Positions 1 to 64,000 of a stretch of 64,000 bases of DNA are shown here, one piece after another (within the stretch, counting starts at the first letter, position 1; every line of letters starts with the position of its first letter). Where the stretch lies: assembly GCF_003122385.1 (NCBI RefSeq), contig NZ_CP029255.1, positions 3,596,001 to 3,660,000 of the forward strand. Reading direction: 5' to 3'. This DNA is from Flavobacterium crocinum (GTDB lineage Bacteria > Bacteroidota > Bacteroidia > Flavobacteriales > Flavobacteriaceae). The position numbers and the translations under genes were made by a program. Below the pieces are notes generated by a model. That model saw only the letters and a list, made by a program, of their open reading frames with translations. It made no database searches and was not told where the DNA came from.

Positions 1-130
1 TCCTTCCTCCGTCAGGATGACAAACAGTGCGTAAAAAATCCTTTTTAATCCTTTAATCTGTGGCAAAAAAACTTTGTAGAGCTGCTTGCGGAGATCCTTC
101 CTCCGTCAGGATGACAAACCGTGCGTAAAA
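1..130. repeat. Two 36-bp direct repeats in leading intergenic DNA
   Basis: Positions 1-36 and 95-130 are identical except for one base (a at 26, c at 120). Each copy is followed by a diverged 'aatctgtggcaaaaaaactttg'-like segment, so the real repeated unit is longer and partly eroded. The rest of the stretch up to 418 is A/T-rich, with fragments such as 'gtgaattcgtggc', and I see no gene in it. It looks like decayed dispersed intergenic repeat DNA typical of Flavobacterium genomes. Confidence 0.75.
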
Positions 131-418
131 TTAATCTGTAGCAAAAAAAAACTTTGCGACTCTGTGCCTTTGCGAGATTAAATCTGCACAATCTGCAAGA
201 AAAAAAATCTTTTTTAATTCTTTATAATCAGTGGCAGAAAATTTAATTAGCGAAAATTCGTGAATTCGTGGCTAAAAAACTTCGTGCCCTAGCGTCTTTG
301 CGGCAAAAACACCCCGTACGTTTCAGTATCAAAAAATGTCGTTTGGGTAAGATTCTCCAAAAAAAAAGCGGTTTTGAGCTGTTATTTTGCGCCCAAATAT
401 GAGGTAATTCATTTAAAA

Positions 419-1564
419 ATGAAAAGTAAAATGACAAAACAGTTTTTTCAAAATAACGCAGCAATTGGCAGGATTGCAGTTTTATTGATTATAATTTCTT
501 TTTCTTCCTGCGGGAAAAGTGCCGATGCGCAAATGGCGCCTCCAAAACCGGAAGTTGACTTTCTACAAACCAATTCAGCTGACGGAGCAGTAGAGAAAAA
601 ATATCCCGGAACAGTCGAAGGTACTGTAAACGTTGATATAAAAGCTCAGGTATCAGGATATCTTGAAGCCATTTATGTTAAAGAAGGAGAATATGTAAAT
701 AAAGGACAATCTCTTTTTAAAATCAAAGGCGATGTGTATACAGAACAAGTAAACAACAGCCGTGCAGCTTACAAAAGTGCTTTGGCAAACTTAGCCAATG
801 CTAAACTGGAAGTAGAAAAAATTAAACCGCTTGTGGATGGAAAAGTTTTTTCGGACATGCAGTTAAAAACAGCGCAGGCCAATTACGAAGCCGCAACCGC
901 ACAAGTAGCACAGGCTAAAGCCGCTTTAGGATCATCTCAGTTAAATGCCGATTTCTCTTTGATTAAAGCTCCTGTAAGCGGCTATATTAGCCGTATTCCG
1001 AATCGTATCGGAAACTTAGTTACCCCAAACGACGCTGTTCCCTTAACTACGCTTTCTGAAATCAACAACGTATTTGTGTATTTCTCATTAACAGAAGCTG
1101 ATTATTTAGCTTTTTCTAAAGATTCAAAAGCCAATCAAACCGTAAGTTTAATTATGGCAGATGACAGCGAATACGATCAAAAAGGAAAACTGGAGGTAGC
1201 GAGTGGAAACATTGATCGTTCGACCGGAACAATTGCTTTAAAAGCCATTTTTCCAAATCCGAAAAAAATATTGCGTTCAGGCGGTTCTGCCCGAATTGTA
1301 TTAAACAAAAGTTTATCTTCTGTAATGACAGTTCCAATGGCTAGCGTAAAAGATATTCAGGATAAATTCTTTGTTTTTGTTTTGAAAGACGGCAATAAAG
1401 TCGCTATGGTTCCAATTGAAATTGCAGGAAGCGCCGGAGCAGATTACTTTGTGAAATCAGGCTTGAAATCGGGTGACAAAGTGGCTTTGAATTCTATCGA
1501 TGTACTTTATGATAGTATGGAAGTCGTTCCAAAAATCGCTGCTAAAAACTTAAGCAGCAAATAA
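419..1564 (+). CDS. RND efflux membrane-fusion (adaptor) lipoprotein, AcrA/MexA type
   Basis: This is the periplasmic adaptor joining the inner-membrane pump encoded next to the outer-membrane channel two genes on. With the start at 419 the protein has 381 residues. It opens with a hydrophobic segment and a lipobox (SFSSC, Cys at about residue 31), so it is probably an inner-membrane-anchored lipoprotein. After this come a biotinyl-lipoyl-like half (VDIKAQVSGYLEAIYVKEGEYV), an alanine-rich helical hairpin, the second lipoyl half (FSLIKAPVSGYISRI) and a beta-barrel/MP domain, the normal HlyD_D23/AcrA order. An upstream ATG at 374 is in frame but adds a non-signal-like leader, so 419 (or 431) is preferred. 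The pump gene begins 31 bp downstream, which supports an operon. Substrate cannot be read from sequence. Confidence 0.95.
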   Translation: MKSKMTKQFFQNNAAIGRIAVLLIIISFSSCGKSADAQMAPPKPEVDFLQTNSADGAVEKKYPGTVEGTVNVDIKAQVSGYLEAIYVKEGEYVNKGQSLFKIKGDVYTEQVNNSRAAYKSALANLANAKLEVEKIKPLVDGKVFSDMQLKTAQANYEAATAQVAQAKAALGSSQLNADFSLIKAPVSGYISRIPNRIGNLVTPNDAVPLTTLSEINNVFVYFSLTEADYLAFSKDSKANQTVSLIMADDSEYDQKGKLEVASGNIDRSTGTIALKAIFPNPKKILRSGGSARIVLNKSLSSVMTVPMASVKDIQDKFFVFVLKDGNKVAMVPIEIAGSAGADYFVKSGLKSGDKVALNSIDVLYDSMEVVPKIAAKNLSSK

Positions 1565-1595
1565 TTTTTGATTTTTAATATAAATAACATTTTCC

Positions 1596-4500
1596 ATGTT
1601 AAAAAATATAATAGACAGGCCGGTATTGGCCACAGTTATCTCTATTGTACTGGTAATATTGGGGATCATTGGTCTTACAAGATTATCGGTAACAAGATTT
1701 CCAGATATTTCGCCTCCAACGGTTATGGTGAGCGGTTCCTATCCGGGAGGAAACAGTGAAACCGTTATTCGTTCGGTGGTTACGCCATTGGAAGAACAGA
1801 TTAACGGAGTTGAGAATATGCAGTACATTAAATCGACTGCGAGTAATGACGGATCTTTTTCAATCAGCGTTATTTTTAAGCAGGGTATAGATCCGGATCA
1901 GGCTGCGGTAAACGTGCAGAACAGAGTACAGCAGGCAACACCGAAACTGCCTCAGGAAGTAGTTCGTATGGGACTTACGACTTCCAAGCAGCAGAATAGC
2001 ATGATCGTTATTTTCAACTTATATACAGATGATAATAGCAAATATGACGAGCTGTTTTTACAGAATTATGCGAATATCAATCTTGTACCACAGATGAAAC
2101 GTGTTCCAGGTGTTGGACAGGTTCAAATTTTTGGTCAGAAAGATTATTCGATGCGTATCTGGCTGGATCCTCGAAAAATGGCGAATGCAGGTTTAGTTCC
2201 TTCAGATGTGACACAGGCGATTGCAGAACAAAGTTTAGAATCGGCTCCAGGGAAATTGGGAGAAGAATCAAAAGCAGCTTTAGAATATGTAATTCGTTAC
2301 AAAGGAAAAAAGAACAAACCGGAACAGTATGAAAATATTGTGGTTAAAAATAACGGAAGTAATGTTCTAAGATTAAAAGATGTTGCGAGAGTTGAATTTG
2401 GTTCAATTTCTTATAGCGGAGACAACAAATCGAATAGTAAAAATGCGGTTACGATGGCAATTTTACAGACTTCGGGTTCCAATGCAAACGATATTGAAAT
2501 CGGAATCAACAAAGAAGTGGAAAGATTATCTAAATCTTTTCCTCCGGGTATTAAATACGTTAATGTAATGAGTACCAAAGAAAGATTGGACGAAGCAACA
2601 GGACAGGTAAAGTCGACTTTGTTTGAAGCTTTTATTCTGGTATTTATTGTCGTATTTATATTCCTTCAGGACATTCGCTCAACGATTATTCCAGCAATTG
2701 CAGTGCCGGTAGCCATTGTGGGAACGTTTTTCTTTTTATTGGTTTTTGGATTCACCATTAATATTTTAACGCTTTTTGCTTTGGTACTGGCCATTGGAAT
2801 TGTGGTCGATGATGCGATTGTGGTCGTCGAAGCCGTTCACAGTAAAATGGAAGAAGACGAAGGAATTTCGGCTAAAGAAGCTACTCACGGCGCAATGGCA
2901 GAAATTACAGGAGCGGTTATTTCGATCACTTTGGTGATGTCGGCGGTATTTATTCCAATTGGATTTATGACCGGATCTTCGGGGATTTTCTACAAACAAT
3001 TTGCTTATACATTAGCTATTGCGATTATTATTTCGGCTGTAAATGCCCTGACGTTAACTCCTGCATTATGTGCGCTTTTGCTAAAGAATCACGGAGATAA
3101 ACATGGCAATCATGACCATAAAACGAGTTTTAAGGACCGATTTTTCGTTGGTTTTAATACGAGTTTCAACAACTTAACAGGAAGATACATTAAAGGGGTT
3201 CGTTTCCTTATTGGAAGAAAATGGATTGCAGCAGGATTGGTTACAGGAATATCAGCTTTAGCGGTTTACATGATGATGTCTACTCCAAAAAGTTTCGTTC
3301 CGTTAGAAGATGACGGATTTATGGTGTACAGTTTATCAATGCCACCAGGAACAGCTTTGGACAGAACAACCGCTGTAATTCAAAGAATGGAAAAAGAATT
3401 ATCCGGAATTGAAGCTATTGATGTTAATACCAGTATTACCGGTTTCAACATATTAAGCAACAGTGCGAGTACGGCTTACGGTTTAGGATTTATCAAATTA
3501 AAACCTAAAAAAGTAAGAGGCCCTGTAAAGGATATTGAAGAAATCATGAATATCGTAAACGGCAAATTAGCTAAAATCAAAGAAGGTTCAATCATGGTTT
3601 TCAGAATGCCTCCTGTTGAAGGATTTGGTGTAACGAGTGGTGCCGAAATTGTGTTACAAGACAGAATGGCGAGAAGTCCGGAAGCTTTAAAAGCAATGTC
3701 GGATAAAGTAATAGGACAAATTATGCAGCAGCCGGGAGTGCAGTATGCCTATACTACTTTTAGAGCCGATTATCCACAATTGGAATTAGAAGTTGATGAA
3801 GATAAAGCCCGTCAAATGGGAGTAAATATCAAAGAACTTTTAGGTAATATCCAAACGTATTTTGCCGGAGATCAGTCGTCAGATTTTACCCGATTTGGTA
3901 AGTTTTACAGAGTGAATGTAAAAGCAGACGGAATTTTTAGAATGGATCAGGATGCGTTTAACGAAATTTTTGTTCGAAATAATGAAATGCAGATGGTTCC
4001 TGTAAAATCAATCGTGAAATTCCATAAAGTATACGGTCCGGAATCGGTAAACCGATATAACCTTTATAATTCTGTTAATATTACAGCAATGGCATTACCG
4101 GGTTACAGTAATGGTCAGATTATGGGGAATTTAGAAACCATGTTAGACAAACTTCCGGCTGATTATAGTTACGAATGGACAGGTTTAAGTTTGGAAGAAA
4201 AAGCCGGAGGAAACCAAACGGTTGCCATTTTCGGATTATGTCTCTTGTTTGTATTCTTTTTACTGGCAGCACAATACGAAAGTTACTTATTGCCATTAGC
4301 AGTATTGCTTTCTATTCCGGCAGGTATTTTAGGTGCATTTGCCGGAGTTAAAGCCGTTGGTTTGGATAATAACATTTACGTTCAGGTTGGTTTAATCATG
4401 CTCGTTGGATTGCTCGCTAAAAATGCCATTTTGATTGTGGAATTTGCGCTTCAAAGACGTTTAGCCGGATTAAGCATTGTCGAAGCCGCGATTGAGGGGG

Positions 4501-4751
4501 CAAGATCAAGGTTACGACCAATTATCATGACTTCATTGGCCTTTATTGTCGGAATGATTCCGTTGATGTTTGCTTCGGGAGGAACTGCAGTTGGTAACCG
4601 ATCTATTAGTGTCAGCGCAGCTGTAGGAATGTTAAGCGGTGTTATTTTGGGAATTTTTGTAATTCCGCTGCTGTTTATTGTGTTCCAGTATTTACAAGAA
4701 AAAGTATCTGGAAAGAAGATTGCAGCACAAGTTCAAACTATAAAAGAATAA
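1596..4751 (+). CDS. RND multidrug efflux transporter, HAE1 family (AcrB/MexB-like)
   Basis: Proton-driven inner-membrane pump of 1051 residues, full length for AcrB homologues. The N-terminus (FIDRP-like MLKNIIDRPVLATVIS) is characteristic. Proton-relay aspartates are present as the DD pair at about residues 405-406 in TM4 (GIVVDDAIVVVE), and the matching TM10 lysine is at about 942 (LLAKNAILIVEFA). The cytoplasmic linker between TM6 and TM7 is histidine-rich (HGDKHGNHDHK). The two large periplasmic loops have porter-domain sequence. The gene sits between adaptor and channel genes, and the next gene starts 2 bp after its stop. This is a hydrophobe/amphiphile-type pump, not a CzcA metal pump, judging by the periplasmic regions. 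The exact drug range is unknown. Confidence 0.96.
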   Translation: MLKNIIDRPVLATVISIVLVILGIIGLTRLSVTRFPDISPPTVMVSGSYPGGNSETVIRSVVTPLEEQINGVENMQYIKSTASNDGSFSISVIFKQGIDPDQAAVNVQNRVQQATPKLPQEVVRMGLTTSKQQNSMIVIFNLYTDDNSKYDELFLQNYANINLVPQMKRVPGVGQVQIFGQKDYSMRIWLDPRKMANAGLVPSDVTQAIAEQSLESAPGKLGEESKAALEYVIRYKGKKNKPEQYENIVVKNNGSNVLRLKDVARVEFGSISYSGDNKSNSKNAVTMAILQTSGSNANDIEIGINKEVERLSKSFPPGIKYVNVMSTKERLDEATGQVKSTLFEAFILVFIVVFIFLQDIRSTIIPAIAVPVAIVGTFFFLLVFGFTINILTLFALVLAIGIVVDDAIVVVEAVHSKMEEDEGISAKEATHGAMAEITGAVISITLVMSAVFIPIGFMTGSSGIFYKQFAYTLAIAIIISAVNALTLTPALCALLLKNHGDKHGNHDHKTSFKDRFFVGFNTSFNNLTGRYIKGVRFLIGRKWIAAGLVTGISALAVYMMMSTPKSFVPLEDDGFMVYSLSMPPGTALDRTTAVIQRMEKELSGIEAIDVNTSITGFNILSNSASTAYGLGFIKLKPKKVRGPVKDIEEIMNIVNGKLAKIKEGSIMVFRMPPVEGFGVTSGAEIVLQDRMARSPEALKAMSDKVIGQIMQQPGVQYAYTTFRADYPQLELEVDEDKARQMGVNIKELLGNIQTYFAGDQSSDFTRFGKFYRVNVKADGIFRMDQDAFNEIFVRNNEMQMVPVKSIVKFHKVYGPESVNRYNLYNSVNITAMALPGYSNGQIMGNLETMLDKLPADYSYEWTGLSLEEKAGGNQTVAIFGLCLLFVFFLLAAQYESYLLPLAVLLSIPAGILGAFAGVKAVGLDNNIYVQVGLIMLVGLLAKNAILIVEFALQRRLAGLSIVEAAIEGARSRLRPIIMTSLAFIVGMIPLMFASGGTAVGNRSISVSAAVGMLSGVILGIFVIPLLFIVFQYLQEKVSGKKIAAQVQTIKE

Positions 4752-4753
4752 TA

Positions 4754-6163
4754 ATGAAAATACTATATAAGATTGGAATTGTTTTACTTATCGGAACGAT
4801 CATGACATCGTGTGTGGTAGGAAAAAAATATTCCCGTGAAGATTTAAAAGCTCCGGAAAAATACCGTGAAGAAATTGCGGTTACCGGAGATACGATTTTA
4901 CTTCCGTGGAAAAGCTATTATAAAGATCCTTTGTTGGTTAATTTGATTGAAAAAGCCCTCGTTAAAAACAACGAGGTGCTTATTGCAATGAAAAGTATGG
5001 AACAACTTGACCTTAGTTACAAACAAGCCAAGTTGTCCTTACTTCCAACACTTGATTTTGATGCAGGAGCCAGCCGCGCTTATCAATCCAAAAACTCTTT
5101 AAACGGCTCGTTAAGTGCTCAGTTTATCGGGAAAGATTATATGGACGATTACAGCGCTAACCTTCGTATGTCTTGGGAAGTAGATATTTGGGGAAAAGCA
5201 GCCATGCAGAAACGTGATGCAAAAGCAGCTTATTTTGCTCAGAAAGAAAACCTTTCGGCATTAAAAACCCGAATTATTGTTCAGGTAGCACAAGCTTATT
5301 ATAATCTTTTAGGTTTGGATGAACAGCTGAAAATTGCAGAGAAAAACATCGAATTGAGCACAAGTACTTTAGATATGATGAAATTGCAGTACAATTCGGG
5401 ATCTATTAGTTCTTTGGCTGTAAACCAAACGGAAGCTCAGAAAAAAACGGCTGAATTATTAGTACCATTAGCGAAAGCGAATATTGCCGTTCAGGAAAAT
5501 GCTTTACAGATTTTATGCGGTGAATATCCAAACAGTATAGAACGTGCCGGAAATATTGATGCTGCAGAAATAAATGTAGTGTTTCCAACAGGAATTCCGG
5601 TTTCACTTTTAAGCCGAAGACCAGATGTAAAAGCCAGCGAATATGCGGTAATGTCTGCAACAGCAAAAACGGGCTTGGCAAAAGCAGCCATGTATCCGAC
5701 TTTAAGCTTAAATCCGTCAATTGGAGTGAATTCATTTGAATTTGATAAATGGTTTGATTTTCCGGGATCGGTCACCAAAAATATCGCTGCAAACCTTGCT
5801 CAGCCAATTTTTAGAAAAAAAGCATTGAGTACAGCTTACAAAGTAGCAGTTTTAGAGCAGGAAAAAGCAGAAGTTCAGTTTAAACAGTCTTTTATAACAG
5901 CTGTCGGAGAAGTAAACGATGCGATGTCGAGACTGAAATATACTGATGAAAGAATTGTTTTAGCCAAAGAAAAAGCACAATCTCTGGACAAAGCCACTTC
6001 TGATGCATCTTTACTTTACAAAAGTGGTATGGCCAATTATTTAGAAGTCATAACGGCTCAGAATAGTTCACTTCAAAATGATTTGGATGTGGTAACTATA
6101 AAACTCGAAAAACTAAATGCAGCCATTAATCTTTATCGCGCCTTAGGAGGCGGAGTAGAGTAA
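4754..6163 (+). CDS. Outer-membrane efflux channel lipoprotein, OprM/NodT (TolC) family
   Basis: This is the third component of the tripartite pump, forming the outer-membrane exit duct. At 469 residues it is the usual length. Signal peptide with lipobox IMTSC (Cys20). The two repeated OEP domains are recognisable from the conserved NLRMSWEVDIWGK segment and the LLSRRPDVKASEYAV motif in the middle, typical of the NodT/CusC/OprM lipoprotein branch. It starts 2 bp after the pump gene, so translation is probably coupled. A hairpin 20 bp downstream probably ends the operon. Confidence 0.95.
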   Translation: MKILYKIGIVLLIGTIMTSCVVGKKYSREDLKAPEKYREEIAVTGDTILLPWKSYYKDPLLVNLIEKALVKNNEVLIAMKSMEQLDLSYKQAKLSLLPTLDFDAGASRAYQSKNSLNGSLSAQFIGKDYMDDYSANLRMSWEVDIWGKAAMQKRDAKAAYFAQKENLSALKTRIIVQVAQAYYNLLGLDEQLKIAEKNIELSTSTLDMMKLQYNSGSISSLAVNQTEAQKKTAELLVPLAKANIAVQENALQILCGEYPNSIERAGNIDAAEINVVFPTGIPVSLLSRRPDVKASEYAVMSATAKTGLAKAAMYPTLSLNPSIGVNSFEFDKWFDFPGSVTKNIAANLAQPIFRKKALSTAYKVAVLEQEKAEVQFKQSFITAVGEVNDAMSRLKYTDERIVLAKEKAQSLDKATSDASLLYKSGMANYLEVITAQNSSLQNDLDVVTIKLEKLNAAINLYRALGGGVE

Positions 6164-6181
6164 AAACTCCTGATTTATTAC

Positions 6182-6232
6182 AATTCGCCATCACTGTAAG
6201 GAAACTTCAGAGGTGGTGAATTTGTATTTTAA
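6182..6232 (+). terminator. Hairpin with T-rich tail after the efflux operon
   Basis: Positions 6182-6192 can pair with 6212-6222 over 11 bp, including two G-U wobbles. A tail with T-runs (tttgtatttt) follows. It lies 18 bp after the outer-membrane factor stop codon. It is a plausible intrinsic terminator, though wobbles and the 19-nt loop make it modest. Confidence 0.45.
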
Positions 6233-6251
6233 TTGATTTTGAATTAGTGAA

Positions 6252-7033
6252 ATGGACAAAATTACTTTTACCCGTTCAGAACTTTATGGTTTAGTTTGGA
6301 AGTTCCCACTTGTACAAATTGCAAAACACTATGAAATTTCTACGATGGGAATAAAAAATGCCTGTGCTAAACTGGAAATTCCGCTGCCCAAAAACAAACA
6401 TTGGACTAGGCCGGAATACAAACGTATGAATATTCCAAAATTGGCTTTCAATTATAAAGTACACAATGAAATCAGTATTTTAAAAAAAAGATACGAGATG
6501 CAGTTTAGAACTGCTTCCAAACCAACACCTTTGCAAGAACTGGCTGGAAAATAAAAAGTGATGAGAACGCACCTTTGCAAGTTCCTAAAATGCTGAAAAA
6601 GCCTGTTGCTATTGTAACAGCAACAGAAAAGCATTGGATTAACAAAGCCTTAAACGATGGAATTTATGAACCTAAATCTAAAGTTTTGGACTTAAATGTT
6701 TCTGTTGATAGTGTAAACAGGGCTTTGCTATTTATGGATGCTTTTATAAAATTGATAGAATACCGTGGTCATAAATTTGGAAAAAGTGAAGACGGTTTTG
6801 ATACTGTTTTTTTCAGCAACGGAATTGAAATTAAAGTAGATTTAAGAGAAGCTTTAAAACGAATTACAGCAAACGGTTTAAGAGAAACTACAGAATATGT
6901 TTTTACAGGCGATTTTATTTTTAGAGTTTCAAGAGAATCGGATAAAAAAGAATGGCGAGACGGACGTATTTCTTTAGAAGATAATCTGGCAATCATTACA
7001 GCCAAATTAGAATTAATGGCAATGGAAGAATAA
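6252..7033 (+). pseudogene. HTH-like hypothetical protein split by a single-base frameshift
   Basis: Two adjacent reading frames (6252-6554 and about 6560-7033) become one protein of about 260 residues if one A is added to the A-run at 6548-6551. The joined reading passes smoothly through ...LQELAGKIKSDENAPLQVPK. The N-terminal 55 residues (RSELYGLVWKFPLVQIAKHYEIS, then KLEIPLPKNKHW) resemble a DNA-binding segment seen in conserved bacterial hypotheticals of the type 'RxELYxLVWxxPLxxLAKxYGIS...LxIPxPxxGYW'. The C-terminal half (MLKKPVAIVTATEKHW to the end) looks like the same family's second domain. Function is not known. The break is either a real inactivating indel or a sequencing error. 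The downstream half alone would have to start at a TTG (6575). Confidence 0.7.
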
Positions 7034-7036
7034 TAT

Positions 7037-7072
7037 AACCTGCTGAAATTAATCACATTCAGCAGGTTTTTT
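7037..7072. terminator. Bidirectional intrinsic terminator between convergent genes
   Basis: A perfect 11-bp inverted repeat (7037-7047 with 7058-7068; AACCTGCTGAA) has a 10-nt loop. T-rich sequence follows on the plus strand and an A/T-rich tail lies on the other side. It lies 4 bp after the stop of the frameshifted gene (plus strand) and 8 bp after the stop of the minus-strand gene at 7076. Confidence 0.85.
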
Positions 7073-7075
7073 TAT

Positions 7076-7582
7076 TTAATTGATTTCCTTTTTTAAAAAC
7101 AGTTGTTTTGCAGGAAGATTTTCAGCTACAGTTCCAGAATAATTAAATGCTGAATATCCCATTTCAATTAAATTTTCTCTCAAAATCAAGTCAGATTCAA
7201 AGATTTTTACCCAAATAAAATCGTGTTTTCTTTGTCTGGCGATTTCTTCAACGCGATTAAAAAGAAGCTGAATTTCTTCAGCACTAAAATGTACGATATG
7301 TTCAATGCAGATTGGTTTTGAAGCTTCGATTTTTTCATTAAATATTCGGTTGGAATTCAATTGAAGAAAAGAAGACGGAATTTCATTTTCATGAATCCTT
7401 AAAACTTCTATATTAAAATCATTTTGGACTTTAAAAAGTTCCGGAATAGAAAGATATTCAGAAACATATTGTTCTCCGATAATTTTCGAAAGAAATAAAT
7501 CAGAGTAGAATTTTTTGGCTTTAGCTTCCATATCGGTAGCTGTATCCAGTATTATAACTACAAATTGTGCTTTTTTAGACAT
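7076..7582 (-). CDS. Hypothetical protein with a weakly GNAT-like C-terminus
   Basis: About 168 residues from the ATG at 7582 (MSKKAQFVVIILDTA). An in-frame ATG at 7609 adds nine residues and cannot be excluded. The last 60 residues (FNRVEEIARQRKHDFIWVKIFESDLILRENLIEMGY ...) have the spacing of the end of a GNAT acetyltransferase fold, where a long helix and 'ENxxEMGY' precede the last strands. There is no clear acetyl-CoA P-loop (Q/RxxGxG/A), so enzyme activity is doubtful. It is transcribed from the same strand as the AraC regulator upstream (7677-8534) and could be cotranscribed with it across 94 bp. Confidence 0.65.
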   Translation of the reverse strand: MSKKAQFVVIILDTATDMEAKAKKFYSDLFLSKIIGEQYVSEYLSIPELFKVQNDFNIEVLRIHENEIPSSFLQLNSNRIFNEKIEASKPICIEHIVHFSAEEIQLLFNRVEEIARQRKHDFIWVKIFESDLILRENLIEMGYSAFNYSGTVAENLPAKQLFLKKEIN

Positions 7583-7676
7583 GTTTTCAGGTATTGAATT
7601 TCCATACAAAGCTGCGGTTATTTGTTTGGTAAGAAAAGGGAAAGAAGTCTGAAATGTTGGTCAGAAAGTCGGTTTT

Positions 7677-8534
7677 CTAGATACTGTTTCGATATTCTAA
7701 AGGAGAAATTTGTGTATAATTTTTAAAGAATTTTCCAAAAACAGACTGGTTGGAAAAATGTAAAGTATCGCTTATTTGATTAATGGTTAAAGATTTATTC
7801 TGAAGCAGTACTTTGGCTTCTAAAATAATCATTTCGTCAATCCATTCACGAGTCGTTTTACCGCTGTTGTTTTTAATCACTTCTGAAAGGTATTTTCGTG
7901 TCACATTTAGGTTTTCTGCATAATACGACGGAGAACGATGTTGGATAAAATCTTTTACCAAAAGTTCTTTAAATCTTTCAAACAGCGGATTCTGACTTTC
8001 CTTTTGCGGCAGATTTTGTTTCATCGAATCCAGTTCGAATATCAAAACATACAAATAACTTCGAAGAATAGAAGCCTGATGAAAATGATCTGTTCGAAGA
8101 TTTTCCTGAATTAAACTAAAAAGTTGTTCGAATTTGGTTCTGTTTTTTTTCTCCAAAGGAAATACATGCATTTCGCTGTTTTCGAAAAAATCATATTGAG
8201 AAAGAAAAAAGACATTCGTTTGGGTTTCGAGAAAAAACTTTGGTTTAAAAAAGATAATATCCATTAAAATTTCCTCGCTGTTTTTGCTGAAACTTCGAAT
8301 CACATTTGGCCCAAGTGCGAGCATTGCCGGAGCTTCAATTACAATTTTATCCAATCGCGTCTGTAATACAATGCTACCTTTTTTTAGAAATTCAATGGCA
8401 TAACTTTCAGCCCGATACGGAATATCAATGTACGGATGTTCTTCGATCTGTACATAAAAATAATCTTTGTGATCATTTTCGTCTGTAAACAGACTTTTAT
8501 GATGCTCGAGTGAATAAGTATCGATTTTGCTCAT
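7677..8534 (-). CDS. AraC family transcriptional regulator
   Basis: 285 residues. The N-terminal ~170 residues resemble a cupin-type effector domain (strand-rich, HPYIDIPYRAESYAIEFLKKGSIVLQT). The C-terminal ~95 residues are a two-HTH AraC/XylS DNA-binding domain: YYAENLNVTRKYLSEVIKN (first HTH), then the conserved TINQISDTLHFSNQSVFGKFFKNYTQISPLEYR ending. The length is standard for one-component Bacteroidota AraC regulators. The target is unclear; the nearest same-strand gene is the hypothetical at 7076. Its 5' side opens onto about 1 kb of repeats rather than a divergent partner. Confidence 0.9.
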   Translation of the reverse strand: MSKIDTYSLEHHKSLFTDENDHKDYFYVQIEEHPYIDIPYRAESYAIEFLKKGSIVLQTRLDKIVIEAPAMLALGPNVIRSFSKNSEEILMDIIFFKPKFFLETQTNVFFLSQYDFFENSEMHVFPLEKKNRTKFEQLFSLIQENLRTDHFHQASILRSYLYVLIFELDSMKQNLPQKESQNPLFERFKELLVKDFIQHRSPSYYAENLNVTRKYLSEVIKNNSGKTTREWIDEMIILEAKVLLQNKSLTINQISDTLHFSNQSVFGKFFKNYTQISPLEYRNSI

Positions 8535-8797
8535 TTTCTATGGAGCTTTTTTGGAAGTTTAATTTCTCAAATATAAGGAAAATTACGTGTTTTATGGAGA
8601 AATGAGCCGTTCCGATGGAACTCATTTGATTGCGTTCAATTTATTTCAACGGATTGAAATCCGTTGCTACAATATTGTTCATTCCTACGGAATTCTTTTG
8701 ATTTTGGATAATTCATTTCAATGGATTCCACCGTTACCATATTTTCCAATCTACGGAATTTGGTTAAATAGTTTTCCAGTTTTTAATTAAGAATCTA

Positions 8798-8899
8798 AAA
8801 GAGCCGTTAGGCTCGAGCCATTTTGTAGGGCTGGATTTTAATCCAGTTAAAACAAAGTATGTCCCAAATATAAAGAGCCGTAGGTTCGATACATATTTT
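8798..8899. repeat. 102-bp direct repeat, copy 1
   Basis: Matches 9267-9368 with a constant offset of 469 bp and a handful of substitutions. Inside are two small palindromes: GAGCCgttaGGCTC-like, and CTGGATTttAATCCAG near 8831-8846. No coding potential. Confidence 0.85.
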
Positions 8900-9266
8900 G
8901 CAGTTGTTACAATATTTTTCCATTCCTACGGAATTCATTTCCACAAAAGCCAGTTTGTTTTTACGATCATTTGTTCCGTAGGAACATTTCATCGGTAGAA
9001 TAAATGATGGTGATGATTGTTTTACGTTCCGTAGGAACGTTTGAAATTTTGTAAAAAAACGTATAAATTAAACGTTCCTACGGAACGAAAATCTGGGATG
9101 TCTATATTTTTTTCTACCAACGAAACATTCCTACGGAATGATGATTGGAATTAGAAATGATAAATTTTAATTAGTGATAAATGTAAATGATTAAAGTTGC
9201 TACACTATTTTTTTCATTCCTACTGAATTTGATTAAACCATTCAATTAGATTTTAAATAGATACAT

Positions 9267-9368
9267 AAAGAGCCTTTAGGCTCGAACCATTTTGTAGGGC
9301 TGGATTTTAATCCAGTTAAAACAAATTATGTCCCAAATATAAAGAGCCGTAGGTTCGATTCATAGTTT
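9267..9368. repeat. 102-bp direct repeat, copy 2
   Basis: Partner of the repeat at 8798-8899, with the same order of internal palindromes. The sequence between the copies is filled by the regularly spaced TTCC/GGAA palindromes, suggesting that the whole block was assembled by repeat insertion or duplication. Confidence 0.85.
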
Positions 9369-9409
9369 ACAAAGCATTTCAATAAAGCTCATTAAAGTAT
9401 TGTGTAAAA

Positions 9410-9439
9410 GCAATAAAGGCTGTCTTGTGGACAGCCTTT
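9410..9439 (-). terminator. Probable terminator of the peptide-uptake operon
   Basis: Perfect 10-bp inverted repeat AAAGGCTGTC (9415-9424) / GACAGCCTTT (9430-9439) with a 5-nt loop. It is 85 bp past the stop of the M16 peptidase. Read on the minus strand the stem is followed by TTTATTG, a short U-tract. It is probably the end of the 23.9-to-9.5 kb transcription unit. Confidence 0.6.
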
Positions 9440-9523
9440 AAAAACTAATTAAAATAAAAAAAATAAAAAAATCGATAAGAATATTTTAAACCCTGAAACT
9501 AAAAATGGATTTAAAATTGATTC

Positions 9524-12319
9524 TTACTTTGCTTTCATAAGCACTTGTACGCTGTTGGATTTTTTCAAAGCATTTACTGTAAATTCTTTTAAATCTTTTG
9601 CAGTAATGGTGCTTAGTGTATTTTTAAGAAGTTCAATATCAAGAGGTGTTTCGTCATTACGAACATAAGAAGTCAACGCACTCAGCCAGTAACTATTCTC
9701 TTTAATTTGTTCCTGATGATTTTTGATTATAGATTGTTTAATGTCTTCCAGCATATTCGCAGGAATGTTTTCTGTTTGTACTCTTGTTAGTTCTGTATGA
9801 ACAATTTTTACCAATGCATCTGCTTTATCTGGATTACAGTCAAAATTGATTTCTAATGAAAATAATGGAGTAGGAGACTGTGATAAGTTTGCTCCAACCT
9901 GAACACCGTAACTGCCGCCTTCTTCTTCACGAATGGTTTCCAGATAACGTTTGGTCAGCCATTCTGAAACCATATAACTTAAGATTTTGTTCTTTTTAGA
10001 ATAGGTTACGTCTTTGTTTTCCAAATGAAGATAAACCGTTGTTTTTGGCGTATCCATTGTTCTGAAGATTGTTTTGTCCGTTTTTCCGTCTTTCATAAAA
10101 ATTTTATGATCAACATATTTTTCTATTTGTTGAGTTGACGGAAGATTTCCTAAATAGGTATTAATTAAAGCGATGTCTTTTTCTGAAATATTTCCAACAA
10201 ATAAGAAAGTAAAATCTCCTGCATTAGAAAAACGTTCGGTATAGAATTTCTTCGCTTTATTCAGATCAAAAGCATTGATGAAATCCTGATTCAATAACCA
10301 ATTGCGTTTGCTGTAATTGGTGTTTAAAACCGAAATCGTATCGCTTAACGCTTTTTCGTTGCTGTTGTGAGCATTATTCAGTTTGTTTTGGTACTGTTCT
10401 TTGATTTTATCAAAAGTATTCGCATCAAATCTCGGATGCTGGAAATAAAGATAAGTCAGCTGCAATAAAGTCGTTAAAGATTCTTTGTTACTGCTTCCGT
10501 TAAAACCTTCGTACAAAGCTCCAATATACGGACTCACACTAGCCGTTTGACCAGCCAGTTTCTTTTTTAAATCGGTAAACTTATAATCGCCTAAACCAGA
10601 ATAAGACGCTACAGCCGTTGCAATTTGTGTTGAAGGAAGATCCTGCCACTCAGCTAAGGAATTTCCTCCTGCACTGTAAGCAGAAAACAAAATCTGGTCT
10701 TTGCTTAAGGTTGTTGGATAAATAATCACTTTTGCTCCGTTTGCCAAAGTATATTGTTTCGCATTCGCGAATGCTTTAATGTCGCTTGTTTTTGCAATTG
10801 CCTTTTCCTTCAAATCATCTTTCACTAAAGAAGCCGTTAATTCTTCTTCTTTGTAAGGTTCTAATTTGCTGTTTGAAATGGTTTTCATCGCATTCCAATA
10901 GTCGTTTGCTTCAGGAAATTTCGTTGCAGCATCTTCCGGAGCAGAAACCGATAAGATTAAGTTTTGTTTTGGTTCCAAAGCTCTAAAAGCAGTATTAATT
11001 TGTTGTAATGTTACTTTATCTAAGAAACTGTTCATCCATTTGTATTCCTCATCCATTGTCATAACGGGATTGGCTTCTAAGAAATACATTTGAAATTGTT
11101 CTGCCCAGGATCCGTTGCTGATTTTGTCTTTATTTGCCAGACGATTGTCATAACTGCTGCGCATTTTGGTTTTCAAACGATCTAGTTCCTGTTGTGTAAA
11201 TCCGTTTTGAATGGCTCTTTCATATTCTTTGTAGGCTTCTGAAAAAGCTTCTAAAAATTTGCCTTTTTTAGGTGTGATATTCAATGAAAATTTACTGTCT
11301 AATCTGGAAAGATTATTGTTTGAAACTCCAAAAGATAAACCAGCCGTTTCATTGTTGATGATGTATTCTCCAAAACGAGTATTCATTAACTGCATCGCAA
11401 GACTTTCCTGCATGCTTTTGGTCATTTCAGCTTCATCTTGCACCAAAGGTTTTGGAATAGTGTACGAAAGTGAAATCCCCGAACGCTGTAATTCTTTATC
11501 CGTTGCGAGAACATAACGGTTTTCTTTTTGTACCGGAATTTTTTCGTATTCTCTTTTGTTGATTTTCTTTGGAGTAGGTATCGAACCGAAAATCTCTTTA
11601 ACCCTTTTCTCAATTGAAACCACATCGATATCCCCGACAATCACGACAGCCTGATTTTGTGGTTGATACCATTTTTTATAATAATCTCTTAAAACCTGAT
11701 ATTTGAAATTATTGATAACATTCAAATCTCCAATTACATTTCGTTTTGCATATTTAGAACCTTGAAAAACTACTTTGTCAATTTTTTCTCCTGCTCTGTA
11801 ATCTGCATTTCTTCTGGTGCGCCATTCTTCACGAATAACGCCTCTTTCTGCATCAATTTCATTATTTGCTAAAAGCAGAGAACCTGACCAATCATGTAAT
11901 ACATACATGCAAGAATCTAATAAAGTTTTGTTGTCAGCCGGAACATTACTGATGTTGTAAACGGTTTCGTCATAAGCGGTGTAAGCATTGATGTCTTTTC
12001 CGAAAGAAACACCTTGCTTTTCCAACATATTGATGATTCCTTTTCCTTTAAAGTGTTCTGTCCCGTTAAAAGCCATGTGTTCCAGAAAATGCGCTAATCC
12101 GTCCTGATCATCATTTTCCAAAATGGCTCCAACATTTTGTACGAAATAAAAATCGGCTCTGTCTTTTGGCCATTCGTTGTGAAGGATAAAGTATTGCATT
12201 CCGTTAGGAAGCGTTCCGTGTGCCACTTCTTTGGGCAATGGAAAAGTAGTTTTAAACTGCGCCGAAACCTGAGTTAAACCCAAGAGAAGAAAATGTGCTA
12301 AAATTAATTTTACTTTCAT
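9524..12319 (-). CDS. M16 family zinc metallopeptidase (pitrilysin-like), exported
   Basis: 931 residues with a Sec signal peptide ending at VSAQ (about residue 21). The inverted zinc motif HxxEH is intact as HFLEH (H77, E80, H81), and the third ligand region (AERGVIREEW) follows at the expected distance. The length fits a two-module M16 protein: an active N-terminal half and an inactive C-terminal half (AKQYTLANGAKVIIYPTTLSKDQI onward), which together form a clam-shaped chamber that degrades peptides. As the last gene of the SusCD locus it probably trims oligopeptides in the periplasm or at the outer membrane. The substrate is inferred from context only. Confidence 0.94.
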   Translation of the reverse strand: MKVKLILAHFLLLGLTQVSAQFKTTFPLPKEVAHGTLPNGMQYFILHNEWPKDRADFYFVQNVGAILENDDQDGLAHFLEHMAFNGTEHFKGKGIINMLEKQGVSFGKDINAYTAYDETVYNISNVPADNKTLLDSCMYVLHDWSGSLLLANNEIDAERGVIREEWRTRRNADYRAGEKIDKVVFQGSKYAKRNVIGDLNVINNFKYQVLRDYYKKWYQPQNQAVVIVGDIDVVSIEKRVKEIFGSIPTPKKINKREYEKIPVQKENRYVLATDKELQRSGISLSYTIPKPLVQDEAEMTKSMQESLAMQLMNTRFGEYIINNETAGLSFGVSNNNLSRLDSKFSLNITPKKGKFLEAFSEAYKEYERAIQNGFTQQELDRLKTKMRSSYDNRLANKDKISNGSWAEQFQMYFLEANPVMTMDEEYKWMNSFLDKVTLQQINTAFRALEPKQNLILSVSAPEDAATKFPEANDYWNAMKTISNSKLEPYKEEELTASLVKDDLKEKAIAKTSDIKAFANAKQYTLANGAKVIIYPTTLSKDQILFSAYSAGGNSLAEWQDLPSTQIATAVASYSGLGDYKFTDLKKKLAGQTASVSPYIGALYEGFNGSSNKESLTTLLQLTYLYFQHPRFDANTFDKIKEQYQNKLNNAHNSNEKALSDTISVLNTNYSKRNWLLNQDFINAFDLNKAKKFYTERFSNAGDFTFLFVGNISEKDIALINTYLGNLPSTQQIEKYVDHKIFMKDGKTDKTIFRTMDTPKTTVYLHLENKDVTYSKKNKILSYMVSEWLTKRYLETIREEEGGSYGVQVGANLSQSPTPLFSLEINFDCNPDKADALVKIVHTELTRVQTENIPANMLEDIKQSIIKNHQEQIKENSYWLSALTSYVRNDETPLDIELLKNTLSTITAKDLKEFTVNALKKSNSVQVLMKAK

Positions 12320-12418
12320 TTTTGATCGTTATTGTTCTTTTTTTGATTGAATTTTAGTTGGAATAGGGTATAAGAAGTCCCTGCTGTTCATTTGAAAATA
12401 TTCAAAAACAGTTGTGAT

Positions 12419-12531
12419 GGAACACGGATAAAACTGATTCGCCTTGCGAAAACGCGGATTTACACAGATTTAAAAAAAATCCGTTTTATCCGTGTCTTCG
12501 CGATAGCGAATCAGTAAAATCCGCGTCTAAT
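12419..12531. repeat. Dispersed inverted-repeat element, copy 1
   Basis: Lies between the two peptidase genes. The arms ACACGGATAAAAC (12422-12434) and GTTTTATCCGTGT (12483-12495) are perfect complements, and actgattcgc/gcgaatcagt pairs overlap them. A relative with the same words (tcgcgatagcgaatc, atccgcgt, atccgtgtc) is at 32281-32395. It is probably a mobile or REP-like intergenic sequence in the 226-bp gap. Confidence 0.75.
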
Positions 12532-12545
12532 TTTTAAGTGTTAAA

Positions 12546-15143
12546 TTACATCCAGTCTGGTTTTGCTGCACCTTTTAAGTAGTAATCAAAATACTGTTGC
12601 ATTTTGAGTGTCCAGTCTTTTCTGTTGGCGGTATCGTCTAAAGTATGTCCTTCTTTTTTGTAGTTGACCAACAAAGCAGGTTTTCCTAAGCGGCGAAGCG
12701 CAAAGAATAAAGATTGTCCTTCCTGATAAGGAACTGCGCGGTCATTATCATTATGGAAAATCAAAATTGGTGTTTTGATGTTTTTCGCAGAAAATAAAGG
12801 CGAATTTTTGATGTATCCGTCCAAATTATCATGCATTGAACTTCCCATACGGTATTGATCGGCTTCGTATTTAAACATGGTCGAAATACCATTCGATCTC
12901 ATAACAGGATAGTTGGCAGTAAAGTTGCTTACGCCTGAACCTACAATTGCACAAGTGAAAAGATCTGTTTTAGTGGTTAAGAAAGAAGTTTCGTAACCGC
13001 CAAAACTATGTCCCTGAATTCCGATTTTACCTTTTTCAGTAATACCGTTTGCGATTAAATATTCAACACCGCTCATAACATCGTTGTAAACACTATTGCC
13101 GACATCGCCGTAAACATAATGCACGTCTGGTTGAAAAACGATATAACCTTGACTTAAATAACTTGGAATATTAATATTCGAAGAACTTACTTCCGGTTGT
13201 TGATAGGTAGTAAAATCTGTAGTGTGTTTTTCATAAAAATGAACAATTACAGGATATGTTTTTTTGCTGTCGTAATGGTCCGGAAGATATAAGTTTCCTT
13301 GATTTTCTTTTCCGTTAAAGCTTTTCCAGGTCAATACTTTTGCAGTTCCCCAAGCATAGTCTTTCTGTTGTGGATTAATATCTGTCATTTTAGATTGTGA
13401 TCCAAAAGTAGAAGTTCCCCACCATAAATCCGGGAAAATGGTGTAGCTTGATTTTGAAAATAAAACACTTGAATTATCTCCGGAAACGGCTTCAATTCGT
13501 ACGCTATAATCTGGATTTGCAAATATTTTTGCTACCGAATTATTGTTATTTAATTGGAAAACTCCGTTGGATTTGTGATCGAAATCAAAACCAACTAAAG
13601 TAACTGTTTTTTTCTGATCCAAATTGCCTATAAAACCTTGTTCTCCGTATCGAAGTTCCACTTTGTTTTTTCTTCCGTAACCTTGTGTCAGCGAATAAGC
13701 CTTTTTTTGATTCGTAAGATCAATAGCCCACAAATCAAACTGATCATACAAAACAACTGTATTTCCGTTGTTTAACCAGCCCGCAATTCCATAAGCTGTA
13801 TTAGCCGATTTCATGTCTACATTATCATCTGAAATTGGGAAAGGAATCTGTGAACTGATGTTTTTAAACTGCATAGAAGCAGGGTCAAAAACAGTCCATA
13901 CTTTTTCTTTTTCGTCATAATAAACAGCAAAACTTCCCTGTGGATTCCAAGTTGGATTTCCAAAAACGCCAGTCAGTACTTTGGTCGATTTTCCTGTTGT
14001 GGCATCAATCCAATATATATCGTTGCGTTCGTTAAAAGTCCAGTCGGTTTCTACTGCATACGGTTTTTTATCAATCGCAAAAACACCTTTGTAATTTCCG
14101 GATTCCGGAATTAAAACCTGATCAAATTCGCCTGTTGACGCAACTTTAATCACTTTTTTGTCTTGGATATCATAAATGAATTTCTGTTCGCTCGGAAGCG
14201 TTTTAGAACTTCTCAAAAGTTCCTGTCTGCGTTCCATAGTTCCCTGATTGGATCTCCAAATTTCTACATTTGATTTTGCAATCTGAGTATTTTCAGGACG
14301 TTTATTTGAGTTTACTAATAACGTAATAAAACGAGTATTTTCGTTTAAACCATAAGCCGTTTTTGAAATCGAAAAATTAGAATCGTTTAGAGCAATTTCA
14401 TCATAATTGAATACGACTTTGGTTGAATTGTTATTCAGATTAAAATAATAAACGATATTAAAATCGGAGCTGTTGTTTCCTTTTAAAGTAAAACTACCGC
14501 CGTTTTCTTTATCATTTAATTGAAAATCGCCAAAATCAGAAGCTTTTCCGCTGTAAATAGTTTCTTGTTTTCCGCCAATTGCTCCGTGTTTTAGAAAAAC
14601 CTGATCTTTTTCAATTTGCACATAAACAATCGATTTGTTTTTTAAAAAACGAGAAGATTTGATATTGTTTACAAAAGTACTGTCGTTGCTTTCTAAATTA
14701 TAACAAACCAAACGCTGTAAAAAGATTGCTCCTTTTGGTGATTCAGGACGAGTGTAATATAAGAAGTCGGTTCCTTCAAGTGGATTGGTGTAATGCTTGC
14801 TTTTCCAAAGTTTTTTAACTCCTGTTTTTAAATTTTGCAAAAGCGTACTATCATTTTTACTGTACTGAATCCAGTCTTTTTTTCCGATGAATTTTAAATC
14901 ATTAATGTCATTTAAAACCAAACGTTTTCCCTTTGGAGTTTCCTGAATAAAGATCTGTTTTTTGTTTTCTTTTTCCTCATCCTGAAAAACGGTGCTGTAA
15001 GACATCCATTTTCCGTTATATGATAAAGCTTTGCTGTTGATTCTTTGCCAGGATTGGTAAGCCGATTCGTCTACTGCTTTTTTCTGTGCAGATAAACTAT
15101 GTACACTCAAAGCGAGTGTACATAGTAAAACTATTTTTTTCAT
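12546..15143 (-). CDS. S9 family serine peptidase (prolyl oligopeptidase-like), exported
   Basis: 865 residues from the ATG at 15143 (MKKIVLLCTLALSVHSLSAQ, a clear signal peptide); the in-frame ATG 24 bp upstream would only lengthen the signal. The first ~600 residues are a beta-propeller-like region. The C-terminus is an alpha/beta-hydrolase domain with nucleophile motif GHSFGG (Ser at about 713), a later Asp in HNDNDRAVP and the His in KEGHTLDD, completing the Ser-Asp-His triad. Family members cleave short peptides, often after proline or as dipeptidyl/acylaminoacyl peptidases. The start lies 24 bp after the thioredoxin-like gene, in the same operon. Confidence 0.93.
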   Translation of the reverse strand: MKKIVLLCTLALSVHSLSAQKKAVDESAYQSWQRINSKALSYNGKWMSYSTVFQDEEKENKKQIFIQETPKGKRLVLNDINDLKFIGKKDWIQYSKNDSTLLQNLKTGVKKLWKSKHYTNPLEGTDFLYYTRPESPKGAIFLQRLVCYNLESNDSTFVNNIKSSRFLKNKSIVYVQIEKDQVFLKHGAIGGKQETIYSGKASDFGDFQLNDKENGGSFTLKGNNSSDFNIVYYFNLNNNSTKVVFNYDEIALNDSNFSISKTAYGLNENTRFITLLVNSNKRPENTQIAKSNVEIWRSNQGTMERRQELLRSSKTLPSEQKFIYDIQDKKVIKVASTGEFDQVLIPESGNYKGVFAIDKKPYAVETDWTFNERNDIYWIDATTGKSTKVLTGVFGNPTWNPQGSFAVYYDEKEKVWTVFDPASMQFKNISSQIPFPISDDNVDMKSANTAYGIAGWLNNGNTVVLYDQFDLWAIDLTNQKKAYSLTQGYGRKNKVELRYGEQGFIGNLDQKKTVTLVGFDFDHKSNGVFQLNNNNSVAKIFANPDYSVRIEAVSGDNSSVLFSKSSYTIFPDLWWGTSTFGSQSKMTDINPQQKDYAWGTAKVLTWKSFNGKENQGNLYLPDHYDSKKTYPVIVHFYEKHTTDFTTYQQPEVSSSNINIPSYLSQGYIVFQPDVHYVYGDVGNSVYNDVMSGVEYLIANGITEKGKIGIQGHSFGGYETSFLTTKTDLFTCAIVGSGVSNFTANYPVMRSNGISTMFKYEADQYRMGSSMHDNLDGYIKNSPLFSAKNIKTPILIFHNDNDRAVPYQEGQSLFFALRRLGKPALLVNYKKEGHTLDDTANRKDWTLKMQQYFDYYLKGAAKPDWM

Positions 15144-15167
15144 ATTTTTTTGATTTTCAAAAAGCAA

Positions 15168-17144
15168 TTATTCGTTTTTCAAAGTATTGATAACGTTGGT
15201 AAGTTCGTCCACTAATTGTCCTGGATTTCCAGAATATCCTTCAGATGTAAAACGGATTTTTCCATCTTTGATCACTACTTTTCTAGGGATACCGCTTGAA
15301 TTAAAAATTTTAGCATATTGGCTGAAAGAAGCATTGTTTGTACCACCTCCTTTTTTGACTAAATCAAAGTGGGTATTGATTTTTAATCCTTTTTCTTTTA
15401 GATAAGCCAAAGCTTCTTTTTTGTAGCCTTCTTTCGTTTCCTGAGTGCTGATAAAATAAATTTCAACTTGTTTGTCTTCTTTGAAGTTGTTTACCAATTG
15501 CTGCATAGCCGGAAATGCTTTTTTACAAGGCCCGCACCAGGTTGCCCAGAAATCAATTACGATAATTTTACCGCTGTTTAAAGCCAAATCTTTAGTTTTT
15601 CCGTCAGCTGATTGCACTTTAATTGCAGGAGCAGCGATGTCAATCAGGGCGATTTTTTCTTCCGCTTTCTTTTCTTTTTTCAATTGCTCTAAATAAGCAG
15701 GGAAATCAGCTTCTTTTTTGCCTTCTTTTAAAAAGATTTCTTTTAGTTTAGCTGTTGCACCTTCTGATAGAGTATTGGCTCTTGCCGCATTTTTCAAAAC
15801 TTCAATAATTGGTTTGTTGAATGCCTCTAAAGCTTTGATGTGAATATCGTTGATACTTGCTTTTTCGTAACGTTTTTCAAATGGCAGTAAAGCAAATGTT
15901 TCCAAAACTTCTTTATACTTTTTCAAAATATCGTACATACGAATCTGAATTACCAATTCGTTATTAAGCTGCGTTTTTGCATTTTCTGTTGCCTGATTTG
16001 GCGACCAGTAAAGTTCGGACATATAAGACATGTCGTTTACTTTTTGCTGCATCTGCTCAATCATTGGCACTGCCATAGTTTCGATTATGGCAGGATCAAC
16101 TACTTTTAAGTATAATGCTTTCGAAATATTCTGGTGGTAAGCATCATTTAAATTAGCAAAATTCATTGTTGGAATTATAGCTAAAATACTTTTGTAATCT
16201 TTCGTTTCGAAATAGTAGCCAAACTGTATTTTTACTATGTTATCGTAAAAATATTTTTGATGTGGCGGTACTTCTGAATTGTTAGGGAAATCAGCTAAAA
16301 ACTGGTTCATTATTTTGTTTCTTTCCGTTGCATCTGCAGTTGGCATAATTTTTTGGTACGCTTTGAATCTTACATGGCTTCCTTTGGGAAATTGTTTTTC
16401 GATTACTGCTTCAAGAGAATCTGCCTTTGTTTTATTTTTTAAATCGAACAAATAAATGTGGTGCACTTTTGTGTACACTTCTTCAGGAAGTCCCTTCATA
16501 TTCTTTGTAAAGTCGGCTAAAAATTTGCTTCCCAATTCCTGAAACTTTTCAGGTTTTTGTTTTTTCAATACATCGAAGTACGTGTCAAAAAACTCAGGAA
16601 ATCGGTCTCCATGATCTTTTACTTCTTTTTTAAGCCAATATTCTGTAGCATCTCCATCAATAGAAAAATCTTTGAAGTAACCGCCAAACTGACCGTTAAA
16701 GTCTTTGTTTCTAAAAGTTGCCCAAGCTAAATCTGCACCCGGCATTTTTACTTTTGGTTCTTTAAAAGCCACCAGCATATATCCTGTATCCTGATTAGTA
16801 TCGGTAACTAATCCATTTTCGGTATTACCGTAGAATTTGAAAGCCATAAAAGCACAGTTTTTTGGAACTGTAAAATCGGCGCTGTAAACAGCGCCATTTT
16901 TTTTCATTTTAAGGTCTTCAATTTCCCATCTGTAATCATTGAAAACATAAGCATAACCGCTGATATTTTTCACGTTTTCTAATGGTCCGCCTTTTGGATC
17001 ATACGTCATGCTGAAAGATGCTCCAGGAATCGGAATGTCCACCATTCCTTGTAACCTGGATTTAACTTCCTGACTGGTAACCTGTAAGGTAAAGGCGCAG
17101 AACGCCAATACCAATAATTTGATATTTTTAATTTTTGTAAACAT
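15168..17144 (-). CDS. TlpA/ResA-like thioredoxin-domain protein, exported
   Basis: 658 residues with an N-terminal signal peptide (KLLVLAFCAFTLQVTSQ). About 500 residues of unassigned helical sequence precede a C-terminal thioredoxin fold with the redox site WCGPC (Cys537 and Cys540) in IDFWATWCGPCKKAFPAMQQL. Later come a proline loop (SGIPRKVVI) and the final helix. The family reduces or exchanges disulfides outside the cytoplasm. Long TlpA-like proteins like this are frequent beside peptide-type SusCD systems, and here it lies between SusD and the S9 peptidase. It may open disulfide-bonded peptides, which is inference. Confidence 0.9.
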   Translation of the reverse strand: MFTKIKNIKLLVLAFCAFTLQVTSQEVKSRLQGMVDIPIPGASFSMTYDPKGGPLENVKNISGYAYVFNDYRWEIEDLKMKKNGAVYSADFTVPKNCAFMAFKFYGNTENGLVTDTNQDTGYMLVAFKEPKVKMPGADLAWATFRNKDFNGQFGGYFKDFSIDGDATEYWLKKEVKDHGDRFPEFFDTYFDVLKKQKPEKFQELGSKFLADFTKNMKGLPEEVYTKVHHIYLFDLKNKTKADSLEAVIEKQFPKGSHVRFKAYQKIMPTADATERNKIMNQFLADFPNNSEVPPHQKYFYDNIVKIQFGYYFETKDYKSILAIIPTMNFANLNDAYHQNISKALYLKVVDPAIIETMAVPMIEQMQQKVNDMSYMSELYWSPNQATENAKTQLNNELVIQIRMYDILKKYKEVLETFALLPFEKRYEKASINDIHIKALEAFNKPIIEVLKNAARANTLSEGATAKLKEIFLKEGKKEADFPAYLEQLKKEKKAEEKIALIDIAAPAIKVQSADGKTKDLALNSGKIIVIDFWATWCGPCKKAFPAMQQLVNNFKEDKQVEIYFISTQETKEGYKKEALAYLKEKGLKINTHFDLVKKGGGTNNASFSQYAKIFNSSGIPRKVVIKDGKIRFTSEGYSGNPGQLVDELTNVINTLKNE

Positions 17145-17156
17145 TGTACGTTTTTT

Positions 17157-18512
17157 TTATTTCCCTAACTCAGGGTTTAGATCGATATAATTTTGATTGA
17201 TTGGGAATACATAACCGTCACTGTTTGGTGCAAGAGTATAAGTTTGTCCTTTAAAAACTCGGGTATATGTTTTTTGATAGGCAGGATCCAGATTTAATCT
17301 TCTTTGATCGAACCAGCGGAATCCTCTTCCGATTAATTCTTTTTGTCTTTCTGTTAAAACTAAATCTAAAGCCTCTTTGTTTGTTGTCGCGCTAACAGTA
17401 TACGCTGTTCCCGATTTAAAACGTTTTGCTCTAAGAATATTTAGATAATTAACTGCTTCAGTAATTTTTCCAGATCTTGCGTAACATTCCGCTGCAATTA
17501 AATACATTTCAGGAACAGAGACACCAACATTAATTCCGTTTGTGGGGCTATAAGTATTCATCGCATAAGCTCTTCCTGTGAAAGTAGGATAGAAGCTGGT
17601 TCCAGGAACAGTATAATAATTGTAGCGTAAATCATCAGTTCCAAAACTATTTAAAAGTTCTGTTGATAATGGTGCACCGTTATAACCAAAAAGCAACGTT
17701 TTTGAAAATATAACCTCAGGATTCTGAATCAAAACAGGGTAGCTATATGCTGTGGCTAATGATTTAAAATCAATTAAGCCATTTTGCATTTGCAGCGCTT
17801 TTTCTGCATTTTCAAGACTTAAATTATATTGTCCCATTAATAGATAGGTTCTGGCAAGCAACGCGTAAACAGCTCTTTTAGATGGTAATACATTGAAATC
17901 CGGAGAATCCTGAATATTATTTTCCAACGCGCTTTTTAAATCAGCTATAATCTGATCGTAAACTTGCCCAACTGTACTTCTGTCCAGAGATGAAAACAAT
18001 TCAGGTTTTAATAATAGCGGAACTGCTTTTTCTGAATTAGCAGAAGTCGGATCAAACTGCGGTCCATAAGTGTTTACCAGTTGTAAATAAGCGAATGCTC
18101 TGTGAACAAAAGCTTCAGCATAGATTTCTTTTTTTTCTGCTTCGGTTCCTTTTTCACTAGCCATTACCCCCTCTAGAATTACATTACTGTAATATACTGT
18201 TTTATATAATCCTATCCAGTCTGAATCGCCTTGTGAAGGATCATAAATTCTGTCCTGCCAAGTATAACTGTTAGCCCAAATGGTATTAACTCCATTTTGA
18301 TATGTTGTTGGAAATTCGACATCAGCATTTGCTAAAAGGTAAATTCCTCCGGATGCTGTCAAGTTTGTATAATTATTAGCCAGGCCTCTGTAATCAGAAG
18401 TGTATTTTAAAACTCTGTTGTTTCCAACTGGCTCTACTTCAACATAATCTCTACATGAGTTTAATAAAAGTAGCGGAAGCAATATATATATAGTGGATTT
18501 AAGAAATTTCAT
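17157..18512 (-). CDS. SusD/RagB-family outer-membrane lipoprotein
   Basis: Surface substrate-binding partner of the SusC protein upstream. About 451 residues from ATG 18512 (MKFLKSTIYILLPLLLLNSC), ending the signal at a lipobox LNSC. The ORF can be extended upstream but those residues overlap the SusC stop region. TPR-like helices (AEAFVHRAFAYLQLVNTYGPQF, KRAVYALLARTYLLMGQY) and the conserved end (VLTERQKELIGRGFRWFDQRRL) are SusD hallmarks. It is slightly shorter than the usual ~500 residues. The protease neighbours suggest a peptide ligand. Confidence 0.95.
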   Translation of the reverse strand: MKFLKSTIYILLPLLLLNSCRDYVEVEPVGNNRVLKYTSDYRGLANNYTNLTASGGIYLLANADVEFPTTYQNGVNTIWANSYTWQDRIYDPSQGDSDWIGLYKTVYYSNVILEGVMASEKGTEAEKKEIYAEAFVHRAFAYLQLVNTYGPQFDPTSANSEKAVPLLLKPELFSSLDRSTVGQVYDQIIADLKSALENNIQDSPDFNVLPSKRAVYALLARTYLLMGQYNLSLENAEKALQMQNGLIDFKSLATAYSYPVLIQNPEVIFSKTLLFGYNGAPLSTELLNSFGTDDLRYNYYTVPGTSFYPTFTGRAYAMNTYSPTNGINVGVSVPEMYLIAAECYARSGKITEAVNYLNILRAKRFKSGTAYTVSATTNKEALDLVLTERQKELIGRGFRWFDQRRLNLDPAYQKTYTRVFKGQTYTLAPNSDGYVFPINQNYIDLNPELGK

Positions 18513-18529
18513 AAGTCTATTTTTTAAAA

Positions 18530-21500
18530 TTAAAAACTGCAATTAAACTGTAAAGTATAGTTACGCTGCGGTGGAAGCGTATTATAGTTATTGTTTGACA
18601 GATATTGCGGATCGATTCCTAAATCATTTTTAACCCATAATAATCCTAAATTTCGAGCTGCAAAATTGAAGTTTAACGACTTTATAAACGTGTTTTCAAT
18701 CCATTTTGACGGAACATTGTAACCCAAAGAGATTTGCTGTAATCTAATATTGTCTGCAGGAAGTACGTTTATGTCTGCCATTTGATAACGATTTAAACTA
18801 TTATAATTGATGTTTGCAAGTCCAGGAACATTTGTAGAAACTTCATCGCCAGCTTGTCTCCATCTTTGAGCCACCAATTCGTCTTTAGCAACCGCTCCAT
18901 ATTGAAGTCCAGAATAAGAAGGGTAATTTTGTAAAACGGTATTTCTAAATACATGACCAGCATAGTACGTAATTTGAACACCTAATCTGAAGTTTTTATA
19001 TGAGAAATCATTCATAAATCCTCCAAAATAAGGCGCAAAAGTAGTTCCCATTTTTTTCAGGTCATGTATATCAATATTAGCGATACCTTGTGATGAACTT
19101 ACCGTTGTACCATCTTTTTTATACACAGTAGATTGTCCTGTCGCATCTAAACCGGCCCAATGGTATGCGTAGATAGTTCCAATTGAATTTCCTAAAATAG
19201 GCTGCGAACCTAAATATTGATTGGCAGTCGTAACAGTATAGCGAGAATCAGTTACTTCATTTGTATTATAAGAGAAGTTTAAACTGCTGTTCCATTTAAA
19301 TGCTGTGTTTACAATTGCTCCAGACAAACTAACATCAACACCATGTCCTTTTAGTGAAGCGGTATTATAATTCAAATAAGCCCAGCCTGTCGTTGGATTA
19401 AAAGGTACGTTGGCTAAAATGTTATCTGTTTTTTTAGAATAAAAATCAACAGCACCTCTTAAACGATTATTAAAAAATCCGTAGTCTAAAGCAAAGTTTA
19501 AAGTTTTAGTTATTTCCCACGTAATATCTGGATTTTGTGGTAATGAAATAGAAGCTGTTGGTAAGTTCGTATTATAATCTATTGAACCTACGCTGATTAT
19601 AGCACTTTTACTTCCAAAACCTCCACCTGGAGCAGTTCCTCCTATACCGTATGTAACTCTAAATGCTAAGTCGCTTAACCAATTGGCATTTCTTAAGAAA
19701 GATTCTTTATTAATATCCCATTTTCCACCTACAGACCAGAAAGGCTTGGCTCTGTCTTTTCTTGAAGCTCCTAATAAATTAACATCATCAAAACGAGCAC
19801 TTCCTGAAATATGATATCGGTTCATAAAATCATAAGAAGCTAAACTGTAGTAAGACAAAAAGCGGTCTCTATATCTACTGATACTATTATCCGAGCTTCC
19901 TATCATGCTTTGCCATCCGTAGATAGTAGTATAATATACTGTTGGATTTACTGTTGCTCCAGAATTTGTATCTAAATCATAACCGTAATATCTCTGCGTA
20001 GAACCTTCTCTGCGTTCTTCTCTGGTCTCACCACCAGCAAGGAAGTGCAAGCTATTATTATCATTAAAGTTCTTATTGATATTCATTTGAAAACGCATAC
20101 TTACCGATTCATTTGATGAAGTGGTGTTGTATAAATAAGAACCAACCGGTATTCCATAAACTAATTTGCCAGCCGTATTAGAAGAGGTGGCCATATTAAT
20201 CATGTTTCTCGTATAGTAGCTGTCTAACTCACTCAATGACTTCGTTTTATTTCCTATTGAAGTATACACTCCAGAAGCTTCGAAGTTTAACCAATCGGTA
20301 GCTTTTGCTATTAAACTAGCGTTCAATCGGATGTTTCCTCCTTTGGTTACTACATTAGAGTAGTTTAACTCATCTAAGTAGTTGTAAGTCCATGGTAAAT
20401 AACCTTTTGCTTCATATTTTTGTGCCACATTAGGTCTGAAGGCAATATAACGATCAATACCATTCCCGTTACCATCAGCAATCATATCATAAGGACGTAA
20501 AGCAAATTCTGATACATTAGATAATGCTTCATTCGCTGTATTGTTTACCTGAAAATTGGAGTTTACGTAGTTTACTCCCGTGTTTAATTTCAAAAAGCTT
20601 TTAAGCTGAAAAGAATTATTTAAAGTTAAATTATACGATTCAGATTTATTGCCTCTCATTGCCGCTTCATCGTTATTATAACCTAAAGACAAATAATAAG
20701 TACTTTTATCAGACCCTCCGCTTACAGACAAATCATATTGTCTGGTAATGGAGCTTCTTAATAAATATTTATTGATTTGTCCTAAATTATCATTTTGTGC
20801 CAGCTGGTTTAATAATTGATCTCTTTGCGCCAAAGAAATTTCACCTCTTTGCTGTCTGAACATAATTTCCTGAGCAGCACTAGGATTTTTATCATTACCG
20901 GAACCAATGGAATTATTAATATTATCTGCTACAAATCCTCCTGTTACTAAATCTTTTTCATAATCAATATATTGAGCAGTATTCATAACACGAAGTTTGC
21001 TTAAATCGATTCTTTCACCAATAGAAGTACTGCTGTTGAAATTGATAATTGGATCTCCTTTTTTACCTTTTTTAGTTATGACCACAATTACACCGTTGGC
21101 AGCACGCGCACCCCAAATTGAAGATGCTGCTGCATCTTTTAAAACAGTGATACTTTCTACGTCATCAGGATTTACATAACTTAAGATAGAAGATCCAGGC
21201 ACGCCTCTTTTACTAAAAGCAAAATCTTCAGGCTGAGGAAAACCATCAATTACAACTAATGGCTGTCCCGTACCACCGTAATTATTAGTTCCTCGTACAG
21301 AAATAGAACCTGTTCTGGGATCAACTCGTACGCCGGCCATTTTTCCTTCTATTCTGGACTGAATGTCAACTGTTGGAACTTCTGCCAGTTCTTTGGCACC
21401 AATCACTTCAAAAGATCCTGTAACTCTTTCTTTTGGAAGGTCGGTATATCCGTTAGAAGCTACAATTTCTACAGAATGAAGTTCCATTACATCCGGAACA

Positions 21501-22099
21501 AGTGTTATATCAATTACTCTTTTATTGTTGACTGCAACTGTAACGGTTTTGAAACCTAACGAACTGAAAACAATAGTATCATTTGGAGCAACTCTCATTC
21601 GGTAATCACCTTCTTTTCTGGTGATATCCCAGGTTTGTTTTCCTCTTAAGACAACGTTTACACCAATAAGTGGTGCACCTTTTTTATCGGTTACTTTACC
21701 GGTTAATTCGTATTCCAGTTGTTCTGCTTTCTTTTTATTTTTTTTGACAACAACTTGTTTATCAATAATATCAAAAGTAAGATTGTTGCTTCTTAAAGCA
21801 TTATTTAAAATTTCTTCTAAAGTCGCATCTTTGTCCAATGTAATCGTATTGGCCGATTTTAGCACATCATCATTATAGAAGAAGACATAGTTAGTCTGTT
21901 TTTCTAAAGTAGAAAATACCTCGGTTAGTGGCGTGTTCTTGAAACGAACATGTATTTTATTTTGTCCTAAAGAAGGGTTCGCATATAAACTACACATACT
22001 TATCCAAATAAATGCAGTAACAGATCTCATAAGCAGCAGATATAGGTAATAGTGGTATCGTCCAGAAAAATACTTTTCTGAATTATGTTTTTTATTCAT
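18530..22099 (-). CDS. SusC/RagA TonB-dependent transporter with STN signalling domain
   Basis: 1189-residue outer-membrane receptor. In order: a signal region ending near SLGQ; an STN secretin/TonB N-terminal domain (about residues 45-120; IHVRFKNTPLTEVFSTLEKQTNY); a carboxypeptidase-like regulatory Ig fold (ELTGKVTDKKGAPLIGVNVVLRG); a plug (RIEGKMAGVRVDPRTGSISVRGTNNYG, then DDVESITVLKDAAASSIWGARAANGVIVV); and a long beta-barrel ending in an aromatic residue (LQFNCSF). The STN domain predicts signalling to the FecR anti-sigma protein encoded just upstream, so the transporter should induce its own locus when loaded. Strong operon linkage: SusD follows 17 bp downstream. Confidence 0.96.
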   Translation of the reverse strand: MNKKHNSEKYFSGRYHYYLYLLLMRSVTAFIWISMCSLYANPSLGQNKIHVRFKNTPLTEVFSTLEKQTNYVFFYNDDVLKSANTITLDKDATLEEILNNALRSNNLTFDIIDKQVVVKKNKKKAEQLEYELTGKVTDKKGAPLIGVNVVLRGKQTWDITRKEGDYRMRVAPNDTIVFSSLGFKTVTVAVNNKRVIDITLVPDVMELHSVEIVASNGYTDLPKERVTGSFEVIGAKELAEVPTVDIQSRIEGKMAGVRVDPRTGSISVRGTNNYGGTGQPLVVIDGFPQPEDFAFSKRGVPGSSILSYVNPDDVESITVLKDAAASSIWGARAANGVIVVITKKGKKGDPIINFNSSTSIGERIDLSKLRVMNTAQYIDYEKDLVTGGFVADNINNSIGSGNDKNPSAAQEIMFRQQRGEISLAQRDQLLNQLAQNDNLGQINKYLLRSSITRQYDLSVSGGSDKSTYYLSLGYNNDEAAMRGNKSESYNLTLNNSFQLKSFLKLNTGVNYVNSNFQVNNTANEALSNVSEFALRPYDMIADGNGNGIDRYIAFRPNVAQKYEAKGYLPWTYNYLDELNYSNVVTKGGNIRLNASLIAKATDWLNFEASGVYTSIGNKTKSLSELDSYYTRNMINMATSSNTAGKLVYGIPVGSYLYNTTSSNESVSMRFQMNINKNFNDNNSLHFLAGGETREERREGSTQRYYGYDLDTNSGATVNPTVYYTTIYGWQSMIGSSDNSISRYRDRFLSYYSLASYDFMNRYHISGSARFDDVNLLGASRKDRAKPFWSVGGKWDINKESFLRNANWLSDLAFRVTYGIGGTAPGGGFGSKSAIISVGSIDYNTNLPTASISLPQNPDITWEITKTLNFALDYGFFNNRLRGAVDFYSKKTDNILANVPFNPTTGWAYLNYNTASLKGHGVDVSLSGAIVNTAFKWNSSLNFSYNTNEVTDSRYTVTTANQYLGSQPILGNSIGTIYAYHWAGLDATGQSTVYKKDGTTVSSSQGIANIDIHDLKKMGTTFAPYFGGFMNDFSYKNFRLGVQITYYAGHVFRNTVLQNYPSYSGLQYGAVAKDELVAQRWRQAGDEVSTNVPGLANINYNSLNRYQMADINVLPADNIRLQQISLGYNVPSKWIENTFIKSLNFNFAARNLGLLWVKNDLGIDPQYLSNNNYNTLPPQRNYTLQFNCSF

Positions 22100-22122
22100 A
22101 ATTTTGTTTTGAATTTAAGAGA

Positions 22123-22182
22123 TAGTCAATTAGCGTTGACTACAGTTCTACAATGCCAAAAGATGGTTCCAACATCTTTTGG
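22123..22182 (-). promoter_or_regulatory. Palindrome and strong hairpin in the FecR-SusC gap
   Basis: Two perfect inverted repeats lie upstream of the SusC start (22099). TAGTCAA/TTGACTA is at 22123-22142 and CCAAAAGATG/CATCTTTTGG is at 22156-22182. The second has nine T on its plus-strand side, so in the direction of transcription an A-tract precedes the stem and no U-tract follows. That does not fit a terminator for FecR. It could be an operator or an mRNA-stability hairpin protecting the high-level SusCD message. Confidence 0.5.
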
Positions 22183-22275
22183 TTTTTTTTTGGTTAGTTT
22201 TTACAAATAAGGTTGATATGTTTATTTCTGGTCTTATATCATAGGCTTTGGTGGTTTTAGAATTGATTTTTTTAT

Positions 22276-23328
22276 TTATTTAATTGTAATAGTTCTTTGG
22301 TTTGCGTTAACAGTACAGTTGTTGTTGGTAATACTCGCTAAAGTACTTGCCAGATTATTTAAATTTTCATTTAAAGCAAAAGATCCGGAATAATTAGCGT
22401 CGAGGTTTAAATCGGATCCTTTGATAAATTCAATTTTATAATATTTTGAAAGTTTGCCTAAAATGGTATTCAAAGACTGGCTTTTGAAAGTAAAATAACC
22501 TTCTCTCCAGGATAAGATAGAAGCAACATCTTTTCGTTCTACTTTAAGCTGTTTTTGATCTTTATTGATGGTAGCAATCATTCCAGGCGTTAAATCTTCC
22601 TGAATTTCTTTATTGCTTAACAATCCTTTTTTGTTGTAGGTAATTCGAACTTTTCCTTGTAATAAAGCAGTTTGAACCGTTTCGTCTTCAGGATATGAAC
22701 TCACATTGAAAACAGTTCCCAGTACTCGAACATTACATTCTTTTGTTTTTACGAAAAAAGGCTTGGCTTTGTTATGCGCAACATCAAAAGCCGCTTCACC
22801 AGTTAAATAAACTTCACGAATCGATCCGTCAAATTGAGTAGGATAGATTAAGGACGAACCCGAATTCAGCCAAACGGTTGTCCCGTCGGTTAAAACGATT
22901 TGTGTTCTTTTTCCGTAAGGAACCCTAACCGTATTAAAAGAAGCGCTGTTGGAGTTGGTATTGATAGCTTGTTCTCCAACCGTAACTTTTTGGCCATTTT
23001 TTCCGTAACTAATGATTGAGCTGTCTTGTACAGCAATAGTCTTCTGATCTTGCAGCACAAGAGAGATATCCTCTAAGTCTGCATTAGATTCTGTTGTTAA
23101 TCCTTTTTCAGCAAAAAGCTCTAAATCGGTTTTAGGTTTGCTTACTGGAGTTCGGTTCAGAAACAATCCGGCTAAAAGTGCAACGCTCGCAGCAGCAGAA
23201 AAGGCGATTAATCTTTTCTTTTTTCGGCGTCCGGCTTCTTTTTGTTCCAGCTCGATTAAACCATGACGAATTTGACTCTTTAAAGAATCTTTTTCATCGT
23301 TCGATATTTTATTAAAATTAATTTGCAA
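22276..23328 (-). CDS. FecR-family anti-sigma factor
   Basis: 350-residue membrane regulator. The cytosolic N-terminus (about 40 residues, basic) is followed by one transmembrane helix (LIAFSAAASVALLAGLFLN, near 41-60). The periplasmic FecR domain contains VPYGKRTQIVLTDGTTVWLNSGSSLIYPTQF and GEAAFDVAHNKAKPFFVKT. The C-terminal domain (LNTILGKLSKYYKIEFI) would contact the STN domain of the partner SusC. It lies 75 bp after the sigma gene. Expected role: hold the ECF sigma factor until the transporter signals substrate. Confidence 0.95.
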   Translation of the reverse strand: MQINFNKISNDEKDSLKSQIRHGLIELEQKEAGRRKKKRLIAFSAAASVALLAGLFLNRTPVSKPKTDLELFAEKGLTTESNADLEDISLVLQDQKTIAVQDSSIISYGKNGQKVTVGEQAINTNSNSASFNTVRVPYGKRTQIVLTDGTTVWLNSGSSLIYPTQFDGSIREVYLTGEAAFDVAHNKAKPFFVKTKECNVRVLGTVFNVSSYPEDETVQTALLQGKVRITYNKKGLLSNKEIQEDLTPGMIATINKDQKQLKVERKDVASILSWREGYFTFKSQSLNTILGKLSKYYKIEFIKGSDLNLDANYSGSFALNENLNNLASTLASITNNNCTVNANQRTITIK

Positions 23329-23403
23329 GGCGATGTTTTTATGGGGTATATAATACTAAGAGAACCACTCTTGTAAAACATAGACATAAAAAATAACCTT
23401 TTT

Positions 23404-23949
23404 TTAAAGTTTTTTTCGAAGTTCTTTCAAACACCTGTATATCAGTGTTCTGCAGGACTCGATAGAAATACCTAAAATAGATGCAATTTCTTCATAAGGT
23501 TTGTCTTCGTTAAATCTGTAGAATAAAGCTTTGCGCTGTTTATCGGTAAGTTCTTCCATTGCAAAAGCCAGTCTGGAGTTCAGCGCTTGATGGTTTTCTT
23601 CCTCAATTAAAGTGTCTTCAAAAGAAAGTTCTTTTAGTATAACCGAATCATAGTCAGTACTTAAAGAGAATGTTTTTTGTGCAGATTTATGCTTTTTTAA
23701 AACATTTCGCTGTGTGATTTTAAACAAATACGATTTTACATTTACGCTTTCGGCAAGACCGCTTCGGTATTTGTAAATGTCTAAAAAGACGTCATGAATA
23801 GCGTCTTTAGCAATAGAAGTTTCGTTAGTATATTGTAAAGCAAAAGTAAGCAAAACATCAGCGTAACTATCATACAGCTTTTCAAAGGCGGAAATATCAC
23901 CTTTTTTAATCTGCTGCCATAATAAAATATCTGATGTGGTATTCTCCAT
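23404..23949 (-). CDS. ECF RNA polymerase sigma factor, FecI-like
   Basis: 181 residues with region 2 (FEKLYDSYADVLLTFALQYTNETSIAKDAIHDVFLDIYKY, the core and -10 recognition helix) and region 4 (MEELTDKQRKALFYRFNEDKPYEEIASILGISIESCRTLIYRCLKELR, the -35 HTH). The length is normal for Bacteroidota ECF factors. Its FecR partner is the next gene. It probably directs transcription of the SusCD-peptidase genes, and a TAnnTTTG housekeeping-type box just upstream suggests basal expression by the main sigma factor. Confidence 0.95.
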   Translation of the reverse strand: MENTTSDILLWQQIKKGDISAFEKLYDSYADVLLTFALQYTNETSIAKDAIHDVFLDIYKYRSGLAESVNVKSYLFKITQRNVLKKHKSAQKTFSLSTDYDSVILKELSFEDTLIEEENHQALNSRLAFAMEELTDKQRKALFYRFNEDKPYEEIASILGISIESCRTLIYRCLKELRKKL

Positions 23950-23980
23950 TTAAGGAATAAAATTGTTGTTGATTTTTGAG

Positions 23981-23988
23981 CAAATCTA
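23981..23988 (-). promoter_or_regulatory. Possible -7 box of the sigma-factor gene
   Basis: Minus-strand TAGATTTG matches the Bacteroidota TAnnTTTG consensus and sits 31 bp upstream of the ECF sigma start. No clean TTG is found 19 nt further up (TTT instead), so this is only a candidate. Confidence 0.35.
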
Positions 23989-24243
23989 TAACTTTTATCA
24001 GTTGATTAAATAATATTTCGAATATTTCGCATCATTTTGAAGATTTTGGTCAAAATAATGGCGATAATTTTGTTAAAATAAGTTTAGGGAAATAGTGTTA
24101 ATATTTGCTTGAAAGAAAAAGAGTTCATCCTAACAAATAATCTTTTTCTTAACATTTCTACAAAGTAAAAATAAACTCAAAACCAGTCCAACACATTCAA
24201 TATCTTTAAACTAAATACCTTTAAATTAAAAAAGTATAAGCCT

Positions 24244-25782
24244 TTACGCTACTTCATTATTATTTTGAAGATAAGTAATAAAAGCCAAAGGAGAGACACC
24301 TGTAATTTTTTTGAATGTAATCGTAAATCGGCTGTGTGATGCAAAACCTGCCTGATCGGCAAGATAACTAATTTTATATTTCAAATAAGCAGGATCATTT
24401 TTTAAACGGTCCACGATATAATCGATTCGTAACTCATTAATATAGCCAGCAAAATCTTTTGATTTATGTTTGTTTATAACATAAGAAAGATAACGATGGT
24501 TGATATTCAATTCTGAAGCGACTGAATTAAGCGACAACGTTTTGTTAAGATAAGAAAGGGAACTTTCAAATTCTTTTATTTTTTCTAAAATAGCTTTTTC
24601 AGTTGCTTCAGGCATGTATTCTTTTGAAGCATCTTTTTTGATTTCTGTCTCATTTTCTTCAATTGTGTCGACTTTGCTGTTTTTTATAAAAGCTTTGATT
24701 TTTTTATGATCCTGTTTTCTTTTATAGGCATAAAGTGCGACGGTAATAAACACTGTAAACAGACAAATACCAATAATAATCAGTTTATGTTTTTGATACT
24801 CAGACTGACTCTGCAAATGACTTTTTCGTATAGATCGGATTAAATCATCAGCAATCACTTTTTTATTGTCATTATCAGCTTTGGTTAGTTTTAAGTTCTT
24901 TTCATTATAAGAAATGTACTTTTTAGAATCGGTCTTTTTGTAAAACTCCATAAAAGAATTGTAAACCTCTTGTTTCAGGGCTGAGTAATCTGATTTTTCT
25001 GCAACCTCTTCGGCTTTTTTATAATAGGATAAAGCCTTCTTGTAATTTTTCATTTCAACATACACATTTGCTATTCCATTATAAATAAACCCCTTTAACG
25101 GATTGTCATAAGACAAAGATTCCTGAAGTTCTTTTTCGGCTTTTTCATAATGATACAAAGCAGAATCTCCCTTTTTCAGTTCCAGATAATTTCGGGCTAT
25201 CAGTTCGTCATTGATCGCAATTTGATAATTTTTATCACTAACAGAAGCCGCTTTTTCAAATAACTGAATTCCTTTTTTAAGATGTAAAATCGCTTTTGAA
25301 TAGTTAGAATCCAGCAACTCATAACAAGCCAGTTCCTGAGATAAATTTCCCTGAAATCGGTACATTTCGCTTTCGTCTTTGATTTTTTTACTGATAGAAA
25401 CGGCTTTATTCAGGTAGATTTTTCCGGTTTCATATATTTCACTTTCACGATAAAGTGAAGCCATGAAGCCATATATTTTAGCCAAAGTCGCAAAGTCTTT
25501 CCCTTTAAGTGCTAAACTATCCGCTTGTTTTAGGGCGTTAATAGCCTCGTTATTAATTCCATACTGATATAAAATATGCGCTTTGAGCATACGGGTTTTT
25601 ATTTTATCCGGATTGTTTTTGGCAAGAGTATATAAATAATCGGTATTGCTTAATGCCTTTTTTGGATTGGAACTCAATAAAACCTGATAGGTTTCAGTAT
25701 AAATACGGTCAAAAGCATCTTGGGAATGACCAAAATAAAAAGAAAGAAAAAAGGTAAGGAGGAGAGTATTTTTGAGTTGCAT
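24244..25782 (-). CDS. TPR-transmembrane-AraC HTH hybrid regulator
   Basis: 512 residues. A signal-like N-terminus (LLLTFFLSFYFGHSQ) is followed by about 300 residues of TPR-like helices (for example LKGFIYNGIANVYVEMKNYKKALSYYKKAEEV). One transmembrane helix (KLIIIGICLFTVFITVALYAYKRK) comes next, then a cytosolic AraC-type DNA-binding domain (LNSVASELNINHRYLSYVINKHK ... ISYLADQAGFASHSRFTITFKKITGVSPLAF). This architecture puts the TPR sensor outside the inner membrane and the HTH inside, as in other Bacteroidota one-protein regulators. It lies 294 bp upstream of, and on the same strand as, the ECF sigma gene. A role in controlling that locus is possible but unproven. Confidence 0.9.
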   Translation of the reverse strand: MQLKNTLLLTFFLSFYFGHSQDAFDRIYTETYQVLLSSNPKKALSNTDYLYTLAKNNPDKIKTRMLKAHILYQYGINNEAINALKQADSLALKGKDFATLAKIYGFMASLYRESEIYETGKIYLNKAVSISKKIKDESEMYRFQGNLSQELACYELLDSNYSKAILHLKKGIQLFEKAASVSDKNYQIAINDELIARNYLELKKGDSALYHYEKAEKELQESLSYDNPLKGFIYNGIANVYVEMKNYKKALSYYKKAEEVAEKSDYSALKQEVYNSFMEFYKKTDSKKYISYNEKNLKLTKADNDNKKVIADDLIRSIRKSHLQSQSEYQKHKLIIIGICLFTVFITVALYAYKRKQDHKKIKAFIKNSKVDTIEENETEIKKDASKEYMPEATEKAILEKIKEFESSLSYLNKTLSLNSVASELNINHRYLSYVINKHKSKDFAGYINELRIDYIVDRLKNDPAYLKYKISYLADQAGFASHSRFTITFKKITGVSPLAFITYLQNNNEVA

Positions 25783-26386
25783 GTGGTATTTAGTGATAAT
25801 TTAGAACGATCAGTTTTATATTAAAAATATATATACTGCTCTTTTAATATAATTTTAGTATAGTAAAAGGGAAATGTAGGTATAATTTTTCAAAATCCGG
25901 TTGGGTATTTGTTTTCTTAACAACATTAAATTTTTATGTGTGATTAGTCTTTAATATTTGCATCAAATAGATGAAGTTTGACCTGTAAGCGGGATTTTAA
26001 ATCTCCAAAACCGGATTGCTTTTTAAAGCGTTTTAATTCAGTTTGTTATGTCTTTTTTGTTGGAGAAATATTTTACTTATTGCGTAATTGGTAAAGAAAT
26101 CTGGCATTTTTCCCTCTTTCAAATGACTAGTTTCGCTTCTAAGTTTTTGAATACAAAAGTTTAATTTTTGTTGTGAAACTTTTTTTGTTGGGCTGCTGGT
26201 TTCGTTAAAGGCTGCACAATTTCCCTCATTTTTTATTTCCTTAAATACATTAAGACAATCCTGTCATGGCAGGCTCTAGAGGGGTCCGGAGTTTATTTGC
26301 TTTTAATGTATAAAATCGATTTGAGTAGAACTTGAGCATCTGAAACCAGCAGTTTAAAAAAAATGATATAAAAGTAATTTACCGTA
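25783..26386. other. 604-bp intergenic stretch without a gene
   Basis: No plausible ORF on either strand. Most of it is A/T-rich. A small G/C-rich island at about 26259-26291 stands out, with the inverted repeat CCTG-tcatgg-CAGG (26260-26273) and the palindromes CTCTAGAG and TCCGGA close together. I cannot assign it to a known RNA or regulatory class. Confidence 0.5.
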
Positions 26387-26842
26387 ATGAAAAGAAAATA
26401 TACAAAATCGGCATTATTGTTAATAGACATACAAAATGATTACTTCTATAAAGGAAAAATGGAATTTAAAGGAAGTTATGAAGTTGTTGCAAGAGCTAAG
26501 AAAATTTTGGATTCTTTTAGAAAGAAAAGAAAAACCGTTATTCATATACAGCATATAGCAGTCAAAAAGAATGCGACCCACTTTATTTCGGGAACTTATG
26601 GGGCAGAAATATATGAAGAAGTAACCCCGAAAGAGAACGAAACGATAATTGTAAAAAATACTCCCAACGGGTTTATTGATACCGGTTTATTTGAATACTT
26701 AAAAAACAATCAGATCGAAAATCTGACCATTGTTGGAATGCTGGACAATATGTCAAATGATCCCACAGTAAGAACCGCAAAAGATTTAGGCTTTAACGTT
26801 CAGTTGTGGGAAGATCAAAAAGCAAATCTTAGCGTTGTTTAA
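26387..26842 (+). CDS. Isochorismatase-fold protein lacking the catalytic cysteine
   Basis: 151 residues of the cysteine-hydrolase (isochorismatase/nicotinamidase) fold. The first catalytic position is kept (Asp14 in ALLLIDIQNDYF), and the conserved lysine is Lys90 in IIVKNTPNGFIDTGL. The segment that normally reads GxxTxxCVxxTxRxA is GMLDNMSNDPTVRTA, so the nucleophile position is Ser123, not Cys. The protein ends soon after LWEDQKANLSVV, shorter than the usual ~180 or more residues. It is therefore either a non-catalytic descendant or a changed-mechanism enzyme. It stands alone, with a minus-strand gene on its right. Confidence 0.85.
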   Translation: MKRKYTKSALLLIDIQNDYFYKGKMEFKGSYEVVARAKKILDSFRKKRKTVIHIQHIAVKKNATHFISGTYGAEIYEEVTPKENETIIVKNTPNGFIDTGLFEYLKNNQIENLTIVGMLDNMSNDPTVRTAKDLGFNVQLWEDQKANLSVV

Positions 26843-26890
26843 ATAACGCCGGATATTGGAACAAACTTTTTTTGAAAGGTAAAAGTGCTG

Positions 26891-27079
26891 TTATTCAGTT
26901 TCAAAATGATCCAATTCATAAGTATCTGATTCAGGATTGGTTTCTTCAATTTTATCATCCCAGTGTCCCCAGTCTCCCTGATACGATTTTACAAATATAA
27001 GTTCATCATTTTCTCCTTTGTGTACGCGTGTTGTACATAAAAAAGTTTTAGCAGTTTTAATTGTTGCAGGAGTTTCCAT
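26891..27079 (-). CDS. Small acidic hypothetical protein
   Basis: 62 residues, acidic in the C-terminal half (GDWGHWDDKIEETNPESDTYELDHFETE) and with no membrane segment. I do not recognise a family. Support comes from a start ATG 29 bp downstream of a good TAnnTTTG box, protein-like composition, and a position in an otherwise empty 500-bp gap. A longer antisense reading of the same DNA in another frame looks like noise. Confidence 0.5.
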   Translation of the reverse strand: METPATIKTAKTFLCTTRVHKGENDELIFVKSYQGDWGHWDDKIEETNPESDTYELDHFETE

Positions 27080-27108
27080 GGTCGTAAAGTTATTAAGTTA
27101 AGTAATTT

Positions 27109-27116
27109 CAAAAGTA
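27109..27116 (-). promoter_or_regulatory. Possible -7 box for the small acidic protein gene
   Basis: Minus-strand TACTTTTG fits TAnnTTTG and sits 29 bp before the ATG at 27079. No -33 TTG with ideal spacing was seen. Confidence 0.4.
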
Positions 27117-27311
27117 AAGAAGGACTAATCAAACCAGTTATATAATAAAAGCAAAATGTTGTTGAATTATCATGTAACCGGTTTATTATCAATTTATTTG
27201 TGAAGTTGTGTTTACTGTTTTTTTGACTTTATACTGCTTTCAAAATGAAAATTTTATGTGTGATATGGATATAAAAACTAAGTTTTAGTTAAAAGAAATA
27301 TAAAAATGATG

Positions 27312-27319
27312 TACTTTTG
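27312..27319 (+). promoter_or_regulatory. Possible -7 box of the copper-associated locus
   Basis: TACTTTTG, a perfect TAnnTTTG match, begins 31 bp upstream of the TTG start of the first small Cys-motif protein. The upstream -33 element is poor (TTT/TTA). Confidence 0.45.
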
Positions 27320-27342
27320 CCCTCAAAATAATTAACAAGCAG

Positions 27343-27714
27343 TTGAAAAGGTTAATCATCATAGTACTTTCCATTTTAATTTTGTCGCCATCATTTGGCA
27401 GCTTGTTCGTTTATGCTTCCTTCAAAATCAATCAGGAAGAAATTGCAAAAACGATTTGTGTACAACGCAAACAAGTCTTTAATAACTGTAACGGTCGATG
27501 CGAACTTCAAAAAAGCATCAAAAAATATTCTGATAACGAAAAGAAAATGCAGGACAGCCTAAAAGAAAAATTAGAGCTTGTTTATGTGCAGAATACTGCT
27601 GAAGTTGTTATTAATGCACTTCCAGTTATCGAATCAAAAGAAAATACTTCTGTTTTGTTTGAAAAGAAACCAATCCGGGCTTCTAATCTTACTTTTCATC
27701 CTCCGCTCGTATAA
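27343..27714 (+). CDS. Small membrane/secreted protein with CX(n)CxGxC motif, first paralogue
   Basis: 123 residues starting at a TTG (MKRLIIIVLSILILSPSFGSLFVYASF, an N-terminal hydrophobic anchor or signal). The key segment is FKINQEEIAKTICVQRKQVFNNCNGRCELQK: three cysteines in the pattern C-x9-C-x3-C with a conserved NCNGRCELxK. The same pattern occurs in the protein at 30929-31366, although the two C-termini differ. Both end in a proline motif (HPPLV here). Three clustered cysteines outside the cytoplasm suggest metal binding. No characterised family is known to me. It heads the copper-associated gene run. Confidence 0.75.
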   Translation: MKRLIIIVLSILILSPSFGSLFVYASFKINQEEIAKTICVQRKQVFNNCNGRCELQKSIKKYSDNEKKMQDSLKEKLELVYVQNTAEVVINALPVIESKENTSVLFEKKPIRASNLTFHPPLV

Positions 27715-28019
27715 TTCGGGATCACTTTTCTGTTTTTAAATCTGATGGCATTGTTCTTTTTTTGAATGATGCAAATAGGGTGTGATATTTTTATATTACC
27801 TAAATATTTTGAATATCCCGAAAATTACCTTCAGACAATTGGATAAGGTTTCTTATCAGCACTTTTTTCATACAGAAAAGTTGATCTTACTGCTGTAATT
27901 GAGATGCTGTAAACACATTTTCAATTTAAAACACCATTAAAATTTCACGGCATTTGAACTTTCCTGAACGGATTGTTTTGTGCTGCATTTTAAAACGTTT
28001 TTTCTAACATTCATTACAA
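27715..28019. other. 305-bp gap, no gene seen
   Basis: A/T-rich, no coding pattern. TTCGGGAT near its start is complemented by ATCCCGAA about 100 bp on, probably by chance. A further promoter for the lipoprotein at 28020 may lie here but I cannot point to a good box. Confidence 0.4.
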
Positions 28020-28940
28020 ATGAAATCTTTTAAAATTTTAGCTGTTGCACTATTGGGTGTAATTGCTTCCTGTACAATTGACAAGACAGATTATGAAGCT
28101 GAGATTGGTTCTCAGGTTCCGGAATATTACGAGTTCAAAGAAGCCGTTTCCTTAACCAGCGGCAACTATAAAATTAGCATCGAAGCTTTAAACGGAACAT
28201 TCTATAAAGGCTATAATGAACTTCATTTTAAAGTGATCAATACACAAAACAATCAAAGTGTAAATGCCTCTGAAGTTACTTTTTTGCCAATATTAAGCAC
28301 TAACGGAAATACAAGTTCTTGTCCGCATGAATACAATGTTTCCTATGATGCGACTAATAAATATTTCACCGGCTACAGTGTTTTTACCAGCGAAACAGCA
28401 GTTTCAAACAGCTGGAAATTATATATAAGTTTTAAAGTAGACAATCAGAAATATGAAATCAATAAAGATATTTTGGTTGAAAAACAGAGCAATAAAAACC
28501 TAAATATGACCACTTTTACAGGAAAAGATAACGAACAATATGTAATTGCGTTAATTTCTCCGCAGAAACCAAAAGTGGCCGAAAATCCATTGGTCGCAGG
28601 TATTTACAAATACAATAAACCAACCACTCCGGCAGGAACTTTTCCGGATCCTGCTCAGTTTTCGTATTCAGAAGTAAGTGGTTACACTTTAAAATTGGAT
28701 CCAAGAATGCCGGAACCTTCAATGGGAAATCATTCTTCGCCAAACAATCAGGATTTGACACAGCAAAATGATGGTTTGTATCATGGTGTTGTCAATTATA
28801 CCATGACAGGAAACTGGACTTTGAATTTAATCCTAATGAATCAAAACGGATTGATTTTAAAGGGAACTGTTGTTCCAACCGATTTTACGCCCGGAGTAGA
28901 AGGTGTGAAAAGTGAATTATTTATTGATACTTTATTCTAA
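28020..28940 (+). CDS. Lipoprotein with YtkA-like segments in the copper-associated locus
   Basis: 306 residues; signal peptide with lipobox VIASC (Cys18). The body is beta-rich and can be read as two Ig-like halves. The second contains LDPRMPEPSMGNHSSPNNQDL, then GLYHGVVNYTMTGNWTLNLIL. The 'MPxMxxH ... G.Y.g.v.f.MtG.W.l.v' pattern is that of YtkA-like/FixH-type periplasmic proteins associated with copper handling. The methionines and histidines there could bind copper. It ends 4 bp before the TonB receptor start, so the two are surely cotranscribed. Confidence 0.75.
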   Translation: MKSFKILAVALLGVIASCTIDKTDYEAEIGSQVPEYYEFKEAVSLTSGNYKISIEALNGTFYKGYNELHFKVINTQNNQSVNASEVTFLPILSTNGNTSSCPHEYNVSYDATNKYFTGYSVFTSETAVSNSWKLYISFKVDNQKYEINKDILVEKQSNKNLNMTTFTGKDNEQYVIALISPQKPKVAENPLVAGIYKYNKPTTPAGTFPDPAQFSYSEVSGYTLKLDPRMPEPSMGNHSSPNNQDLTQQNDGLYHGVVNYTMTGNWTLNLILMNQNGLILKGTVVPTDFTPGVEGVKSELFIDTLF

Positions 28941-28944
28941 CAGC

Positions 28945-30924
28945 ATGAAATATATCATAATGTTTCTTTTTTTAGGAATGTCGATAATGGCTCAAAATCA
29001 TCATGCACATCACGACAGCATTAAAAATTTAGAAGAAGTTCAGGTAAAAAACGCAACCAAGAAGAAAATTGAAACCCAAATGAAAATGGCGGTTTCAGTT
29101 GATGAATTTTTGTCGTCGGCAGATAATATCAGTTTTATTAAACGCGGTGCGTATGCATGGGAACCGCTGTTGAACAATATGAGTACAGAACGTTCTACAG
29201 TGACCATCGACGGAATGCACATTTTTGGCGCTTGTACCGATAAAATGGATCCGATTACATCTTATGTAGAGAGTAATAATCTTGCGGCAATTGATATAAA
29301 ATCGGGGCAGGAAGGAAGTTTACACGGTTCTACGATTGCCGGAAGTATCGATTTAAAAAGAAAAAGCACAGCGTTTGGTCTGGCAAAAAAATGGAACGGC
29401 GCTTACCAAAGCGGTTTCGAATTCAATAATAAACAATTTTTCAATCTTGGAAACGTAGCTTATTCTGGTGAAAAATTTGTTGCTGAGGGAAGTATTTCGT
29501 ACCGAAAAGCAGCTGATTATTTTGATGGAAATGATAATGAGGTAAAACATTCGCAATATAAAAAGTTCAATACATCATTAGGGTTTGCTTATAAAACAAG
29601 TGATTTATCTGCTGTAAGAGTAGACGCGATTTTTGATATGGCAAAAGATGTAGGTTATCCGGCTTTGCCAATGGATTTATCGCTTTCACGTGCCTTAATT
29701 ACTTCAGCTTCGTACAAACAATTATTCGAAGACGGATTGGTAAAAGTGATTGATTCTAAGATTTATTTCAATGCAATCGAACATTATATGGACGATACGA
29801 CGCGACCAGAAAATCTGGTTCACATGGATATGCCGGGCTGGAGCACCACTTACGGTCTGGTTTCGAAAGCCAATTTGAAAAAGAATAGTTATTCCTCAGA
29901 AATACAATTGAATGCTTATGATAATTTATCGATTGCAGAAATGAGAATGTATCCGCAGGACAGAAACGAAAGAACCATGTTTGCTTACAGCTGGCCGTGG
30001 GTTACGACTCGTTTTGCGGGACTTTCGATGAATAACTCCTGGGAGCTTTCAGAGATAAGTCAGGTCAATGTAGGCGGTTCTTTGGGAATCAATTACAATT
30101 ATTCCAAATATGTAGAATTCAACTGGATTTTTCATCCCGGAGCATCTCAGGAAAAAACGAGATTTCTGCCAAGCTTACACGCAGGTTATAATCTAAATAT
30201 CGATCAGTTTAATTTTTCTGTCGGAACAGGTTACGGGCACAGAGCGCCTTCTGTTTCTGAAGGTTACGGTTATTACATTTACAATAGTTTTGACCGTTAC
30301 GATTATATCGGAAATCCTGATTTGAAAAATGAAATTTCGTATGAAGGAAATGCATCGGCAGGTTTTAAAAACGAAAGATTAAGCATTCAGGGTAAACTGA
30401 ATTATTTCTATATCGAAAACTATATTATTGGTAGAATCCTAAGTATGGGAAGTCCGATGAATTATCAGTCGGTTGGTGTAAAAGGATATACATCATTAGA
30501 TTATGCAACACTTTTAAATATGTCGATGAATGTGAGTTACGATATTTTAGAGCATTTGCATTGGAATGGTACTGTAACATACGCTCGCGGAATGGATAAT
30601 AACGGAGGAAATCTGCCTTTTATTCGTCCGTTGAGTTATTTGACATCCCTTCATTTCATGCACAAAAATTTTGGAATCCAGACTTCTGTAAATGGCGATT
30701 TCGAACAGCTTAATTATAGTCCGGAATACGGAGAAGACCAAACACCGGCGTATGTAATCTGGAATCTTTCAGCCAATTATTCTTTTAAAATCAATAAAGT
30801 AAAAGCTGTGATTCAGGCCGGAGCCGAGAATTTATTAAATGAATATTACAGCACTTATGCAGACTGGGGAAATATTCCAAGAATGGGTCGTAATATTTTT
30901 ACTTCTTTAAAATTGAATTTCTAA
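28945..30924 (+). CDS. TonB-dependent receptor of the copper-receptor (OprC-like) type
   Basis: 659 residues from ATG 28945 (MKYIIMFLFLGMSIMAQ signal); the in-frame ATG at 28912 lies inside the previous gene. Right after the signal is a His cluster (NHHAHHD, about residues 18-24). The plug carries VTIDGMHIFGACTDKMDPITSYVE, close to the GACxxRMDPPTSY signature of TonB-dependent copper receptors, with Cys97 and Met101 as candidate copper ligands. A barrel of normal size ends with NIFTSLKLNF. There is no STN or carboxypeptidase-like domain, so it is not a SusC. Its neighbours (MbnP/MbnH-like pair, YtkA-like lipoprotein) support copper or a copper complex as the ligand. Confidence 0.88.
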   Translation: MKYIIMFLFLGMSIMAQNHHAHHDSIKNLEEVQVKNATKKKIETQMKMAVSVDEFLSSADNISFIKRGAYAWEPLLNNMSTERSTVTIDGMHIFGACTDKMDPITSYVESNNLAAIDIKSGQEGSLHGSTIAGSIDLKRKSTAFGLAKKWNGAYQSGFEFNNKQFFNLGNVAYSGEKFVAEGSISYRKAADYFDGNDNEVKHSQYKKFNTSLGFAYKTSDLSAVRVDAIFDMAKDVGYPALPMDLSLSRALITSASYKQLFEDGLVKVIDSKIYFNAIEHYMDDTTRPENLVHMDMPGWSTTYGLVSKANLKKNSYSSEIQLNAYDNLSIAEMRMYPQDRNERTMFAYSWPWVTTRFAGLSMNNSWELSEISQVNVGGSLGINYNYSKYVEFNWIFHPGASQEKTRFLPSLHAGYNLNIDQFNFSVGTGYGHRAPSVSEGYGYYIYNSFDRYDYIGNPDLKNEISYEGNASAGFKNERLSIQGKLNYFYIENYIIGRILSMGSPMNYQSVGVKGYTSLDYATLLNMSMNVSYDILEHLHWNGTVTYARGMDNNGGNLPFIRPLSYLTSLHFMHKNFGIQTSVNGDFEQLNYSPEYGEDQTPAYVIWNLSANYSFKINKVKAVIQAGAENLLNEYYSTYADWGNIPRMGRNIFTSLKLNF

Positions 30925-30928
30925 GAAA

Positions 30929-31366
30929 ATGAAAAAGGTTTTTAGTTTCACAATGATAATGCTGCTACTGCTGGTTTCTTTCCAGCAGGCATTGATTATT
31001 GTACACTTTAAACTCAATCAGAAAAGTATAGAAAAAGAATTTTGCGTCAATAAGGCAAAACCCGAATTACAATGTCACGGGAAATGTCATTTAAAGAAAG
31101 AACTTGAAAAATCGGATCCTAACAGTGATTTAGAATTAACGAGTATCAGTAAAAACATTGACATTATTTTGAATTCGGAAATTGAATTTACAATCAATAT
31201 CGTAAAAGAAATAAATTCCAAAAAAGTATTGATTTATAAAGAAACAGGGCAAACAGAACCTTGTATCGAAATTTTTGTACCGCCGCCTATTTTGTTGATT
31301 GATTCCCCTCAATTAAAATTATTTACAGTTAGAATGGAAAAAGATGTACCAAAATCATCTTTTTAG
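30929..31366 (+). CDS. Small membrane/secreted protein with CX(n)CxGxC motif, second paralogue
   Basis: 145 residues, starting 4 bp after the receptor stop. An N-terminal hydrophobic segment (VFSFTMIMLLLLVSFQQALIIV) is followed by HFKLNQKSIEKEFCVNKAKPELQCHGKCHLKKELEK, which matches the core of the protein at 27343: same FKxNQ entry, same C-x9-C-x3-C spacing and CxGxCxLxK ending. Here two histidines flank the last cysteines (CHGKCH), which strengthens the case for metal binding. A proline patch (FVPPPILLID) follows near the C-terminus. Function unknown; copper transfer is my inference from location. Confidence 0.78.
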   Translation: MKKVFSFTMIMLLLLVSFQQALIIVHFKLNQKSIEKEFCVNKAKPELQCHGKCHLKKELEKSDPNSDLELTSISKNIDIILNSEIEFTINIVKEINSKKVLIYKETGQTEPCIEIFVPPPILLIDSPQLKLFTVRMEKDVPKSSF

Positions 31367-31400
31367 GCATAATTAATTACAAAAATTTAAATATCACAAA

Positions 31401-32276
31401 ATGCAAAATTTGAAAAAATACCTTTTATTATCAATTACCGCTTTGGCTTTTGTATCATGTTCAGACAATGATGACAATCCGGTTGCGAACAATGTAACGT
31501 TGGAATTCAATAATACATTCAAAAATACCACGATTGTTTTAGGAAATGCGGCTTCGACTTCGGCTACGACTAATACTTCGGCTGCAGGACAAGTACACCA
31601 TTTTTCGGAACTGAAATATGTAATCAGTAATATTCGTTTGGTAAAAGACAATGGAGATGAAGTACCATACAATGTAAACGATTTGGACAAAGGCGCAACA
31701 GTAATCGACCAGGCTAAAACAGCTTCTTTGAGTTATGTTTTAAGCAATGTGCCTTCTGCAACTTACAAGCAGATTAAATTTGGTTTAGGAATCAAAGCGG
31801 AGCAAAATACTTTAGATCAGGTTAGATTTCCTAATTTCTATGCTTTAGCTGGTGCAAATGATACTGCCATGATGTGGGAATGGGGAAGCGGTTACCGTTT
31901 TACCAAAATTGAAGGTTTTTATGATACTGATAATAAAACCATGTCAATCCATACAGGAAGTACAGTTGAAGGGACTAAAGATGTTCCGTCAAGTTATACG
32001 CAGGGAGTAAACGCTTATAGAGATATTACTTTAAACCTGACTACAAATGCTGTTGTTGGAAGTAAAGCTCCAAAAATCAAAATTCAGGCAGATTTTGACA
32101 AAATGTTAAGCGGAAAATCAAATACCATTACGTTATCAACAGGAACAGGAATGAACGATAATGCAACTCCAAACGTTCATACGGCTGCTCAAATGGTAAA
32201 ATTTGTAGATAATTTGGGAGGAAACGGATCAAGCGATATTACAGGAATGTTTTCTGTGACTGCTGTAGAAAACTAA
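31401..32276 (+). CDS. MbnP-family copper-associated lipoprotein
   Basis: 291 residues with lipobox FVSC (Cys20). Family features: VTLEFNNTF opening, HHFSELKYVISNIRLV, and the signature AMMWEWGSGYRFTKIEGFY with Trp159 and Trp161, then the end GMFSV. In characterised MbnP proteins a tryptophan is oxidised to kynurenine by the di-heme enzyme MbnH to create a copper site. The MbnH-like gene is the next one here, and the TonB receptor and Cys-motif proteins lie immediately upstream. Which of the two tryptophans would be the target cannot be told from this sequence alone. Confidence 0.88.
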   Translation: MQNLKKYLLLSITALAFVSCSDNDDNPVANNVTLEFNNTFKNTTIVLGNAASTSATTNTSAAGQVHHFSELKYVISNIRLVKDNGDEVPYNVNDLDKGATVIDQAKTASLSYVLSNVPSATYKQIKFGLGIKAEQNTLDQVRFPNFYALAGANDTAMMWEWGSGYRFTKIEGFYDTDNKTMSIHTGSTVEGTKDVPSSYTQGVNAYRDITLNLTTNAVVGSKAPKIKIQADFDKMLSGKSNTITLSTGTGMNDNATPNVHTAAQMVKFVDNLGGNGSSDITGMFSVTAVEN

Positions 32277-32280
32277 AAAA

Positions 32281-32395
32281 TGGCACGCAGATAAAACGGA
32301 TTTACTTCGTAAAGCCACGGATAAATACAGATTATTTTAAAATCCGTTCAAATCCGCGTTTTCGCGATAGCGAATCCGTTTAATCCGTGTCCTAT
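32281..32395. repeat. Dispersed inverted-repeat element, copy 2
   Basis: Sits between the MbnP-like and di-heme genes. It shares words with the element at 12419-12531 (tcgcgatagcgaatc, aatccgcgt, atccgtgtcc, aaaacggattta) in related order. It can fold into nested A/T-rich hairpins and so may act on the downstream gene's mRNA. Confidence 0.7.
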
Positions 32396-32438
32396 TTACA
32401 GAGCTGTTTAAACGGTTCAATTTTAAAATTCATTTAAA

Positions 32439-33455
32439 ATGAAAAAAATACTAGGTTTCGTAATAGCAATATTGTTTCTGACTTCCTGTAATAGCGAAGA
32501 TTCGGAAATGCTGGCTATTGAAAATCCTGAAATTGATTTGAATATTCCGTCTGGTTTTCCTGAACTAAACGCTTTTGTAAGTCAGAACAAACCGACTCAA
32601 TACGGAGTGGAATTAGGAGGAAAACTGTTTTCGGATAAACGATTCAGTGCAGACAATACGATTTCGTGTTCCAGCTGTCATATTCAGGAAAATGCTTTTA
32701 CAGATCAGAAAATACAGGCAGTCGGAATTGAAGGCAGAATCGGACTTCGAAATACACCGTCGATTCAGAATTTGGCTTTTATGAAGTTTTACAATTGGGA
32801 TGGAAGCAAATTACAGCTTGAAAATCAGCCTTTAGTACCCATTATCACGCATGAAGAAATGGATTCCTCGATTTTAGAAGTAATGGGTAAAATTAAGGAT
32901 GATGCTGTTTATAAAGATTTGTTCAGAAAAGCTTTTGGAGATGAAACCATTACACCTGAAAGAATCTACAAAAGTATTGCACAGTTTGAATATACGCTGA
33001 TTTCTGCCAACAGTAAATACGATAAAGTAAAACGTAAAGAAGTTTCTTTTTCAGAAAGTGAATTAAAAGGCTATCAAACTTTTCAGCAGAAATGTGCAAG
33101 CTGTCATGCAGGAGAATTGTTTACCGATCAGAGTTTTAGAAATATTGGTTTTCCCCTAAATACAGATACCAACGAAGCCGGACGCGCCAGAGTAACAGGA
33201 ATTGTTGCCGATTTTATGAGTTTCCGAGTTCCAACTTTAAGAAACATTGAATACACAGCTCCGTATGGAAGTTTTGGACAGTTTCCAACTTTGAAATCTG
33301 TTTTGGATTATTTTGATAATGGCGTTTTAGACGCTGATAATTTGGATCCGATTTTGAAAGAGAATGGAAAAAGAATTCCGTTGACAGAAGAGGAAAAAGT
33401 AAATCTGATTGCTTTTATGAAGACCTTGAGCGATATACAATTTGTAAAGAAATAA
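32439..33455 (+). CDS. Di-heme cytochrome c peroxidase / MbnH-like lipoprotein
   Basis: 338 residues with lipobox LTSC (Cys17). Two c-type heme sites are intact: CSSCH (Cys77, Cys80, His81) and CASCH (Cys219, Cys222, His223). The surrounding sequence (GKLFSDKRFSADNTISCSSCHIQENAFTD; FRVPTLRNIEYTAPYGSFGQF) is that of the bacterial CcpA/MauG superfamily. Next to an MbnP-family gene, the better reading is MbnH, which oxidises tryptophan in MbnP, rather than a detoxifying peroxidase. It is exported and probably membrane-tethered. A strong terminator follows 30 bp downstream, ending the copper locus. Confidence 0.88.
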   Translation: MKKILGFVIAILFLTSCNSEDSEMLAIENPEIDLNIPSGFPELNAFVSQNKPTQYGVELGGKLFSDKRFSADNTISCSSCHIQENAFTDQKIQAVGIEGRIGLRNTPSIQNLAFMKFYNWDGSKLQLENQPLVPIITHEEMDSSILEVMGKIKDDAVYKDLFRKAFGDETITPERIYKSIAQFEYTLISANSKYDKVKRKEVSFSESELKGYQTFQQKCASCHAGELFTDQSFRNIGFPLNTDTNEAGRARVTGIVADFMSFRVPTLRNIEYTAPYGSFGQFPTLKSVLDYFDNGVLDADNLDPILKENGKRIPLTEEEKVNLIAFMKTLSDIQFVKK

Positions 33456-33484
33456 AAAAACATATTTCTAAAATGAAATTGACA

Positions 33485-33518
33485 AAAGCTAAACTGGAAA
33501 GTTTAGCTTTTTTTTTGC
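33485..33518 (+). terminator. Strong intrinsic terminator of the copper locus
   Basis: Perfect 11-bp stem AAAGCTAAACT (33485-33495) / AGTTTAGCTTT (33500-33510) with a 4-nt loop, followed by an uninterrupted T-run to 33516. It lies 30 bp after the di-heme enzyme stop. Confidence 0.9.
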
Positions 33519-33579
33519 CTTTTAGATTAAAAGTTTGTTGCAGATTATAATTTGAAACCTAATTGTTACCATAAAAAGA

Positions 33580-33608
33580 TTGGGATTTGCAGATGCATTA
33601 TAAATTTG
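33580..33608 (+). promoter_or_regulatory. Promoter of the DUF1254 gene
   Basis: TTG at 33580-33582 and TAAATTTG at 33601-33608 are 18 bp apart, fitting the Bacteroidota -33/-7 pattern. The start codon is 40 bp further at 33649. Confidence 0.65.
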
Positions 33609-33648
33609 AGTATCGTTTTATAAGTATAATCATCTAATAATCAATTTT

Positions 33649-35133
33649 ATGAAAAAAATAGTTTTATACCATGTTTTATTATTGTTCATAATTAGTGGAT
33701 GCAAAAAAGATTCTGAAACAAAAGAAAATACGAACACGGAAACTGTTTCTAATTCTGAACAATATGAATTTGTTGGTGGTTATCCGACAGAAGCTACAAT
33801 CAAAAAAGCCTATGATGATGCTGATCTTACGCGTGCCATACAAGCTTATAAATTTTTCTACCCAACTGTTTCAGGAGAAGGATTAGTTAAAGGAAATGAT
33901 AGTATTAAGATTAAGCCCAACAGCTCATTTGGTACTTTGGATACCAAACCAGGACAAATTGGATTTACCTTGAATTCAGACACACCTTACGGACCAATTC
34001 CAATTGATTTGTCAAAGGGACCAATGGTAATTGATATTCCGAAAGGTCCGCTGATTGTTGTTGCCATGGATGTTAACCAGCGATGGGTAGCAGATATGGG
34101 GATTCCAGGACCTGATGCAGGAAATGGAGGAAAACATTTGCTCCTTTTACCAGATTATAAAGGCGTTGTACCTGCTTCCGGATATCATGTCTGGAAATCA
34201 TCTTCAAATAACTTAACTGTTGGAATTCGTTCACTTCCAGTTGGCGGTGATGTTAAAGCGGCTATGGATCGAATTAAGACGGTAAAAGTATATCCATTAA
34301 ATAAACCTGCAGACTGGAAAGAACCAAACTGGCTTGAATTAACCGATAAGCCTCAAAATACAACACCTGTTGCGTGGGAGAACAATTTCAAATATTGGGA
34401 AAATCTAAACGATGTCATTCAGCGTGAACCAGTTTTTGAAGGCTATAGAAATTATTACGGAGAACTTGCCGTGTTAGGAATAAAAAAAGGACAGCCTTTT
34501 AAACCTGATACAAGAATGAAAGCAATTCTTGAAAAAGCAGCAAAAATTGCCAATGCTCAAATGAGAGTACAATCTTTTGCCGATCGCCGTCCAGACCGAA
34601 TTGTATGGAAAGACCGTCAATGGGAATGGGTAGCACTTCGATTTGAGGATGGAGATTTTAACACTACTGACTATGTAGATCTCGACGGTCGTGAAACTTG
34701 GTTTTATCAGGCAATTGGGGCTTCTCCTTCAATGTTTAGAAGAAAAGAAGGTTTTGGATCCTTATACTGGCTTGGACTTAAAGATAATACAGGTAAATAT
34801 GTAGATGGAGGGAAAAACTATAAGTTGACTATTCCAACACCAGTTCCTGCCAAATTATTCTGGTCTATTACTATCTATGATGCAGAAACCCGCAGTCAAG
34901 TTCTTACAGATCAAAACAAAGCCGCTTTACGTTCACTATTTGAATTAAAAGATAAAATAGGTGGAAAAAGCATTGATTTATTTTTTGGTCCAAAAGCTCC
35001 TGCAGGTAAAGAAGGGCAATGGATAAAAACACTGCCAAACAAAGGCTGGTTTGCTTATATCCGTATTTATGGACCAGAGGTTGCTGCTTTTAACGGAACC
35101 TGGAAACCAGGTGATTTTGAAGAAGTAAAATAA
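33649..35133 (+). CDS. DUF1254/DUF1214-domain lipoprotein
   Basis: 494 residues; signal peptide with lipobox IISGC (Cys18 region). The N-terminal half (YPTEATIKKAYDDADLTRAIQAYKFFYPTVSGEG) is DUF1254 and the C-terminal part (FWSITIYDAETRSQVLTDQNKAALRSLFELK ... WFAYIRIYGPEVAAFNGTWKPGDFEEV) is DUF1214, in the usual order. The biochemical role of these domains is not established. It has its own promoter. The sulfatase gene follows 104 bp later on the same strand, and this pairing suggests a shared substrate or stress response, which is inference. Confidence 0.9.
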   Translation: MKKIVLYHVLLLFIISGCKKDSETKENTNTETVSNSEQYEFVGGYPTEATIKKAYDDADLTRAIQAYKFFYPTVSGEGLVKGNDSIKIKPNSSFGTLDTKPGQIGFTLNSDTPYGPIPIDLSKGPMVIDIPKGPLIVVAMDVNQRWVADMGIPGPDAGNGGKHLLLLPDYKGVVPASGYHVWKSSSNNLTVGIRSLPVGGDVKAAMDRIKTVKVYPLNKPADWKEPNWLELTDKPQNTTPVAWENNFKYWENLNDVIQREPVFEGYRNYYGELAVLGIKKGQPFKPDTRMKAILEKAAKIANAQMRVQSFADRRPDRIVWKDRQWEWVALRFEDGDFNTTDYVDLDGRETWFYQAIGASPSMFRRKEGFGSLYWLGLKDNTGKYVDGGKNYKLTIPTPVPAKLFWSITIYDAETRSQVLTDQNKAALRSLFELKDKIGGKSIDLFFGPKAPAGKEGQWIKTLPNKGWFAYIRIYGPEVAAFNGTWKPGDFEEVK

Positions 35134-35237
35134 TTTGTTTATTCTTTACGACGCACAAAAAAATCCCCATCTATACGCCTGCAAAGTTTTATATGCCATT
35201 TTTCAACTCATTTTTTAATCAATTAAATTTAAAAATC

Positions 35238-36857
35238 ATGAAAAAAAATGTCTTACAATTAATTTTTGCGTGTTTGTTTTGCCTGAGTTTTATTGGCTTA
35301 ATGAATGCCCAAACAAAGAAGAAACCAAATATCATTATGGTAATCTCAGATGATACAGGATGGGGAGATTTAGGCGTATATGGCGGTGGCGTAGGTCGTG
35401 GAATGCCAACTCCAAACTTAGATCGAATGGCCAAGGAAGGAATGCAGTTCTGGTCTTTTTATGGACAGCCAAGCTGTACGCCAGGAAGAGCCGCCATGAT
35501 TACAGGAAGAATTCCGAATCGAAGCGGAATGACAACAGTTGCTTTTCAAGGGCAAGGTGGCGGACTTCCAGCTGCTGAATGGACTTTGGCTTCTGTATTA
35601 AAAAAAGCAAATTACAAAACCTATTTTTCAGGAAAATGGCATTTAGGAGAAGCAGATTACGCCATGCCGATTGCGCACGGTTTTGATAAAATGCAGAATG
35701 TTGTTCTCTATCATTTAAATGCTTACACTTATTGTTTTCCTTCGTGGAATCCAGATATGGCTCCAGAAATATCTGCTTTTATCAAGAAATCAACAAAAGG
35801 GATTTTAGAAGGAGAAGCTGGGAAACCAGCACGTGACACAGGTCCAGTTACAGAAGAAAATATTGCGGAGCTGGATATTAATATGGTGGATAATAATTTA
35901 AAACAGCTTGATGAATATGGTAAATCAAAAGATCCGTTTTTTATGTGCATCAATTTTGCTAAAAACCATCAGCCAAATTTACCATCCAAACAATTTGCAG
36001 GGAAATCACCAGCAAAAAGTAAATATGGTGATGCCGTTGTAGAAATGGATTATAATGTAGGCCGCATTATGGATAAAATTCGCTCACTTGGAATTGCAGA
36101 TAATACAATTGTGATTTATACAGTTGATAATGGAGCTTGGCAAGATGTGCATCCAGATGCGGGATATACCCCTTTTAGAGGTTCTAAAGGAACGGATAGA
36201 GAAGGTGGCAGCCGAGTTCCTGCTATTGCTTGGTGGCCGGGACAAATTGAAGCAGGAAGCGTGAGCCATGATATTGTAGGTGGTTTGGATTTGATGGCAA
36301 CATTTGCAGCTCTTGCAGGTGTAGAATTGCCTAAAAATGATAGAGAAGGAAAACCTATGGTTTTTGACAGCTACGATATGTCGAATGTTTTATTCAAAAA
36401 AGGAAAACCACTTCGTGACAGATGGTTTTATTTTACAGAAAACGAACTATCTCCTGGGGCAGTACGCATAGGAAAATGGAAAGCTGTATTTAATACAAGA
36501 GGTGATAATGGAGCGCAGGCAGGAAGCGATACACCAGGACAACAATTAGGTTGGAGAGGCGATCAGACTTATATAGCAACTGTTCCTGCGGTTTATGATT
36601 TATGGCAGGATCCACAGGAACGTTATGATCTTTTCATGAATAGTTTTACAGAGAAAACGTGGACGATGGTTGTTTTCGATCAAGTTATTATGGAACTTAT
36701 GAAAACTTATGCAGCAACTCCTCCAAGACCACAGCAAAGTGGTTCTTATGGCGGACCAATGGAAATTGGAAGATATAGAACTATCGAGCAGGCGAAACAA
36801 TTACTAAACAGTAAAGAATTGACACTGCCTCCTTTGAGTGTCGATCCTAAACAATAG
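35238..36857 (+). CDS. Arylsulfatase (formylglycine-dependent), exported
   Basis: 539 residues from ATG 35238 (MKKNVLQLIFACLFCLSFIGLMNAQ signal); the upstream in-frame ATG at 35193 has no signal character. Metal-binding DD in MVISDDTGWGDLG (38-39). The activation motif is SCTPGRAAMITGR, that is C-T-P-G-R with Cys80 as the residue converted to formylglycine, so a Cys-type sulfatase. GKWHLGEADY and DNGAW also match family motifs. A maturase (FGE or anSME) is required but is not in the window. The protein hydrolyses sulfate esters in the periplasm or outside; the substrate is unknown. Confidence 0.93.
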   Translation: MKKNVLQLIFACLFCLSFIGLMNAQTKKKPNIIMVISDDTGWGDLGVYGGGVGRGMPTPNLDRMAKEGMQFWSFYGQPSCTPGRAAMITGRIPNRSGMTTVAFQGQGGGLPAAEWTLASVLKKANYKTYFSGKWHLGEADYAMPIAHGFDKMQNVVLYHLNAYTYCFPSWNPDMAPEISAFIKKSTKGILEGEAGKPARDTGPVTEENIAELDINMVDNNLKQLDEYGKSKDPFFMCINFAKNHQPNLPSKQFAGKSPAKSKYGDAVVEMDYNVGRIMDKIRSLGIADNTIVIYTVDNGAWQDVHPDAGYTPFRGSKGTDREGGSRVPAIAWWPGQIEAGSVSHDIVGGLDLMATFAALAGVELPKNDREGKPMVFDSYDMSNVLFKKGKPLRDRWFYFTENELSPGAVRIGKWKAVFNTRGDNGAQAGSDTPGQQLGWRGDQTYIATVPAVYDLWQDPQERYDLFMNSFTEKTWTMVVFDQVIMELMKTYAATPPRPQQSGSYGGPMEIGRYRTIEQAKQLLNSKELTLPPLSVDPKQ

Positions 36858-36885
36858 AAATAAGTGTTTTAAATTTAGTAAGCTG

Positions 36886-36924
36886 AAAACCCCTAAAATT
36901 ATTTGATTTTTAGGGGTTTTCTTG
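36886..36924. terminator. Bidirectional terminator between sulfatase and methyltransferase genes
   Basis: Perfect 13-bp stem AAAACCCCTAAAA (36886-36898) / TTTTAGGGGTTTT (36908-36920), loop of 9 nt, T-run on one side and A-run on the other. It serves the convergent genes that end at 36857 and 36929. Confidence 0.88.
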
Positions 36925-36928
36925 TGAG

Positions 36929-38533
36929 TTAATTACCTCTCAATAAATTAATGCTGACCGTTGCAGTATCCGCATCTGGAAATCGTTTAAAAACCGATTG
37001 ATCGGGAAACAATCCAGCTTCTGAAGCGATTTTATTAAAAACATCAATCTCAACAATATATTGATCAGAAAAACCATGAGTAGCATCGTAAGCCGTAGCG
37101 GCAGTTTTTCCTAAATTTTCGGCAGTTAATTTTGGATTTATGGTATGTAGTTCTATTAATAACAATCCAAATTTATGTACATAAGGTGACCATTTTTTCA
37201 AATGCTCTAACAAATTATCTTCAACCAAATTATTGCTGATTCTTTTTCCTTTTGATGCAAAAGCGCCACTAGAAGTACTGATTCTGTCTTGGTTAATAAT
37301 TTCAGGTTCTGTCCAAATTCGATTGTGATCTAGAAATGTTCTTACGTTCAAAAGATCTTTTAAATCGATATTGTAATTTTCTTTTAAATCCTTTGATAAA
37401 ACATCGGGTCTTCCAATATCTCCCCAAATTACTTTTGCCCAAATATCTGCTTTGATAAGATTGGCTCTTGTAACTTTTAATGCAGTTTGGTTATAATCGG
37501 CACCAACTAGAAATAATGGATATTCATCGAGCATTTTACCTCGCAAAGTTTGTCGGTCAATTACTTCAAAAACATGCTGTAAAAAAGCACCGTTCCCGCA
37601 TCCCATATCTAGAATTCCTTTTGGTTGTTTTTCAATTGGGAGATTAAAAAGTTTGATGAGAATTTCATCTACTACTTTGAAATACGTATCGTGAGCACCT
37701 CCGCTTCCCCAAACATTCATTTCGCGATCCACGTGAATTTCTGTTTCGCCTTCAGCAGTTTGTAAGATATCAGGATTACCAAAAAGCAACTCATCCATTT
37801 TAGCAAAAGTAGGAAGATAAGAAACTGTAACGCCATAAGCGCTGGCTCTTTTGGCAAAATACAAACCTGCTTCAGTAAACTGATAATTGCCGTTTTTTTC
37901 TAAAAACCATCCCAAATGAACAAAAAAGTCTAAAATCTTTTTAAAGTTTTCGGGCGATTTATGAAACTCTTCCGGACGGAAAGAAGTTTCCATAAAGTAT
38001 TTATGAAACATTCCGTTCATCGCCAGACGAACAATGGTTGGGCCAATTAAATAGCCTTCAATATGTTTTAAAATCTGATTCTGAATTTCATTAGTTAAAG
38101 AATCATTTGAAAGTGTAATTCCGTATCCCTTTTTATATTTTTCAAAAATAAGATCGAGTTTTTCAAAAGGTTTATCATCAAATTGCCTCGGATGAAATTG
38201 TGTAGATAATTTCAGTAAATCTACCACATCTTCGTATAGATAAAATAACGAAAAAGCCGTTTTGGTTTTCTCGTTTACCCCAATTGTAATTTCCTGTGTT
38301 TGATTATTGACTTTATATTCCAGAAAACCCTGTGAAGCCAAAAGTCGTAAACCAATATTCAGATAGCCTTCATTGGCTTTGAAAGCATTTGTAAGTTCTG
38401 ATAATGAAAGTTGTTTTTTCTCTAAAATAAACTCTAAAACTGATTTTTTCTTAAGCGCTATTGCAACTGGAGCAGTAACTAAACCGTCGAGATGCCTGAA
38501 AATGGAACTTAAAAGTTGTGATTTATCGCTCAT
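36929..38533 (-). CDS. AprA-like class I SAM-dependent methyltransferase, standalone
   Basis: 534 residues. The N-terminal ~200 residues resemble a winged-helix dimerisation region of O-methyltransferases (VAIALKKKSVLEFILEKKQLSLSELTNAF, then RLLASQGFLEY). The core starts near residue 300 with the SAM-binding motif ILDMGCGNGAFLQHVF. The large C-terminal part carries RTFLDHNRIW and GAFASKGKRISNN. The last stretch (DQYIVEIDVFNKIASEAGLF) matches methyltransferases related to the AprA domain of polyketide synthases. No polyketide or peptide-synthase genes are nearby, so its substrate is open. Confidence in methyltransferase is high, in the AprA link moderate. Confidence 0.85.
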   Translation of the reverse strand: MSDKSQLLSSIFRHLDGLVTAPVAIALKKKSVLEFILEKKQLSLSELTNAFKANEGYLNIGLRLLASQGFLEYKVNNQTQEITIGVNEKTKTAFSLFYLYEDVVDLLKLSTQFHPRQFDDKPFEKLDLIFEKYKKGYGITLSNDSLTNEIQNQILKHIEGYLIGPTIVRLAMNGMFHKYFMETSFRPEEFHKSPENFKKILDFFVHLGWFLEKNGNYQFTEAGLYFAKRASAYGVTVSYLPTFAKMDELLFGNPDILQTAEGETEIHVDREMNVWGSGGAHDTYFKVVDEILIKLFNLPIEKQPKGILDMGCGNGAFLQHVFEVIDRQTLRGKMLDEYPLFLVGADYNQTALKVTRANLIKADIWAKVIWGDIGRPDVLSKDLKENYNIDLKDLLNVRTFLDHNRIWTEPEIINQDRISTSSGAFASKGKRISNNLVEDNLLEHLKKWSPYVHKFGLLLIELHTINPKLTAENLGKTAATAYDATHGFSDQYIVEIDVFNKIASEAGLFPDQSVFKRFPDADTATVSINLLRGN

Positions 38534-38709
38534 AGTGTAAGAGTGAAGGTTTAGTTTAAAAATAGTGAAAATTTTTGAAACTAGCCGTATTCAAGTTTGC
38601 TACAGAGGAGCAAAATATTTATAGCAAATTAAATCACAGGGAGAACAAAGCTCTAACGGAGCGATATATTTTCAAGACTTCATTTTTTGTCACGCTATTA
38701 TTTTCAAAA

Positions 38710-38783
38710 ATAGCCCGTGGTTTCAACCACGGGGACACAATCAAAATAAAAATCCGTTTCCCGTGGTTGAAACCACGGGCTAT
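38710..38783. repeat. CCCGTGGTT hairpin repeat, copy 1
   Basis: Two 24-bp arms (38710-38733 and 38760-38783) are perfect reverse complements. Each arm is itself nearly palindromic around GTGGTTtcAACCAC. The unit can form one long stem with a 26-nt loop or two short hairpins. The same element recurs at 38921 and 47733. Confidence 0.9.
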
Positions 38784-38920
38784 GTTTATGTAGAGTATTT
38801 GAAATATTAACTAATTTATATTCCTCTAAACAATTCTGCCATTTCAACATTGAAAATCTTAATTAGTTTGTGCACTCTGGTGTTGTTGCAAAAATGTTTT
38901 TTTCATCATTATTATCAAAC

Positions 38921-38992
38921 ATAGCCTTTGGTTTCAACCACAGGGACACAATGGAAAAAGATACGTTTCCCGTGGTTGAAACCACGGGTTAT
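38921..38992. repeat. CCCGTGGTT hairpin repeat, copy 2 (left arm decayed)
   Basis: Right arm at 38969-38992 keeps CCCGTGGTTGAAACCACGGG. The left arm (38921-38944) has several substitutions (cctttgg, cacaggg), and the loop has diverged from copy 1. The two copies are 211 bp apart in the same orientation. Confidence 0.85.
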
Positions 38993-39195
38993 GTTTATGC
39001 AGATTGTGTTAACGAGATATTCAAACTTGCGAAAGAAATTATGTTTCGAACGAAAAAAAACAGTCAAATATGACTGGATATATACGTTTCTCTTTTTTCA
39101 ATTCCTCACCAATAAATTTGTTAAAAAATAAAGCTATGGAAATGATTGAAAATCTATAAAATCTTAAAAAATTAACTGCTCTATATTTAAATACT

Positions 39196-39441
39196 TTGAA
39201 ACCTGTGTCTAAAGAAAAGAACATATATGAAGCAAAAATCAAATTGTCAAGTTATACCGAATTGATTTCTATAATCACACAAATGCTAAAGTCATGCATT
39301 TTGGTTCTGGAATTAAATGCAAATAAAGATTCAGATATTGCTTTAATGCTGGAAATGGTATTACAATTACTTCCTGTAGATGAATTTGAATTACTGGATA
39401 GAATAAGTGAAATTGCAAAAGTTGAGAGTTTGGATGAATAA
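39196..39441 (+). CDS. Small helical hypothetical protein
   Basis: 81 residues, beginning at a TTG (MKPVSKEKNIYEAKIKLSSYTELISII). It looks entirely helical, with leucine/isoleucine-rich amphipathic segments (QMLKSCILVLELNANKDSDIALMLEMVLQLL) and an acidic tail. Not recognised as a named family. The absence of a better start codon and its small size keep confidence moderate. It converges on the minus-strand gene at 39460, leaving 18 bp between stop codons. Confidence 0.55.
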   Translation: MKPVSKEKNIYEAKIKLSSYTELISIITQMLKSCILVLELNANKDSDIALMLEMVLQLLPVDEFELLDRISEIAKVESLDE

Positions 39442-39459
39442 GAGGAAAAGCAAAATATT

Positions 39460-39954
39460 TCAAAAAGCTATTCCAAATTGAAATCCTGTGGTAAATGAAG
39501 CGGGATGATCGTTGCCAAAACGAATAGGAAGTGGCACAGCAGCATAATAGCTCACACTATTTGTTTTGATTAATGTTTTATTGAATACAGGTGTAAAACC
39601 GTATCTTCCATTACTGTCGAAGGCGACTCGTCCTGCAAAACTATATCCTTTTCCCAAAGCAACTAGAATTCCAGGATGAAATAATAAACTTGTCGTTTTA
39701 CTAGATCCGTTATCGTCTTTAATGTTCGGAACAATTTCAAACGAGAAACCTATTTTACTGTTTTTCCAAATGTTGATTCCAGTAGGAAATGATACAGCAT
39801 AATAATCTCTAAAATTAACGGCAGTTTCATCTCTGCTTACAGTAACAATTGGATGCATAATACCAAAATAACCTGTAATTTTTGGGTAAGTAGTTTGAGA
39901 AAAAGTAAAGGAACTAAAAAGCAGTAATAAAAAAAGAAAGGTGTATCGAAACAT
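39460..39954 (-). CDS. Secreted/outer-membrane hypothetical protein
   Basis: 164 residues from ATG 39954 (MFRYTFLFLLLLFSSFTFSQ, signal peptide); an in-frame ATG 30 bp upstream gives a non-signal prefix. The mature part is strand-rich with alternating aromatic residues (ITGYFGIMHPIVTVS, YYAAVPLPIRFGNDHPASFTTGFQFGIAF) and ends in Phe, consistent with a small outer-membrane beta-barrel. No specific function is evident. The AraC-type gene that follows upstream is on the same strand. Confidence 0.7.
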   Translation of the reverse strand: MFRYTFLFLLLLFSSFTFSQTTYPKITGYFGIMHPIVTVSRDETAVNFRDYYAVSFPTGINIWKNSKIGFSFEIVPNIKDDNGSSKTTSLLFHPGILVALGKGYSFAGRVAFDSNGRYGFTPVFNKTLIKTNSVSYYAAVPLPIRFGNDHPASFTTGFQFGIAF

Positions 39955-40040
39955 GGAGTTTTGTTTTATTGGTTGTAAAAACAAAATTAGCTCCCTGTGT
40001 TTTCCCTAAATAGAACGCTTTTTACGTTTTTGTATAAGGA

Positions 40041-40887
40041 TTACTTTTTACGGATTTTTCTGCGATAGGCGGAAGGATTATTTCCAGTATGTGCCTTAAA
40101 AATCCTCGTGAAATGACTTTGATCAGAAAAACCAGTCATATAGGCAATTTCAGTGAGTGTGTACGAAGAACTTTCAATTAGATTTATAGCTTTCTCAATG
40201 CGTTGTTTTCGAACATATTCGCCAAAATTTAGATCTTCAAAATGTTTAGAAAATTCTCTTGATAAATAGGAAGGATTTAGGTCAAGTTCGCTTGATATTT
40301 TTTTTAGGTCAAGAGTAAATTGTGCATCAATCTGATCTTGTATAATTTCTTTAAGATCTTTAACCCATGAAGGAGTTTTGGCATTGCTTTTTTTATCTTT
40401 TAAAAACTTATTGTAAACTTCATGAAGAAGATTTTCAAAAGGACTGTTTTGTAGATGTTTTTGCTGATACAAATGAGTTGCCCAGCTGTAAAGAGCATCA
40501 TAAAGCAGTATTCCCGTTTCCAGGAGTTTGTAATCATCAGTAATATTATACGAAAGTCCGGCAGATATTGCCCAAAGTCCAGCCGATTCTTTGGCGATTT
40601 CATGACGATCTGTATCCGCTCCGCGTACGATGTCGGCAATAATGAATAGGGCGGGATCTTTGATTTCATGTTTTTTTTACGAAATAATCAAAAGTGCATT
40701 GTTCTTCATAATGCGTGTATTCTACATCCGGAATATCAAACGGAACAGCATTTAATTCTTTTGCTTTTTCTAAAACCTGATCATAAGGTACATATATAAA
40801 TTCTGCATCAGAATCTATAAATTTCTTGATCAGCCAAGGGCAGGCGATTCGATCTATTTTAGGTCTTTCTCTAGTTATCCATTTCAT
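40041..40887 (-). pseudogene. ChrB-domain/AraC HTH fusion protein, broken by a poly-A frameshift
   Basis: Starting at ATG 40887, the first 71 residues (MKWITRERPKIDRIACPWLIKKFIDSDAEFIYVPYD) are the C-terminal-type ChrB chromate-resistance domain. A run of eight A (plus-strand T 40671-40678) throws the frame off into a stop at 40666. With seven A the reading continues through HEIKDPALFIIADIVRGADTD and ESAGLWAISAGLS, the rest of the ChrB domain. It then runs into 140 residues ending in an AraC two-helix DNA-binding domain (IDAQFTLDLKKISSELDLNPSYLSREF ... GNNPSAYRRK). The intact protein would have 281 residues. Slippage on A8, real inactivation or a sequencing error are all possible. Confidence 0.82.
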
Positions 40888-41009
40888 TATGGAAAATTTT
40901 AATCACTGCTAATGTACATTTTATCTTTAATTATTTTGTTTTTCCGAAACACTTAATGATGAGTTTCCTTAATTTTATACTTCAATAACCAAAACAAAAT
41001 CAAAGAAGT

Positions 41010-41600
41010 ATGGAACCAGCAATAGAAGCATTTCTAAATTCCGTCAAGAAAATATGTCCTAAAATGACTGATGACGAGTTGGCTCTATATGCTACAAAAC
41101 TTACTATTGAAGAGTTTCAGAAAAAAGATTATTTTCTTCAGTTTGGCCAGGTACAAAAGAGCATTGGTTTTATTGCAAACGGATTGGTGCGGTCTTATTT
41201 TATAGATAAAGACGGAGATGAAATTACAGTAGGTTTTTATGCCGAAGGCGATTACGCTACACATTATTCTGCCTTTATAGAACAACAGCCCAGTAAATAT
41301 TACATTCAATGTTTAGAACCAACAGTTATGGTATGTCTCTCTCACGAAAACATGCAGTGGGTTTATGATAACATTCCTAACATGGAAAGATACGGAAGAT
41401 TGATTGCGGGCGAAATTCTAAAACGCCAGCAGGAACGCATTGAAAGTTTTATATTTCAAACCGCTGAAGAACGTTATCTTGACTTTATAAAGCATCATTC
41501 CGGGATGTTCAACAGGATTTCTATATCACATCTTTGCAGTTTTTTGGGTATTGAAAGACAAACACTTACCCGAATCCGACAAAAAATAGCGCATCAATAA
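41010..41600 (+). CDS. Crp/Fnr-family transcriptional regulator
   Basis: 196 residues: an N-terminal cyclic-nucleotide-binding-like beta-roll (about 20-125; FQKKDYFLQFGQVQKSIGFIANGLVRSYF) and a C-terminal HTH (RISISHLCSFLGIERQTLTRIRQKI). No Fnr-type N-terminal cysteines are seen, and the cAMP-binding residues are not obvious, so the signal is unknown. It is divergent from the ChrB-AraC gene across 122 bp. It lies directly upstream of the redox gene run, and palindromic sites follow its stop codon, suggesting that it regulates that run. Confidence 0.92.
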   Translation: MEPAIEAFLNSVKKICPKMTDDELALYATKLTIEEFQKKDYFLQFGQVQKSIGFIANGLVRSYFIDKDGDEITVGFYAEGDYATHYSAFIEQQPSKYYIQCLEPTVMVCLSHENMQWVYDNIPNMERYGRLIAGEILKRQQERIESFIFQTAEERYLDFIKHHSGMFNRISISHLCSFLGIERQTLTRIRQKIAHQ

Positions 41601-41603
41601 TTT

Positions 41604-41672
41604 TGACACATTTGTGTCAGGAACACCTTTGTGATATTTAAAATCTTTGCAGTGTCAAATTAAATGATACTG
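41604..41672 (+). promoter_or_regulatory. Two palindromic Crp-type operator candidates
   Basis: TGACACA-tt-TGTGTCA lies at 41604-41619, four bases after the Crp stop, and CAGTGTCA / TGATACTG (one mismatch) at 41650-41672, just before the oxidoreductase ATG at 41675. Both share the half-site GTGTCA. The 16-bp site has the two-fold shape bound by Crp/Fnr dimers. No perfect TAnnTTTG box is between them. Confidence 0.55.
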
Positions 41673-41674
41673 TA

Positions 41675-42262
41675 ATGAAAACGAATATCTTACTTATACT
41701 TGGACATCCTTCTCAAAATTCTTTTTGTAATGCATTGCTTAATGCTTATAAAAAAGGTGTAGAACGTACAGGAGCAATCTGTAAAACAATTTATATATCA
41801 GAATTAGATTTTGATGTCAATCTTGCCGACGGATATAAAACCGGCGAAAAACTACAACTAGAAGACGATCTCGTTGAAGCTCAAAAACTCATTTTGTGGG
41901 CAGATCACGTTGTTCTGGCTTTCCCAAACTGGTGGGGATTTATGCCTGCTATTACAAAAGGATTCATAGACAGAATCCTGCTTCCTGATTTTGCATTCAA
42001 ACATCATTCAGGAAAAATATTCCCCGAAAAACTTCTAAAAGGAAAAAGCTTAAGGCTTTTAGTTACGATGGACACACCGAAATGGTGGTTCTATCTGATC
42101 TATCGTGCTTCTCAATATCAGATACTTAAAAATATAGTTTTTGGTTACGTTGGTTTCAATCCAATCCAATTTTCCACTTTCGGATTTATGAGAAAATCAA
42201 CTGACGAACAACGCAGTAAATGGCTTAAAAAAGTCGAACAATTAGGAACACAACTTAAATAA
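41675..42262 (+). CDS. NAD(P)H-dependent oxidoreductase, flavodoxin-like fold
   Basis: 195 residues of the NAD(P)H dehydrogenase (quinone)/KefF-MdaB family. The FMN phosphate loop is GHPSQNSFCNALLNAYKKG. The FMN-ring/catalytic region is LAFPNWWGFMPAITKGFIDRILLPDFAF, a strong match. These cytosolic flavoproteins reduce quinones by two electrons. First gene of a run reading oxidoreductase, alpha/beta hydrolase, twin ABM protein and DJ-1-like protein, with gaps of 22, 12 and 30 bp, so an operon. Confidence 0.93.
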   Translation: MKTNILLILGHPSQNSFCNALLNAYKKGVERTGAICKTIYISELDFDVNLADGYKTGEKLQLEDDLVEAQKLILWADHVVLAFPNWWGFMPAITKGFIDRILLPDFAFKHHSGKIFPEKLLKGKSLRLLVTMDTPKWWFYLIYRASQYQILKNIVFGYVGFNPIQFSTFGFMRKSTDEQRSKWLKKVEQLGTQLK

Positions 42263-42284
42263 TTACAATTAAAAATCACCCATC

Positions 42285-43316
42285 ATGAAAAATGTAGCAA
42301 AAGGGCCAAAAACAGCTCACATCAATCCTAAAAAAGGATTCAAAATTCACTTATTGGTATTTGCATTAACCGTTCCGGTACTTTGGTTAACCTGCTTATT
42401 GACAGATCAAACGTATTTATGGCCGCTTTGGCAGAATGCTGCCTGGACAGTAGGAGTATTATTTCACTATTTAGGCGTTTATGTTTTTAAAAGTAAAACA
42501 GCAATTCCAAGACTTTTGACAGCTGTATTTGCCTTTACTTCATTCTCTGCATTTGCATCTTGTTCAGGCACGAATGAAGACAATAACGGAAAGCCACAAA
42601 CCTATGTTTTAGTACATGGCGCATGGCAGGCTCCTTACGTTTGGGATGAGGTAAAAGCGAATTTAATTAAAAACGGAAATAGCGTAATTGTAGTCGAACT
42701 TCCGGGACATGGAAAAGACAATACGCCGGCTCAAAATTTATCATTAAATTTATATCGTGATAAAGTTATTGAAGCGATTTCTAAAGTAGAAGGAAAAGTT
42801 ATTTTAGTAGGGCACAGTATGGGCGGAATGGTCGTTACGGCCGTTGCAGAAAGTATTCCGACTAAAATTAGAAGACTAGTTTACATTGGTGCTTTTTTAC
42901 CTTCATCTGGCGAGGCTATTGCCGATATTGCCAAAACCGACCCAGATTCGCAGTTAGGACCCAACCTAATTGAAGCTGCGAACCATTTGACTCTTGATGT
43001 CAAATCTGATGAATTAACCCGTTTGTTTATTAATGATGGCACAGCTGCGGCCAAACAAAAAGTAATCGATAATTATCGCGCTGAACCTGCAATTCCGTTC
43101 TCTAACGCCGTTACACTAACTCACAATTTTGCAAGTGTAGAGAAAGTATACATCAAAACACTTCAGGATATTGTCATTTCGCCAAGACTGCAAGATCAAA
43201 TGGTTTCTAAAGCCGGAATCAAAACGATTTACGAAATCAACAGCAGTCATTCTCCTTTTTTATCACAGCCAAAAGCAGTTTCTGATGTATTGATTCAAAT
43301 AGGAAAACAACTTTAA
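42285..43316 (+). CDS. Alpha/beta hydrolase fused behind an N-terminal 2TM domain
   Basis: 343 residues. Residues about 15-70 (KKGFKIHLLVFALTVPVLW ... WPLWQNAAWTVGVLFHYLGVYVF) are a 2TM domain. Residues about 74-93 (PRLLTAVFAFTSFSAFASC) look like a complete lipoprotein signal with lipobox AFASC (Cys93), as if an exported hydrolase had been joined to a 2TM protein. From 106 onward is an alpha/beta-hydrolase: VLVHGAWQ oxyanion region, GHSMGG nucleophile (Ser178) and the late His in SSHSPFL. The substrate is not known. Its place between a quinone reductase and ABM domains suggests small aromatic or lactone substrates. Confidence 0.87.
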   Translation: MKNVAKGPKTAHINPKKGFKIHLLVFALTVPVLWLTCLLTDQTYLWPLWQNAAWTVGVLFHYLGVYVFKSKTAIPRLLTAVFAFTSFSAFASCSGTNEDNNGKPQTYVLVHGAWQAPYVWDEVKANLIKNGNSVIVVELPGHGKDNTPAQNLSLNLYRDKVIEAISKVEGKVILVGHSMGGMVVTAVAESIPTKIRRLVYIGAFLPSSGEAIADIAKTDPDSQLGPNLIEAANHLTLDVKSDELTRLFINDGTAAAKQKVIDNYRAEPAIPFSNAVTLTHNFASVEKVYIKTLQDIVISPRLQDQMVSKAGIKTIYEINSSHSPFLSQPKAVSDVLIQIGKQL

Positions 43317-43328
43317 AAATCAATTATC

Positions 43329-44078
43329 ATGGGAATGAAAACCAAAAAGGCAATTTCAAAAAGAATGCTGGGCGTTTTTACCGTTCTCTTTATGAACGGC
43401 TCTTTAGCTACACCACAAATTGCTGATGAGAATCAGGAAATAGTTGCAAAAATGACACGCTATGAAGTTAAAAAAGAAAGTCAGGAGAAATTCCAAAAAG
43501 CGGTTGCTGATTATGTGAAGAAATCCATATCAAATGGAAACAATATCATGTCTGAAGCTTATTTTGAGCAGGAGGATCATGCGATTATCTGGCTTTTTGA
43601 ACGATGGAAAAACCAGAGCGAACTGGAGAAATTCGAGAAAAACTTTCCTCAGTTAATTTCGTTAGCGAAAACGGAACTCGTAAATCCTACACGAATTAGC
43701 TATGTAAAAGATTTAGAACCTTTAACTAAAAAACAGTGGCGTAAAACCAGTAAAAAAGGAGAGGAGCAATTAACTATTATGTTGTTTGTAGATGCTAAAA
43801 AAGGGACAGAAAACAACTTTATAGAAGTCTATCACGAAGCCATGCCCAAATTTAGAAGTGAGCCCGGCGTTGTAACGTATCAATTATCACAGTTAAAAGA
43901 AGATTCTTCTCAGTTTGTGACTTTCGAAAAATTCAGGAACAAAGAAGCATTTCAATATCATCTCGATTTTCCGCCCATTCAACCGGTAATAGACTATCTG
44001 AATACAAGTATTAAAAAACAGCCTTTTCAGGACGGAATTCATAATCTCATTGAATTTGCGCCGCTTACCAGAGAATAA
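43329..44078 (+). CDS. Twin ABM-domain (antibiotic biosynthesis monooxygenase-like) protein, exported
   Basis: 249 residues. A hydrophobic N-terminus (MLGVFTVLFMNGSLATPQ) suggests export. Two tandem ABM-like ferredoxin folds follow: about 35-125 (VAKMTRYEVKKESQEKFQKAVADYVKKSI ... HAIIWLFERWKNQSELEKFEK) and about 145-235 (LTIMLFVDAKKGTENNFIEVYHEAMPKF ... SQFVTFEKFRNKEAFQYHLDFPPI). Single ABM domains form dimers that oxidise quinones or act on reactive aromatics; here the dimer is built into one chain. Likely part of the same stress operon. Confidence 0.85.
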   Translation: MGMKTKKAISKRMLGVFTVLFMNGSLATPQIADENQEIVAKMTRYEVKKESQEKFQKAVADYVKKSISNGNNIMSEAYFEQEDHAIIWLFERWKNQSELEKFEKNFPQLISLAKTELVNPTRISYVKDLEPLTKKQWRKTSKKGEEQLTIMLFVDAKKGTENNFIEVYHEAMPKFRSEPGVVTYQLSQLKEDSSQFVTFEKFRNKEAFQYHLDFPPIQPVIDYLNTSIKKQPFQDGIHNLIEFAPLTRE

Positions 44079-44108
44079 AAATAAATTAAAAAATTAAACC
44101 TGATAAAA

Positions 44109-44933
44109 ATGAAAACAATAAATAAAATGATTGCTGCAGGTATAGCCACTGTATTTGCAGTATTGAGTGTAGAAGGACAAATAACAGTAAAAACAAAAGA
44201 AATGAAATCAGCAACAACTAGAGAATTTGAGATTGTAAACCAATTAGGAACCCAGTCAGCAGTAGTCAATATGCCGGTTACCAAATTATTAAATGCTCCC
44301 GGCAATGAAGCTTTGAGAGATTTTTTCTTTACACCGGTAAAAGATAAATCGGCACTAAAAGGGAAAAAAATTGCCGTTATCGTAGCCGACGGATTTGAAG
44401 AAATTGAATTAACAGGGCCCGTTTGGTATTTTAAAGAATTAGGAGCTCAGGTTGATATAGTAGCGCCAAAATACAATCCGGCACCGGAAAGATATGGTTT
44501 GGTTTATCCGGAAATGTCTAAAACCCATGTAATGGCAATTCAATACTTACAACCTGTCGGCTGGATTAAATTTGACCGTACAGCAGATCAGATTAAAGTA
44601 AGTGATTATGATGCGGTATTTATTCCGGGAGGCGCTTGGAATCCCGATAATCTTCGTTATGACAAGGATGTTATTAAGTTCATCCAGGATTTTAATAAAA
44701 CAGGAAAACTAATTGCAGCAATCTGTCACGCTCCGGTTGTATTGGCTTCTGCAGATATTTTGAAAGGGAGAAAACTTACCGGTTACTGGAACATTCAGGT
44801 CGATTTGAAAAATGCAGGTGGAAATGTGGTAGAACAAAGCGTAGTTACCGATGCCAATATCATTACAAGCCGTCATCCGATTGATGTAGCCGATTTTTCA
44901 AGAGCGGTTGAAAGTTGGTTGGTGAAGAAATAA
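44109..44933 (+). CDS. DJ-1/PfpI-family protein with signal peptide
   Basis: 274 residues; an N-terminal signal-like segment (MIAAGIATVFAVLSVEGQ) and a ~60-residue linker precede a DJ-1/PfpI domain (about 85-272). The nucleophile is Cys206 in AAICHAPVVLA, and the acidic partner lies in VADGFEEIELTGPVWYF. Homologues are glyoxalases, chaperones or proteases, and the activity cannot be decided from sequence. Export is unusual for this family but fits the ABM neighbour. Last gene of the redox run, followed by a hairpin. Confidence 0.9.
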   Translation: MKTINKMIAAGIATVFAVLSVEGQITVKTKEMKSATTREFEIVNQLGTQSAVVNMPVTKLLNAPGNEALRDFFFTPVKDKSALKGKKIAVIVADGFEEIELTGPVWYFKELGAQVDIVAPKYNPAPERYGLVYPEMSKTHVMAIQYLQPVGWIKFDRTADQIKVSDYDAVFIPGGAWNPDNLRYDKDVIKFIQDFNKTGKLIAAICHAPVVLASADILKGRKLTGYWNIQVDLKNAGGNVVEQSVVTDANIITSRHPIDVADFSRAVESWLVKK

Positions 44934-44956
44934 GTTTATTGAATACAGGCTGTTAA

Positions 44957-44998
44957 TATTCCCCGGATGTTTGATCACGTTCGGGGAATACTTGTTTG
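44957..44998 (+). terminator. Probable terminator of the redox operon
   Basis: Perfect 9-bp stem TATTCCCCG (44957-44965) / CGGGGAATA (44982-44990), loop of 16 nt and a short T-containing tail (cttgtttg). Situated 23 bp after the DJ-1-like stop. The weak U-tract keeps confidence moderate. Confidence 0.6.
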
Positions 44999-45053
44999 AT
45001 AGGGAGTGATTTATATTCTAAAATTGGCTATTTTTATAAAGAAAATTAATCCA

Positions 45054-46100
45054 ATGATGGAATTGCCAAAACCGCCTTTTTACAAGAAGCACAGTTTGAT
45101 TTTAAAAGCCGTTATTGCTGGCGGAATCATAGGTCTTTTATATACCGCAATTATAGATTCAGGTTCAGAGAATATAGGTTTGAAATTGGTTTTAGGATTG
45201 ATTATCGGAATTTCTTTTGGATTAGTTGTGGTTACTTTCGAAAAGTATTTTACTTATTTAGATCAATATTCTTTTATTAAGGCGATATTGCTTAAAGCTG
45301 TAATTTACAGTATTAGCATTTTGATTTTCTTATTGTTTTTTGTGGTTTTATTTACCTGTATTTTAGAGCATATTGCTTTAGAAGAAGCTTTTAAGCGATA
45401 TATTTCTGAACGTCTAGTTGGTGATTTCATTTTTTCGTTTGTTGCTTCGGTGTTTTTGATTCTTTTCTTAGAAATAAGCAGTTTGTTGAGTGCAGGATTT
45501 TTTTATAATTATTTCACCGGAAAATACCATCAACCGATTCAGGAAGAGCGTATTTTTATGTTTGTTGATGTCAAATCTTCTACCACGCTGGCAGAACAAT
45601 TAGGAGATATTTTGTACAGCAGATTATTGCAGGATTTGTTTAGTGATTTTACTGATGCAATTTTGGCTTCACGAGCCGAAATCTATCAATACGCCGGAGA
45701 TGAAATTATTTTAACATGGAAATTATCTTCCGGAATCAAAGAAAACCGTTGTCTTTACTGTTTTTATATGCTAAAAGAAAGTATAAAAAAGCGAGAAGAT
45801 TATTATCTAAAAACTTATAAAACGGTTCCTAAATTTAAAGCTGGAATGCACATTGGAACTGCAGTAACAACTTGGGTCGGAAAAGTAAAAAAGGAAATTG
45901 TATATCACGGAGATCTTTTAAATACCACTTCCAGAATTCAGTGTAAATGCAACGAACTGAATCACGATTTTATAATTTCTGAGCCAATGAAAAATGCCGT
46001 TTTAGAAGACGAATCTATTCGATATGTTCAGCAGGGAGAAATTGCATTAAGAGGAAAAGCAAAACCTTTACAGCTTTTTACAGTCGATTTTAAAATTTAA
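45054..46100 (+). CDS. Membrane-anchored class III adenylate/guanylate cyclase
   Basis: 348 residues from ATG 45054 (MMELPKPPFYKK); an upstream GTG at 45006 is less likely. About four transmembrane helices (IGLLYTAII, LVLGLIIGISFGLVVV, AVIYSISILIFLLFFVVLF, FSFVASVFLILFLE) are followed by the cyclase domain from about 180. Metal-binding Asp in FMFVDVKSSTTLAEQLG and in YQYAGDEIILTW, and later YHGDLLNTTSRI, match the class III catalytic core. Product (cAMP or cGMP) cannot be read reliably. The Crp-family regulator at 41010 is a possible effector, which is speculative. Confidence 0.92.
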   Translation: MMELPKPPFYKKHSLILKAVIAGGIIGLLYTAIIDSGSENIGLKLVLGLIIGISFGLVVVTFEKYFTYLDQYSFIKAILLKAVIYSISILIFLLFFVVLFTCILEHIALEEAFKRYISERLVGDFIFSFVASVFLILFLEISSLLSAGFFYNYFTGKYHQPIQEERIFMFVDVKSSTTLAEQLGDILYSRLLQDLFSDFTDAILASRAEIYQYAGDEIILTWKLSSGIKENRCLYCFYMLKESIKKREDYYLKTYKTVPKFKAGMHIGTAVTTWVGKVKKEIVYHGDLLNTTSRIQCKCNELNHDFIISEPMKNAVLEDESIRYVQQGEIALRGKAKPLQLFTVDFKI

Positions 46101-46320
46101 ATGGAATTATTCTTTAACTAAGAAAGAGTTATAACGAATTCATTTTTAGGTCGTAGTAGTGGTTTTGAGAGGATAATTTTCAAGTAAAATCAATTTTTGT
46201 TATTTTTCTAAAAGTTAAAAGTAAAGAAGTAAAAAAACTATGAATTGATTTTTATAGATTTGTAAACTCTCTTTTATTCACCGCTAAAGATTATTGGAGA
46301 AAAATTAAAAAACAAATTCA

Positions 46321-46956
46321 ATGAAGTCTGCCAGGTTATTATTTATCTTTTTACTATTTGTTTGTTCGAACTCTTATTCTCAATTAAGTTCACAAAAAAT
46401 ATTCGAAAGTTTTAAGCAGGGAGAGCGCACCAATTGTTCATCAATTGCTTTTATTAAAGCTTCTTTAAACGTTTACGGATTAGACAATCTCTTTGTTACA
46501 GATACTGTAAACGATAAACTTTTTAAAATAACTTTAAAAAACAACGCATCATTTGACCTTAAAAATGAGGAATTGGACAGAGCCAGAATTTCTGCCGGTT
46601 TTGTGTATATTAAAGACAATTGCGATACCGAAAAAATAACGGATTATGCGGTTTTAACGTATGCGGTTATGGCCAAATACAAACAGATTATCGATAGAGA
46701 ATCTACTTTTGATAAAGCGTTAGAGGATTTGGAAGATGGCACCGTTTATACGCCGACAATCTACAAATACTTAGGTTTTTCAGTAGGAAAACAGGTTCAG
46801 AAATTAAAAAGAGAATCCGGAAGTGAATATTGCGGTGTTGTTGCCTGGTCAAAAGCTCATGCCGTTTTTGTATGTGAGGAGTTTATGGATTATTACGGCA
46901 ATAAAAAAAGCATTTGGATAAAATACCCGGGACGTTTTAGAATTATAAAATCATAA
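46321..46956 (+). CDS. Secreted hypothetical protein, possibly papain-like
   Basis: 211 residues with a signal peptide (LLFIFLLFVCSNSYSQ). An N-terminal GERTNCSSIAFIKASLNVYG could hold an active-site Cys at the start of a helix. Late in the chain, SKAHAVFVCEEFMDYYGN supplies a His in a strand and an Asn/Asp after it, the order of a papain-type Cys-His-Asn triad. This is a fold guess from motif order alone and no family was recognised. It is monocistronic, with 220 and 172 bp of A/T-rich DNA on either side. Confidence 0.6.
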   Translation: MKSARLLFIFLLFVCSNSYSQLSSQKIFESFKQGERTNCSSIAFIKASLNVYGLDNLFVTDTVNDKLFKITLKNNASFDLKNEELDRARISAGFVYIKDNCDTEKITDYAVLTYAVMAKYKQIIDRESTFDKALEDLEDGTVYTPTIYKYLGFSVGKQVQKLKRESGSEYCGVVAWSKAHAVFVCEEFMDYYGNKKSIWIKYPGRFRIIKS

Positions 46957-47066
46957 AGTGGATTGTTTTGCTTATTTTAAAGTAAGAAAATAAAGATGTT
47001 AAATTCAGTAAATTCTGATAATAATATTAATTGTTAAAATTTTCTCAAAAAAAGAAATTAATAAAC

Positions 47067-47096
47067 TTGTAAATTAAGTTAAAATACATATTTTTG
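47067..47096 (+). promoter_or_regulatory. Promoter upstream of the secreted 149-residue protein
   Basis: TTG at 47067-47069, exactly 19 bp spacer, then TATTTTTG at 47089-47096: the best Bacteroidota-type promoter in the window. The start codon is at 47129. Confidence 0.75.
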
Positions 47097-47128
47097 TCGT
47101 CGAACAACACCCAAATCAAATTCATAAC

Positions 47129-47578
47129 ATGAAAAAGATAATTTTACTAAGTTTCCTTTTCTTATTGGCAACTGAGGCTGTTTCAGCTCAAGCGAAAAAT
47201 GCTCCAAGAAGTATTATCAGTACAACAGCGTTAATCCGTAAATACCATGATCAAAAAGAATTAAGTGGTATGCAAAAAGGAGAACTATTAGAATTGTATA
47301 TTGAGCGTATTAAAGTATTAGTAAAAACTCTTCCTTACATCGCTTTGGTTACTAAACCAGGTGTTACTATGGCTGATTTAGGTATTCCGGACGATGGAGA
47401 TCACAAAAAAATCTTAGACAATCAGGCAGTGGGTACAACAACTTTCTTAGATACTACAGTGGAGTTCCAAAGAAAGATGATGCCTTACTCTGATAAAGGA
47501 AATTTAATCGCTGCGATTTTATTCTACGAAAACACATTAAAATCACTACACGAATTCAATGATTTGAACGAAATGTAA
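47129..47578 (+). CDS. Secreted hypothetical protein
   Basis: 149 residues; cleavable signal (IILLSFLFLLATEAVSAQ). The mature part is mostly helical (LIRKYHDQKELSGMQKGELLELYIERIKVLVKTLPYIAL; NLIAAILFYENTLKSLHEFNDLNEM) and contains TKPGVTMADLGIPDD. No catalytic motif or known family recognised. It has a strong promoter and its own terminator, so it is expressed alone. Confidence 0.8.
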   Translation: MKKIILLSFLFLLATEAVSAQAKNAPRSIISTTALIRKYHDQKELSGMQKGELLELYIERIKVLVKTLPYIALVTKPGVTMADLGIPDDGDHKKILDNQAVGTTTFLDTTVEFQRKMMPYSDKGNLIAAILFYENTLKSLHEFNDLNEM

Positions 47579-47596
47579 GATTTACAAACAATATTA

Positions 47597-47632
47597 AAAA
47601 ACTCCAAAGTCAAAGATTTTGGAGTTTTTTTA
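47597..47632 (+). terminator. Intrinsic terminator of the secreted 149-residue protein
   Basis: AAAACTCCAAA (from 47597) pairs with TTTGGAGTTTT (to about 47629), followed by a T-run. It lies about 20 bp after the stop codon. Confidence 0.85.
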
Positions 47633-47732
47633 TTTTATAGTAATTTGATAGCCGTTGAGCGTTAATTGTGCAGTTTGTTATTCCAGAACGAAAAAGCTTC
47701 ATGAGTAACTCTGTAAAGATTTTTTTTTAAAT

Positions 47733-47804
47733 ATTGCCCGTGGTTTCAACCACGGGGAACACAATATAGATAACACGTCTCCCGTGGTTGAAACCACAGG
47801 CTAT
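47733..47804. repeat. CCCGTGGTT hairpin repeat, copy 3
   Basis: Arms at 47736-47757 (GCCCGTGGTTTCAACCACGGGG) and 47781-47804 are inverted with one or two mismatches. Same element as 38710 and 38921, about 9 kb away, again in a gap behind a gene end. Confidence 0.88.
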
Positions 47805-47837
47805 TTTAGACAAAAGGGGGGATATTGAAACTAGACA

Positions 47838-47903
47838 ATTGCTATTGAAATTGCCATTGAAATTGCCATTGAAATTGTCATTGTCATTGAAATTGCCATT
47901 ACT
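47838..47903. repeat. 12-bp tandem repeat (ATTGCCATTGAA family)
   Basis: About five degenerate copies of ATTGnnATTGnn. The last copy runs into the stop codon of the FAD monooxygenase gene (47899-47901 on the minus strand). In one minus-strand frame it would read Asn-Phe-Asn-Gly repeats, but that frame has no credible gene. Confidence 0.8.
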
Positions 47904-49323
47904 CATTTCTCTTAAGACATTTTCCTCTTGGTTCATTACCTTCATAAAGGGCAATGTCGGAATGCAGGAATTCAGCGGCAGCGGCAGAATCTTTTACTTT
48001 AGAAGCACTTCTTTCAATCATTTCTGATTCAAACTGGGTCAAAGCACTTTCTCTCACGCCTTTTTCTTTCCAGTGTATTGGAGATTTACAGCCTTTTGCA
48101 ATTTCGCGGGCGAGTGAAAGTGCGTCTAATAATGCCTGATTGGCGCCCTGACCTTTAAACGGACTCATAGGATGTGCTGCATCTCCAATTAGCGTAACGG
48201 GTCCTGCATTTTCCAGTAATTCTTTATTGATTAATTCGCGATCATAAACAGGATAGCCTGAAATCTGTGCGTCTTGTGTTGCGGCTAATATTTGCGGAAT
48301 AGGGTCGTGCCATTGCGTTCTTCGGCAAGCTTCTTCTTTTAAGGCTTTTGTTCCTTTTGCGCTTAATTCTTTCGCTTCTTCTTCAGACATTGGAAAACTA
48401 AGCTGCCACATAATTGAATTGGATGTATAAGGCATCATATAAATTCGTTCGTTACCATTGGCAGTCTGAAAAACTGTAGCAGAATCTAATAAAGGACTAT
48501 CAGTATTTTCTAAAGCCTTTAAAGGGCAAATTCCTAAAATTACAATACATCCTAAATAACGTAAAGGCGTATTTTCTTCTCCGATCAAAAGCCTGCGAAC
48601 CGAACTTCGGATACCATCTGCACCGACCAGAATATCTGCTTTTGCATTTTTTATTTCTCCATCAATCTGAAAACACAAATCAATGCCTTTATCTGATGCT
48701 TTAAAATCTAATAATTGATGTCCCCATTGCACTGTATCATTGCTTTCAAGTTGTTTTAACAAAGCCTGACGTAAAGACTGTCTGGAAATGTGAATATTGG
48801 TACGTTTGGGTAAAGTATTTAGGTCATTTTCGAGCCATTTTCTAAAACCCCATTCTGCAATTATTTTTCCTTCTGTATTGTGAACAATATGTTTGGTTGA
48901 AACAACTCCGTCCTCTAGAGTTGTAATTCCAAATCCTTCCATTGCTTTACTGGCTTGCTGTAAAGTTAGTCCGTAACCCTGAGAACGGGCATTAAAGTCA
49001 AAATCGCGTTCAAAAAGTGTAAAAGGAATTCTGCGATGCAAACAGGCAACCGCGAGAGCAACACCACCAATTCCGGCGCCAATAATGGCAACATGAGGAA
49101 AATTTTCAACATCTGGTTTAGGATAAGTTTCAGAAGCAGTTAATCCTGATCCGTTACAGTTTGTACAAGTGTACAATGGAGCTTTAGGACGAACCGGAAA
49201 AGTTTCTGTTTTGTCTGATTTTTCAAACTGATCGAGGGCTTTTTCGTAATTAAGCCGTATTTTTTTGTTGATTCTTCGGCTTTTTTTACCACGTCCCTGG
49301 CATTCCTTACAAATAGTCCACAT
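47899..49323 (-). CDS. FAD-dependent monooxygenase with N-terminal DnaJ-type zinc ribbon
   Basis: 474 residues. The first 60 hold two CxxCxGxG units, CKECQGRG (Cys5, Cys8) and CTNCNGSG (Cys53, Cys56), the same motif as the DnaJ zinc finger. From about 77 the flavoprotein follows: dinucleotide-binding GAGIGG (82-87), later LVGADGIRSSVRR (DG motif) and LIGDAAHPMSPFKGQGANQALLDAL (GD motif that binds FAD ribose). It is of the PHBH/TetX type that hydroxylates aromatic or polycyclic compounds. The ribbon at the front is unusual for these enzymes and may mediate protein contacts. Confidence 0.9.
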   Translation of the reverse strand: MWTICKECQGRGKKSRRINKKIRLNYEKALDQFEKSDKTETFPVRPKAPLYTCTNCNGSGLTASETYPKPDVENFPHVAIIGAGIGGVALAVACLHRRIPFTLFERDFDFNARSQGYGLTLQQASKAMEGFGITTLEDGVVSTKHIVHNTEGKIIAEWGFRKWLENDLNTLPKRTNIHISRQSLRQALLKQLESNDTVQWGHQLLDFKASDKGIDLCFQIDGEIKNAKADILVGADGIRSSVRRLLIGEENTPLRYLGCIVILGICPLKALENTDSPLLDSATVFQTANGNERIYMMPYTSNSIMWQLSFPMSEEEAKELSAKGTKALKEEACRRTQWHDPIPQILAATQDAQISGYPVYDRELINKELLENAGPVTLIGDAAHPMSPFKGQGANQALLDALSLAREIAKGCKSPIHWKEKGVRESALTQFESEMIERSASKVKDSAAAAEFLHSDIALYEGNEPRGKCLKRNE

Positions 49324-49576
49324 ATTCTATTTTCTGTATTTTTATTCTAAAAATGGAAGAACAGGAAACTATTCTTTTGATGCCGCTAAATTAATTAAAT
49401 TATTTTAATAGGATTTAGGATGAAAAGAATGATTATCGAAAACGTTTGATTCCTGATAAGCTGCTGAATTTATCATTTAGATTTGTTTTAAACTAAAAAT
49501 TGTACTGCGTCATCTTTTAGCTTTTAACATAAAAAATGTTTAATATTGCCTTTTTGATTAGCAACCCTTCAATTTA

Positions 49577-50146
49577 ATGTCTGTTTATAACGAATATACT
49601 GATGATTTCTTATTAAATCTTCTAAAAGAAGATAATCAGTTGGCGTATACAGAAATTTTTGAGCGATATTCTAAACTTTTAATCAATCATGCTTACAAAA
49701 TTCTTGAAAATCAGGATGAAGCAAATGATGTAGTGCAGGAAGTCTTTCTTTCTATCTGGAATAAACGTCGGGAATTAAACATTACAGGTTCACTTTCTTC
49801 CTACTTATACAAGGCTGTAAAAAACAGAGTCCTCAATCATATCGCACATGAAAAGGTAGTTTTGCGTTATGCCGACTCCATCTCCAACTTTATTGAAGAA
49901 GATTATGTTTTTGCCGATTCTAATCTTCGCGAAAAAGAATTAGAAGCTATTATTGCTAAAGAAATTGCTTTGCTTCCTGAAAAAATGCGCGAAGTTTTTC
50001 TGTTAAGAAAGGTGGAAGAGCTTTCGTATGATGAAATTGCACTTCAATTGAATATTACGGATAAAACAGCCAAGCAACAAGTGTATAATTCGCTTAAAAT
50101 CCTTCGCGAAAAGCTAAAATCAATGATGAATCTTTTTGTTTGGTAA
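49577..50146 (+). CDS. ECF RNA polymerase sigma factor, FecI-like (second locus)
   Basis: 189 residues with region 2 (AYTEIFERYSKLLINHAYKILENQDEANDVVQEVFLSIW) and region 4 (LPEKMREVFLLRKVEELSYDEIALQLNITDKTAKQQVYNSLKILREKL). Its FecR partner follows 200 bp later and a STN-type SusC after that, the same organisation as in the minus-strand locus. It probably controls the 51.6-59.7 kb genes. Confidence 0.94.
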   Translation: MSVYNEYTDDFLLNLLKEDNQLAYTEIFERYSKLLINHAYKILENQDEANDVVQEVFLSIWNKRRELNITGSLSSYLYKAVKNRVLNHIAHEKVVLRYADSISNFIEEDYVFADSNLREKELEAIIAKEIALLPEKMREVFLLRKVEELSYDEIALQLNITDKTAKQQVYNSLKILREKLKSMMNLFVW

Positions 50147-50277
50147 ATTATATTCATGCTTTTTGTTAATTTTTTTGAATGATTTTTATTTTTCTAACTT
50201 GTTCATTAATAAATAGAAAGCTAACGTTTTTATCAATTTGTTAAAGATATAATAATGTTTTTTTAATTTTTTTTTGT

Positions 50278-50294
50278 TTTTGTCTATGACAAAA
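50278..50294 (+). promoter_or_regulatory. Short palindrome in front of the second FecR gene
   Basis: TTTTGTC-tat-GACAAAA (50278-50294) lies 52 bp upstream of the FecR start at 50347 in an A/T-rich spacer. It may be an operator; T-rich sequence before it makes a chance match possible. Confidence 0.3.
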
Positions 50295-50346
50295 GCCCTT
50301 TCTAACTGTCTTACTATTAAACAAGACAAAATTTCGTGTTGTAATT

Positions 50347-51483
50347 ATGAACAAAACCCAAATCTCAGAATTGCTTAAAAAATATCAGGAAGGTACTTTA
50401 TCTAATGAAGATAGAGATAAACTGGACGCCTGGTATCTGCATAAAGCTTCTAACAGCAACTTACAGCTTAATGAATATGAGCTGGAAGATAGTTATCAGC
50501 TTTTAAAATCGAAATTACTGCTGCAGGAAGAAACTAAAGTAGTCCGTCTTTGGCCTCGCATAGCTGTTGCTGCTTCAATTGCTGTAGTATTAGGTACAGG
50601 AATTTTTTATTTTACCCAACCCAAAGAACAAAAAGTTCAGGTTGCTGTAAAACCACAGGAAATTGCTCCCGGAGGTACAAGAGGAATATTGACACTTTCG
50701 AATGGAAAACAAATTGTGCTTTCTGAAATTACGGCAAAAGATACTATTGCTCAGGAAGGAAAAGAAGACGAAGTTACCATTAAGATGAATGCTAATGGAG
50801 AAATTACTTATATCATAAATCCGAATGCAGCAGGAGGTAAAGATGATAATTCATTCAACACACTTTCGACTCCAACAGGAGGGCAGTACAATATTGTTTT
50901 GGCAGACGGAACCAAAGTTTTCCTAAATGCGGTTTCATCAATTAAATACCCAACACAGTTTAACGGAGACAAGAGAGTGGTTGAGCTGGAAGGAGAAGCT
51001 TATTTTGAAGTAGCCAAAAACAAAAACAAACCTTTTATTGTAAAATCGGATAACCAATCTATTGAAGTATTGGGAACGCATTTTAATGTTCATTCTTATA
51101 GTAATGAATCGGTTGTTAAAACTACTTTATTAGAAGGAAGTGTAGCGGTTACGCATAAAAATCAAAAATCAATATTGAAACCAGGACAGCAGTCTGACGT
51201 ATCGGAGAGTTTTTCTAAAATTAAAGTGAGAGAAGTAGATACGGAAGAAGCGGTTGCCTGGAAAAATGGTCGTTTCAAATTTGACAATGCTGATTTGAAA
51301 ACTGTAATGAAACAGCTGGAACGTTGGTACGGAATTAAAGTTGAATATCACGGCGATGTCTCTGATGTTCGTTTTAGTGGCGGTACGTTTAGAAATAAAA
51401 ATTTATCCGAAGTATTAAAAGTACTTGAGTTTAGTAATATCAAATTTAAGGTTGAAGGAAAAACAGTTATTGTATATCCCTAA
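50347..51483 (+). CDS. FecR-family anti-sigma factor (second locus)
   Basis: 378 residues: a cytosolic N-terminus of about 75 residues (LLKKYQEGTLSNEDRDKLDAWYLHK), one transmembrane helix (IAVAASIAVVLGTGIFYF), a periplasmic FecR domain (GGQYNIVLADGTKVFLNAVSSIKYPTQF ... GEAYFEVAKNKNKPFIVK) and a C-terminal STN-contact domain (KTVMKQLERWYGIKVEYHGD). It is somewhat longer than the first FecR because of an extra periplasmic segment (AQEGKEDEVTIKMNANGEI). Expected to gate the sigma factor encoded upstream. Confidence 0.95.
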   Translation: MNKTQISELLKKYQEGTLSNEDRDKLDAWYLHKASNSNLQLNEYELEDSYQLLKSKLLLQEETKVVRLWPRIAVAASIAVVLGTGIFYFTQPKEQKVQVAVKPQEIAPGGTRGILTLSNGKQIVLSEITAKDTIAQEGKEDEVTIKMNANGEITYIINPNAAGGKDDNSFNTLSTPTGGQYNIVLADGTKVFLNAVSSIKYPTQFNGDKRVVELEGEAYFEVAKNKNKPFIVKSDNQSIEVLGTHFNVHSYSNESVVKTTLLEGSVAVTHKNQKSILKPGQQSDVSESFSKIKVREVDTEEAVAWKNGRFKFDNADLKTVMKQLERWYGIKVEYHGDVSDVRFSGGTFRNKNLSEVLKVLEFSNIKFKVEGKTVIVYP

Positions 51484-51524
51484 ATTTTAAGTTTACCCGA
51501 ATATACTGAGACTATAAACTAAAA

Positions 51525-51553
51525 AACCAGAAGCAGTTGCGATGCTCCTGGTT
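51525..51553 (+). promoter_or_regulatory. Hairpin between FecR and SusC genes
   Basis: AACCAG-a-AGCA and TGCT-c-CTGGTT can form an 11-position stem with one mismatch and a 7-nt loop. There is no T-run after it, so it is more likely a processing/stability hairpin or partial attenuator than a terminator. The first locus also has hairpins in the same place. Confidence 0.45.
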
Positions 51554-51618
51554 GTTATAAAAGTGTATAGCCAGTATAAGTTGTCCACCTATTGTTTAAC
51601 TATAACCAATGTAAATGT

Positions 51619-54600
51619 ATGAAATTAAATTTACAACCAAAAAAACCTTACAAAAATCTTGGAGAAAAGATTCCCAGATTTAATTTTTCCAATTATTTAA
51701 ATGTTTTTGCTGTGCTTTTTATGCTGTTTTGCAGTTTTTCAGCGCAGGCACAAAATGTTACGATTAATTTTAAAGACGCATCACTTGAAACGGTACTGAA
51801 AGAAGTGGCAAAACAAGCGAATTACGAAGTTTTGTACACGCAAAAAATGCTAAAAGATGCTAAGCCAGTTACTATTAACGTTAAGAATTCTACATTAAAA
51901 GAAGCTTTAAATAAAATTTTCAGCGGTCAGAATTTAAAATACAATTTGGCTAATCAGACGATTGTTGTAGCAGCTTCCTCAAAAGAAAAAACAGAAAGCT
52001 TGGGAAACGAGCAAATCCGCGTAAGCGGAAAAGTTACAAATAATAAAAATGAGCCATTTCCTGGTGTTACTGTAACTTTATCAGGGACAAATAGAACAAG
52101 CATAACCGATTTTGATGGTGGTTTTATTTTTGACAATGTACCTTCTAACGGAATTTTGGAATGTTCAGGATTAACAATTGAAACCAAGTCTATTGCTATT
52201 AATGGCCGAAATACTTTTACGATTATTGTTGAAGACAAAATTGCGGCTATGAAAGAAGTAGTCGTTACTGGTTATCAGACTATTGCTAGAAGTAATTTTA
52301 CTGGTGCAATTTCTAAAATTGATGAGAAAACGTTAAACGAAAACATCAACTCCAATTTATCAGGTGCGATAGAAGGACGTGTTGCGGGTTTGATGTTTCA
52401 AAAGAATCCAAGCGGCATTGGTTCAGATCAGCCTATATTAAGAGGTATTGGTACTTTTTCATCTGATCAAGTTGGCTACAGTCCGCTTGTGGTAATAGAT
52501 GGTTTGCCAACAGAGTTGACTTTAGATGAAATTAATCCGTATGATATTGAAAGTGTGGATGTTCTTAAAGATGCTGCAGCGGCTTCTATTTATGGTTCAA
52601 GAGCGGCAAATGGTATTATTGTTTTAACAACTAAAAAAGGAAATGGTAAATTAAAAGTTACGATCAACTCTGATTTCTTTATTTCAGATAAACCGAATCT
52701 TAGAGATATGAACTACGCTTCAACCAGCGATATGATTGACTTTGAGCAAGCGGTTTACAATAGAGAAAGAGCCAGATTTGCTGATACAGCTACCATGTTT
52801 AGCAGTTATGGAGATATTGGAAACAGCAATCCTAAATATTATAGTCCGCTTTATCAGTTAAATAGGAATCTGGAAGAGGGGAAAATAGACAATGCAACTT
52901 ATAGCAGTACTCTAGCACAATGGAGAAAGAACGATTATAATAAAGATTATCGTGATAATGTTTGGCAGAAAGAATTCAGACAGCGTTACAATGTTGCATT
53001 TTCAGGTAGTACCACGAAGCAGAATACTTATGTGTCACTTAATTATGATAAATCATTAGGTCGTATTAAATACAATGAAGGTCGTAATTTTAATCTTTAT
53101 GCTAAAAGCAGTTTTCAGGTAAACAACTGGTTAAATGCTACTTTTGGAGTAAATGGAACTTATAGTAATGATGATGTTACGGAATTTGATCTTGGCAATT
53201 ATGATATTCAAAAAAGATACGAGCGTATTACAGACGATAACGGAAATTTAGTACAATCGTCATTTGCATCAATTAGAGACGGTTTTACTTCTGGTGGCGC
53301 TCTTAATCCGGCCATGGTCGAAAAATTAGCTGGTTTAAGTGGTTTTAAATCAACGAATTTTAATGTTTTAGATGCACTTAGAGAAGGTATTGAAGAACAA
53401 AATTCATTGAGTTTAAGAACCTTCGCTAATATAAAAGCAAAATTATGGAAAGGTTTAAGTTATAGTACACAATTTCAGTACGAAGTAAGAAAAAATGACA
53501 AGGAACAGTATCTTGATGTTAATTCTTATAGAATGCGTTCTGCAATCAATGCGCTAACGGGTTATAATCCAACTACAAATGCATACACTTATGTTGACGG
53601 TTTCTCAACCGGAGGAAGATATATGCAGACAAGTTCTCAAGCAAGTAATTATTCTTTTAGAAATCAATTAGATTTTAATCAAGAATTTGCAGAAGGCAAA
53701 CACTCTGTTAATGCTTTGGTTGGTACTGAAATGCGCGAAACTTTCGTTCCAAGATCTATCGAACAATTGCGATATGGTTATGATCCTGTTACACTTAGTT
53801 CTGCAGTATTAAATAATCTTGCACTAAGCCAGACAGGAGTTTCTAGCTATATATTTGGCAGCAACAGAACGTTGGCGGCTTTGGGACGAACGCAGAAGGA
53901 AATATTACACCGTTACTTTTCAATTTTTAGTACTGCAAGTTATACGTATTTATCTAAATATAACATTACAGGAAGTTATCGTGTTGATAAAGCCGATTTG
54001 TTTGGAGTGGATCCAAAATACAAAAACCGCCCATTATGGTCTGCAGGTTTAGGATGGAACATCAGCAATGAAGATTTTATGAAAGAAGTAAAATGGGTAA
54101 GTATGCTGAAATTGAGATCTACTTATGGTATTAACGGAAACGTAGATCAAAGCACTACACCTTATATAACTGCTACGAGAAGAAATGATAACTTATATCA
54201 GTCTTTACAATATACCAATATCACTGCTCAGCCTAATCCAATGTTGAGATGGGAAAAAACACAAAGTACCAATATTGGTGTAGATTATAGTTTGTTCCGT
54301 GCTAAATTAAATGGTACTATTGATGTGTATCGTAAATATAGCAGCGATTTATTAGCAACTACAGATCTTGATCCTACTGTTGGAGCATTGTCAAGAAGAA
54401 TCAATGCTGGAGCACTGTTGAATAAAGGTATAGAATTTAGCGCTGGTTCTGAATGGTATAATAATGGCAGTTTCCGTATTAATTCGAATTTGGTTTTTGC
54501 CTTCAATAAAACGACAGTTAAAAAAGTAACAAGAGCTGAAGCTAGAGCTTCTGAATACGTTTCTTCGCCAAGTAATTACTTTTTAGAAGGTGAATTGTTC

Positions 54601-55266
54601 AATAGTTTATATGCTTACCAATATGGAGGAATGGTAAATGGTTACCCTTATGTTTTGGATGAAAGTGGAAATCCATCGATTACTTTTGATGCTAATGGAA
54701 ATCCAGTTTCGACAAGCATAAAAACAATTACTAATCCAGATGCTTTAGTAAATATGGGAACTTTAATGCCAACTTACACAGGTTCATTGTCACAGCGTTT
54801 TTCATATAAACAATTCGATTTAAACTTCTTGTTTGTTTTCTCTGGAGGAAATGTAATGCGTAAAGAAACTATCGATATGAGTTCTGATGCTGTAAACCTT
54901 TCTGGTATCACAGACCGTTACACTGACACAAACAAAAATGGAAATACTCGTTTATTTGTAGATTTTGACGAAAGTGTTAGAAATTATGCACCAACTATAA
55001 GCAGTCAATGGAGATATTCAACTGCAAATGTTGTAGATGGCGATTATATTAAACTAAGAAACATTTCATTAGGATATAATATTCCAAAAGCTTTTGCAAC
55101 TCGAATGAATATTACATCGGCAAAATTTACTTTTCAAATGAATAATATCTGGTATTGGAGTGCTGCTGGAAATCGTATTGATCCTGAAGTTTATACAGCT
55201 AATTCTGGTACACGTAATTTACCATTGCCAAAAACATACCTATTTGGTTTTAATCTTACTCTTTAA
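51619..55266 (+). CDS. SusC/RagA TonB-dependent transporter with STN domain (second locus)
   Basis: 1215 residues from ATG 51619 (MKLNLQPKKPYKNLG). A signal segment ends near SAQAQ. Next come the STN domain (VTINFKDASLETVLKEVAKQANYEVLY), a carboxypeptidase-like domain (IRVSGKVTNNKNEPFPGVTVTLSG), the plug (GRVAGLMFQKNPSGIGSDQPILRGIGTF; DIESVDVLKDAAAASIYGSRAANGIIVL) and a beta-barrel ending YLFGFNLTL. The STN domain pairs it functionally with the FecR protein upstream. The SusD start is 4 bp after its stop. Confidence 0.96.
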   Translation: MKLNLQPKKPYKNLGEKIPRFNFSNYLNVFAVLFMLFCSFSAQAQNVTINFKDASLETVLKEVAKQANYEVLYTQKMLKDAKPVTINVKNSTLKEALNKIFSGQNLKYNLANQTIVVAASSKEKTESLGNEQIRVSGKVTNNKNEPFPGVTVTLSGTNRTSITDFDGGFIFDNVPSNGILECSGLTIETKSIAINGRNTFTIIVEDKIAAMKEVVVTGYQTIARSNFTGAISKIDEKTLNENINSNLSGAIEGRVAGLMFQKNPSGIGSDQPILRGIGTFSSDQVGYSPLVVIDGLPTELTLDEINPYDIESVDVLKDAAAASIYGSRAANGIIVLTTKKGNGKLKVTINSDFFISDKPNLRDMNYASTSDMIDFEQAVYNRERARFADTATMFSSYGDIGNSNPKYYSPLYQLNRNLEEGKIDNATYSSTLAQWRKNDYNKDYRDNVWQKEFRQRYNVAFSGSTTKQNTYVSLNYDKSLGRIKYNEGRNFNLYAKSSFQVNNWLNATFGVNGTYSNDDVTEFDLGNYDIQKRYERITDDNGNLVQSSFASIRDGFTSGGALNPAMVEKLAGLSGFKSTNFNVLDALREGIEEQNSLSLRTFANIKAKLWKGLSYSTQFQYEVRKNDKEQYLDVNSYRMRSAINALTGYNPTTNAYTYVDGFSTGGRYMQTSSQASNYSFRNQLDFNQEFAEGKHSVNALVGTEMRETFVPRSIEQLRYGYDPVTLSSAVLNNLALSQTGVSSYIFGSNRTLAALGRTQKEILHRYFSIFSTASYTYLSKYNITGSYRVDKADLFGVDPKYKNRPLWSAGLGWNISNEDFMKEVKWVSMLKLRSTYGINGNVDQSTTPYITATRRNDNLYQSLQYTNITAQPNPMLRWEKTQSTNIGVDYSLFRAKLNGTIDVYRKYSSDLLATTDLDPTVGALSRRINAGALLNKGIEFSAGSEWYNNGSFRINSNLVFAFNKTTVKKVTRAEARASEYVSSPSNYFLEGELFNSLYAYQYGGMVNGYPYVLDESGNPSITFDANGNPVSTSIKTITNPDALVNMGTLMPTYTGSLSQRFSYKQFDLNFLFVFSGGNVMRKETIDMSSDAVNLSGITDRYTDTNKNGNTRLFVDFDESVRNYAPTISSQWRYSTANVVDGDYIKLRNISLGYNIPKAFATRMNITSAKFTFQMNNIWYWSAAGNRIDPEVYTANSGTRNLPLPKTYLFGFNLTL

Positions 55267-55270
55267 AAAA

Positions 55271-56695
55271 ATGAAAAAGATATATATAACACTGCTTTCT
55301 TTAATGATGCTAACAGTGTCATCATGTGATGATTATACAGACATAACACCTAAAGGAGCTTTAGTAATTGAAACACCACAGCAATTTCTTGAATTGGTCT
55401 CACTTCCTGGACGCGGTTATCCAATCAACAACTTTCAATACTTGTCAGATGATCAATGGATGAGAGAAGCCAATGTAATTGGTAGAACCCCAAACATCGA
55501 TATTCTTAATTTTACTTTTGATGAAAGTGTTGATCGAGTTTCGTTATTAACAGGTTCTAGTTTTTACAATCAAGCCTATAGTTATATCAACAGATGGAAT
55601 ACTATTATTTCATTAGTAGATAATAGCAAAGGAGATGAAAACATCAAAAGGTTAGCAAAAGCTGAAGCTAAAATTTACAGAGCCTACGATCACTTTTTAT
55701 TAGTAAACACTTACGCAAAAGGTTACGATCCGAACACTGCTGCTACAGATGGCGGAATCTGTATTATGGACAAATTTGATCTGGAAGCACAGCCTTCAAA
55801 ATCTACAGTTGCCCAGGTATATGATTTTATTCAAAGAGATATTGAAGATGCATTACCGTATCTTCAGGAAAAACCTGTTGATGTTTATCATCCGTCTTTA
55901 GCATTTGCTTATGCATTTAAGGCTAAAGTACATTTGTTTAAACGTGAAATCGCACAGGCTCAGGCAGCAGCAGAAAAATCATTAAGTTACAACAATCAAA
56001 TTTTTGATATGGTAGCTTATAACAAACAAGGAGGACCAACTGCAGTTGCTGTTCCGGCTGCCAATAATGTAGAAGTTTTGAGTTATATGTATATGACAGG
56101 GTATAATGAAATGAACTTTGGACAGCTTTATGTCATTAGCCCGGAATTGAGAACTTTATTTGGTACTAATGATGCACGTTTCAATTTATTTTTCAATACA
56201 ACCAGTACAACAAATCTTGATCAAGGTTCAGGCACAGCTTATTGGGGAACACAATACACCAGGTTTTTCTATCCGACAGTGGGTATGAAAACAACAGAAG
56301 TGTATTTGATTTTGGCAGAATGTTATGCCAGAGATAATAAACTAAGCGAGGCAGTTGGCGTGTTAAATACCTTAAGAGCAAAACGTATTCTTTCGGGTAC
56401 TGTCGATTTAACTGTTCCGGCTACCAGAAAAGAAACAATGCAATTAGTGATTAATGAAAGAAGAAAAGAATTGCTTTTAGGTTTTAACCGCTTTTTTGAT
56501 TTGAAACGATTAAATACGGAAACAGAATACGCAAAAACGGTTACAAGAGTATTCCCAATCGTGAATAAAACGGTTCCTCAAAAAACATATACGTTACAGC
56601 CAAACTCTCGATTGTATATTATTCCATTTCCTTTGTCTGCTTTGCAAAAGAACCCAAAATTGACTTTAAATACAGACGAAAAACTTCCATTTTAA
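55271..56695 (+). CDS. SusD/RagB-family outer-membrane lipoprotein (second locus)
   Basis: 474 residues from ATG 55271 (MKKIYITLLSLMMLTVSSC, lipobox Cys19); longer in-frame readings run back into the SusC gene and are rejected. Helical TPR-like core (AKAEAKIYRAYDHFLLVNTYAKGY; LAFAYAFKAKVHLFKREIAQAQAAAEKSL) and the typical end (VINERRKELLLGFNRFFDLKRLN). It binds the ligand at the surface for the SusC partner. A protease gene follows 5 bp downstream. Confidence 0.95.
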   Translation: MKKIYITLLSLMMLTVSSCDDYTDITPKGALVIETPQQFLELVSLPGRGYPINNFQYLSDDQWMREANVIGRTPNIDILNFTFDESVDRVSLLTGSSFYNQAYSYINRWNTIISLVDNSKGDENIKRLAKAEAKIYRAYDHFLLVNTYAKGYDPNTAATDGGICIMDKFDLEAQPSKSTVAQVYDFIQRDIEDALPYLQEKPVDVYHPSLAFAYAFKAKVHLFKREIAQAQAAAEKSLSYNNQIFDMVAYNKQGGPTAVAVPAANNVEVLSYMYMTGYNEMNFGQLYVISPELRTLFGTNDARFNLFFNTTSTTNLDQGSGTAYWGTQYTRFFYPTVGMKTTEVYLILAECYARDNKLSEAVGVLNTLRAKRILSGTVDLTVPATRKETMQLVINERRKELLLGFNRFFDLKRLNTETEYAKTVTRVFPIVNKTVPQKTYTLQPNSRLYIIPFPLSALQKNPKLTLNTDEKLPF

Positions 56696-56700
56696 TTGAG

Positions 56701-59139
56701 ATGAAGAAATTATTTATAGTGCTAATCATGCTGTCTTTCGGACAGCATGATTTTGCTCAAACTCCAGAGAAAAAAGCCGACAGCACCAGCACGCAGCCAA
56801 AAGGCATGCAGGCTTATAACAAAGTTATCACAGATAAAGCCAAGAATAAAGCAGGTCTTTTTACGGTAAGTCAGGTAGATACCAAATATTATTTTCAAAT
56901 TCCGGATAGCTTATTCAACAGGTATATGCTTGTGGTAACCCGATTTCTTTCTACTCCGGAAGGAATGGGCGTTTTTGGTGGAGAAAAAGCCAACGAACAG
57001 ACTATTTATTTTGAAAAAGGAGCCAACAACACGGTTTATTTAAGATCACTGCAATACAGACAAGATGTTCGTTCTGCCGATTCAATGCTGGCAAAAGCAT
57101 TGGCAGGAAGTAACGAAAATCCGATTGTAGCCGCTTTTCCGATTAAAACAACGAATCCTGATACAAAAGAAGTCGTAATCGATGTAACGGATGTTTTTAA
57201 GAAAGACAATCCAATGTTTGCTATTGACAGTAAAGAGAAAACAGAGAAAAAATTAACTTCTCTTGCAGACGACAAATCTTTTATTGAAAATATAGATACT
57301 TATCCAATCAATATTGAGGTAAAAACAACAAAAACTTATACCAGTTCTACAGCAAGCAGCGGCAATATAACATTACGTTTGAATACTTCAATTGTACTGC
57401 TTCCAAAAACGCCTATGCGTAAACGTTTTTTTGATGAAAGAGTGGGGTATTTTGCTAACAAATATGTTCTGTTTGATGATGATGAACAACGTGCTCAAAC
57501 AAAATATATTATTCAGCGCTATCGTCTGGAGCCTAAAGATAAAGACATCAAAAAATACCTAAACGGCGAATTGGTTGAACCTAAAAAACAAATCGTTTAT
57601 TATATCGATCCGGCAACACCAAAAAAATGGAGACCTTACTTAATTGCCGGAATCAACGATTGGCAGAAAGCTTTTGAAGCAGCAGGTTTTAAAAATGCTA
57701 TTGTAGGGAAAGAATGGCCGGAAAATGATCCGACGATGAGTCTGGAAGATGCACGCTATTCGGTAGTACGTTATTATGCTTCTGAAACACCAAATGCTTA
57801 CGGACCAAGAATTAGTGATCCAAGAAGTGGTGAAATTATTGAAAGTCACGTAGGCTGGTATCATAATGTGATGAAATTAGTGCAAAGATGGTATATGATT
57901 CAGGCCGGACCATTAGACGCAAGAGCCCGAAAAATGCATTTGGATGATGAATTAATGGGACAATTAATTCGTTTCGTTTCTTCTCACGAAATTGGTCATA
58001 CAATTGGTCTTCGCCATAATATGGGGGCAAGCAGTACAACTCCGGTAGAAAAATTAAGAGATAAAAAATGGGTTGAAGCCAATGGACATACGGTTTCGAT
58101 TATGGATTATGCCCGATTCAATTATGTAGCACAACCGGAAGATAATATCAGTCCAAAAGGAATTTATCCACGAATTGGAATCTACGATAAATGGGCCGTA
58201 AAATGGGGTTATGGTTATTATTCAAAAGCTAAAGATGAGTTTGAAGAAGAAAAAATTCTTGCCAAACTAACCACAGATAGTTTGACGGCTAATCCAAAAT
58301 TATGGTTTGGTGGAGAAGGAAAAGACGAAGATCCAAGAAGTCAAAAAGAAGATATTGGCGACGATTCTGTTTTGGCAAGTGATTATGGAATTAAAAACCT
58401 AAAACGTGTAGTTCCAAATCTTATTGAATGGACATATCAGCCAAATGATGCTTATAATAATTTAGAAGATATGCATAAAGCGGTGGTATCGCAATATAGC
58501 CGCTATTTATATCACGTGCTAAAAAATATTGGAAGTAATTACATTACTAAACGTACTGTTGATGAAAAAGGAACAGTTTATCAACCGGTTCCAAAAGCAA
58601 AAGTAAAAGCAGCGATTGATTATGTAGGAAGACAATTGTTTGTAGCACCGCTTTGGATGTATCCTCAGGAAATCGATCAGCTTGTTGGTTTGAAAACTTC
58701 AGAGCAAATTTCAGATCAGCAGAATCAGGTGTTGAATATGTTGTTGAGTTCAGGAATGCTTTATAACATCAGTCAAAAAGCAATTCAGTTTGAAGGCGCT
58801 TATACGGTTCCGGAATTCTTAAACGATTTGCAGCAGACGGTTTGGGTAAAATTTAGCGGTGACGAAAAACAGGATTTTTACAGAAGAAGTTTACAGCGTG
58901 GTTACATTGAAAAAATGGGAATGTTGTTATTACCAAAAGAGACAGAACCTGGAAAAGCATTAAATGCTGCACAGAGAAGTGATGTGAGATTATACGGTAA
59001 ACAACATTTGGTTAAAGTAAGAGCAGAGGTTGTCAAATTAATGAGTACTTCAACAGGAATAAACAAAGATCATTTCGAAGCAATTTTAATCGAAATTGAC
59101 AAAATAAATACAAAATTAAATTCAACTACAACGATATGA
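56701..59139 (+). CDS. Zinc-dependent metzincin-like metalloprotease (DUF5117/DUF4953 type), exported
   Basis: 812 residues with a short signal (LFIVLIMLSFGQHDFAQ). The zinc site is HEIGHTIGLRH at 429-439 (HExxHxxGxxH, ligands H429, H433, H439 and catalytic E430). The flanking sequence (LRFVSSHEIGHTIGLRHNMGAS; NGHTVSIMDYARFN, Met-turn) is that of the DUF5117/DUF4953 secreted protease group. The large N-terminal region corresponds to DUF5117. The last codon overlaps the next gene by 4 bp (ATGA), implying coupled translation. Likely digests the peptide substrate of this SusCD locus. Confidence 0.94.
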   Translation: MKKLFIVLIMLSFGQHDFAQTPEKKADSTSTQPKGMQAYNKVITDKAKNKAGLFTVSQVDTKYYFQIPDSLFNRYMLVVTRFLSTPEGMGVFGGEKANEQTIYFEKGANNTVYLRSLQYRQDVRSADSMLAKALAGSNENPIVAAFPIKTTNPDTKEVVIDVTDVFKKDNPMFAIDSKEKTEKKLTSLADDKSFIENIDTYPINIEVKTTKTYTSSTASSGNITLRLNTSIVLLPKTPMRKRFFDERVGYFANKYVLFDDDEQRAQTKYIIQRYRLEPKDKDIKKYLNGELVEPKKQIVYYIDPATPKKWRPYLIAGINDWQKAFEAAGFKNAIVGKEWPENDPTMSLEDARYSVVRYYASETPNAYGPRISDPRSGEIIESHVGWYHNVMKLVQRWYMIQAGPLDARARKMHLDDELMGQLIRFVSSHEIGHTIGLRHNMGASSTTPVEKLRDKKWVEANGHTVSIMDYARFNYVAQPEDNISPKGIYPRIGIYDKWAVKWGYGYYSKAKDEFEEEKILAKLTTDSLTANPKLWFGGEGKDEDPRSQKEDIGDDSVLASDYGIKNLKRVVPNLIEWTYQPNDAYNNLEDMHKAVVSQYSRYLYHVLKNIGSNYITKRTVDEKGTVYQPVPKAKVKAAIDYVGRQLFVAPLWMYPQEIDQLVGLKTSEQISDQQNQVLNMLLSSGMLYNISQKAIQFEGAYTVPEFLNDLQQTVWVKFSGDEKQDFYRRSLQRGYIEKMGMLLLPKETEPGKALNAAQRSDVRLYGKQHLVKVRAEVVKLMSTSTGINKDHFEAILIEIDKINTKLNSTTTI

Positions 59140-59657
59140 AAAAATTATTAGTTATCGCATTCATTTTTATTAGTGGTTTCACTCAGGCGCAGGTAACTTC
59201 AAAAGAAGAAGTAACTCCGGAATTGGTTCAAAAAAGAGAAGAACAAAAAAAGGAAATTACAGCAAATTATCTAGCTTTAAAAAACAGTCTTATTACTTCT
59301 GATAGTCTTTCTGTTGTAAAAAACGCTGAAGCTTTAAAGAATTCTTTAAAGAACTTCAAATTTAAAAAGCTGACTTTAGATCAGATGAATGCAGCGACAA
59401 CAACAAGAAAAGCAATTTCAGATTTAGCAGCTGAAATGGCAGCAACTAAAAACATTAATAAACAGCGCAAAATTTTTGAAACACTTTCTGTGAAATACTG
59501 GGATGTAGCTTCAAAATTCAAAGCTGCTGATGCGACATTATATCTACAGGCTTGTCCAATGACAGGCGCTGTGTGGACAAGTGATAGTAAGGAAATTAAG
59601 AATCCTTATTATCCAAAAAATATGCTGACTTGTGGAGAAGTAAAAGCAAGTTTGTAG
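59136..59657 (+). CDS. DUF3347-domain exported protein
   Basis: 173 residues; signal (LLVIAFIFISGFTQAQ). The body shows DUF3347 features: ANYLALKNSLITSDSLSVVKNAEALKNSL, KQRKIFETLSVKYWDVA and the end CPMTGAVWTSDSKEIKNPYYPKNMLTCGEV. Two conserved cysteines (CPM and TCG) and a methionine there are plausible metal ligands, and DUF3347 often accompanies heavy-metal systems. Here it follows the protease with a 4-bp overlap, so it probably assists the zinc protease; that pairing is not something I can confirm from known cases. Confidence 0.85.
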   Translation: MKKLLVIAFIFISGFTQAQVTSKEEVTPELVQKREEQKKEITANYLALKNSLITSDSLSVVKNAEALKNSLKNFKFKKLTLDQMNAATTTRKAISDLAAEMAATKNINKQRKIFETLSVKYWDVASKFKAADATLYLQACPMTGAVWTSDSKEIKNPYYPKNMLTCGEVKASL

Positions 59658-59771
59658 TTTTTTTTAATTTGAATTAGTTTGATAAATACGGTGTTCTGAC
59701 TGAAGCCGTATTTGTCGTTTCTACTATATTTTTCTTTAATGCTTTTTATAAAGCATTGAAAAAATCAAAAT

Positions 59772-59799
59772 GCCAAGCCGAAAGGTTTGGCTTTTTTTT
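59772..59799 (+). terminator. Terminator of the second SusCD/protease locus
   Basis: GCCAAGCC (59772-59779) pairs with GGTTTGGC (59784-59791) through a GAAA loop, with one G-U pair, and eight T follow. It lies 115 bp after the DUF3347 stop. Confidence 0.85.
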
Positions 59800-60059
59800 A
59801 TGGCTATTTTTTAGACTTCAGATTTTTCTTTAAAGATATTTTTTCATTTTTAAAAACATTTAAAACGGTTAAAAAGCATTTAAAATGGACTTTTTATCAA
59901 TCGAAATTCCTTCTGTTTAGTAAAATTCTTATTAAGGAGCAAAAACTATTATTGTTTTTAATTTGTTGTTTATCAATTGTTTATAATTTCTTTATCGTTT
60001 TCGTTAACAAATTTTTTGTAAAAAATTAGCATTAATACTTTCATATTAAAATTTTTAAC

Positions 60060-60067
60060 ATACTTTT
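60060..60067 (+). promoter_or_regulatory. Likely -7 box of the third SusCD locus
   Basis: TACTTTTG matches TAnnTTTG; 19 nt upstream is TTT rather than TTG. It would give a leader of about 375 nt before the SusC start at 60452. Confidence 0.5.
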
Positions 60068-60332
60068 GTTCTATCAAATTAGTAGAGTTTAAAAATACCG
60101 CACAATGAAGACTAGTAAAAATATTTCACTTTCAAACCAACAGAAACCTTTTAGCTGTTTCAGTGTCATGTGCAGCTTCTGTTAAAAGTCTTCAATTCCC
60201 AATTCCAAAACAAATTTTTATTAGAGTGAACCTTAGCAATAGGGCAGATCTTGTATAGGCCAATCGAAATAATAATAACCAAAAAAAGAAGAAAAAAATG
60301 AAAAAACGAATGTGTAGCCGGTAAAACAATAT

Positions 60333-60402
60333 ACCATTCCTGTTGTCGCAGAAATGGTCGAGCTTAAAAAAAATATACATCTCTAAAAGGAAGCGACAAC
60401 AG
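60333..60402 (+). promoter_or_regulatory. Alternative hairpins in the SusC leader
   Basis: ACCATT (60333-60338) can pair with AATGGT (60353-60358), placing CTGTTGTCGC in its loop. That loop sequence (60340-60349) is the exact complement of GCGACAACAG (60393-60402). The two pairings exclude each other or form a kissing/nested fold, as in attenuators or riboswitch-like leaders. No known riboswitch consensus was recognised. Confidence 0.45.
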
Positions 60403-60451
60403 ATTTATTCTGTTTACTGGAATCCTTGATTTATTAAACTAAAAAGAACTA

Positions 60452-63400
60452 ATGAAAAAAATATTAAATAGATATATTGGATTATGTGTTTTATTGATTT
60501 CCATCGGTGCCATGGCTCAGGAAAAGCAGCCACTAATCCAGTCAAAAATTGGTGGTACCGTTATTGATGCCGTTACAAAAGAACCTATTATTGGAGCATC
60601 GATAGTAATTAAGGGAACTACACATGGCGTTCAAACCGATTTTGATGGTAAGTTTTACTTCCAAACCGGACAAAAACTGCCTTATACTGTAGTTGTAAGT
60701 TATCTGGGTTACAAAAAAAGAGAATTTGTAATTAATGAAAACTCCGTTGTGATTGATCTTACTGAAGAACAAAATCAATTATCAGAAGTAGTCGTTACGG
60801 CACTTGGTATTTCAAAAGAAAAGAAATCTTTAGGATATACAACTCAGGCACTTAAAAACAAAGACATTGCAGAGACAAAAGAAACAAACTTCTTAAACAG
60901 TCTTAGCGGAAAATTAGCCGGAGTTCGTATTACAAACTCTCAGGGAGATATGGGATCTTCCCGTATTATCATTCGTGGGGAAACTTCTATTGCAGGAAAC
61001 AACCAGCCTTTGTTTGTGGTGGATGGAGTTCCTGTAGATAACTCACAATTAGGAAGTGTTGGAGGCGCAACTCGTGACTTTAAAAATGCTATTGCCGATT
61101 TGAATCCAAACGATATTGAAACCTTAACAGTATTGAAAGGACCAAACGCGGCGGCTCTTTACGGATCACGTGCGGCACATGGAGTTGTTTTGATTACGAC
61201 TAAATCGGGAAAAAGCCAAAAAGGATTGGGAATTACTGTAAATTCAGGTATCACAATTTCTCAGGTAGCGACTTTACCTAGTTTTCAAAACTCATACGGA
61301 CAAGGGTCAAACGGAAGATTTAGTTTTGTTGACGGAAAAGGAGGCGGAGTAAATGATGGTGTTGATGAAAGCTGGGGACCAAGAATGGATGGACGTCTTA
61401 TTCCACAATTCTTCTCGAATGGTGAGGCAGTACCTTTCGTGGCGCATCCAAATAATGTAAAAGACTTTTTCAATACTGGTGTTACGTATGACAATAGTAT
61501 TTCTGTGGCAAAATCAGATGAAAAATCAGATTTCCGTTTAGGAGTAAACAATCAAAAACAATTGGGAACTGTTCCTAATAGTGAAGTAAACAAAACCAAC
61601 TTTACAATTAATTCAAATTACCAAATTTCTAAAAGTATTAAAGTAGGAGTTACAGGTAACTATATTACAACTAATGCTCCAGCGTTGCCAGGTGGACCAC
61701 AAGGGAATCGTGCTGCAGGTGTAATGCTTCAGTTTTTATGGTTCGGTCGTCAGGTTGATATTAATGAGCTTCAAAATAACAGAAATGTGAACTGGAACAA
61801 CAGTTATTACAGCAACCCTTATTGGAATGCATATTATAATACCACAAGTCAGCAGCGTAACCGTTTTATTGGAGATGTGCATTTGGATGCTAAATTGGCT
61901 GAAGGTCTTAATTTTAGATTCCGTACAGGAGTAGATTACTATAATGACCGTAGAAAATATACGATCAAATATGGTACAAATGGAACACCATTTGGATCTT
62001 ATGCTGAAGATGCTTACACGGTAAACGAACAAAATACAGAAGGTATTTTTACTTATACTAAAAAACTGAATGATGATTTTAGTTTAGATGCTCTTGCCGG
62101 ATTCAATATCCGTAATCACAGCGATGCAAACAACTACCAAAAAGCGCCACGTTTAGCAGTACCGGATTTATATACTTTGACGAATTCAAGAGACCCTTTG
62201 ACATCATCAAATACATTATCAAGATTGAGAGTATATAGTGCTTATGCTTCTGCACAATTAGGATACAAAAATTATGCGTATTTGAACGTAACAGCGCGTA
62301 ACGATTGGTCATCTACATTACCAAGCAACAATCGTTCTTATTTTTATCCATCTATTAATGGAAGTTTAGTTTTGTCTGAGGTATTAAATCTAAAAAGCAA
62401 TACACTTGATTTCTTAAAATTACGTGGTGGTTGGTCTGAAGTAGGTAATGATGCAGATCCGTATCAATTAGCAACAGTTTATAATTTCCAGACAGCATTT
62501 GATGGAAATCCAATTCAAACTTCTTCACAAAGAAAATTGAATGAGAATTTAAAACCAGAAACTACACGTTCAACGGAGATTGGTTTAGAGGCTACTTTCT
62601 GGAAAAACAGATTGCATTTTGATGTGGCTTATTATAACACAAACAGTTTTGACCAGATTTTGGAAATTAAAACTACAGCTTCAAGCGGATACAATTCACA
62701 GTTAATCAACGCTGGAAAAGTAAACAACAGAGGTTTGGAAATTCAGTTGGATGGAACTCCAATTCAGACTGAAAACTTTAAGTGGAATATTGGAGCAAAT
62801 TACTCCAGAAACAGAAGTAAGGTGGAGATTTTGGATTATGCAAAACAAATTCAAAACTATACAATTGGTACATCGGGAGGTGTTGATGTATTGGCATCTG
62901 TAGGACAAGCTTATGGAGCTCTTTACGGAACAGCGTATTTACGTGATGCGAGCGGAAACATCGTAGTAGGATCAAATGGATTACCAAAAGCAGATCCAAC
63001 AAAGAAAGTTTTAGGGCATTATACTCCGGATTATTTAGCGGGTGTTACCAATACTTTGACATACAAAAATCTTGAATTATCAGTTTTGGTTGATGCTAGT
63101 GTAGGAGGAGAAATTTTCTCAGGAACCAACAGGACAGGAACTTATACAGGAGTATTGGCTTCAACGCTTCCGGGACGTGGTGCTGAAAATGGTGGTTTAA
63201 CTTACTATTTGGATGGTACAACAAAAACTCAGGTTCCAAACGGAACTACAGCATACGATGATGGTATGATTTTTAAAGGAGTTTATGAGAATGGAACTCC
63301 AAACACGACAATACTTAGTGCTCAGGAATATTATAAAGCATCATACAACATTAGCGAAGCTTATATTTACAGTTCCACTTTTGTGAAAATGAGAGAAATT

Positions 63401-63616
63401 AAACTGGCTTACAATTTCAATAAGTCATTTGCCAGAAAACTGGGATTAGAAGGAGCAAGTATTACTGCTGTTGGCCGTAACTTATTCTTTATCTACAAAG
63501 ATGCGCCAAATATTGACCCTGAAACGGCTTTCAATACTGGAAATGCACAAGGTTTGGAAAGTTTATCTCTTCCAACAACAAGAAATTTCAGTCTTAATGT
63601 TAATCTTAAATTCTAA
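60452..63616 (+). CDS. SusC/RagA TonB-dependent transporter without STN domain
   Basis: 1054 residues. A signal (LCVLLISIGAMAQ) leads straight to a carboxypeptidase-like domain (IGGTVIDAVTKEPIIGASIVIKGT) and a TonB box-like SEVVVTALGISKEKKSLGY. The plug (NSLSGKLAGVRITNSQGDMGSSRIIIRGETSI; DIETLTVLKGPNAAALYGSRAAHGVVLI) and a barrel ending SLNVNLKF follow. Lacking STN, it would not talk to a FecR protein, so its control must differ from the other two systems; the structured leader is a candidate. The next gene is SusD-like. Its substrate is unknown. Confidence 0.95.
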   Translation: MKKILNRYIGLCVLLISIGAMAQEKQPLIQSKIGGTVIDAVTKEPIIGASIVIKGTTHGVQTDFDGKFYFQTGQKLPYTVVVSYLGYKKREFVINENSVVIDLTEEQNQLSEVVVTALGISKEKKSLGYTTQALKNKDIAETKETNFLNSLSGKLAGVRITNSQGDMGSSRIIIRGETSIAGNNQPLFVVDGVPVDNSQLGSVGGATRDFKNAIADLNPNDIETLTVLKGPNAAALYGSRAAHGVVLITTKSGKSQKGLGITVNSGITISQVATLPSFQNSYGQGSNGRFSFVDGKGGGVNDGVDESWGPRMDGRLIPQFFSNGEAVPFVAHPNNVKDFFNTGVTYDNSISVAKSDEKSDFRLGVNNQKQLGTVPNSEVNKTNFTINSNYQISKSIKVGVTGNYITTNAPALPGGPQGNRAAGVMLQFLWFGRQVDINELQNNRNVNWNNSYYSNPYWNAYYNTTSQQRNRFIGDVHLDAKLAEGLNFRFRTGVDYYNDRRKYTIKYGTNGTPFGSYAEDAYTVNEQNTEGIFTYTKKLNDDFSLDALAGFNIRNHSDANNYQKAPRLAVPDLYTLTNSRDPLTSSNTLSRLRVYSAYASAQLGYKNYAYLNVTARNDWSSTLPSNNRSYFYPSINGSLVLSEVLNLKSNTLDFLKLRGGWSEVGNDADPYQLATVYNFQTAFDGNPIQTSSQRKLNENLKPETTRSTEIGLEATFWKNRLHFDVAYYNTNSFDQILEIKTTASSGYNSQLINAGKVNNRGLEIQLDGTPIQTENFKWNIGANYSRNRSKVEILDYAKQIQNYTIGTSGGVDVLASVGQAYGALYGTAYLRDASGNIVVGSNGLPKADPTKKVLGHYTPDYLAGVTNTLTYKNLELSVLVDASVGGEIFSGTNRTGTYTGVLASTLPGRGAENGGLTYYLDGTTKTQVPNGTTAYDDGMIFKGVYENGTPNTTILSAQEYYKASYNISEAYIYSSTFVKMREIKLAYNFNKSFARKLGLEGASITAVGRNLFFIYKDAPNIDPETAFNTGNAQGLESLSLPTTRNFSLNVNLKF

Positions 63617-63628
63617 AAACTCGAAATC

Positions 63629-64000
63629 ATGCTAAAAAAGCTATCATATATAATCTTATTTGGATTGACACTGACCTCGTGCAGTGATACTTTGGATGAT
63701 ATCAATAAAAATCCAAATGCAACCGAAACACCATTGGCGCCTTATTTGTTAACAGGAAGTTTAAAACAAGGAGCTGACTTATACTGGGGTTCAGATAATA
63801 ATTTTAACTCCTCTTTGTTATTCGTACAGCATTGGGCTAAAATCCAATATACGGAACCGGACAGATACGATGTTTCAAACACTTCATTCACTTCTTTGTG
63901 GAATACAGGTTACGCAACCTTAATTACAGATTTGAATACAATTATCAATTTTCCGGACGCACAGGCGAATTCAAACTACAAAGGGATTGCTTTAACGCTT
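63629..64000 (+). CDS. SusD/RagB-like lipoprotein, truncated by the window end
   Basis: First 124 residues only. Start ATG at 63629, signal peptide with lipobox LTSC (MLKKLSYIILFGLTLTSC) and the early SusD-like text DTLDDINKNPNATETPLAPYLLTGSLKQGADLYWG. NKNPNAT and the following helix match the SusD-like group found with STN-less SusC partners. It starts 12 bp after the SusC stop. The rest of the gene lies outside the window. Confidence 0.88.
   Translation, partial: MLKKLSYIILFGLTLTSCSDTLDDINKNPNATETPLAPYLLTGSLKQGADLYWGSDNNFNSSLLFVQHWAKIQYTEPDRYDVSNTSFTSLWNTGYATLITDLNTIINFPDAQANSNYKGIALTL

Follow-up and report, generated by a model that had tools for sequence, protein, structure and literature searches.

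What do six neighboring genes of Flavobacterium crocinum do with copper, and what controls them? The genes lie within a window of 64,000 nucleotides (the whole stretch of DNA analyzed), for which an earlier note had claimed six same-strand genes, with gaps of 4, 4, and 34 bp among the four genes that start at 28020. All six ORFs were located on the + strand at 27343–33455 by ORF calls, and these gaps (YtkA to TonB, TonB to Cys2, and Cys2 to MbnP) are correct; Cys1 lies 305 bp before the YtkA gene and the MbnP gene 162 bp before that of the MbnH-like protein, all gaps and start codons being approximate because ORFs were called mechanically (longest, greedy). The six genes likely constitute a single copper-import operon, made up of a Cys leader or leaders, a receptor, YtkA, MbnP, and a di-heme protein.

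The gene set was followed in 149 Flavobacteriaceae genomes, a draw from the family of about one per genus, and in 80 titled loci, chosen as the best of 169 confirmed relatives. The titled loci are not independent because 37 of the 80 titles name Flavobacterium, and they overlap with the genome draw (the MbnP of locus L302 is that of L098). The draw yielded 79 places, i.e., 77 loci, the window, and a contig-edge fragment (G124:C48) that was left out. Split genes occur in two of 78 complete loci (TonB and MbnP in L290, MbnH in L250), and L088 is truncated where its contig stops. A survey of gene order in other Bacteroidota, as the earlier note had suggested, found the order Cys–YtkA–TonB–(Cys)–MbnP–MbnH kept in 78 of the 80 titled Bacteroidota loci (best 80 of 169 relatives); in the other two, the contig ends before the first Cys gene. 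Cys, YtkA, TonB, MbnP, and MbnH follow one another in 8/149 Flavobacteriaceae genomes including the window's own, the only one of the eight in which TonB and MbnP are separated by a Cys gene. Because the same order recurs in both samples, the gene set is far beyond chance and, judged by sequence comparison, is a conserved operon of Bacteroidota. Throughout the 149 genomes, Cys and YtkA genes adjoin the receptor gene or lie at most two genes from it (36/36 copies). The window clade is monophyletic in trees of TonB (35 sequences, with the L130 receptor excluded for an in-frame stop), MbnP (78), and MbnH (78), with support of 1.0 in each.

Evidence for the direction of copper transport comes from the receptor (28945–30924, + strand; mechanical ORF from 28912), classed by ligand alignment as an OprC/NosA-type TonB receptor. 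Its C97-x3-M101 and H280-x-M282 align with the copper ligands C143/M147/H323/M325 of OprC, as given in the available part of PMC8610252, so that by alignment the CxxxM-HxM copper site of OprC type is complete (4/4 ligands). The plug motif that had been noticed earlier, GACTDKMDPITSY, is present, and GACTDKM and HYMDD occur together in 79/81 TonB pieces (best 80 of 169 relatives). A His cluster had been pointed out as well: HHAHH does stand at the N-terminal end of the window's receptor, but it is missing in the seven relatives of the alignment, and as a feature of one sequence among eight it was rejected as defining the receptor. The receptor scores 79.9 bits against TIGR01778, below the equivalog cut-off of 472.45, and higher with the heme-receptor model TIGR01786 (95.5, below the cut-off of 324). 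The gene before it encodes a YtkA-domain lipoprotein (28020–28940, + strand; lipid site Cys18; PF13115 at 31.3 bits, cut-off 25.9), in which M230, M235, H238, and M262 are invariant in 36/36 aligned sequences, the window counted, and which is a candidate Cu(I) chaperone. Trios of Cys, YtkA, and TonB genes also occur in MbnP-less form, and of 28 such loci 15 have nos (N2O-reductase) genes no more than about 8 kb away; the second, MbnP-less trio of the F. crocinum genome counts among these 15, and no nos genes were found in the examined DNA around the other 13. Two annotated MbnP-less trio loci encode NosZ, NosD, CcoN, and CcoG that exceed NCBIfam cut-offs. Copper import is thus a well-supported prediction from the receptor ligands, the Met/Met/His/Met set of YtkA, and the trios near nos genes. 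The claim of copper acquisition by a locus that encodes an MbnP-family protein is supported, the receptor being of OprC type.

The lipoprotein encoded at 31401–32276 (+ strand) was, as had been proposed, borne out as MbnP by PF20243 (120.4 bits, cut-off 27), by its fold, and by its MxWxW motif. M157, W159, W161, and H184 align with the copper-site residues of 7l6g; the AF2 model has a pLDDT of 79, and Foldseek returned six matches below 1e-3, all of them chains of MbnP 7l6g. Predicted identity as MbnP is well supported by Pfam, modeled fold, MxWxW, and His, and MxWEW is found in 81/81 MbnP pieces from the best 80 of 169 relatives. Profile scoring, the ground on which the earlier note would have seen its reading refuted, placed both MbnP (61.8 bits with TIGR04052, equivalog cut-off 140) and its di-heme neighbor (200.4 bits with TIGR04039, cut-off 362.85) below the NCBIfam cut-offs for MbnP and MbnH. 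This result is not decisive because other flavobacterial proteins miss them too: of four MbnP-type relatives, three fall below the cut-off and one has no match, and none of six further MbnH-type proteins reaches that of TIGR04039. The NCBIfam cut-offs were consequently rejected as a means of deciding MbnP/MbnH identity.

The two small Cys proteins suggest how the operon could be controlled. Cys1 (27343–27714, + strand), a CutF/CruR-like leader ORF by ORF call, alignment, and AF2, has 123 aa, a TTG start, cysteines at positions 39, 49, and 53, and Pro120-Pro121 in a C-terminal end ...TFHPPLV, where PP stands two residues before the C terminus. Cys2 (30929–31366, + strand), recognized by ORF call and locus comparison as a second leader-family member directly before MbnP, has a tail of 25 aa past its Pro-Pro, so that its arrest end may be lost; the copy may be decaying. 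The only invariants in 53 aligned Cys sequences are C, C, G, C, L, P, P, arranged as C-x8/9-C-x-G-x-C and a later C-terminal xPP, with Leu55 the sole invariant residue between the cysteines and Pro-Pro. Pro-Pro lies at most four residues from the end in 56/62 Cys ORFs vs. 16/1932 control ORFs of the same loci, and the spacing from CxxxC to PP is 67–71 in 55/62. In the best 80 of 169 relatives, where many operons have two Cys copies, the short-tail rule is broken by 13/41 Cys genes before MbnP and by 8/78 before YtkA.

Members of the Cys family occur in 91/149 Flavobacteriaceae genomes. Extended sampling over these genomes, with three fragments left out (G015:C96, G082:C53, G089:C115), brought the Cys genes to 119 (62 + 57). 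Directly downstream of 107 of them is a CxxxM receptor (36), YtkA (23), MbnP (21), one outer-membrane-type protein (14), or another ORF of more than 600 aa (13); BLAST matched seven of these 13 large ORFs to a TonB receptor and found no match to a receptor example for the other six. AF2 predicts two helices, one of them at the N-terminal end, and no folded domain (pTM 0.29). None of the 53 members scores above any Pfam or NCBIfam cut-off, the best weak match being that of one member to a CzcI-like model (E 0.0077). The Pfam profile DUF2946, the family of CruR, matches none of the 53 at E ≤ 1, and CxxxC with xPP stands in place of CXXC with RAPP; homology to CruR/CutF is not established because of the missing DUF2946 match, and the layout alone is common. 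CutF-like leaders are delimited in the available part of PMC9973294 as having fewer than 150 aa, PP in the last 15 residues, and a same-strand downstream gene within less than 1000 nt. Cys1 has all of these (a length of 123 aa, PP two residues before the C terminus, and a same-strand gene after 305 nt), and Cys2 of the window departs from the PP rule with PP 25 from the end. The rules of that paper further ask for an N-terminal signal peptide, at which end AF2 models a helix in the Cys protein, and for copper-dependent control in cis of downstream translation. The earlier note did not know these Cys-motif proteins as characterized; this needs amending in that their anatomy fits leader ORFs of CutF/CruR type, a class in print (PMC9973294, available part, whose sections 10–12 have nothing on the present operon). 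From their anatomy and position, the small Cys ORFs probably act as leaders whose nascent products sense copper.

The DNA around Cys1 carries a second line of evidence. A putative Bacteroidota-type −7 promoter element, TACTTTTG (27312–27319, + strand; consensus TAnnTTTG), lies 31 nt ahead of the TTG that starts Cys1. Counted from mechanical ORF starts in loci of the best 80 of 169 relatives, the box stands in the 80 nt leading up to the Cys gene that precedes YtkA in 52/78 titled loci and is absent there in 26/78, vs. 2/79 before YtkA, 0/81 before TonB, 1/41 before the Cys gene preceding MbnP, 0/81 before MbnP, and 1/81 before MbnH; at any point of the Cys-to-YtkA gap it occurs in 11/78 (best 80 of 169). 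The 305-nt gap of the window (27715–28019, + strand) contains a possible stem at about 27947–27986, for which 73.7% of cells pair vs. 29–42% when slid, with covariation not above shuffles (matched by 124 of 500). RNAalifold gave zero pairs over the whole Cys-to-YtkA gap in 23 loci, and over its 3′ end in 28 loci only four pairs, none of them the named stem. Gaps after Cys genes (111 of the 119, 35–350 nt) have a weakly lower folding energy than 120 randomly drawn control gaps (mean z −2.26 vs. −1.52, p = 0.001). C exceeds G, as in Rho sites, in 61/78 Cys-to-YtkA gaps vs. 36/67 MbnP–MbnH gaps, a weak difference (best 80 of 169); the window's gap has 47 C vs. 44 G. The median Cys-to-YtkA gap is 260 in window-type loci (best 80 of 169), and a long gap is not a trait of the Cys family because the median over 119 Cys genes is only 86.

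The di-heme protein (32439–33455, + strand) has CSSCH at 77, CASCH at 219, a bridging Trp120, and a CCP_MauG domain (166 bits, cut-off 25.6). The earlier note had proposed an MbnP/MbnH pair; its MbnP half stands, but the partner is not a canonical MbnH: PYGSFG from 275 and Phe292 replace the PYMHDG and axial Tyr of Methylosinus MbnH (6e1c), and we name it MbnH-like for this reason. All eight members of the window clade have PYGSFG for P(Y/F)MHDG, and Phe or Leu for the axial Tyr, vs. 0/70 other flavobacterial MbnH for either change. In the best 80 of 169 relatives the axial position is Phe, Leu, or Met in 80/81 di-heme pieces; a quick pattern missed or misread five of the 81, which by eye are four YF or YL and one N-terminal fragment. 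A spurious opposite-strand ORF lies between the MbnP and di-heme genes of L039. Because of these clade-specific changes in the heme pocket, kynurenine chemistry is not to be assumed. We give nearly even weight to the possibility that the protein nonetheless works as an MbnH, oxidizing Trp159 of MbnP to kynurenine, with another residue, perhaps Met260, as axial ligand. The target MxWEW is universal in the sample described above, the MbnP and di-heme genes adjoin in 78/78 flavobacterial MbnP loci examined, the clade retains two CxxCH and the bridging Trp in 8/8, and Met260 is specific to it (8/8 vs. 0/70), all in favor of such activity; the replaced Tyr and PYMHDG speak against it, as in MauG the Tyr ligand is necessary for catalysis. 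Among the literature matches listed, which do not include the key structural papers, no title or abstract concerns an MbnP/MbnH pair in Bacteroidota.

The Cys proteins could instead be periplasmic or membrane-anchored chaperones that move Cu(I) on from YtkA or MbnP, with Pro-Pro as a docking or stability motif. Three conserved cysteines behind an N-terminal helix, the outer-membrane metal-transport genes adjoining 107/119 Cys genes, and the two copies in many operons (best 80 of 169) would all suit a chaperone, but we consider one unlikely given that AF2 predicts no folded domain, that Pro-Pro is fixed in position relative to both the stop codon and the cysteines with nothing but Leu55 invariant between, and that the Cys gene comes first in the operon and bears the promoter element. 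Very unlikely, in our view, is a role of the locus in detoxification, with MbnP and YtkA sequestering excess copper and the receptor serving another metal complex: copper-efflux genes are often headed by CutF-like leaders (PMC9973294, available part), but the OprC site of the receptor is complete, no efflux ATPase, RND pump, or multicopper oxidase was found among the annotated neighbors (24244–36857), and N2O reductase, whose genes accompany 15/28 MbnP-less trios, needs copper.

Under the preferred reading of a leader-controlled import operon, the ribosome would pause at the C-terminal Pro-Pro of nascent Cys1 when copper is low, allowing expression of the downstream genes. Copper on the Cys1 cysteines would end the pause and expression would fall, as with CruR, a sign that is guessed and is opposite for CutF. 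The TonB receptor would carry copper across the outer membrane to the YtkA lipoprotein, and MbnP, matured by the di-heme protein, could store Cu(I) or hand it on at the outer membrane or in the periplasm, with copper enzymes such as cbb3 oxidase as end users. Cys2 might act as a second leader for separate tuning of MbnP/MbnH. We would only tentatively combine three propositions, which jointly seem rather doubtful: that Cys ORFs are copper-sensing arrest peptides of Bacteroidota heading outer-membrane copper-import genes across Flavobacteriaceae; that two leaders act in series, one for the receptor and one for MbnP/MbnH; and that the di-heme enzyme, whose MbnP partner retains the target tryptophan, has exchanged its second-heme axial ligand, perhaps for Met260, and makes kynurenine or another Trp product by a different heme chemistry. 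The locus offers a testable copper-uptake route for Bacteroidota, consisting of receptor, lipoprotein, and MbnP-type copper protein, and would tie nascent-chain copper sensing to copper import in this phylum. Its heme site varies naturally from that of MauG/MbnH and, set against 70 Tyr-keeping relatives, gives a handle on the need for the axial tyrosine.

Several parts of the operon have counterparts in known systems. The methanotroph MbnP/MbnH pair (7l6g, 6e1c; PMC3621798, available part) shares the MbnP fold, MxWxW, His, and di-heme neighbor, whereas here no methanobactin gene was found among the annotated neighbors (24244–36857) and the partner is devoid of the axial Tyr and MHDG. CutF of Rhodobacter, as described in the available part of PMC9973294, whose survey counted Bacteroidota members, is likewise small, with an N-terminal helix, CxxxC, a Pro-rich C-terminal end, and a copper gene downstream; the Cys family differs in its extra upstream Cys (C-x8/9-C-x-G-x-C) and its place at the head of an import operon. 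CruR of Bordetella (PMC9426467, available part) also heads a TonB copper-receptor operon, with a constant distance from Cys to PP, PP close to the stop, and a long gap (162 nt vs. 305 in the window), but it has CXXC and RAPP rather than CxxxC and xPP, and no Pfam similarity between the two was found. In a scan for RAPP/RGPP leaders, the available passage of PMC12992588 reports that copper-gene leaders are lacking in certain groups, Bacteroidota among them, and that TonB-gene leaders were found across Gram-negative bacteria. The receptor differs from OprC/NosA of Pseudomonas (PMC8610252, available part) in its score (79.9 vs. the TIGR01778 cut-off of 472 bits) and in being accompanied by a YtkA lipoprotein and a leader ORF, but the plug CxxxM and barrel HxM align residue by residue, and its MbnP-less relatives lie near nos genes in 15/28 loci.

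The six-gene locus is a real, conserved operon. Re-checking the ORFs on the window returned six on the forward strand, encoding a small cysteine protein (Cys1, 27343-27714), a YtkA-like lipoprotein (28020-28940), a TonB receptor (28945-30924), a second cysteine protein (Cys2, 30929-31366), an MbnP-family lipoprotein (31401-32276) and a di-heme protein (32439-33455). All are as the earlier note had claimed, together with three of the gaps; absent from it were the distances of 305 bp from Cys1 to YtkA and 162 bp from MbnP to the di-heme gene. Pfam matches exceeded the cut-offs for YtkA (31.3 bits), MbnP (120.4) and CCP_MauG (166), and at E <= 0.01 no family was found for the receptor or either Cys protein. 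Among 149 Flavobacteriaceae genomes, about one per genus, 71 contain MbnP, and a di-heme gene follows MbnP in all 78 loci examined (77 retrieved plus the window), one of which (L039) has a spurious opposite-strand ORF between the two and a split di-heme gene. By type, 8 loci carry MbnP with Cys, YtkA and TonB genes as the window does, 20 combine Cys-MbnP-MbnH with a protein of ~330 aa, 47 precede SUF genes and 3 are others. The window type forms a single clade in the TonB, MbnP and MbnH trees (support 1.0). In a phylum-wide draw of 296 genomes, counting receptor matches alone and gene neighbours aside, the receptor was found at E <= 1e-80 in 12, of which 8, the window's genome among them, exceed 1100 bits, as window-type receptors do.

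A survey of gene order in other Bacteroidota bears out the locus as a unit. When one genome per species was scanned with a pattern, 169 relatives of the window MbnP came up. Gene order was read in the best 80, which come from Flavobacterium, Chryseobacterium, Myroides, Sphingobacterium, Chitinophagaceae and other groups; the closest of these 80 is Flavobacterium phragmitis (96% MbnP identity). The order Cys-YtkA-TonB-(Cys)-MbnP-MbnH is kept in 78 of these best 80; in the two without a first Cys gene, the contig ends inside or just before YtkA. A second Cys gene occupies the TonB-MbnP interval in 41 of the best 80 loci and stands ahead of the first in 11. No description of this combination of known parts was found in the open-licence papers searched. 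Downstream on the same strand (33649-36857) lie a DUF1254/DUF1214 protein and a sulfatase, which are no fixed neighbours at other window-type loci; upstream on the other strand, a TPR protein that ends in an AraC-type DNA-binding domain (24244-25782) gives no sign of operon membership.

OprC was the only match in a PDB search with the window receptor, whose C97, M101, H280 and M282 align onto OprC C143, M147, H323 and M325, the copper ligands named in an excerpt of PMC8610252. Both GACTDKM and HYMDD occur in 79 of 81 receptor pieces from the best 80 of 169 loci. NCBIfam gives the receptor no family assignment, its matches (heme/transferrin receptor, 95.5 bits; TonB-copper, 79.9) falling far under cut-off. 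The receptor family comprises 36 copies across 35 of the 149 genomes, and in all 36 Cys and YtkA genes adjoin it or stand <=2 genes away. Within ~8 kb of 15 of the 28 copies lacking MbnP are nos genes, 5 of these 15 being near cbb3 oxidase genes too. Among the 15 is a second copy in the window's genome (L120) that is divergent from nosZ; the other 13 have neither in the flanking DNA examined, and neither occurs at any of the 78 MbnP loci. NCBIfam checks at two such loci supported NosZ (928 bits, cut-off 625), NosD (422 and 447, cut-off 300), CcoN (666, cut-off 583) and CcoG (426, cut-off 317). The YtkA lipoproteins share invariant Cys18, M230, M235, H238 and M262 (36/36). Together, the OprC-type ligands, the Cys/YtkA company, the nos proximity and the invariant YtkA residues support copper import as the likely function predicted for the operon, in line with the copper-acquisition reading and copper-type receptor of the earlier note; we infer an onward copper route to cbb3 or N2O reductase. 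The segment DPRMPEP(S/N)MGNHSSPN is fixed in 8/8 window-type YtkA lipoproteins, a looser M-M-H pattern occurs in 80/80 YtkA pieces from the best 80 of 169 loci, and 3/28 YtkA lipoproteins from MbnP-less copies show the same pattern.

Assignment of the lipoprotein to MbnP holds: in addition to its Pfam match, every Foldseek match of its model below 1e-3 is a chain of 7l6g (MbnP of Methylosinus), and a profile of 27 MbnP aligns the MxWxW and His region with 7l6g, at a weak E of 0.004. A single-sequence search with the window MbnP gave no match at E <= 0.1. MxWEW is present in 81/81 MbnP pieces (best 80 of 169 loci).

For the di-heme enzyme, the earlier identification as MbnH stands in part. All 8 of 8 window-clade proteins retain the two CxxCH motifs and the bridging Trp, but PYGSFG (8/8) stands where 6e1c and 69 of the 70 remaining flavobacterial enzymes have PYMHDG and the last of the 70 has PFMHDG. 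The position matching MauG residue 294 by alignment offset, in MauG a Tyr that serves as the heme ligand, is Phe in six and Leu in two of the clade vs Tyr in 70/70 others. Likewise, 80 of 81 di-heme pieces from the best 80 of 169 loci carry PYG(S/N)(F/Y)G, none MHDG, and 80 of 81 have Phe, Leu or Met at the axial position. Met260 (window numbering; 8/8 of the clade, 0/70 others) may be a new heme ligand. With the changed segment and axial Tyr, the second heme pocket is altered while the tryptophan target in MbnP is kept. We therefore set the protein apart as MbnH-like; it may even so act as MbnH does, and may form kynurenine on MbnP.

The SUF iron-sulphur operon comes immediately after the MbnP/MbnH pair in 47 of 78 flavobacterial MbnP loci (L051-L088, L093, L095, L102, L103, L106, L107, L032, L046, L048; SufA-type and SufBD identity from Pfam on one example each). 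Their MbnP lack WxW in 34/47 and have it without the preceding Met in 9/47, and their MbnH keep the axial Tyr; such loci have retained the enzyme MbnH and lost its known target. At 20 loci (L031, L033-L045, L047, L049, L050, L089, L090, L100), Cys-MbnP-MbnH is followed by the conserved ~330-aa protein, with CDxCxC near its N terminus in 20/20 and no Pfam family in one example.

The Cys family was found in 91 of 149 genomes. Its members have little common sequence, the sole invariants among 53 aligned being C39, C49, G51, C53, L55, P120 and P121. Pro-Pro lies <=4 residues from the C-terminal end in 56/62 Cys ORFs, 46/57 further ones and 111/134 from the best 80 of 169 loci (a set slightly overlapping the others), against 16/1932 control ORFs (8/581 among those of 80-200 aa); the last Cys precedes it by 64-71 residues in 62/62 and by 67-71 in 55/62. 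In an AF2 model, one helix lies at the N terminus and another follows the cysteines, with no folded domain. The gene after Cys (n=119) encodes a CxxxM receptor (36), another ORF >600 aa (13, of which BLAST matched 7, but not the other 6, to a TonB receptor), YtkA (23), MbnP (21), one outer-membrane-type protein (14), Cys (1) or something else (9), with none in the DNA examined for 2; Pfam was run on one example each of the receptor and outer-membrane-type protein. In 52/78 loci a TAnnTTTG element precedes the Cys gene that comes before YtkA; where two Cys genes stand there, 8/11 have it ahead of the first. It is rare before later genes. The window's genome has four copies. Besides the two within the window, a third stands ahead of nos-linked L120 and a fourth, at L178 (G000:C1:3865500-3872500), ahead of a 710-aa ORF without a BLAST match to the receptor example.

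The earlier note did not know these proteins as characterised. No Pfam family or DUF2946 homology was found for them, but their layout of cysteines, fixed spacing and Pro-Pro end is that of CutF and CruR, and the CutF-like leader class is already known, since the list excerpted from PMC9973294 includes Bacteroidota members. An excerpt of PMC12992588 reports RAPP/RGPP leaders of TonB-related genes across Gram-negative bacteria and those of copper-related genes as undetected in certain groups, Bacteroidota among them. In window Cys2, 25 residues follow Pro-Pro, and more than four do so in 13/41 Cys genes preceding MbnP (best 80 of 169 loci), which argues against a strict arrest role for window Cys2. 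For CruR, both the spacing and the terminal Pro-Pro are shown to be important, and copper relieves the pause and reduces the receptor (excerpt of PMC9426467), the arrest being later demonstrated in vitro (PMC12992588, in part); with CutF, the gene that follows is raised by copper (PMC9973294, in part). By analogy with these two systems, Cys1 is likely to act as a leader.
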